Shown piece by piece: positions 1 through 36,586 of a DNA stretch of 36,586 bases (its first letter is position 1; every line of letters begins with the position of its first letter). The notes under the pieces are model-generated. The model made no database searches, had not been told where the DNA came from, and saw only the letters and a program-made list of their open reading frames with translations. The stretch lies in contig PFUD01000110.1 of NCBI GenBank assembly GCA_002789915.1, forward strand, positions 1 through 36,586, written 5' to 3'. Position numbers and translations under genes: made by a program. The DNA comes from Comamonadaceae bacterium CG_4_9_14_3_um_filter_60_33 (GTDB taxonomy: Bacteria > Pseudomonadota > Gammaproteobacteria > Burkholderiales > Burkholderiaceae_C).

Positions 1-2376
1 AACGCCAACGCGCAGCGCGCCAGCGTCGCCCAGGTGCAGCAACAGATTGGCGTGCTGGCCGCCGAGCAGCGCGGCATTGAGGAACAGTCGCGCCAACTGG
101 GTACGCGGCGCGAGCGGCTTTTGGTCGATCGCAACAGCTTGGTCGCGCCCGATGAGCGCAAATTGACCGAGCAGCAAGACCAACTGTCGCAAGCGCTGGC
201 TGAGCTGGATGTGGCGCAGGCGCGCCTGGAGGAACTGACCGAAAGCGCCCCCGAACTTGATGAGCGCAGGCGCCAGCAGCAGCACACGGTAAGCCGTGAA
301 TCGGCGCAGTTGGCCGAACTCTCGGCCCGGCTGGAGGCGCTCAAGGCGCTGCAAGACAGGGTTAAAACAGACGGCAAGCTACAGCCCTGGTTGCACAAGC
401 ATGGGCTCGACCATTTGCAGGGTTTGTGGAACCGCCTGCACATAGAGCAAGGTTGGGAGAACGCGCTGGAGGGCGCTTTGCGCGAGCGCCTGGGCGCGCT
501 GGAAGTGAGCCGGCTGGAACTGGTGCGCGCCTTTGCCCAGGACGCACCGCCGGCCAAGCTGGCGTTTTACAGCCCGCCGTTGGCATCCACTGCACCGCCC
601 AACGCCAACCTGCCGCGCTTGTCTGATTTGCTGCGGCTGCACGATGCCGGCCAAAAAGCCGTGCTTGATGACTGGTTACAGGGCTGCTATGCGGCAGCCG
701 ATCTTGAAGATGCATTGGCCAGCCGCGACAAGCTGCAGCCTGGCGAAATCATCTACGTCAAATCGGGGCATGCCGTCAGCCGCCACAGCGTCAGCTTTTA
801 CGCGCCTGATTCCGAGCAGGCGGGTTTGCTGGCGCGCGCCCAGGAGATTGAAAACCTGGCAAAAGAGCTGCGTGCCCAGGTGCTCATCAACGACGAGGCG
901 CGTGCCGTGCTGGTGCGCGTTGAAGCCGCCTACGCCGACGTGGCGCAGCGTCTGGCAAGCGCCCGCAAAGATGCCACCGATGCCCAGCAAAGGTCGCACG
1001 CACTGCAAGTGCAAACCCTGCAATTGAGCCAACAGGCCGAGCAGGCGCGCAGTCGCAGTGCCCAGATAGCCAGCGACCTGGCCGAGCTGGAAGATCAACT
1101 GAACGATCTGCAAGAGCGCCGCATCACGGCTGAAGCCCGCTTTGAGGAACTTGACATGCACCTGGCAGACGCCCAGCAGCGCCACGCCGAGCTTGATGAC
1201 CAAGTGATCGACGCCGAGCGCAAACTGGCCGCCAGCCGTGAGCAGCAGCGCAGCCTGGAGCGCCAGGCGCAAGAGGCCACGTTTACCCTGCGCAGCTTGG
1301 ACGCCCGCAAAGCCGAGTTGTCGCGCAGCATTGAAACAGCCACAACGCAAGCCGCTGCGGTGGCCGCCGAGACCCAGCGCGCCCAGGATGAATTGGCCCG
1401 TTTGAACGACGCCGCTGCCCAGGGTGGCCTGCAACAGGCGCTAACGATCAAACTTGCGCGCGAACAAGACTTGGGCGAGCGGCGCAGCCGCTACGACGAC
1501 CTCACTGCCAAGCTGCGCGCCAGCGACGAGCGCCGCCTACAACTTGAGCGTGAGCTCGATCCGCTGCGCGCGCGCATCACCGAATTCCAGCTCAAGGAGC
1601 AAGCGTCACGCATCGGTTTTGAGCAGTACAGCCAGCGCTTGACCGACGCCCAGGCCGATCTGGAAGCCGTGGCGCTGTCCATTACACAAAACAACGTACG
1701 CCTGACGGGCTTGCAGGGCGAAATCGACCGCATCAACCGCGACATAGCCGCTTTGGGCGCAGTCAACCTGGCCGCCCTTGACGAACTGGCAGCCGCCCGT
1801 GAGCGCAAGCAATTTCTGGATGCGCAATCGGCCGACCTGGTGGAGGCCATGACCACGCTCGAGGATGCCATCAAAAAGATCGATGGTGAAACCCGCGAGC
1901 TGCTGTCAGACACCTTTGACAAGGTCAACGAACACTTCGGCAAGATGTTCCCGGAGCTGTTCGGCGGCGGCAATGCCCGCCTGGTGATCACTGGCGACGA
2001 GATTCTGGACTCGGGCGTGCAGGTGGTGGCGCAACCACCAGGCAAGAAAAACCAGACCATCCACTTGCTCTCCGGCGGCGAAAAGGCGCTGACCGCCATC
2101 GCGCTGGTGTTTGCAATTTTTCAGCTCAATCCGGCGCCGTTTTGCCTGCTTGACGAAGTCGATGCGCCGCTCGATGATGCCAACACCGAGCGCTATGCCA
2201 AACTGGTGGCCAGCATGAGCCAGAGCACCCAGTTTTTGTTCATCAGCCACAACAAGATCGCCATGGAAATGGCCAAACAACTGATTGGAGTGACCATGCA
2301 GGAACAAGGCGTGTCGCGCATTGTGGCGGTCGACATGGAAGCGGCCCTGTCAATGTCTGAATGGGGAGAATCATGA
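1..2376 (+). CDS. smc: Chromosome segregation protein SMC, 3' portion (5' end outside window)
   Basis: Reading frame is open from base 1. Long coiled coil, hinge-like region, and C-terminal ABC ATPase signature '[43 protein letters not shown]'. Confidence 0.96.
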
Positions 2377-3407
2377 TGTCTTTGCAGTTGGGCCTTTTGT
2401 TATTGGGCATCTTGGTTCTGCTCGCCATGGCGGGCTATTACGCCTGGCTGGCGCGCAAAAGCCGCCCGCGTCAGGCGCAGCCGTCCGAGCCACGAACCAT
2501 GGAACAGGAAGAGGACCGGATTGAGCCGCATTTGATCGACTTTCCGCTTGCCGGCGACGCCCTGGCCAGCCCGCCCCCCGAGAAAAAACCGGGCCTTGAT
2601 GCCTTGATTGATGCCCTGGCTCCCATTGCGCTCGAGGCGCCGGTGTCGGGTGAGGCGATCCTGGCGGCGCTGCCTTCCACACGCCGGGTCGGCAGCAAGC
2701 CGTTTGCCGTTGAGGGGTTCAACACCGCCACGCAGCGCTGGGAGCCGCCCACGGCGGGGCAAAGCTACAGCCAGTTACAGGCCGGTGTGCAACTGGCCAA
2801 CCGCTCCGGTGCGCTCAACGACATCGAGTTTTCTGAGTTTGTCATGAAAACGCAAGAATTTTGCGATGCCATCAACGGCACGCCAGACCTGCCCGTGATG
2901 CGCAGCGAGGTCAACCGGGCGCGCGAACTCGACCAGTTTGCCAGCGGTCACGACGCGCAACTGGTGCTGATGGTGCAGGCGCGCCGGGTGGCCTGGAGCC
3001 CCAGCTACATCCAGCAGACGGCCGCAGCGCACGGCTTTGTCATGGGTTCGCTGGCTGGGCGCTTGGTGATGTCTGCCGCTGCGGCCGGCCTGCCGCCGTT
3101 GGTGAGCCTGAGCTTTGATGCGCAGGCCGCCTTGGCCGATGACCCGACGCAATCGGCCCTGCGCCAGATCACCCTGGGCTTGGATGTGGCCCAAGTGGAC
3201 CGCAACGAAAAACCGTTCGAGCACCTGCGCGCCGTGGCCGAGGCACTGGCCCAGGAGATGGACGGCGTGGTCACCGACGACCAGGGCGCAGCCCTGTCGC
3301 CAGAGGCCATGACGGTCATCGCTGCTGAACTGGAGCAGCTCTACGATATTCTGGCGCAGCGTGAACTGGCAGCGGGCTCGCCCCTGGCAAGACGGCTATT
3401 TTCCTGA
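2373..3407 (+). CDS. zipA: Cell division protein ZipA-like (FtsZ-interacting, N-terminal TM)
   Basis: N-terminal TM segment '[28 protein letters not shown]' followed by a charged/proline-rich linker and C-terminal domain. Overlaps the smc stop and precedes ligA, the common smc-zipA-ligA order. Exact start (2373 or 2376) uncertain. Confidence 0.8.
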
Positions 3408-6024
<2,617 letters not shown>

Positions 6025-6140
6025 GCCATCCGCACCAACCTCAGGGCAGCGCTGTTAGCCAGTGTAGATGCCGATCAAAAGGGTCGATTGCAATCATTGG
6101 CATGTCGGTTTTGACACTGCCGACTACTAGCGACATAATC

Positions 6141-6159
6141 TTGTTGAAATTTTCAACAA
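6141..6159. promoter_or_regulatory. Perfect inverted repeat upstream of vapB-like gene, putative autoregulatory operator
   Basis: TTGTTGAAA-T-TTTCAACAA, perfect 9-bp arms, ending 13 nt before the antitoxin ATG at 6173. Confidence 0.65.
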
Positions 6160-6172
6160 TCAAGGATTCGCC

Positions 6173-6406
6173 ATGCCCACCGTGAATTTCAGCGTGCCTG
6201 AAGACATCAAAAACGCCTTCAACATTACTTTTGAAGGTCAAAACAAAAGCGCCGTCATTGCTGAATTGATGCGCGAAGCCGTAGAACGTGTGCAAAGCCA
6301 ACAGCGAAGTCAGGATGCTTATCAGCGTATTTTGGCGCGTCGGCAAAATGCGCCCCGCATCACCGAAGAACAATTTCGCACGGCTCGTGAAGAAGGACGA
6401 CCGTGA
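6173..6406 (+). CDS. Antitoxin of type II VapBC-like module (ribbon-helix-helix-like)
   Basis: 77 aa, 'MPTVNFSVPEDIKNAFNITFEGQNKSAVIAELMREAVERV'. Overlaps the downstream PIN ORF by 4 nt (GTGA). Confidence 0.8.
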   Translation: MPTVNFSVPEDIKNAFNITFEGQNKSAVIAELMREAVERVQSQQRSQDAYQRILARRQNAPRITEEQFRTAREEGRP

Positions 6407-6828
6407 TTGTGGTTGTAGATGCCAGCGTGGCGGTCAAGTGGTTTTTGCATGACAGCCCGGATGAGCAACACACCGACTTGGCATTGCGCTTGTTGGAGCA
6501 ATCGGTGCTTGGCTTTCTGCCAATGGTGCAGCCGAGCCACTTTGTGGCTGAGGTGTCTGCTGTTTTGGTCCGACTTAAACCAGTGCAAGCGCATGACGAC
6601 CTGATCAATTTTCTGGACCTCAGTTACCGCACTCAGACCAGTCCAGAAATTTATGCCACGGCGATGGTATTGGCCTTGCGTTATCAGCATCACCTGTTTG
6701 ACACGCTCTACCACGCTGTGGCGTTACACACTCCGGGCGCCGTATTGGTGACGGCCGACCAGCGCTACTACAACAAAGCCCGGCTTGAGGGACAAATCAG
6801 CTTGCTGGCAGATTTCAGATTCCCATGA
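6403..6828 (+). CDS. PIN-domain toxin, VapC-like
   Basis: 141 aa. Starts 'MIVVVDASVAVKWFLHD' (PIN first Asp), with later acidic residues 'FDTLYHAVAL...VLVTADQRYYNKA'. Confidence 0.87.
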   Translation: MIVVVDASVAVKWFLHDSPDEQHTDLALRLLEQSVLGFLPMVQPSHFVAEVSAVLVRLKPVQAHDDLINFLDLSYRTQTSPEIYATAMVLALRYQHHLFDTLYHAVALHTPGAVLVTADQRYYNKARLEGQISLLADFRFP

Positions 6829-6869
6829 CCCCGCTGAGTTTTCGTAAAGAAGTGTTGGGGAAAAACAAA

Positions 6870-9479
6870 TTAAGCCAGCGCTTCCAGCAGTTCGGTCTCA
6901 ATGGCAATTTGCGCCTTGTTTTCTTGCAGTTCTGGGCCGTCCACCAAGAAGGTGTCATCGACGCGTTCACCCAGCGTGTTGATCTTGGCCAGCTGCACGT
7001 TGACCTTGTGGCGCGCCAGAATGCGGGCCACTGAGTAGAGCAGGCCGACGCGGTCACTGGCCGAGATGTTGAGCAGCCAGCACTGGCCTTTTTCATCGGG
7101 CTGCAAGCTCACGCGCGGGGTGACTGGAAAACTTCTGACGCGCCGTGAAACCCGGCCTTTGCCAGGTGCCGGCAGTGGGTCTTTTTGCAAAATGGCGCGA
7201 ACCAGCTCGGCCTCCACCATGCTGGTGAGTTCATGGTAGAGCTCTGGCATGGCCTCGGCTGTGATCTGAAATGTGTCAAGCGCATAGTGGTTGTACGCGG
7301 TGTGCACGCGCGCGTCCAGAATGCTGAAGCCCCGGTGTTCAAAGTAGCCACAAATGCGGGCAAACAAGTCGGGTTGGTCAGGCGTGTAAACCAGCACTTG
7401 CAGGCCTTCGCCGAGCGGCGACAAGCGGGCCCGCACAATAGACTTGCCTGAATTGACATGGCGCGAAAGCTGGCGCGTGTGCCAGGCAATGTCGGAGGCA
7501 TCGTGGCGCATGAAGTAGCCGACATCCACCGTGTTCCACAAGACTTTGTGCGCCTCAAAGGGTTGGGCGTGTAGGGCCAGTTGGATCAGTGCCTCGCGTT
7601 TGCGGGTTTCCACTTCGACATGCGGGTCGGGGGCGTGGCCGCCGAGCACGCGCAGCGTCAGGCGGTACAGGTCTTCAAGCAACTTGCCTTTCCAGGCGTT
7701 CCAGACCTTCGGACTGGTGCCGCGAATGTCGGCCACGGTGAACAGGTAGAGCGAGGTCAGGTAGCGTTCATTGCCCACGCGTTTGGCAAAGGCGGCAATC
7801 ACGTCGGGATCGCTGAGGTCGGATTTTTGGGCCACGCGGCTCATGGTGAGGTGTTCTCGCACAATAAAGGCGATGAGGTCGGTGCTGTCGCGGTCAACAT
7901 TGTGCTGCTTGCAAAAACGCAGCACCTCGACTTCGCCCAGCTGTGAGTGGTCGCCGCCACGGCCTTTGGCAATGTCATGAAACAGCGCCGCCACATACAA
8001 AATCCAGGGCATGTGGCAACCACTGGCCAGTTGCGAACAAAATGGGTACTCGTGGGCGTGTTCAACAATGAAAAAACGCCGCACATTGCGCAGCACCATC
8101 AGCACATGCTGGTCCACTGTATACACGTGAAAAAGGTCGTGCTGCATCTGGCCGACGATTTTGCGAAACGCCCAAAGGTAGCGACCCAGCACCGAGGTCT
8201 GGTTCATCAACCGCATGGCATGGGTGATACCGCTGTTCTGCTGCAGTATTTGCATGAAGGTGGCGTGGTTGACCGCGTCGTTGCGAAAGTCACCGTTCAT
8301 CAGGTCACGGGCGTTGTACAGAGCGCGCAGGGTTCGCGCAGACAGTCCATTCATGTCAGCGGTCTGAAACACCAGGAATGTTTCAAGGATGGCATGCGGT
8401 TCGCGTTGGTAGAGGTCGTCACTGGCTACCTCGAGCATGCCCGCCTTGTCGGAAAAGCGGGCGTTGATGGGGCGTGGCTCGTGTGTGCTGGGGCTCAGTC
8501 GCTCCTCGATGTTGAGCAGCAGAATCTGGTTGAGCTGGGTCACCGCCTTGGCGGCCCAGTAATAGCGTTTCATTAGCAACTCGCTGGGCCGCGCCAGAGA
8601 CCGCCGGTCGGCGGTGGCTGGAGGCGCTTCAAAACCGAAGGCCTGCGCCACCGCGTTTTGCATGTCGAAAACCAGCCGGTCTTCACGGCGTTTGGCTATC
8701 AGATGCAGCCGGGTGCGAATCAGCCACAGCAAGGCCTCGTTGCGCTTGATTTGTTTGACTTCAAAAGCGGTGGCCAGGCCATGTTTGGCCAGTTCGTTCC
8801 AGTTGTTGCCCAGGCCAGCCGCTTTGGCCACCCACAAGATCATCTGCAAATCGCGTAGCCCGCCAGGCGACTCCTTACAGTTGGGCTCTAGCGAATAGGG
8901 TGTGTTGTCGTACTTGCTGTGGCGCTGGTGCAGCTCCAGGGTCTTGGTAATAAAAAATGCCTGCGGGTCGATGGCGGCAAAAAACTGACGTTTGAACGCG
9001 TCATAGGTGGCGGCGTCACCAGTGATCTGGCGCGATTCGAGCAAGGACGTTTGCACCGTCACGTCCTTTTCGGCCTCGCTCAAGCATTCGGCCACAGAGC
9101 GCACGCTGGAGCCGATCTCAAGCCCGGCGTCCCAGCAACTTCCAATAAAGCCCTCAATACGGGCTTTCAGGTCGGCGTCTTGCTCGAGCACGATGTCATC
9201 GGGCAACAACACCAGCACATCAATATCTGAATAGGGAAACAACTCGCCCCGGCCATAGCCACCCACGGCAGCCAGCGCCAGGCCTTGCGTGAAGGCAGCG
9301 CGCTGCCACAGGGTTTTCAGGGTTTGATCGGCCAGGGCAGAGAGCTTGCCAAGGGTAGCAGCAACACCGCGTGCGCTGCCGCCATCTGCCAGAGACTGAA
9401 ACAGCGCCGTCTTTTGGGCGCGAAAAGCCTCACGCAGCATCTTCAGGTCGGTCATCGGAGCTCCAGAAACGTCAGCCAT
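6870..9479 (-). CDS. glnD: Bifunctional uridylyltransferase/uridylyl-removing enzyme GlnD
   Basis: 869 aa. NT domain 'GGYGRGELFPYSDIDVLVLL', HD domain 'LFHDIAKGRGGDHS', two C-terminal ACT-like regions. Confidence 0.97.
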   Translation of the reverse strand: MADVSGAPMTDLKMLREAFRAQKTALFQSLADGGSARGVAATLGKLSALADQTLKTLWQRAAFTQGLALAAVGGYGRGELFPYSDIDVLVLLPDDIVLEQDADLKARIEGFIGSCWDAGLEIGSSVRSVAECLSEAEKDVTVQTSLLESRQITGDAATYDAFKRQFFAAIDPQAFFITKTLELHQRHSKYDNTPYSLEPNCKESPGGLRDLQMILWVAKAAGLGNNWNELAKHGLATAFEVKQIKRNEALLWLIRTRLHLIAKRREDRLVFDMQNAVAQAFGFEAPPATADRRSLARPSELLMKRYYWAAKAVTQLNQILLLNIEERLSPSTHEPRPINARFSDKAGMLEVASDDLYQREPHAILETFLVFQTADMNGLSARTLRALYNARDLMNGDFRNDAVNHATFMQILQQNSGITHAMRLMNQTSVLGRYLWAFRKIVGQMQHDLFHVYTVDQHVLMVLRNVRRFFIVEHAHEYPFCSQLASGCHMPWILYVAALFHDIAKGRGGDHSQLGEVEVLRFCKQHNVDRDSTDLIAFIVREHLTMSRVAQKSDLSDPDVIAAFAKRVGNERYLTSLYLFTVADIRGTSPKVWNAWKGKLLEDLYRLTLRVLGGHAPDPHVEVETRKREALIQLALHAQPFEAHKVLWNTVDVGYFMRHDASDIAWHTRQLSRHVNSGKSIVRARLSPLGEGLQVLVYTPDQPDLFARICGYFEHRGFSILDARVHTAYNHYALDTFQITAEAMPELYHELTSMVEAELVRAILQKDPLPAPGKGRVSRRVRSFPVTPRVSLQPDEKGQCWLLNISASDRVGLLYSVARILARHKVNVQLAKINTLGERVDDTFLVDGPELQENKAQIAIETELLEALA

Positions 9480-10312
9480 CAGGCGTCTGAAAGGGCTACT
9501 GCGGGCGTAGCTGGTTTGACAAATTCAGGGATGGCCGGGCTGTTGGCAGACAGCGTCAACACTTCATAACCGGTGGGCGTCACCAGCACGGTGTGCTCCC
9601 ACTGGGCCGAGAGTGAACGGTCTTTGGTGACAATGGTCCAGCCGTCGCCCAGTTCCTTGATTTCCTTGCGGCCGATATTGAGCATCGGCTCGATGGTGAT
9701 GGTCATGCCGGCCTTGAGTTGCTCCAGTGTGCCGGGCTTGCCGTAATGCAGCACCTGCGGATCTTCATGAAATTTTTGACCAATGCCGTGACCGCAATAC
9801 TCGCGCACCACACTCAGGCCATGACCTTCGGCAAAAGTCTGAATGGCATGGCCAATGTCGCCCAGGTAAGCGCCATCGCGCACCTTCACGATGCCCTTCC
9901 ACATGGCCTCGTAGGTGAGGCTGCACAGGCGCTTGGCCGCAATGGACACGTCGCCCACCTGGTACATGCGGCTTGAATCGCCATGCCAGCCATTTTTAAT
10001 GACCGTGACATCGATATTGACGATGTCGCCTTTTTTGAGCGGTTTGTCATTGGGAATGCCGTGGCAGACTTGGTGGTTGATCGAAGTACAGATCGATTTG
10101 GGGTAGGGGGTGTGGCCACCCGGCGCATAGTTCAAGGGCGCCGAGATGGCGCCAAGCACCTGCGTGGTGTAGGCTTCGGCCAGACGGTCGAGTTCATTGG
10201 TGGTGATGCCAGGTTTGACAAACTGGGCCAGATGGTCCAGCAATTCAGCGGCCAGGCGGCCGGCGATGCGCATGCCGGCAATGCCGTCGGGGTCTTTGTA
10301 AGTAATCGTCAT
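9479..10312 (-). CDS. map: Methionine aminopeptidase type I
   Basis: 'GHTPYPKSICTSINHQVCHGIP', 'GDIVNIDVTVIKNGWHGDSSRMY', 'YCGHGIGQKFHEDPQVLHYG'. Start assigned to the ATG at 10312 (MTITYKDPDG). Stop overlaps the glnD start. Confidence 0.97.
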   Translation of the reverse strand: MTITYKDPDGIAGMRIAGRLAAELLDHLAQFVKPGITTNELDRLAEAYTTQVLGAISAPLNYAPGGHTPYPKSICTSINHQVCHGIPNDKPLKKGDIVNIDVTVIKNGWHGDSSRMYQVGDVSIAAKRLCSLTYEAMWKGIVKVRDGAYLGDIGHAIQTFAEGHGLSVVREYCGHGIGQKFHEDPQVLHYGKPGTLEQLKAGMTITIEPMLNIGRKEIKELGDGWTIVTKDRSLSAQWEHTVLVTPTGYEVLTLSANSPAIPEFVKPATPAVALSDA

Positions 10313-10429
10313 GGGACAAATTATCACATCGCGGTCAAGAACCGTTTTTCAAAAGTGTTTCCGGCCGTAAGGCCGTGGTGCTAAAGCAGGGGAAAATGAC
10401 AGGCTTCCACTTAACTCGCCCAAACTTCC

Positions 10430-11413
10430 GTGATCAGCCACAAAATCTGCGTTGCGCCCATGCTCGATTGGACTGATCGCCATTGCCGCTATTTTCACCG
10501 TCTGTTGTCAAGGCACGCCCTGTTGTATAGCGAAATGGTAACCACTGGTGCCTTGATCCACGGCGACCGGGCCCGACATCTTGACTACAACGCTGCCGAG
10601 TTGCCGCTGGCACTGCAGCTGGGTGGCAGTGAGCCCGCTGATCTGGCCCAATGCGCGCGATGGGCGCAGGAATGGGGCTACAGCGAGGTCAATTTGAATT
10701 GCGGTTGCCCCAGCGAGCGGGTGCAGCGCGGTGCTTTTGGCGCCTGCCTGATGCGTGAACCGGGGCTGGTGGCCGACGGCGTGAAAGCCATGCTGGATGC
10801 GGTGTCGATCCCGGTCACGGTCAAGCACCGTATTGGCATCGACAAAACCGAGAGTTATGACTTTGTGCGCGACTTTGTCGGCACGCTCAGTCTGGCCGGT
10901 TGCCGCACATTCATCGTGCACGCGCGCAATGCCTGGCTACAGGGCCTGAGCCCCAAGGACAACCGCGAGGTGCCGCCTTTGCGCTATGAAGCGGTGTACC
11001 GGCTGAAACAGGATTTTCCGGCGCTCGAGTTTGTCATCAATGGCGGCATCACCCAATCAGCGCAAATTGCGCAGCATTTGCAGCACGTCGATGGCGTCAT
11101 GCTGGGCCGCGAGGCCTATTACAACCCGTGGTGGCTCAGTGCTTGGGATGCGCAGTTTTTTGCTGATGAGAGTCGCACAGGTCTAACGCGCGAATCAGTG
11201 GAGCGGCAAATGGTGACCTACATGGCCGAACAGCTTGAGCGCTTTGACACCCCTTGGCCCAATGTGGCGCGCCACATGCTGGGCTTGCGGCACGGGCTGC
11301 CGGGCGCGCGGCACTGGCGCCAGGTCTGGAGCGACCATCATTTCAAGACGCTACCGCCCGCTGAGGTGATGGCGCTGGCGCAGGCGTTGACATGGTCCAG
11401 CCATTCGGGCTGA
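10430..11413 (+). CDS. dusA: tRNA-dihydrouridine(20/20a) synthase DusA
   Basis: 'ISHKICVAPMLDWTDRHCRYFHR', 'SEVNLNCGCPSERVQRGAFGACLM', 'PVTVKHRIGID'. GTG start. Confidence 0.95.
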   Translation: MISHKICVAPMLDWTDRHCRYFHRLLSRHALLYSEMVTTGALIHGDRARHLDYNAAELPLALQLGGSEPADLAQCARWAQEWGYSEVNLNCGCPSERVQRGAFGACLMREPGLVADGVKAMLDAVSIPVTVKHRIGIDKTESYDFVRDFVGTLSLAGCRTFIVHARNAWLQGLSPKDNREVPPLRYEAVYRLKQDFPALEFVINGGITQSAQIAQHLQHVDGVMLGREAYYNPWWLSAWDAQFFADESRTGLTRESVERQMVTYMAEQLERFDTPWPNVARHMLGLRHGLPGARHWRQVWSDHHFKTLPPAEVMALAQALTWSSHSG

Positions 11414-11626
11414 TCCTGGTGGCCTGCCAGTTTCAATCAACTCACAAAAGTTTCGTGGTCGCCCACGATCACCATGGCTTGCAAGCAAAGTCATGCGCAT
11501 TTGATTTAAAGTGGAAGGGTCGCAACTTGGCGAGGCTGATTCGGCTGTGCCGTGGCAGTCAGTAGCCTGTAAGTGCCAGCCGTGACATTATTGGACGAAC
11601 TTTGTTTAACTAGAGGAGATTGATTC

Positions 11627-13624
11627 GTGACTACACCCACAACAGCTGTTGAATCCATGTTGGTTGAAAACCGTGTTTTCCCGCCCAGCGAGGCCACCGT
11701 AAAGGCGGCGCGCATCTCGGGCATGGACGCCTATTACGCCCTGTGCGCCGAGGCTGAAAAAGATTTTGAGGGCTTTTGGGCCCGCCTGGCGCGTGAAAAC
11801 GTGGTCTGGAACAAGCCGTTTACCAAAACGCTTGACGAGTCAAATGTGCCTTTCTACAAATGGTTCGAAGACGGCGAACTCAACGCCTCGGCCAACTGCC
11901 TCGACAAGCACATGGGCACGCCCAACGAAAACAAGGTTGCGGTCATTTTTGAGGCCGACGACGGCGCCGTCACCAAAACCACTTACAAGGAACTGTTGGC
12001 CAAGGTCAGCCAATTCGCCAACGCACTCAAGGCCAAGGGCATCAAAAAGGGTGACCGCGTCCTGATCTACATGCCCATGACCCTCGAAGGCGTGGTGGCG
12101 ATGCAGGCCTGCGCCCGCATTGGCGCCACCCACAGCGTGGTGTTTGGCGGCTTCTCGGCCAAGGCCTTGCAGGAACGCATCATTGATGCCGGCGCCGTGG
12201 CCGTGGTCACCGCCAACTTCCAGATGCGCGGTGGCAAGCAGTTGCCGCTCAAGGGCATTGTGGACGAAGGCCTGGGCCTGGGCGGTTGCGAATCCATCAA
12301 GACGGTGTTTGTGTTCGAGCGCACCAACAGCCCTTGCAACATGGTTGCCGGCCGTGACGTTACCTTTACTGAAGCGCTGGCGGGCCAAAGCACCGAGTGC
12401 GCGCCGGTCATGGTTGGTGCCGAGCACCCGCTGTTCATCTTGTTCACCTCAGGTTCCACCGGCAAACCCAAGGGCGTGCAGCATGCCACCGGCGGCTTTG
12501 TGCTGTGGGCCAAGCTGACCATGGACTGGACTTTTGACTTGCGCGCCGATGACATCTTTTGGTGTACGGCTGACATTGGCTGGATCACCGGCCACGCCTA
12601 CGTGGCTTATGGCCCATTGGCAGCTGGCGCAACCCAGATCATTTTTGAAGGCATCCCGACTTACCCGAACGCTGGTCGCTTCTGGCAAATGATCGAGCGT
12701 CACAAATGCTCTATTTTCTACACAGCGCCCACTGCGATCCGTTCGCTCATCAAGTCGGCCGAAAGCGACGAAAAAGTGCATCCGGACCGCTCGGACCTGT
12801 CGAGCCTGCGCATTCTGGGCACCGTGGGCGAGCCCATCAACCCCGAAGCCTGGATGTGGTACTACAAGAACATCGGCCATGAAAAATGCCCGATTGTGGA
12901 CACCTTCTGGCAAACTGAAACCGGTGGCCACATGATCACGCCGCTGCCGGGTGCGACACCGTTGGTACCTGGCAGCTGCACGCTACCATTACCCGGCATT
13001 ATGGCGGCCATCGTCGACGAAGTGGGTCAGGACGTGCCAAACGGCTCGGGCGGCATGCTGGTCATCAAACGTCCCTGGCCGTCGATGATCCGTACCATCT
13101 GGGGCGACCCGGAGCGTTTCAAGTCGAGCTACTTCCCGGCCGAAATGGGCGGCACTTATTATCTGGCCGGCGACGGTGCAGTGCGCAGTGAAGACCGTGG
13201 CTACTTCCGCATCACCGGCCGGATCGATGACGTGCTGAACGTGTCGGGTCACCGCATGGGCACCATGGAAATCGAATCGGCGCTGGTTGCCAAGACCGAC
13301 CTGGTGGCTGAAGCTGCTGTGGTGGGTCGTCCGGATGACCTGACAGGTGAAGCGATTTGCGCCTTTGTGGTGTTGAAGCGCGGCGTGCCAACTGGCGACG
13401 AAGCCAAGCAAATCGCCAAGGAGTTGCGTGACTGGGTGGCCAAAGAAATCGGCCCAATTGCCAAGCCCAAGGACATTCGCTTTGGTGAAAACTTGCCCAA
13501 AACACGCTCGGGCAAGATCATGCGCCGCCTGTTGCGTTCGCTGGCCAAGGGTGAAGACATCACCCAAGACACCTCAACGCTGGAAAACCCGGCCATCTTG
13601 GGTCAGTTGGGCCAAGCCTACTGA
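11627..13624 (+). CDS. acs: Acetyl-CoA synthetase
   Basis: 665 aa. '[22 protein letters not shown]', '[19 protein letters not shown]', C-terminal '[14 protein letters not shown]'. Confidence 0.97.
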
Positions 13625-13643
13625 AGTCAGTGAGCCTTAAATG

Positions 13644-13672
13644 AAAAAGCCCGCGGTTGCGGGCTTTTTTTT
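13644..13672. terminator. Rho-independent, potentially bidirectional terminator between acs and a cytochrome c gene
   Basis: AAAAAGCCCGC-GGTT-GCGGGCTTTTTTTT, 11-bp stem with flanking A and T tracts, between convergent genes. Confidence 0.9.
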
Positions 13673-13714
13673 GTGCTTGCCCGGCAAGGGCGAAGTCAGC
13701 AAAAAGGCTGGACC

Positions 13715-14017
13715 TTACTTGAGCGACAACACCCAAGCCGCCAACTGTTTGGCCTCAGCGTCGCTGACTTGGGGGTTGGCGGGCATGGGAATGGCGCCCC
13801 AAACGCCCGAGCCGCCCTGCTTGATCTTGGTCGCCAGTTTGGCTTCGGCATTTTGCCCCGCGTATTTTTTGCCGACATCCTTATAGGCCGGACCCACCAC
13901 TTTTTTCTCAACTGCGTGGCAAGCCATGCAGTTTTTCTTCTGCGCCAACGCCAGGTCGGCCAAAGCCGGTGCAGCCATCAACGCGGCAGTCAGCAAAGCA
14001 AAAAGAGTTCGTTTCAT
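13715..14017 (-). CDS. Small periplasmic monohaem cytochrome c (c551/c552-like)
   Basis: Signal peptide 'MKRTLFALLTAALMAAPALA' followed by haem motif 'CMACH' and distal Met region 'GAIPMPANPQVSDAEAKQLAAWVLSL'. Confidence 0.92.
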   Translation of the reverse strand: MKRTLFALLTAALMAAPALADLALAQKKNCMACHAVEKKVVGPAYKDVGKKYAGQNAEAKLATKIKQGGSGVWGAIPMPANPQVSDAEAKQLAAWVLSLK

Positions 14018-14124
14018 GGGGTTGTCCTTTGAAAAGATGAGTTAGAGTGGCTTGAGACTATTTTAGGGATGGCTATCGGCGAAGGTTTTTTAGCCAACGG
14101 CTATTTCATTAAAAAGGAGCGGCC

Positions 14125-14370
14125 ATGTATTTTCTAGCTTTGGGCTTGGTGTTGTTGGTCATGAAATATGCAAGTCTGGGCCCGGTGGCCACCTGGTCGT
14201 GGTGGTGGGTACTCTCGCCATTTGTCATGGCCGTGCTGTGGTGGTTCTGGGCTGACAGCTTTGGCTACACCAGGCGCAAGGCGATGGAACTTGAAAACAA
14301 ACGGATCAAGGAGCGCCGAAAGCGCACAAAAAGCGCGCTCGATGCCAACTACCAGCAAAAGAAACGTTGA
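14125..14370 (+). CDS. Small Trp-rich membrane protein (TIGR04438-like)
   Basis: 81 aa, 'MYFLALGLVLLVMKYASLGPVATWSWWWVLSPFVMAVLWWFWADSFGYTRRKAMELENKRIKERRKR'. Seven Trp in two hydrophobic segments plus a basic tail; AAGGAG ribosome-binding site upstream. Confidence 0.8.
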   Translation: MYFLALGLVLLVMKYASLGPVATWSWWWVLSPFVMAVLWWFWADSFGYTRRKAMELENKRIKERRKRTKSALDANYQQKKR

Positions 14371-14380
14371 ACACGCGCAA

Positions 14381-14408
14381 CCCAGCCACCATGGTCGGCT
14401 GGGCTTTT
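14381..14408. terminator. Probable Rho-independent terminator downstream of the Trp-rich gene
   Basis: CCCAGCC-N9-GGCTGGG followed by CTTTTCC, between convergent 14125..14370 (+) and ilvD (-). Confidence 0.55.
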
Positions 14409-14418
14409 CCAGATCGTT

Positions 14419-16113
14419 TCAGTAGTTGTCGAGCACCGCGCCCTTGCTGGCGGTCGAAGCGTTGAAGGCAAACTTGGCTTGCACACCACGGGTGTAGCGC
14501 GGCTCGGGCGCCGTCCAGACGGCGCGCCGCTTGGTGATGATGTCATCACTGACGTTGAGTTGCAGCAGCAACTGGTGCGCATCGATGGTGATTGAGTCGC
14601 CTTCTTCAATCAACGCAATCAGGCCGCCCGCAGCGGCTTCTGGCGCCACGTGGCCGACCACCATGCCCCAGGTGCCGCCAGAAAACCGGCCGTCGGTGAT
14701 CAAACCGACTGATTCGCCAAGGCCCTGGCCGACCAGCGCGCCAGTGGGCGCCAGCATTTCGGGCATGCCCGGACCGCCCTTGGGGCCGAGGTAGCGCAAT
14801 ACCATCACGTCGCCAGCCACAATTTGGTTGTCCAGAATAGCTTTGAGCGCAGACTGCTCGTCTTCGAACACGCGCGCCGGGCCGGTCATGACCGGATTTT
14901 TCAGGCCGGTGATCTTGGCCACGCAGCCTTCGGGTGCCAGGTTGCCTTTGAGAATGGCAAGGTGGCCCTGGGCGTACATCGGCTTGCTCATGGGTCGGAT
15001 CACGTCTTGGTCGGCACGCGGCGCAGCGGGAATGTCCTTTAGCGTTTCAGCCACGGTCTGGCCGGTGATGGTGATGCAGTCGCCATGCAGCAGCCCGGCA
15101 TCAAGCAGCATTTTCATGACTTGCGGAATACCTCCGGCGCGGTGCAGATCGACCGCCAGGTATTTGCCGCTGGGTTTGAGGTCGCACAGCACCGGGGTTT
15201 TAACGCGCACTCGCTCAAAGTCGTCAATGGTCCATTCGACGCCTGCTGCGTGGGCGATGGCCAGAAAGTGCAGCACGGCGTTGGTCGAGCCGCCGATGGC
15301 CATGACCACGGCGATGGCGTTTTCGATGGACTTGCGGGTCACGATGTCGCGCGGTTTGAGGTCGTTTTTGATGGCCTCGATCAGTACTTTGGCCGACTCC
15401 TTGGCCGAATTCACCTTTTCGTCGTGCGGATTGGCCATGGTGCTGGAGTAGGGCAGCGAAATGCCCAATGCCTCGAAAGCCGAGCTCATGGTGTTGGCGG
15501 TGTACATGCCGCCGCAGGAGCCCGGGCCGGGAATGGCGCGGCGCTCGATCTCCAGCAGGTCTGCGTCGCTCATGCGGCCGGCAGCGTTTTCGCCCACGGC
15601 TTCGAACACGCTCACGATGTTGAGGTCCTGGCCCTTGTAATGCCCCGGCAAAATGGTGCCGCCATAGACAAAAATGGCGGGCACATTGGCGCGCAGCATG
15701 CCCATCAGGCCACCTGGCATGTTTTTGTCGCAGCCGCCGATCACCAGCACGCCGTCCATCCATTGGCCTTGCACGCAGGTCTCGATGCAGTCGGAAATCA
15801 CCTCGCGGCTGACCAGGCTGTATTTCATGCCCTCGGTGCCCATCGACATGCCGTCGGAAATGGTGGGGGTACCAAACACCTGGGCGTTGCCGCCCGCTTC
15901 TTCAATCGCCGCAATGGCCGCGTCGGCGAGTTTTTGCAGCCCCGAGTTGCATGGCGTGATGGTGCTGTGGCCGTTGGCGACACCGATCATGGGTTTGCTG
16001 AAGTCGTCGCCCTCATAGCCCATGGCGTAGTACATGGAGCGGTTGGGGGCGCGCGATTTGCCCTCGGTGATATTTTTGCTGCGCGGGTTCATGACGACGG
16101 GTTTGATGTCCAT
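14419..16113 (-). CDS. ilvD: Dihydroxy-acid dehydratase
   Basis: 564 aa. '[21 protein letters not shown]', '[16 protein letters not shown]', '[16 protein letters not shown]', '[21 protein letters not shown]'. Confidence 0.98.
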
Positions 16114-16238
16114 AAAAGCTCATTAGGGTTAGTTGCAGTGTTAGGGCCAAACGCCGGGCACAAGTGCAAAGCGCATCAGCGTATTTTAAGGAACCTTGAT
16201 TGCCAAAATCGGCATTGGCTTGCGAGACAATGCCAACT

Positions 16239-17057
16239 ATGCTGATTCATCCTGAAATAAACCCGGTCGCCCTGCAACTCGGCCCCCTCGCCATTCACTG
16301 GTACGGGCTGACCTACCTGGCTGCCTTTGGCCTGTTTGTCTGGTTGGGGCGCCTGCGGCTGCGTCATCCGCCATTTGCGTCCCTGGTTGGCCCGCAAGCC
16401 TGGAAAAAGCAGGATGTTGAAGACATCTTGTTCTTGGGGGTCATGGGTGTGGTGCTGGGCGGACGACTAGGCTACTGTCTGTTTTACAAGCCACTTTATT
16501 ACATGGCCCATCCGCTGGAAATCTTTGCGGTATGGCAGGGGGGCATGAGTTTTCATGGCGGTATGCTGGGCGTGATTGTGGCCATGCTTTGGTTTGCCCA
16601 TTCACGCGGTCGGCATTGGTTGCAGGTGGCCGACTTTGTGGCGCCCTGTGTGCCCACGGGCTTGGCAGCCGGGCGGGTGGGCAACTTCATCAATGGCGAA
16701 CTGTGGGGCCGGGTGGCCAGCCCCGATCTACCCTGGGGCATGGTGTTTAGGGGCGCTGGCGACCTGCCGCGCCATCCGTCGCAAATTTACCAGTTCCTGC
16801 TCGAAGGCCTGCTGCTGTTTGTCTTGCTGTGGTTGTACGCGCGAAAAGAGCACGCCCAGGGACGAGTGGCGGCCATGTTTTTGTTGGGTTACGGTGTGTT
16901 CAGGTTCATTGCCGAGTTCTTCCGCGAGCCCGACGCCCACCTGGGCCTGTTGTCGCTTGGCATGAGCATGGGCCAATGGCTTTGCGTGCCGATGATTTTG
17001 GGCGGCATCGGGCTGTGGTGGTGGGCCGGCAGGCAGCCTGAAAATTTGCGACGCTGA
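16239..17057 (+). CDS. lgt: Prolipoprotein diacylglyceryl transferase
   Basis: '[32 protein letters not shown]', Lgt signature '[15 protein letters not shown]', multi-TM. The ATG at 16239 is preferred over the upstream TTG at 16200. Confidence 0.97.
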
Positions 17058-17102
17058 GCCCGGCTTGCAGTGCCACAAGTGGCTTTCAATTGAAGATAGA
17101 GA

Positions 17103-17921
17103 ATGAGCGCAAAAATCAGGTTTGAACAAAGTGATGGCGTAGCGCACGTCACGCTCAGTTACCCCAGGCGTTTCAACGCCATGTCACGCGCCATGTGGCT
17201 GGAATTGCGGGCTGTCTTTGAGCGACTTCAGGATGAGAGCGACGTGCGCTGTGTGCTGATATCAGGGCAGGGCGCGCATTTCTGTGCCGGTGGCGACATC
17301 TCGGAATATGCAGCTTTCAGGTTCAACGAAGCGGCTCTGCGCGAGTTTCACGAGGTCGATGTCTGGGGCGCCTTGCGCGCCATGCTGGTTTGTGACGTGC
17401 CGATGGTGGCGCAAATTGCCGGCAACTGCATGGGTGCCGGGGTTGAGCTTGCCAGTTGCTGCGACATCCGGCTGGCCGCAGAGTCGGCCCGATTCGGCGC
17501 ACCGATTGCCAGGCTCGGCTTTCCAATGGCACCGCGCGAGGCGGCGCTGGTGGCGCGCGAGGTCGGCCTGGTGACTGCCCGCCAGATGCTGCTCGAAGCT
17601 GCGGTGCTGGGCGCGCCCGAGATGCTGCAGCGCGGGTTTTTGAGTCAGGTCGCAGCCGATGTCGATCTGGCCACGCTGGCTCAAACCACGGTTCAGCGCA
17701 TTTGCCAGTTGGCGCCGCAAGCGGCGCGCCTGAACAAGCAAACACTGCGTGTGTTGAATTCGTCGCCTGTCCTAATGGATGCCATGCCGCTTCGCCAACT
17801 TTCGACGGCCCAACCAGATTTGCTGTCAACCCTGCTCGCGACAGCCTACGATTACGCTGACATTGCAGAGCAGCACGAGGGCATCACCGCTTTTCTGGAA
17901 AAAAGACCGCCCAGGTTTTGA
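17103..17921 (+). CDS. Enoyl-CoA hydratase/isomerase (crotonase) family protein
   Basis: Crotonase fold motifs 'GQGAHFCAGGDISEYA' and 'QIAGNCMGAGVELASCCDIRLAAESARFGAPIARLGF'. Confidence 0.92.
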   Translation: MSAKIRFEQSDGVAHVTLSYPRRFNAMSRAMWLELRAVFERLQDESDVRCVLISGQGAHFCAGGDISEYAAFRFNEAALREFHEVDVWGALRAMLVCDVPMVAQIAGNCMGAGVELASCCDIRLAAESARFGAPIARLGFPMAPREAALVAREVGLVTARQMLLEAAVLGAPEMLQRGFLSQVAADVDLATLAQTTVQRICQLAPQAARLNKQTLRVLNSSPVLMDAMPLRQLSTAQPDLLSTLLATAYDYADIAEQHEGITAFLEKRPPRF

Positions 17922-17973
17922 CAAATTCCATAGCCAGTCCATCCCAATTTACTTGAAGAACTAGGAAAATTTT

Positions 17974-19497
17974 GTGTCTGAAGTCTCTGCCAATCTTTAT
18001 GCGCATCTGTGCCAGGCTTTTCCTGCTGACAAAGAAAGCATTGCCATTGAAACCGATGCAGGCCAGTTATACAGCTGGCGCGACCTCGATCGCGGCACCG
18101 CCATGCTGGCCAATTTTTTGCAGTCGCTTGATTTGCCAGATGGCTCACGCATCGCGGTTCAGGTTGAGAAGTCGGTTGAAGCGCTGATGCTGTACCTGGC
18201 CACGCTGCGTGCTGGCTATGTTTTTTTGCCACTCAACACCGCCTACCAAAGCGCCGAGATTGACTATTTCATTGGCAATGCTGAACCCGCCGTGGTGGTG
18301 TGCAGCAATCAAAATTTCGGCTGGGTCAGCACGCTGGCATTCAAGGCGGGCACGCGCCATGTCTTTACCTTGAACGACGACCGGACTGGTTCCCTGTTGG
18401 AGCGCGCGGCCCATGCCTCAGATCAGCATCTCGTAGCGCTCAAAAACCCGGACGATGTCGCGGTGATCATTTACACAAGCGGCACCACGGGCCGCTCCAA
18501 AGGTGCCATGCTCACCCATGGCAACATGGTGAGCAACGCTCTGGTGCTGAAAGATTATTGGGGCTGGCGTAGCCCGGAGCAAGGCGGTGACGTGCTGATC
18601 CATGCGCTGCCTATTTTTCATGTGCATGGGCTTTTTGTGGCGATTCATGGCGCCCTCATCAACGGCAGCAAGATGATCTGGCTGGGCAAATTCGACGCCA
18701 AGGCAGTGCTCAAACACATGCCGCAAGCCACGGTATTCATGGGCGTGCCCACGCTGTATGTGCGCTTGCTGGCAGAGCCGGGGCTCACCGCGGAAATTGC
18801 ACAGCGTATGCGGCTGTTTATTTCGGGCTCGGCACCGCTGCTGCTCGACACCTTTACCGCCTGGCAGCAGCGCACCGGCCATACCATTCTGGAGCGCTAC
18901 GGCATGAGCGAGACCATCATGCTCACCTCCAATCCCTACCGGGGTGAGCGCCGTGGCGGTACCGTGGGTTTCCCGCTGCCAGGCGTCACGCTGCGGGTGG
19001 TGGACGGGCAGGGCGCAGAGCTGGCCAGCGGTGACATTGGCGACATTCAGGTCAAGGGCCCGAATGTGTTTGCCGGCTACTGGCGCATGCCTAAAAAAAC
19101 AACAGAAGAATTTACTGCAGATGGATTCTTCAAGACCGGCGACGTGGGACGGGTCGACACGGACGGTTATGTCACGATTGTGGGGCGCAGCAAAGACCTG
19201 ATCATCAGCGGCGGCTACAACGTCTATCCGGCTGAACTGGAGAGCTTTATCAACGACCTGCCTGGCGTGGCAGAGAGCGCGGTGGTCGGTGTGCCGCACG
19301 CCGATTTTGGTGAGGTGGGGGTGGCTGTGGTGGTGCCAAGACGTGGGGCAAAGCTGGATTCGAATCAGATTCTGGCTGAATTGAAAGCCCGTGTGGCCAA
19401 TTACAAGGTGCCCAAACAATGCCATGTGGTGGCGGACCTGCCGCGCAATGCCATGGGCAAGGTGCAAAAGAACTTGCTACGCGCCCAATACAGTTGA
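17974..19497 (+). CDS. Malonyl-CoA synthetase (MatB-like), AMP-dependent synthetase/ligase family
   Basis: 507 aa. 'VAVIIYTSGTTGRSKGAMLTHGN', 'ERYGMSETIMLTSNPYRGERRGGTVGFPLPGVTLRVV', 'PRNAMGKVQKNLLR'. GTG start. Malonyl substrate inferred from resemblance to MatB proteins. Confidence 0.8.
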   Translation: MSEVSANLYAHLCQAFPADKESIAIETDAGQLYSWRDLDRGTAMLANFLQSLDLPDGSRIAVQVEKSVEALMLYLATLRAGYVFLPLNTAYQSAEIDYFIGNAEPAVVVCSNQNFGWVSTLAFKAGTRHVFTLNDDRTGSLLERAAHASDQHLVALKNPDDVAVIIYTSGTTGRSKGAMLTHGNMVSNALVLKDYWGWRSPEQGGDVLIHALPIFHVHGLFVAIHGALINGSKMIWLGKFDAKAVLKHMPQATVFMGVPTLYVRLLAEPGLTAEIAQRMRLFISGSAPLLLDTFTAWQQRTGHTILERYGMSETIMLTSNPYRGERRGGTVGFPLPGVTLRVVDGQGAELASGDIGDIQVKGPNVFAGYWRMPKKTTEEFTADGFFKTGDVGRVDTDGYVTIVGRSKDLIISGGYNVYPAELESFINDLPGVAESAVVGVPHADFGEVGVAVVVPRRGAKLDSNQILAELKARVANYKVPKQCHVVADLPRNAMGKVQKNLLRAQYS

Positions 19498-19553
19498 AAT
19501 TTGGAAGGGTCACGCATGGCACCCTCGCTCAGGGTGGCTTGCGTTTTGTCTGC

Positions 19554-19997
19554 TTAACGCAAGACCAGTACTGGAATGTGCGAGTGCGTCAGCACCTGTT
19601 GCGTTTCGCTGCCCAACAACAAACGCTTGACGCCTTTGCGACCGTGTGAAGCCATCACAATCAGATCGCATTTGTGCTTGCGCGCTGTGGCGATGATGGC
19701 ATCTGACACAATGTCAGACTTGATGGTCAGGGCGCGCGTCTTGACACCCTGTTCTTCAGCTGATTTTTTGACTTGATCAACAACCGCCTGTCCCTCTTCG
19801 GCCCATTGCTTTTCAATCCGCCCCACCTCCGCTGCCTGTAATGCCAGCCCACCCTCAAAGTAGCTTTGCGGATAGCGCGGAACCACTTTCAGTGCGACCA
19901 GGCTAGCCCCGGTCAGGGCGGCGAGAGAAATGGCGCTGCTGACGGCTTTTTTGGACAATGTTGAACCATCGGTTGCGAGAAGAATCTTGTCATACAT
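19554..19997 (-). CDS. Universal stress protein (UspA family)
   Basis: 'MYDKILLATDGSTLSKKAVSSAISLA' and 'CDLIVMASHGRKGVKRLLLGSETQQVLTHSHIPVLVLR' (ATP-binding G-2X-G-9X-G(S) pattern). Confidence 0.95.
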   Translation of the reverse strand: MYDKILLATDGSTLSKKAVSSAISLAALTGASLVALKVVPRYPQSYFEGGLALQAAEVGRIEKQWAEEGQAVVDQVKKSAEEQGVKTRALTIKSDIVSDAIIATARKHKCDLIVMASHGRKGVKRLLLGSETQQVLTHSHIPVLVLR

Positions 19998-20055
19998 GGT
20001 GGCGTCTCCAGCGTGTTAAAAATGTCAGCATACACCCTGATCTGGCGCTTTGCAG

Positions 20056-20069
20056 TTGATAAAAGTCAG
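20056..20069. promoter_or_regulatory. Candidate FNR-type site in the usp/ccoI divergent promoter region
   Basis: TTGATAAAAGTCAG. The left half matches TTGAT exactly; the right half has two transitions from ATCAA. Confidence 0.5.
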
Positions 20070-20108
20070 TCATTGCGCAGCGCTTGCCAGTTAACTTCAA
20101 CAAAACAT

Positions 20109-22463
20109 ATGTCACTTACGATTCCCAGACGTCCCGAGTTTGAACCGCTGCAAGTGCGCAACATGCCCGCAGCATCCGGGGCTTTGCCACACGGGCAAGA
20201 GGACGTGGCGGCGCTGGCTCTGCTTGATGATGAACAGGAGTGGGCTGCATTCAGCCGTCAGGTGGCGAATCAGCCTGGCCAATGGGAATCGAATGTGCTG
20301 ATTGAAGGCATGCACTGCGCGGCCTGCGCACTCACCATCGAAGATGCCCTCAGGGCCGTTCCTGGCGTGCGCAACGTTGAAGTCAGTGCAGGCAGCCACC
20401 GCGCCAAGGTGGTTTGGGAGTCGGCGGCGGTTGCGCCTTCTGCCTGGATGCAGGCGGTGCAGGAAGCTGGTTACAACGCCTTGCCAGCCAATGATGCGTT
20501 TGCCCGCGAGCGCCGGCTTGCCGAGTCGCGCAAAGCGCTGTGGCGCATGATGGTGGCTGGCTTGTGCATGATGCAGGTCATGATGTACGCCTACCCCGCC
20601 TACGTTGCGCAGCCTGGCGATCTAACCGCTGAAATGGAACAGCTGCTGCGCTGGGCGTCCTGGGTGCTGACCTTACCTGTGATTCTTTTCTCATGTGGTC
20701 CCTTCTTCAGCAATGCCTGGCGTGATGTGCTGCATCGACGCATCAGCATGGATTTGCCGGTGGCCCTTGGCATGCTGATCACCTTTGTGGTCAGTAGCGC
20801 CGGCACATTCGATCCGACAGGCATTTTTGGCCACGAGGTGTTTTTTGATTCGCTGACCATGTTTGTATTTTTTCTGCTGGCCGGGCGCTGGCTGGAGTTG
20901 CGCCTGCGCGACCGGACGGCCGGCGCGCTCGAGGCCTTGATGAACCGTCTGCCCGACAGCGTGTTACGGCTCGAGTCTGACGGGCAATTTGAACGCGTGC
21001 CGGTTCGGCGCCTCCAGGTTGGCGATGTGATTCGTGTGTTACCAGGCGAGGCCTTTCCAGCCGATGGTGTGCTGTTACTCGGTCACACTGAGGTTGATGA
21101 AGCCTTGTTGACGGGTGAATCCAGGCCCTTGTCTCGCCAGGTGGGCGACGAGGTGATTTCGGGCAGCCACAACCTGTCAGCCATGGTGCAAATGCGGGTC
21201 GATCGGTTGGGCGCTCAGACACGATTTGGCCAGATGGTCGAACTGATGGAAAGTGCCTCCACCAGCAAGCCAACATTGGCCCGACTGGCCGACACCATTG
21301 CCAAGCCGTTTTTGATTGGCGTGTTGATTGCCGCCGGCCTGGCCTGTGCCTACTGGTGGCAGACCAACCCCGAGCGTGCGTTGATGGTGGCGGTATCAGT
21401 GTTGATCGTCACCTGCCCATGCGCGCTGTCATTGGCCACGCCAGCGGCCATGCTGTCCGCTGCCGGTACGCTGGCCAGACGCGGGGTGTTGGTGCGCCGG
21501 CTCGATGCCTTCGAGTCGCTGGCCGCCGTGGACACCGTGTTATTTGACAAGACAGGCACCCTGACGCGCGACGCCATGGTGCTCACGCGCACCCAAGTGC
21601 GGCAAGGCTTGACGCAGCCACAGGTTCTGGCCATGGCGCTAGCCTTGGCGCAACATTCACTGCACCCGGTGTCCAAGGCCATCGTTGTGGCTGCGAATTC
21701 GGCTGGTGTGACCAGCCACTGGCGCACTGATCAAGTCACGGAGTTGGCCGGGCAGGGGATCAGCGCCGCTGTCCAGCTGGAGGGGGATTCAGCGCCTGCT
21801 TCAGACTTGCGCTTGGGTTCTGCCCGTTTTTGTGGTGTGGCGCAGACCGAGGGCACGACTTTGCAGGTGCACTTGTGTGACGCGCAAGGCTGGCTTGCCA
21901 GCTTTGAACTCGAGGAAGCTATCCGGCCAGATGCCCAGGACACGGTGAGCGCTTTGCAGCGCGCGGGCATCGACGTGCATTTGCTCTCGGGTGATGCCAG
22001 TGCTGCCGCACACCGGGTGGCAGAAAAAGTGGGGATTCCTGACGCCAGGGGGCAATGCTCGCCGCAGGAAAAACTTGATTTTTTGCGTGAAGCCCAGCTT
22101 AGGGGTCGCAAAGTGGCCGTGGTCGGTGACGGCCTGAATGACGGGCCGGTGCTGGCGGGTGCACATGTTTCCTTCGCTTTTGGTCAGGCGGTGCCACTGG
22201 CGCAAGCTCAGGCAGATTTTCTGGTCTCCAGCAGTCGTTTAACCAATGTTGCAGTGGCATTGTTGCTGTCACGACGCACCTTGATGATCGTGAGGCAAAA
22301 TCTGGCGTGGGCAGCCATCTACAACGCGATTTGCGTACCGCTGGCCATTTTTGGCCTTCTGCCAGCTTGGCTCGCGGGGCTGGGCATGGCCAGCAGTTCT
22401 TTGTTGGTTGTGCTCAACGCCTTGCGATTGTCAAGAAACAGTCAGTTTGAACAGGATACTTGA
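20109..22463 (+). CDS. ccoI: Cu+-translocating P-type ATPase CcoI/FixI (cbb3 oxidase assembly)
   Basis: HMA domain 'GMHCAACALTIEDAL', 'CPCALSLATPAAM', 'DKTGTLT', 'GDGLNDGPVLAGA'. Directly followed by ccoS. Start at 20109 preferred over 20013, which would place the upstream operator inside the CDS. Confidence 0.93.
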   Translation: MSLTIPRRPEFEPLQVRNMPAASGALPHGQEDVAALALLDDEQEWAAFSRQVANQPGQWESNVLIEGMHCAACALTIEDALRAVPGVRNVEVSAGSHRAKVVWESAAVAPSAWMQAVQEAGYNALPANDAFARERRLAESRKALWRMMVAGLCMMQVMMYAYPAYVAQPGDLTAEMEQLLRWASWVLTLPVILFSCGPFFSNAWRDVLHRRISMDLPVALGMLITFVVSSAGTFDPTGIFGHEVFFDSLTMFVFFLLAGRWLELRLRDRTAGALEALMNRLPDSVLRLESDGQFERVPVRRLQVGDVIRVLPGEAFPADGVLLLGHTEVDEALLTGESRPLSRQVGDEVISGSHNLSAMVQMRVDRLGAQTRFGQMVELMESASTSKPTLARLADTIAKPFLIGVLIAAGLACAYWWQTNPERALMVAVSVLIVTCPCALSLATPAAMLSAAGTLARRGVLVRRLDAFESLAAVDTVLFDKTGTLTRDAMVLTRTQVRQGLTQPQVLAMALALAQHSLHPVSKAIVVAANSAGVTSHWRTDQVTELAGQGISAAVQLEGDSAPASDLRLGSARFCGVAQTEGTTLQVHLCDAQGWLASFELEEAIRPDAQDTVSALQRAGIDVHLLSGDASAAAHRVAEKVGIPDARGQCSPQEKLDFLREAQLRGRKVAVVGDGLNDGPVLAGAHVSFAFGQAVPLAQAQADFLVSSSRLTNVAVALLLSRRTLMIVRQNLAWAAIYNAICVPLAIFGLLPAWLAGLGMASSSLLVVLNALRLSRNSQFEQDT

Positions 22464-22597
22464 TGGATATACTTTATTTTCTCGTCCCTCTTTCAGTTGT
22501 GCTGGTGTTTTTGATCATAGGATGCATCTGGTGGGCAATAAACAGCGGTCAATTTGAAGACATCGAGAAAGAAGGGGAGAGAATTCTTAAGGATTGA
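22463..22597 (+). CDS. ccoS: cbb3 oxidase assembly protein CcoS
   Basis: Own translation: MDILYFLVPLSVVLVFLIIGCIWWAINSGQFEDIEKEGERILKD* (44 aa). ATG overlaps the ccoI TGA. Below the ORF-track length cut-off. Confidence 0.93.
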   Translation: MDILYFLVPLSVVLVFLIIGCIWWAINSGQFEDIEKEGERILKD

Positions 22598-22616
22598 TAA
22601 GAAAGTTTGAGAAGAA

Positions 22617-22630
22617 TTGATTTGAATCAA
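22617..22630. promoter_or_regulatory. FNR/ANR box upstream of ccoN
   Basis: Perfect TTGAT-TTGA-ATCAA, 56 nt upstream of the ccoN ATG (22687). Confidence 0.88.
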
Positions 22631-22686
22631 ATGGCGCCAGTGGTGATTCGAGCACACTCCGCCGCTTACTAAAAAATGAGGTGAAT

Positions 22687-24129
22687 ATGGCATTTGCAAA
22701 TATGCAGGCAACAACTTACAACGACAAGATCGTTAGACAGTTTGCCATCATGACTGTGGTGTGGGGCGTGGTCGGTATGCTGGTTGGCGTGGTCATCGCT
22801 GCCCAGCTTGCATGGCCTGAACTCAATTTGGGTATTTCTTATTTGTCCTTCGGGCGATTGCGCCCACTGCACACGAACGCGGTCATCTTTGCGTTTGGCG
22901 GTTGCGGTCTCTTTGCGACGTCTTATTACGTGGTTCAGCGTACCTGTCAGGTGCGCATCTTCAGCGACAAACTTGCCGCATTTACCTTTTGGGGCTGGCA
23001 ACTGGTCATTCTCTCAGCTGCTATCTCGCTGCCCTTGGGTTTCACCCAATCAAAAGAATATGCCGAACTTGAATGGCCCATCGACATCCTGATCACCCTG
23101 GTCTGGGTGTCCTACGCCATCGTGTTTTTTGGTACCGTTGGAACCCGCAAGGTCAAGCACATCTATGTTGCCAACTGGTTCTTTGGTGCCTTTATCCTGG
23201 CTGTGGCTTTGCTGCACCTGGTCAACAGCGCTGCATTACCCGTGAGCATGTCGAGCATGAAGTCTTATTCGGCGTATGCAGGTGTGCAAGATGCCATGGT
23301 GCAATGGTGGTACGGTCACAACGCAGTGGGCTTTTTCCTGACGGCGGGCTTCCTGGGCATGATGTACTACTTCATCCCCAAGCAAGCGGGCCGCCCGGTG
23401 TATTCCTATCGTCTTTCCATCGTCCACTTCTGGGCGCTGATCTTCACGTACATGTGGGCGGGTCCGCACCACCTGCATTACACAGCCTTGCCTGATTGGA
23501 CTCAATCGGTGGGTATGGTTTTCTCCCTGATTTTGTTGGCACCGAGTTGGGGCGGCATGATCAACGGCATCATGACCCTGTCAGGCGCCTGGCACAAGCT
23601 GCGCGATGACCCAATCCTGCGCTTCCTGATCGTGTCTCTGTCTTTTTACGGCATGTCCACTTTCGAGGGTCCCATGATGGCGATCAAGACCGTGAACGCC
23701 TTGTCGCATTACACCGACTGGACGGTGGGTCACGTGCACTCGGGTGCTCTGGGTTGGGTGGGTCTGGTCACCATGGGTTCCATGTATTACCTGATTCCGC
23801 GTCTGTTCGGACAAAAACAAATGTTCAGCGTCAAAGCCATTGAGGTTCACTTTTACATGGCAACCATTGGCATCGTGCTTTACATTGCCGCGCTGTGGAT
23901 TGCCGGTGTCATGCAGGGTCTGATGTGGCGGTCGATCAATCCGGACGGCACCCTGACTTACACCTTTGTCGAGTCTGTGAAGGCCAGTTATCCGTTCTAT
24001 GTACTGCGTTTGGCGGGTGGTTTGCTGTACCTCTCGGGCATGATCATCATGTTGTGGAACACCATTAAAACAGCCACTGCGGGTCGCTCCGTTACGGTCA
24101 ATATTCCGAATGTCGTTGCACACGCTTGA
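22687..24129 (+). CDS. ccoN: cbb3-type cytochrome c oxidase subunit I
   Basis: '[29 protein letters not shown]', '[27 protein letters not shown]', '[31 protein letters not shown]', '[18 protein letters not shown]'. Confidence 0.98.
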
Positions 24130-24140
24130 GGTAAGAAAAC

Positions 24141-24767
24141 ATGTCAACATCAAATAAAAATAGCGGAATGTCGCACGCAACGATCGAAACCAACAATGGC
24201 TTGATGATTGTTCTGATTTTGATCGTGTTGCTGTTCGGCGGCATGGTGGAAATCGTGCCTCTGTTTTTCCAAAAATCAACCACGATCGCAGCGCCTGGAC
24301 TGAAACCTTACACCTCCCTTCAAGTGGCGGGGCGAGACATTTACCAGCGCGAGGGCTGCTACAACTGCCACTCACAGATGATCAGGCCGTTTCGCGCTGA
24401 AACACTGCGTTACGGCCCTTATTCGAAGGCCAACGAGTTTGTCTATGACCACCCGTTTCAGTGGGGTAGCAAACGTACCGGCCCCGATCTGCATCGTGTC
24501 GGCGGCAAATACAGCGACCAGTGGCAAATCACCCACCTGAACAACCCGCGTGACCTAGTGCCGGAGTCCATCATGCCTGCCTATCCCTGGCTGATGAATG
24601 CCCCGGTTGACGCGGCTTCGGTACCTGTGCACATGTCAACACTGCGTACTTTGGGCGCACCGTATACCGACGCAGAAATCGCGGCTGCTGTGGAAGATGT
24701 TACGGGCAAGACTGAAATGGAAGCACTGGTTGCTTACCTTCAGGTTCTTGGCACGACTTCAAAGTAA
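24141..24767 (+). CDS. ccoO: cbb3-type cytochrome c oxidase subunit II (monohaem c)
   Basis: N-terminal TM, '[61 protein letters not shown]'. Confidence 0.98.
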
Positions 24768-24777
24768 AGGGGGCAGC

Positions 24778-24921
24778 ATGGAGTTCGACGTCAACACACT
24801 TCGCTCACTGGTCACGGTGGTCAGTTTCCTGACTTTCATCGGAATCATTGTGTGGGCCTACTCGCGCAAGAATTCTGCTGACTTTGACAAAGCGGCCAAC
24901 CTGCCTTTTGAGCAGGACTGA
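24778..24921 (+). CDS. ccoQ: cbb3-type cytochrome c oxidase subunit CcoQ
   Basis: 47 aa: MEFDVNTLRSLVTVVSFLTFIGIIVWAYSRKNSADFDKAANLPFEQD. Nested in frame in the ORF-track entry 24598..24921; the ATG at 24778 follows the ccoO stop with an AAGGGGG ribosome-binding site. Confidence 0.93.
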   Translation: MEFDVNTLRSLVTVVSFLTFIGIIVWAYSRKNSADFDKAANLPFEQD

Positions 24922-24946
24922 CTCTTCACCTGATAGGAATAAAAAA

Positions 24947-25858
24947 ATGAGTGATTTCACAAGTAATTTTTGGGAAATTTATATTTCCGGCATCACTTTG
25001 GTTGGCATCATCGCTTGCCTGGTTTTATTGGTGGTCACCGGCAAAATGAAAGCGACTTCGGCTGCCGACAATACGACCGGCCACGTCTGGGATGGTGATT
25101 TGCGCGAAATGAACAACCCGCTGCCAAGATGGTGGAGTTACATGTTTGTTTTGACCATCGTCTTCGCATTGGCTTATCTCGTGCTTTATCCCGGATTGGG
25201 CAGTTACCCTGGGACCTTAGGTTGGTCTTCAGCCAAATTGCATGCCGATGAGGTCGCCAAAGGCAATGCAGAAACAGCTCCTATTTATGCCAGGTTCATG
25301 TCAATGCCCCCTGAGGAGGTGGCCAAGGATGCGCAGGCGATGGCGATTGGTGAGCGTTTGTACGGTAACAACTGTGCGCAGTGTCATGCCTCTGACGCCC
25401 GCGGCAACAAGGGCTTCCCTAATTTGACCGATAACGATTGGTTGCATGGCGGCACGACGGAGAAAATCAAGGAAACATTGGTTGGTGGCCGCAACGGCAA
25501 CATGCCTCCGATGGCTGCTGCTGTGGGCGGCGCCGACGACGTCAAGAATGTGGCTCACTATGTACTCAGTCTTTCCGGCAGTCCGCATGACGCAACCCGT
25601 GCCGCTTTGGGCAAAGATAAGTTTGGGGTCTGCGCTGCATGTCATGGTGCTGACGGTAAGGGCATGCAAGCCATTGGCTCAGCCAACCTAACCGACAATA
25701 TCTGGCTGCATGGTTTTGGTGAGAAAGCCATCGTTGAGATGGTCAACAACGGCAAGGTCAATGTCATGCCAGCGCAATCAACCGAAAATGGCGGCAAACT
25801 GACAGACGAACAAATTCATGTGTTGACCGCGTATATTTGGGGGCTGTCGAACAAGTAA
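24947..25858 (+). CDS. ccoP: cbb3-type cytochrome c oxidase subunit III (dihaem c)
   Basis: 'TGHVWDGDLREMNNPLPRWWSYMFVLTIVFALAYLVLYPGLGSYPGTLGW' and two haem motifs, CAQCH and CAACH. Start corrected from 24848 to 24947. Confidence 0.98.
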   Translation: MSDFTSNFWEIYISGITLVGIIACLVLLVVTGKMKATSAADNTTGHVWDGDLREMNNPLPRWWSYMFVLTIVFALAYLVLYPGLGSYPGTLGWSSAKLHADEVAKGNAETAPIYARFMSMPPEEVAKDAQAMAIGERLYGNNCAQCHASDARGNKGFPNLTDNDWLHGGTTEKIKETLVGGRNGNMPPMAAAVGGADDVKNVAHYVLSLSGSPHDATRAALGKDKFGVCAACHGADGKGMQAIGSANLTDNIWLHGFGEKAIVEMVNNGKVNVMPAQSTENGGKLTDEQIHVLTAYIWGLSNK

Positions 25859-25877
25859 GCCGCTGGTTATCTCGATC

Positions 25878-25916
25878 AAGACTTGGCTTCCCATTACGGG
25901 AAATCAAGTCTTTTTT
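25878..25916 (+). terminator. Rho-independent terminator after ccoP
   Basis: AAGACTTG-gc-TTCCC-attac-GGGAA-at-CAAGTCTT followed by TTTT, 19 nt after the ccoP stop. Confidence 0.8.
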
Positions 25917-25986
25917 CTTTGGTTCAGTGACAACTTAATGAACTTCAATAAAGCACCCCATCAATTCTGAAAACCGAGATGATTCA

Positions 25987-26265
25987 ATGAACAAATCCCT
26001 GGAAAAATTGAATGATCCCTGGTGGAAGCATGGCTTCGTCTGGATGATCATTGCTGGTCCTGCCATTGTGGTTGTGGCTGGCTTTATAACGCTTTACCTG
26101 GCAATCAGTCGCCCGAACGAGATCGTGGACGAAACGACTTACCAGCAGGGCAGGCAGTCAGATATGTCGATCGAGGCCCGCAGAATGGAGAGTGGTCAAG
26201 CCCCTGCGATGCTCGGTCGAAATCACGCGACGACAGGGGTCGTTCCACCGCCAAGTGAGGATTGA
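25987..26265 (+). CDS. Short FixH/CcoH-like membrane protein
   Basis: 92 aa. 'DPWWKHGFVWMIIAGPAIVVVAGFITLYLAISRPNEIVDETTYQQGRQSD' matches the FixH N-terminal TM plus '(D)YY..G' type motif; short tail. Confidence 0.7.
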   Translation: MNKSLEKLNDPWWKHGFVWMIIAGPAIVVVAGFITLYLAISRPNEIVDETTYQQGRQSDMSIEARRMESGQAPAMLGRNHATTGVVPPPSED

Positions 26266-26277
26266 TACCGCCCGCGG

Positions 26278-26988
26278 CTACTTCGGGTTTACGATTTCCT
26301 GAAGCGCAGATGTATTGACGATGCGAACATGGCGCTGCTTGACTTCCACGATGCCTTCGTCAACGAATCTTGAAAAGGTACGGCTGACAGTCTCCAGTTT
26401 GAGACCCAAAAAGCTGCCAATTTCTTCTCGGGTCATGCGCAGGATCAGTTCCGATTGGGAAAACCCGCGCGCATGCAGTCGTTGCGCCAAATTCAACAAG
26501 AAAGCCGCCAAACGCTCTTCCGCGCGCATACTGCCCAATAGCAGCATGACACCGTGTTCACGAACAATCTCACGACTCATGATTTTGTGCACGTGATGCT
26601 GCAGTGCATTCACTTCGCGTGACAAGTCTTCGATCTGTGCAAATGGCATGGCGCAAATTTCTGCATCCTCCAAAGCCACAGCATCGCAGGTGTGCTGGTC
26701 GTTCACAATGCCGTCCAGACCGATCACTTCACCTGCCATCTGGAAGCCTGTGACTTGATCACGCCCATCTTCGGATGTGATGCATGTTTTGAAAAAACCG
26801 GTCCTGATGGCGTACAAGTTGTTGAAACGATCTCCATTGCGGTAGAGCGTTTCACCCCGTTTGATTTTTTTTCTGGCGCCGATGATCGCATCAATACGTT
26901 CGAGGTCTTCCTCGCTCAAACCAATGGGCATGCATAATTCACGCATGTTGCAGTTTGCGCAAGCGATTTTGATAGTCTGATGATTCAT
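26278..26988 (-). CDS. fnr: FNR-type Crp/Fnr family transcriptional regulator with Fe-S cluster cysteines
   Basis: 236 aa. N-terminal 'CANCNMRELC' and central 'DQHTCDAV' cysteines; HTH 'LRMTREEIGSFLGLKLETVSRTFSRFVDEGIVEV' (FNR-type E-SR recognition helix). Confidence 0.95.
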   Translation of the reverse strand: MNHQTIKIACANCNMRELCMPIGLSEEDLERIDAIIGARKKIKRGETLYRNGDRFNNLYAIRTGFFKTCITSEDGRDQVTGFQMAGEVIGLDGIVNDQHTCDAVALEDAEICAMPFAQIEDLSREVNALQHHVHKIMSREIVREHGVMLLLGSMRAEERLAAFLLNLAQRLHARGFSQSELILRMTREEIGSFLGLKLETVSRTFSRFVDEGIVEVKQRHVRIVNTSALQEIVNPK

Positions 26989-27020
26989 TGAGCTGATTTT
27001 GACACTTTTCGGGATGATAC

Positions 27021-27034
27021 CTGACGTACATCAA
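27021..27034. promoter_or_regulatory. Degenerate FNR-like site upstream of fnr
   Basis: CTGAC-GTAC-ATCAA, right half exact, two mismatches in the left half; 33 nt upstream of the fnr start. Confidence 0.35.
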
Positions 27035-27087
27035 TTGTATGCATCTGGAAATACGGTTATCAGATGGGTGTCACATCTTCAAGTTCG

Positions 27088-27101
27088 TTGATCAACATCA
27101 A
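27088..27101. promoter_or_regulatory. FNR box upstream of hemN
   Basis: Perfect TTGAT-CAAC-ATCAA. CATATT at 27124..27129 lies where a -10 would fall if the box were centred at -41.5. Confidence 0.85.
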
Positions 27102-27153
27102 GAAAATTAGGTCGTTTTGACGGCATATTCGAGGAATTTTTTAAGGAACAAGA

Positions 27154-28551
27154 ATGATTGACAGTGTCGCTGAGCCTATTTCTGAGAGCCTGATTAAACA
27201 GTATGATGTTTCTGGGCCACGTTATACATCGTACCCGACGGCGGACCGATTCGTTGAGGCCTTTACCGCGCAGGATTACATACAGGCCCTGGAATTGCGA
27301 CGTTCTGGTGTCTCGGCGTTGGCCTTGCCGCTGTCTCTGTACGTGCATATTCCATTTTGTGAGTCACTGTGCTACTACTGTGCCTGCAACAAAATCATCA
27401 CCAAACATCATGACCGTGCAACTGCGTACATAAATTACCTCAGTCGCGAGGTTGACCTCCACACCCAGCACATGGGAAGCGGTCAAACGGTATCCCAACT
27501 GCATTTTGGTGGTGGATCACCAACATTCCTGTCTGATGACGAGTTACGTGAAGTGATGGGCATGTTGCGTCGCAACTTTAACCTTATCCCAAATGGCGAA
27601 TACTCCATTGAGATCGATCCTCGTACCATCGACCATGGCCGGTTGGATGCTTTGGCTGAAATGGGTTTCAATCGCTTGAGCTTTGGCGTGCAGGATTTCG
27701 AGCCGGCAGTACAAAAAGCCGTTCACCGTGTTCAGCCAGCCGAACAAGTGTTTGATTTGGTGCACGCTGCACGCGAACGTGGTTTTGAGTCGATCAATGT
27801 GGATCTGATCTACGGTTTGCCAGAGCAAACTCCTGAATCTGTGGATCGCACAATGGCGCAGATTTCAGAACTCAAACCCGACCGCATCGCACTCTATGCC
27901 TACGCGCACTTACCAGAGCGCTTCAAACCGCAGCGCCGTATCTCAACTACCGAAATCCCCACGGCAGCCTCAAAGGTAACTATGTTGTCACGGTCGATGG
28001 CTGCATTGATGGCGGCCGGCTACGTGTACATTGGCATGGATCACTTTGCCTTGCCTGACGATTCACTGGCCGTGGCGAAACGACAAGGGCGATTGCATCG
28101 CAATTTTCAGGGCTACAGCACGCAACCGGATTGCGACATGATTGGTCTGGGCGTGTCATCCATCGGGCGGGTTGGCGCCACCTACAGCCAAAATGCGAAA
28201 ACCCTGGAAGAATATTACGATTTCCTTGACCAGGGTCAGTTTCCCATTGTCAAAGGCCTGGCGCTGTCAAAAGATGATTTGCTGCGCCGCAGTGTGATCA
28301 TGGCCTTGATGTGCCAAGGAAGATTGGCTTATGAATCCATCGAGTTGGCTTACCTGATCAATTTCAAGGAATATTTTGCTAAAGAATTGGAAATATTGAA
28401 AGGCCAGGTCGAAGAAGGTCTGGTCGAGCTTGATGACGGTGGCATCAAGGTCACTTCAAAGGGGTGGTTCTTCGTGCGGGCCGTCGCCATGGTGTTCGAT
28501 CGTTACCTGCAAACTGACCGTACCCGCGCCAAGTTTTCAAAGATACTCTAA
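27154..28551 (+). CDS. hemN: Oxygen-independent coproporphyrinogen III oxidase
   Basis: 465 aa radical SAM. 'GPRYTSYPTADRF', 'YVHIPFCESLCYYCACNKIIT', 'QLHFGGGSPTFLS', 'IGLGVSSIGRV'. Confidence 0.98.
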   Translation: MIDSVAEPISESLIKQYDVSGPRYTSYPTADRFVEAFTAQDYIQALELRRSGVSALALPLSLYVHIPFCESLCYYCACNKIITKHHDRATAYINYLSREVDLHTQHMGSGQTVSQLHFGGGSPTFLSDDELREVMGMLRRNFNLIPNGEYSIEIDPRTIDHGRLDALAEMGFNRLSFGVQDFEPAVQKAVHRVQPAEQVFDLVHAARERGFESINVDLIYGLPEQTPESVDRTMAQISELKPDRIALYAYAHLPERFKPQRRISTTEIPTAASKVTMLSRSMAALMAAGYVYIGMDHFALPDDSLAVAKRQGRLHRNFQGYSTQPDCDMIGLGVSSIGRVGATYSQNAKTLEEYYDFLDQGQFPIVKGLALSKDDLLRRSVIMALMCQGRLAYESIELAYLINFKEYFAKELEILKGQVEEGLVELDDGGIKVTSKGWFFVRAVAMVFDRYLQTDRTRAKFSKIL

Positions 28552-28560
28552 ATTCGGGGG

Positions 28561-29238
28561 ATGCAAACAACGCTCGCCACAACGGCGCTTTTCATGGGAC
28601 TCGTTGGTGGTCCACATTGCATTGCCATGTGTGGCGCGGCGTGCGCTGGTATTGGCCAGGCGGCTGGCACCCGCAGTACGTCTGCTATGTGGACCTTTCA
28701 GTTGGGGCGAGTGGTGGGTTACTCGGGTTTGGGCGCACTGGCAGCGGCTTCCGTGCAGGGGCTGGGTTGGCTGACCGTTCAGTCCAGCGCTTTGCGTCCT
28801 GTCTGGTCAATGTTTCATGTGGCTGTGATCGTCCTGGGCTTACTGCTGATGTGGAATGCACAGCAACCCGTCTGGATGGAACAGGCAGGAAAAGCATTGT
28901 GGCGCAAGGTCCGGGGACTCGTTTCAAACAAGGGCGCCGGTGCCCCTTTGCTGATCGGCGCCGTCTGGACCTTCTTGCCCTGTGGCCTGCTGTATTCAGC
29001 GCTGCTGGTTGCCGCCCTGGCTGGCGGGCCGCTGGAGGGTGCCATGGTGATGGCACTGTTTGCCATGGGCACCAGTGTTTCGATGATGCTCGGACCTTGG
29101 TTGTGGCTTAGATTGCGCGGTAACCGCAACGGCGATTGGGGCGTTCGGCTGGCCGGTCTGGCGTTGGCGATGAGTTCGGGTTGGGCCCTTTGGATGGCCC
29201 TGGCACATGACACGGCACCGTGGTGCACAACCCCTTGA
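28561..29238 (+). CDS. TauE/SafE-type (UreH_2-like) membrane protein of cbb3 locus
   Basis: 225 aa, multi-TM. 'FMGLVGGPHCIAMCGAACAGI' and 'LIGAVWTFLPCGLLYSALLVAAL'. Confidence 0.88.
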   Translation: MQTTLATTALFMGLVGGPHCIAMCGAACAGIGQAAGTRSTSAMWTFQLGRVVGYSGLGALAAASVQGLGWLTVQSSALRPVWSMFHVAVIVLGLLLMWNAQQPVWMEQAGKALWRKVRGLVSNKGAGAPLLIGAVWTFLPCGLLYSALLVAALAGGPLEGAMVMALFAMGTSVSMMLGPWLWLRLRGNRNGDWGVRLAGLALAMSSGWALWMALAHDTAPWCTTP

Positions 29239-29261
29239 CGAAGCCAACAAAAGCCTAGCCG

Positions 29262-30191
29262 TCAGGGCAAACGGCCTAACAGCAAGAATTCCATCAGCGC
29301 TTTTTGCACGTGCATGCGGTTTTCAGCCTCATCCCACACCACGCTTTGCGCACCGTCGATCACGTCGGCATCGACCTCTTCGCCCCGATGAGCGGGTAGG
29401 CAGTGCATGAACAGGGCATTGGGTTGTGCCACGGCCATCATGGCAGCGCTGACCCGCCAAGCAACAAAGGCTTGTTTGCGCACCTCGTTTTCGGCCTCAT
29501 AGCCCATGCTGGTCCAGACATCGGTCGTGACCAGATCGGCACCCCGGCAGGCGTCCATGGGGTTGGCAAAAGTTTTATAGTGGCTGGCGCTGATCTTGCC
29601 AGTGATGGACGCAATTTTTTCATCGACTTCATAGCCGTTGGGTGTGCTCACATTCACCCTGAAGTCGAGTAACTCAGCCGCTTGTAACCACGTATTGGCC
29701 ATATTGTTGCCATCGCCCACCCAGGCTACCGTTTTGCCTCGGATTGAGCCTCGGTGCTCAATGAAAGTAAAGATGTCCGCCAGAATTTGGCAAGGGTGAA
29801 ATTCGTTAGTCAGTCCGTTGATGACCGGTACCCGAGAAAACTCGGCAAAGCGCTCAATCTTGGTCTGCTCAAACGTGCGGATCATGACCAAGTCCACCAT
29901 GCGGCTGATGACCCTTGCGCTGTCTTCAATGGGCTCGGCACGACCAAGCTGGCTGTCGCCAGTGGTTAAGTGCACCACGCTGCCGCCGAGTTGGTACATT
30001 CCTGCTTCAAAACTCACACGCGTGCGGGTGGAAGCCTTCTCAAAAATCATGGCCAGGGTGCGGTCCACCAGTGGTTGGTGCTTCTCGTAGGCCTTGAACT
30101 TCTTTTTGATAAGCGTCGCGCGGTCAAAGAGATAAGCATATTGACTGGCGTCGAGGTCTGTGAATTGCAGGTAGTGTTTGATGGCAGTCAT
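29262..30191 (-). CDS. argF: Ornithine carbamoyltransferase
   Basis: 309 aa. 'FEKASTRTRVSFEAGMYQLGG', 'VINGLTNEFHPCQILADIFTF', 'FMHCLPAHRGEEV'. Confidence 0.97.
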   Translation of the reverse strand: MTAIKHYLQFTDLDASQYAYLFDRATLIKKKFKAYEKHQPLVDRTLAMIFEKASTRTRVSFEAGMYQLGGSVVHLTTGDSQLGRAEPIEDSARVISRMVDLVMIRTFEQTKIERFAEFSRVPVINGLTNEFHPCQILADIFTFIEHRGSIRGKTVAWVGDGNNMANTWLQAAELLDFRVNVSTPNGYEVDEKIASITGKISASHYKTFANPMDACRGADLVTTDVWTSMGYEAENEVRKQAFVAWRVSAAMMAVAQPNALFMHCLPAHRGEEVDADVIDGAQSVVWDEAENRMHVQKALMEFLLLGRLP

Positions 30192-30224
30192 AGGTTCAAC
30201 CGATATATCAAAGGGAAGGGTGGT

Positions 30225-31442
30225 TCAGGGCGTTTGCAGCAGTTGGCGGATCAGCGGGCACAAAATCTGGATGACTTCATCGGCCTCGGCCTCGCTCATG
30301 ATCAAGGGCGGTACCAGACGGATCACGGTATCGGCAGTGACGCTGATCAACAGGCCGTTGTCTGCGCATTGCTGAACCAGCGTACCGCAGGGTTTGGCCA
30401 ACTCCACTCCAATCATCAGGCCCTGGCCTCGAATCTCGCGCACCGCACCGCTAGCCAGTTCAGCCGCGAGCGCTCGCGCCAAGCCTTGGTTCAGATGCGC
30501 ACCGACGCGCGCGGCGTTTTCAAGCAGCCCATCTTCCTCCATGATGCGAATGGTTTCTACCCCGGCGCGCATTGCCAGCGGGTTGCCGCCAAAGGTCGTG
30601 CCGTGGCTGCCAGGTTGAAAGATGTCAGCGGCTTTGAGGCCCGCCACTACCGCGCCCACCGGCACGCCGGAGCCCAGGCCTTTGGCCAATGGCATCACGT
30701 CGGGCACAATGCCCGCCCACTGGTGGGCAAACCACTTGCCGGTGCGTCCCATGCCGCACTGCACCTCATCGATCATCATCAGCCAGTCGCGCTGGTCGCA
30801 TAAGGCGCGCAGTTCGCGCAGGTAGTCAAGGTGCATCGGGTTGACGCCACCTTCACCCTGGATGGCTTCAAAAAATACCGCCACCACATTGGGGTTGTTG
30901 GCCGTGGCAACCTTGAGTGCCTCGATGTTATTGATCGGCACGCGAACAAAGCCTTCCACAAGCGGACCAAAACCTGCCTGAATTTTTGGGTTGCCAGTGG
31001 CACTCAAGGTGGCGATGGAGCGGCCATGAAAGGCCTTTTCATAAACCACAATTTCCGGTCGTTCGATGCCCTTGTCATGACCGAACTTGCGCGCCAGTTT
31101 CAAGGCGGCTTCATTGGCCTCGAGACCGGTGGAGCAGAAAAACACATTGGTCATGCCGGAGAGTTCCACCAGTTTTTTTGCCAGCGCTTCCTGGTTGGGA
31201 ATATGGTAATAGTTGCAACTGTGGATGATCTTGCTGATCTGGTCCTGTAGCGCAGGCACCAGCTTGGCATGGTTGTGGCCCAGCGTATTGACGGCAATGC
31301 CGCCCAGCGCGTCCAGATAGCAGTTACCGTTCACGTCCCAAACCCGACACCCCTGACCATGGCTGAGTGCAATGGGCAAGCGCCCGTAAGTGTTCATCAC
31401 ATGCGGAGAGCTGGCTTCGATCTTTGGACTGACGACGGGCAT
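30225..31442 (-). CDS. argD: Acetylornithine aminotransferase
   Basis: 'NTYGRLPIALSHGQGCRVWDVNGNCYLDALGGIAVNTLGH', 'LMMIDEVQCGMGRTGKWFAHQ', 'HGTTFGGNPLAMRAG'. Start ATG at 31442. Confidence 0.96.
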   Translation of the reverse strand: MPVVSPKIEASSPHVMNTYGRLPIALSHGQGCRVWDVNGNCYLDALGGIAVNTLGHNHAKLVPALQDQISKIIHSCNYYHIPNQEALAKKLVELSGMTNVFFCSTGLEANEAALKLARKFGHDKGIERPEIVVYEKAFHGRSIATLSATGNPKIQAGFGPLVEGFVRVPINNIEALKVATANNPNVVAVFFEAIQGEGGVNPMHLDYLRELRALCDQRDWLMMIDEVQCGMGRTGKWFAHQWAGIVPDVMPLAKGLGSGVPVGAVVAGLKAADIFQPGSHGTTFGGNPLAMRAGVETIRIMEEDGLLENAARVGAHLNQGLARALAAELASGAVREIRGQGLMIGVELAKPCGTLVQQCADNGLLISVTADTVIRLVPPLIMSEAEADEVIQILCPLIRQLLQTP

Positions 31443-31563
31443 GGTAAAAATCTTTCGAGAGCAACAACAAACAAAGCGGCCCAACGCAGGTTGGGCCGTT
31501 GAAAAGTGATTTTAGACCGATCAATTAGTGTGGCACCGATGGCGCGTCCGCTTTGACTTTTCC

Positions 31564-31577
31564 TTGATTTGAATCAG
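31564..31577. promoter_or_regulatory. FNR-like box in the argD/DUF3579 intergenic region
   Basis: TTGAT-TTGA-ATCAG, one mismatch to consensus and the same 13-nt core as the ccoN box. Confidence 0.6.
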
Positions 31578-31590
31578 CATAGCAGAAGCA

Positions 31591-31614
31591 CTTAAGTCTT
31601 GTATAAGACATAAG
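31591..31614. repeat. 24-bp imperfect palindrome, putative operator upstream of the DUF3579 gene
   Basis: CTTAAGTCTTGTATAAGACATAAG: 10 of 12 base pairs symmetrical. Contains a -10-like TATAAG at 31602..31607. Confidence 0.65.
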
Positions 31615-31678
31615 ATTCAGCTAGAATGCATGTTGCATCGCAATATCCGTGGTGCAAACTTAAAACAACCTCTACCCG

Positions 31679-32026
31679 ATGGTTAAACACACTTCAAAAA
31701 AAACATACATCCTGGGCCTCACCCACAGCGGGCGAGCTTTTCGTCCCAGCGACTGGGCCGAGCGACTGGCCGGCGTGATGAGCCAATTTCGTCCGGGAGG
31801 CGCACCCGTTGGTCGCCATTTGGCCTACTCGCCCTGGTGCATTCCCAGCAGCGTCAACAACGTGCGATGTGTGATCGTGCACGAAGACTTGCATGCCCAC
31901 AATGTCATGGCCTGGGACTTTGTGATGGGTTTTGCCAAAGACAATGAGTTGCAAGTGCATCATGGCACGCCACCCCATAACGCGCACCAACCACATCACA
32001 GCCATTCCCACCAGCGCCAAAGCTGA
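31679..32026 (+). CDS. DUF3579-like protein of unknown function
   Basis: 115 aa, 'KKTYILGLTHSGRAFRPSDWAERLAGVMSQFRPGGAPVGRHLAYSPWCIPSSVNNVRCVIVHEDLHAHNVMAWDFVMGFAKDNELQV', with a His-rich C-terminus. Confidence 0.83.
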   Translation: MVKHTSKKTYILGLTHSGRAFRPSDWAERLAGVMSQFRPGGAPVGRHLAYSPWCIPSSVNNVRCVIVHEDLHAHNVMAWDFVMGFAKDNELQVHHGTPPHNAHQPHHSHSHQRQS

Positions 32027-32067
32027 AAATCACGCTGGATCGCTGAATCCGTTCACTGCGACCAGAC

Positions 32068-32100
32068 GCAAAAAAGCCGTCAAGAAGACGGCTTTTTTGC
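32068..32100. terminator. Strong bidirectional Rho-independent terminator
   Basis: GCAAAAAAGCCGTC-AAGAA-GACGGCTTTTTTGC, perfect 14-bp stem with A/T tracts, between convergent DUF3579 gene and rpsT. Confidence 0.92.
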
Positions 32101-32186
32101 TTTTGCTGACAGCGCACCCGTTACAAACGGCGAACCTTTTAAGACCGAATGAAGATCAAAACAGGTCCGTGCGATTTGCCTAAAAT

Positions 32187-32486
32187 TTAGGCGGGGAGTG
32201 CCATGGCTTTCACCTTGGCAGACAGACGGCTCTTGTCACGAGCGGCCTTGTTTTTGTGGAAAATGCCTTTGTCGGCCACAGTGTCAACCACGGCCTGCAT
32301 TTTCGCGAACAGTTCGGTGGCCTTGGTTTTGTCGCCGCCAAGAACTGCTTTTTCCACATTCTTTACCACTGTGCGGTATTTGGAACGTAGCGATGTGTTA
32401 GCTGCGTTGATCTTGACGTCCTGACGGACGCGTTTGAGGCCCGACGCCAGGCGCGGGTTCTTTTTCTTGGGTTTTCCAGATGCCAT
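32187..32486 (-). CDS. rpsT: 30S ribosomal protein S20
   Basis: 99 aa, '[48 protein letters not shown]...[22 protein letters not shown]'. Confidence 0.98.
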
Positions 32487-32560
32487 AATTTATGTTCCTT
32501 GAGTCTGTGGATGTTGTCAGCAAACTGCGGATTGTAACAGCCTTAACATCGCGCCCGCGC

Positions 32561-33034
32561 TCAGCGGTGACGGCTTTTCATGGCCCGCTCTACCTCGCGC
32601 TTGCCCTCGCGGTCTTTGATGGTGTCGCGCTTGTCGTGTTCGGCCTTGCCCTTTGCCAGAGCAATTTCACACTTAACCTTGCCATTTTTCCAGTGCAGAT
32701 TGATCGGCACCAGGGTATAGCCTTTTTGTTCCACCTTGCCAATCAAGCGCTTTATTTCCTCCTTGTGCATCAGCAGTTTTTTGGTGCGCTGCTTGTCCGG
32801 GCTGATGTGGGTGGACGCTGTGCCCAGTGGATTAATCTGCAAGCCGAGGATGAACAGTTCGCCATTGCGCACCACTACGTAGCCGTCGGTGAGTTGCACC
32901 TTGCCCTCACGCAAGGCTTTGACCTCCCAGCCTTCCAGCACAATGCCGGCTTCGAACCGTTCCTCAAAAAAGTAGTTGAAAGCAGCTTTTTTGTTGTCTG
33001 CGATGCGAGAAGAAGTGTCAGGTTTTTTGGCCAT
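32561..33034 (-). CDS. smpB: SsrA-binding protein SmpB
   Basis: 157 aa, '[60 protein letters not shown]', C-terminal '[26 protein letters not shown]'. Confidence 0.98.
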
Positions 33035-33101
33035 GGGCTAGCTTTGGAGATTGAATGAGGCAAGTCAGGCTTGAGTAGAATCCTGCTGATAATTGCATTC
33101 T

Positions 33102-33542
33102 ATGAAAACTGTCAAAAAATCCGTTTTAATTTGGTACAGCCCGGCTGAAATGTACCGGCTTGTCACTGATGTAGACCAGTATCCGCAGTTTTTGCCGTGG
33201 TGCGACAAGGCGCGCGTGGTGGCCCATGAAGAAAACGGCATGCTGGCTGAAATTGGCATTGCATTCTCTGGCATTCACCAAACTTTCACGACGCGCAATG
33301 CACACATTGAGGATCGCCAAGTCATTATCAACCTGGTCAACGGGCCTTTTTCCAAACTCGAAGGCGAGTGGAATTTCTTGCCGCTTGGGGATGCCACACA
33401 GCGCGCCTGCAAAGTCGAGTTGATTCTCTCTTACAGTTTTGAAAGCGCCATTGGCAGACTGGTGAGCCCGGTCTTTGACAAGATCGCAGCCAGCATGGTC
33501 GATGCTTTTGTCAAACGCGCCAAGCAAGCTTACGGTGAGTAA
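33102..33542 (+). CDS. ratA: RatA-like START/coenzyme Q-binding family protein
   Basis: 'MKTVKKSVLIWYSPAEMYRLVTDVDQYPQFLPWCDKARVV', 'FTTRNAHI', 'GPFSKLEGEWNFLPL'. Divergent from smpB, the usual neighbourhood. Confidence 0.93.
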   Translation: MKTVKKSVLIWYSPAEMYRLVTDVDQYPQFLPWCDKARVVAHEENGMLAEIGIAFSGIHQTFTTRNAHIEDRQVIINLVNGPFSKLEGEWNFLPLGDATQRACKVELILSYSFESAIGRLVSPVFDKIAASMVDAFVKRAKQAYGE

Positions 33543-33879
33543 CACCCAACTGAATGTAACCGTTGCCTACTCCCCCAAGGCACGCGAAGTCCATGAAGTC
33601 ACACTGCGGCTGGAGGCCCCTAGCACTGTTTTGTGCGCATTGCAACAAAGCGGACTCCTGTTGCGCTTTCCTGAAATTGACAACCATGACGCACTGATCG
33701 GCGTCTGGGGCCACAAGGCTAAGCTCGACCAGTGCTTGCGTGATCACGATCGGGTGGAAATATACCGCCCCTTGCGGGTGGACCCCAAAGTGGCGCGCAG
33801 AGAACGTTTTGTTAGCCAAGGGAGTCGTGTGGCTGGACTGTTTGTCAAGAAACGCGCGGGCGCCAAAACTGGCTACTAA
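33535..33879 (+). CDS. RnfH family protein (UPF0125)
   Basis: 'VTVAYSPKAREVHEVTLRLEAPSTVLCALQQSGLL...IGVWGHKAKLDQCLRDHDRVEIYRPLRVDPKVARRERF'. GTG start overlapping the ratA end. Confidence 0.93.
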   Translation: MSNTQLNVTVAYSPKAREVHEVTLRLEAPSTVLCALQQSGLLLRFPEIDNHDALIGVWGHKAKLDQCLRDHDRVEIYRPLRVDPKVARRERFVSQGSRVAGLFVKKRAGAKTGY

Positions 33880-34370
33880 TTGCAATCGCTGTCAATGATC
33901 GACTGAATTCGTTTTGCCTCTGCTGTTCGGGAGGCGTCATTCATCACTTCGCGCTCTCCCCGAATGTTGATCTGCGATAGGCGAGCACCTGAATCGATGG
34001 TTTTTTGAGCCAACCTGGCACGCTGACAGTTGTCGGCCTTGAGTTGGCTGATACGCTCTGCCTCAGCCTTGTGCTGTACGGCTTGGGCTTGCGCTGCTTT
34101 TTTCACCCGTTCGGCAAGCTCTTTGTCGATACCTGACACTTGTGGACCACTGGCGTTCGACAGGGTAGGAGCATTTGCAGAGACATCCTGACTATTGACA
34201 GACGCGTTTTCACCGGGACGTTTGAAGATACGCTTGTCTGGAACATTGACGGATGGCGCCCGGTCGCTGAAAACCTGGCGCCCCTCTTGGTCTGTCCAGG
34301 CCCACTGAGCCGTTGCGTCAAAAGAGAGCAAACCAACCAGTATCAAAAAGAGATGTAGTGTTTGAGTCAT
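33876..34370 (-). CDS. DUF4124-domain secreted protein
   Basis: 'MTQTLHLFLILVGLLSFDATAQWAWTDQEGRQVFSDRAPSVNVPDKRIFKRPGE': signal peptide followed by a DUF4124-like motif. Start moved from 34694 to 34370. Confidence 0.85.
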   Translation of the reverse strand: MTQTLHLFLILVGLLSFDATAQWAWTDQEGRQVFSDRAPSVNVPDKRIFKRPGENASVNSQDVSANAPTLSNASGPQVSGIDKELAERVKKAAQAQAVQHKAEAERISQLKADNCQRARLAQKTIDSGARLSQINIRGEREVMNDASRTAEAKRIQSIIDSDCN

Positions 34371-34422
34371 AGCGCGCAAGTTTATGCCAGCTAACGAACG
34401 CAGTGGCAGATACAATTCATAA

Positions 34423-35907
<1,485 letters not shown>

Positions 35908-35941
35908 CTTTTAAGTCATCTCGCCAAGATAGAAACAACTC

Positions 35942-36232
35942 ATGTTGCTTGAACAACTTCGCCAAATGAAAGATTCGCTGAACACCTTGGCGCATCAATA
36001 TGGTGCAAGCCACCTGCGGGTATTTGGCTCGGTGGTCAGGGGTGAAGAAACACCTGAGAGTGATGTGGACTTTGTGGTTGAGTTCCCCCGTGGTTATGAC
36101 CTTTTTTTACAGCGACTGCCCTTGACGCAGCAACTCGCCGATCTTCTCAAGCGCCGGGTTGACCTGGTGCCTGAGCATGAACTTAGCCCGCATATCCGCC
36201 AGCAGGTGCTGCAGGAGGCAATTGCTTTATGA
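35942..36232 (+). CDS. MNT-type minimal nucleotidyltransferase antitoxin (MntA-like)
   Basis: 96 aa. 'LRVFGSVVRGEETPESDVDFVVEF' contains an exact GSX10DXD motif. ATGA overlap with the downstream HEPN ORF. Confidence 0.9.
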   Translation: MLLEQLRQMKDSLNTLAHQYGASHLRVFGSVVRGEETPESDVDFVVEFPRGYDLFLQRLPLTQQLADLLKRRVDLVPEHELSPHIRQQVLQEAIAL

Positions 36233-36576
36233 GCAAGGAGTGGCAAGTCTATGCGTATCACATTCAGGATGCGATTGGCAAAATTGAGCGCATCCGCAAA
36301 CGCGGTGATTTAACGCAAGATGAGGTGCTGTACGACGCTTCGTTGCGTAACTTGCAAACCCTGTCTGAGGCCACGCAGATGCTGCCAGAGGCTCTCAAAG
36401 CACAGTTTCCCAACATGCCATGGCGTGAAATCAGTGGCTTCCGGAATATTTTGGTTCATAACTACTTGGGTGACATTGATGCCCAGACCGTTAAAACCGT
36501 GATTGACCGTTATATCCCTGAGCTCGCTCAGTGCATAAAGGCCATGCTGGCGTTGGATGACAACTCCCTTTCTTGA
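36229..36576 (+). CDS. HEPN-domain toxin, HepT-like (DUF86)
   Basis: 115 aa. 'GFRNILVHNYLGDID' contains RX4HXY (RNILVHNY). Confidence 0.9.
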   Translation: MSKEWQVYAYHIQDAIGKIERIRKRGDLTQDEVLYDASLRNLQTLSEATQMLPEALKAQFPNMPWREISGFRNILVHNYLGDIDAQTVKTVIDRYIPELAQCIKAMLALDDNSLS

Positions 36577-36586
36577 TTTGTTTTGA

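Follow-up and report, generated by a model that had tools for sequence, protein, structure and literature searches.

A 24-bp imperfect palindrome in the promoter of a DUF3579 gene is likely to be bound by the GntR/HutC-type regulator SdhR, whose gene adjoins mdh and the sdh genes. This would place DUF3579 in the SdhR regulon; a PhaR-type box at the transcription start may add repression by PhaR. The observed basis of this reading is motif identity, genome-wide co-occurrence, conservation and position. An initial annotation of the window (the whole stretch of 36,586 nucleotides that was analysed) had proposed that the gene is oxygen-activated by FNR and gated by a second dimeric regulator. The second regulator stands and, judged by motif and regulon evidence, is with high probability SdhR; oxygen activation by FNR was not borne out by the orthologous promoters. 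The downstream gene was correctly assigned to DUF3579, and the features of the locus are collected in Table 1.

Table 1. Features of the DUF3579 promoter region and adjoining genes, in positions of the window
Feature	Position	Strand	Basis or remark
argD-type aminotransferase, divergent; alternative target	30225..31442	-	Aminotran_3, E 1.3e-112
FNR-like box TTGATTTGAATCAG, function doubtful	31564..31577	+	One mismatch to consensus; not conserved
SdhR operator (predicted), 24-bp imperfect palindrome	31591..31614	+	Two mismatches to SdhR motif; genome copies; conservation
Palindrome core TCTTGTATAAGA	31597-31608	+	Part of the 24-bp palindrome
Possible weak -35, TTGTAT, inside the palindrome	31599..31604	+	Read from sequence; 17 nt before TAGAAT
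Probable -10 hexamer of the DUF3579 promoter, TAGAAT	31622..31627	+	TANAAT kept in most orthologs
PhaR/PhbF-type box TGTTGCATCGCAATA	31631..31645	+	Exact to TG[N]TGC[N]3GCAA; over the expected start at ~31634
Leader hairpin TTGCATCGC-AATATCC-GTGGTGCAA	31633..31657	+	Single-sequence fold; overlaps the PhaR box
DUF3579 coding sequence	31679..32026	+	115 aa; PF12112, E 1.8e-34

The palindrome, CTTAAGTCTTGTATAAGACATAAG, lies 13 nt past the FNR-like box, as annotated, and pairs at 10 of its 12 symmetric positions. It is single-copy in the 36.6-kb window at ≤3 mismatches, and shuffles gave no match at all. A full-text literature search with its core TCTTATATAAGA led to the SdhR motif paper of Suvorova et al. 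(2015; PMC4494728), in which the GntR/HutC regulator SdhR, known from bacteria as a controller of the TCA and glyoxylate cycles, is assigned a "palindrome with additional symmetry TCTTATGTCTTATATAAGACATAAGA". Compared with the inner 24 bases of this motif, the window palindrome shows two mismatches.

Further copies of the palindrome in the same genome are found beside genes that fit this assignment. Searching the whole assembly (3.06 Mb) with the 13-mer TCTTATATAAGAC at ≤1 mismatch returned three loci only, namely, the sdhR/mdh divergon, aceA and the DUF3579 promoter. On contig C20, the copy has mdh on one side, followed by sdhC, and a divergent GntR-type gene on the other; on contig C100, aceA, the gene for isocitrate lyase, is preceded by a pair of copies at a spacing of 30 bp. 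The GntR-type protein encoded beside the C20 site harbors a GntR (PF00392) and a UTRA (PF07702) domain, as expected for HutC-type regulators, and by family, gene neighbourhood and motif it can be provisionally equated with the curated SdhR. Paired SdhR sites at exactly 30 bp, or about three helical turns, also precede aceA in three relatives, a spacing that suggests cooperative binding.

Within the family, the exact 12-bp core TCTTATATAAGA is present in 183 of 201 genomes, mostly in one to three copies each, while its reversed control gave isolated matches in a handful of them; the palindrome is thus far from a chance occurrence. Of 68 distinct family sites, a count that leaves out four further listed sites adjoining DUF3579 and recognised by their coordinates, 32 are in the sdhR-mdh divergon, and 22 precede aceA, six DUF3579, four acnB and one icd, the last two genes being named from translated sequence without a family search. 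The remaining three sites adjoin unrelated genes. Genes of the TCA and glyoxylate cycles (sdhR-mdh, aceA, acnB and icd) thereby account for 59 of the sites, and 65 of 68 flank one of these genes or DUF3579. To judge from site sequences and their gene context, the family sites make up a TCA/glyoxylate regulon of which DUF3579 is a regular member. It is the combination of the motif match, the three loci in the source genome, the conservation within the Comamonadaceae and these 65 sites on which we named the regulator SdhR.

Upstream of DUF3579 itself, a 14-bp core at ≤2 mismatches was found at a near-constant distance in 54 of 80 named relatives, a 12-bp core at ≤1 mismatch in 24 of 30 further family genomes, and the SdhR core in 24 of 29 congeners. 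In 400-bp control stretches, the best match to the 24-mer seldom had fewer than 10 mismatches. About one-quarter to one-third of the DUF3579 promoters of the family are without the SdhR core, and outside the family only 1 of 40 has it. In Acidovorax and relatives, the core before DUF3579 is flanked by C-G (CTCTTATATAAGAG) and not by G-C (GTCTTATATAAGAC), and at least one genome with the swapped flank keeps the usual one at its own sdhR-mdh site. A different palindrome, of the form GCATCACNGTGATGC, is located between argD and DUF3579 in many relatives, whether or not they have the SdhR core, and often beside TTGACA; it is absent from the window.

Since argD is divergent to DUF3579 and adjoins it in 78 of the 80 relatives, the palindrome could in principle serve argD instead, an alternative that had been raised from the start. 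The distance from the core to the start of DUF3579 has a median of 82 bp and a standard deviation of 14, whereas the distance from argD to the core varies far more (median 150 bp, standard deviation 37), and the core abuts the conserved -10 hexamer of DUF3579. Because the spacing is so much more constant toward DUF3579, we consider this gene the likelier target and regulation of argD alone through the palindrome highly improbable. The argD leader has a structure of its own on the minus strand, a terminator-like hairpin, CGGCCCAACCTGCGTTGGGCCG, at 31477-31498 that is followed by a T-rich stretch and lies downstream of a TAAAAT -10 (31509-31514). Its GTTGGGCC arm is present in many relatives too, and the hairpin is a possible attenuator.

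With regard to promoter anatomy, the initial annotation had taken the TATAAG of the palindrome for the -10 under an activator centred at -41.5. The downstream TAGAAT fits better: in most orthologs, a TANAAT hexamer stands a few bases past the palindrome (e.g., TCTTATATAAGATAGAAT) and is retained even in promoters without the palindrome, so that TAGAAT is the more likely -10 on comparative grounds, and TATAAG was rejected. With TAGAAT as -10, transcription is expected to start at about 31634, and the centres of the palindrome and the FNR-like box fall at about -31.5 and -63.5, respectively. The TTGTAT candidate matches TTGACA at three of six positions and is not among the elements listed by a promoter scan.

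The direction of control is read from position only. At DUF3579 and in several aceA promoters, where the core likewise lies beside a -10-like sequence, it falls between the -35 region and the -10, where repressors usually bind, and this position is why we take SdhR to repress DUF3579. HutC-type regulators are mostly repressors. SdhR might instead activate DUF3579: at mdh, the core is located directly upstream of a TTGAC -35, an activator-like position, and many DUF3579 promoters with the palindrome have no good -35. Given where the core sits at DUF3579 and how this class of regulators usually acts, we regard activation as unlikely. We infer that SdhR represses DUF3579 and aceA, while its role at mdh is possibly different.

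The FNR-like box was described as one mismatch off the consensus with the core of the ccoN site, and this is accurate. The box TTGATTTGAATCAG differs from TTGATNNNNATCAA at a single base, and its centre is identical to that of the perfect site at 22617. Taken alone, such a match is weaker evidence than the palindrome; the window, with 0.88 matches expected at ≤1 mismatch, holds seven. Perfect FNR-consensus sites occur in the window at 22617-22630 and 27088-27101, and these are the better FNR candidates. When orthologous promoters were compared, the palindrome core proved conserved and the FNR box did not: at ≤1 mismatch, it was absent from the 400 bp upstream of DUF3579 in all 80 family orthologs (0/80) and present in 3 of 29 congeners, the window included, against a shuffle expectation of 0.15 in what are related sequences. 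Of the two other congener boxes, one keeps the 33-bp distance from the palindrome that the window has, and one lies at 15 bp.

These data bear on the original proposal that FNR activates DUF3579 at low oxygen from this box while a second regulator gates the promoter. Some FNR/CRP-type activators do act from a centre near -63.5, and the box's resemblance to the perfect site and its recurrence at the same offset in a congener could be taken in favor of such control. On the other hand, the box is missing, at ≤1 mismatch, from all of the 80 family relatives compared and from 26 of 29 congeners, and the -41.5 geometry required TATAAG as the -10, which conservation does not back. We therefore judge low-oxygen activation from this site to be very unlikely and reject FNR as the likely main control of the promoter; a lineage-limited FNR input, as the congener sequences might indicate, would be a weak possibility.

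A second operator-like element, missed in the initial annotation, was found at the expected transcription start. The 13 bases TGTTGCATCGCAA at 31631-31643 fit TG[N]TGC[N]3GCAA, the motif of the PhaR-type regulator PhbF of Herbaspirillum seropedicae, which is supported by DNase footprinting (PMC3206438). Among 111 orthologous DUF3579 promoters, the tight core TGCNNYGCARCA is exact in 41, mostly beginning 11 to 13 bp after the start of the -10, and the reversed core occurs in none (0/111). Exact cores are found in 17 of 30 promoters without the SdhR core versus 24 of 81 with it. The window box has one mismatch to this tighter core of the relatives. In the source genome, TGNTGCNNNGCAAYA gave 27 strand-matches compared with two for its reversed control. 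They include tandem copies before two phasin genes (PF09361), a single copy before a PHB depolymerase gene (phaZ) and the DUF3579 promoter box; several others fall inside genes. The TTGTGC variant of the box was uninformative in this genome, with exact matches in or near unrelated genes. PhaR is encoded there as a protein with PF07879 and PF05233.

Thus, stacked operators do appear to be present at the promoter, as annotated, but the pair is more probably SdhR and PhaR. PhaR input to DUF3579 promoters is likely for the family as a whole and plausible for the promoter in the window. It is quite conceivable, though we lean against it, that in the source genome 31631-31645 is no PhaR operator and merely supplies the leader hairpin with its 5' arm: the box overlaps the hairpin predicted from 31633 to 31657 and deviates from the tighter core. 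Against this, it is exact to the footprinted motif, and the genome does encode PhaR. It also stands, with respect to the -10, where the box of relatives does; their cores are exact in many cases, and the control has no matches.

The hairpin itself may be the counterpart of a leader hairpin of relatives with a conserved G-YGAUC-C loop. NGATCC is present in the leader of 54 of 80 family promoters with the SdhR core and of 4 of 30 without it, and its reversed control in none. The flanks of the relatives' GATCC hairpin, the only form for which this was shown, covary, with 255 standard pairs over seven symmetric positions versus a shuffled maximum of 212, an excess that is only indicative because the shuffles disregard relatedness. 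The hairpin is essentially absent from the mdh and aceA leaders, in which the pentamer occurs in 1 of 32 and 2 of 23, respectively. Rfam returned nothing near threshold for the leader of the window or of seven relatives. Two observations serve as leads only: the loop GUGAUCC is complementary to GGAUCAC, a segment of the 16S 3' end, and the DUF3579 leaders have no evident Shine-Dalgarno sequence. A tentative and rather speculative extension would be that DUF3579 is an unrecognised carbon-flux protein made upon release of SdhR and PhaR, whose leader carries a new cis-acting hairpin with a G-YGAUC-C loop, conserved in the Comamonadaceae and controlling translation in the absence of a Shine-Dalgarno sequence.

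DUF3579 (PF12112) is frequent in the order (81 of 120 sampled genomes), and a solved structure of the family exists (2l9d); in the literature searched, no paper names DUF3579. A structure model built from 49 orthologs (pLDDT 80.7, pTM 0.72) has the secondary-structure order beta-alpha-beta-beta-alpha-beta, and 2l9d was its sole significant match in the fold comparison. Resemblances to ACT-, PII- and ferredoxin-like folds were weak (E > 0.1), and no function is assignable from the modeled fold. The protein of the source genome ends in a histidine-rich C-terminal tail, HHGTPPHNAHQPHHSHSHQRQS, encoded at 31956-32026, which is partly common to the closest relatives, is absent from most others and may bind metal.

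In the model that we favor, repression by SdhR and PhaR, we infer for DUF3579 the binding of SdhR, its effector and the direction of control. The regulon would comprise sdhR, mdh-sdh, aceA and DUF3579, with acnB and icd in some species. An SdhR dimer would cover the -35/spacer region of the TAGAAT promoter and keep DUF3579 repressed until a TCA-cycle- or acetyl-CoA-linked effector releases the promoter. PhaR, bound to the box at the transcription start, would act as a second brake, lifted when PHB granules take up PhaR, a mechanism described for phasin genes. Expression of DUF3579 would accordingly be expected while PHB accumulates and carbon passes the glyoxylate/TCA node. Control by SdhR and, in many species, PhaR would link DUF3579 with the TCA/glyoxylate-PHB node and suggests that a DUF3579 phenotype may appear in cells that grow on acetate or accumulate PHB. 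This reading redirects the earlier oxygen hypothesis for the gene.

Compared with known systems, the locus most resembles the SdhR system (PMC4494728), with which it shares the 24-bp palindrome with additional symmetry (two mismatches), TCA/glyoxylate-cycle genes beside the sites and a GntR-UTRA regulator beside one of them; it differs in its DUF3579 target, which the motif text of that paper does not mention. The PhbF/PhaR operator of H. seropedicae is matched in the exact motif fit and the promoter location, and the source genome has a PhaR protein and phasin targets; unlike there, the gene in the window is not a PHB gene, and its box departs from the relatives' tighter core at one base. With the FNR/ANR box TTGAT-N4-ATCA, the window shares 9 of 10 specified bases, but the box is unconserved in orthologous promoters and lies off -41.5 from the likely start.
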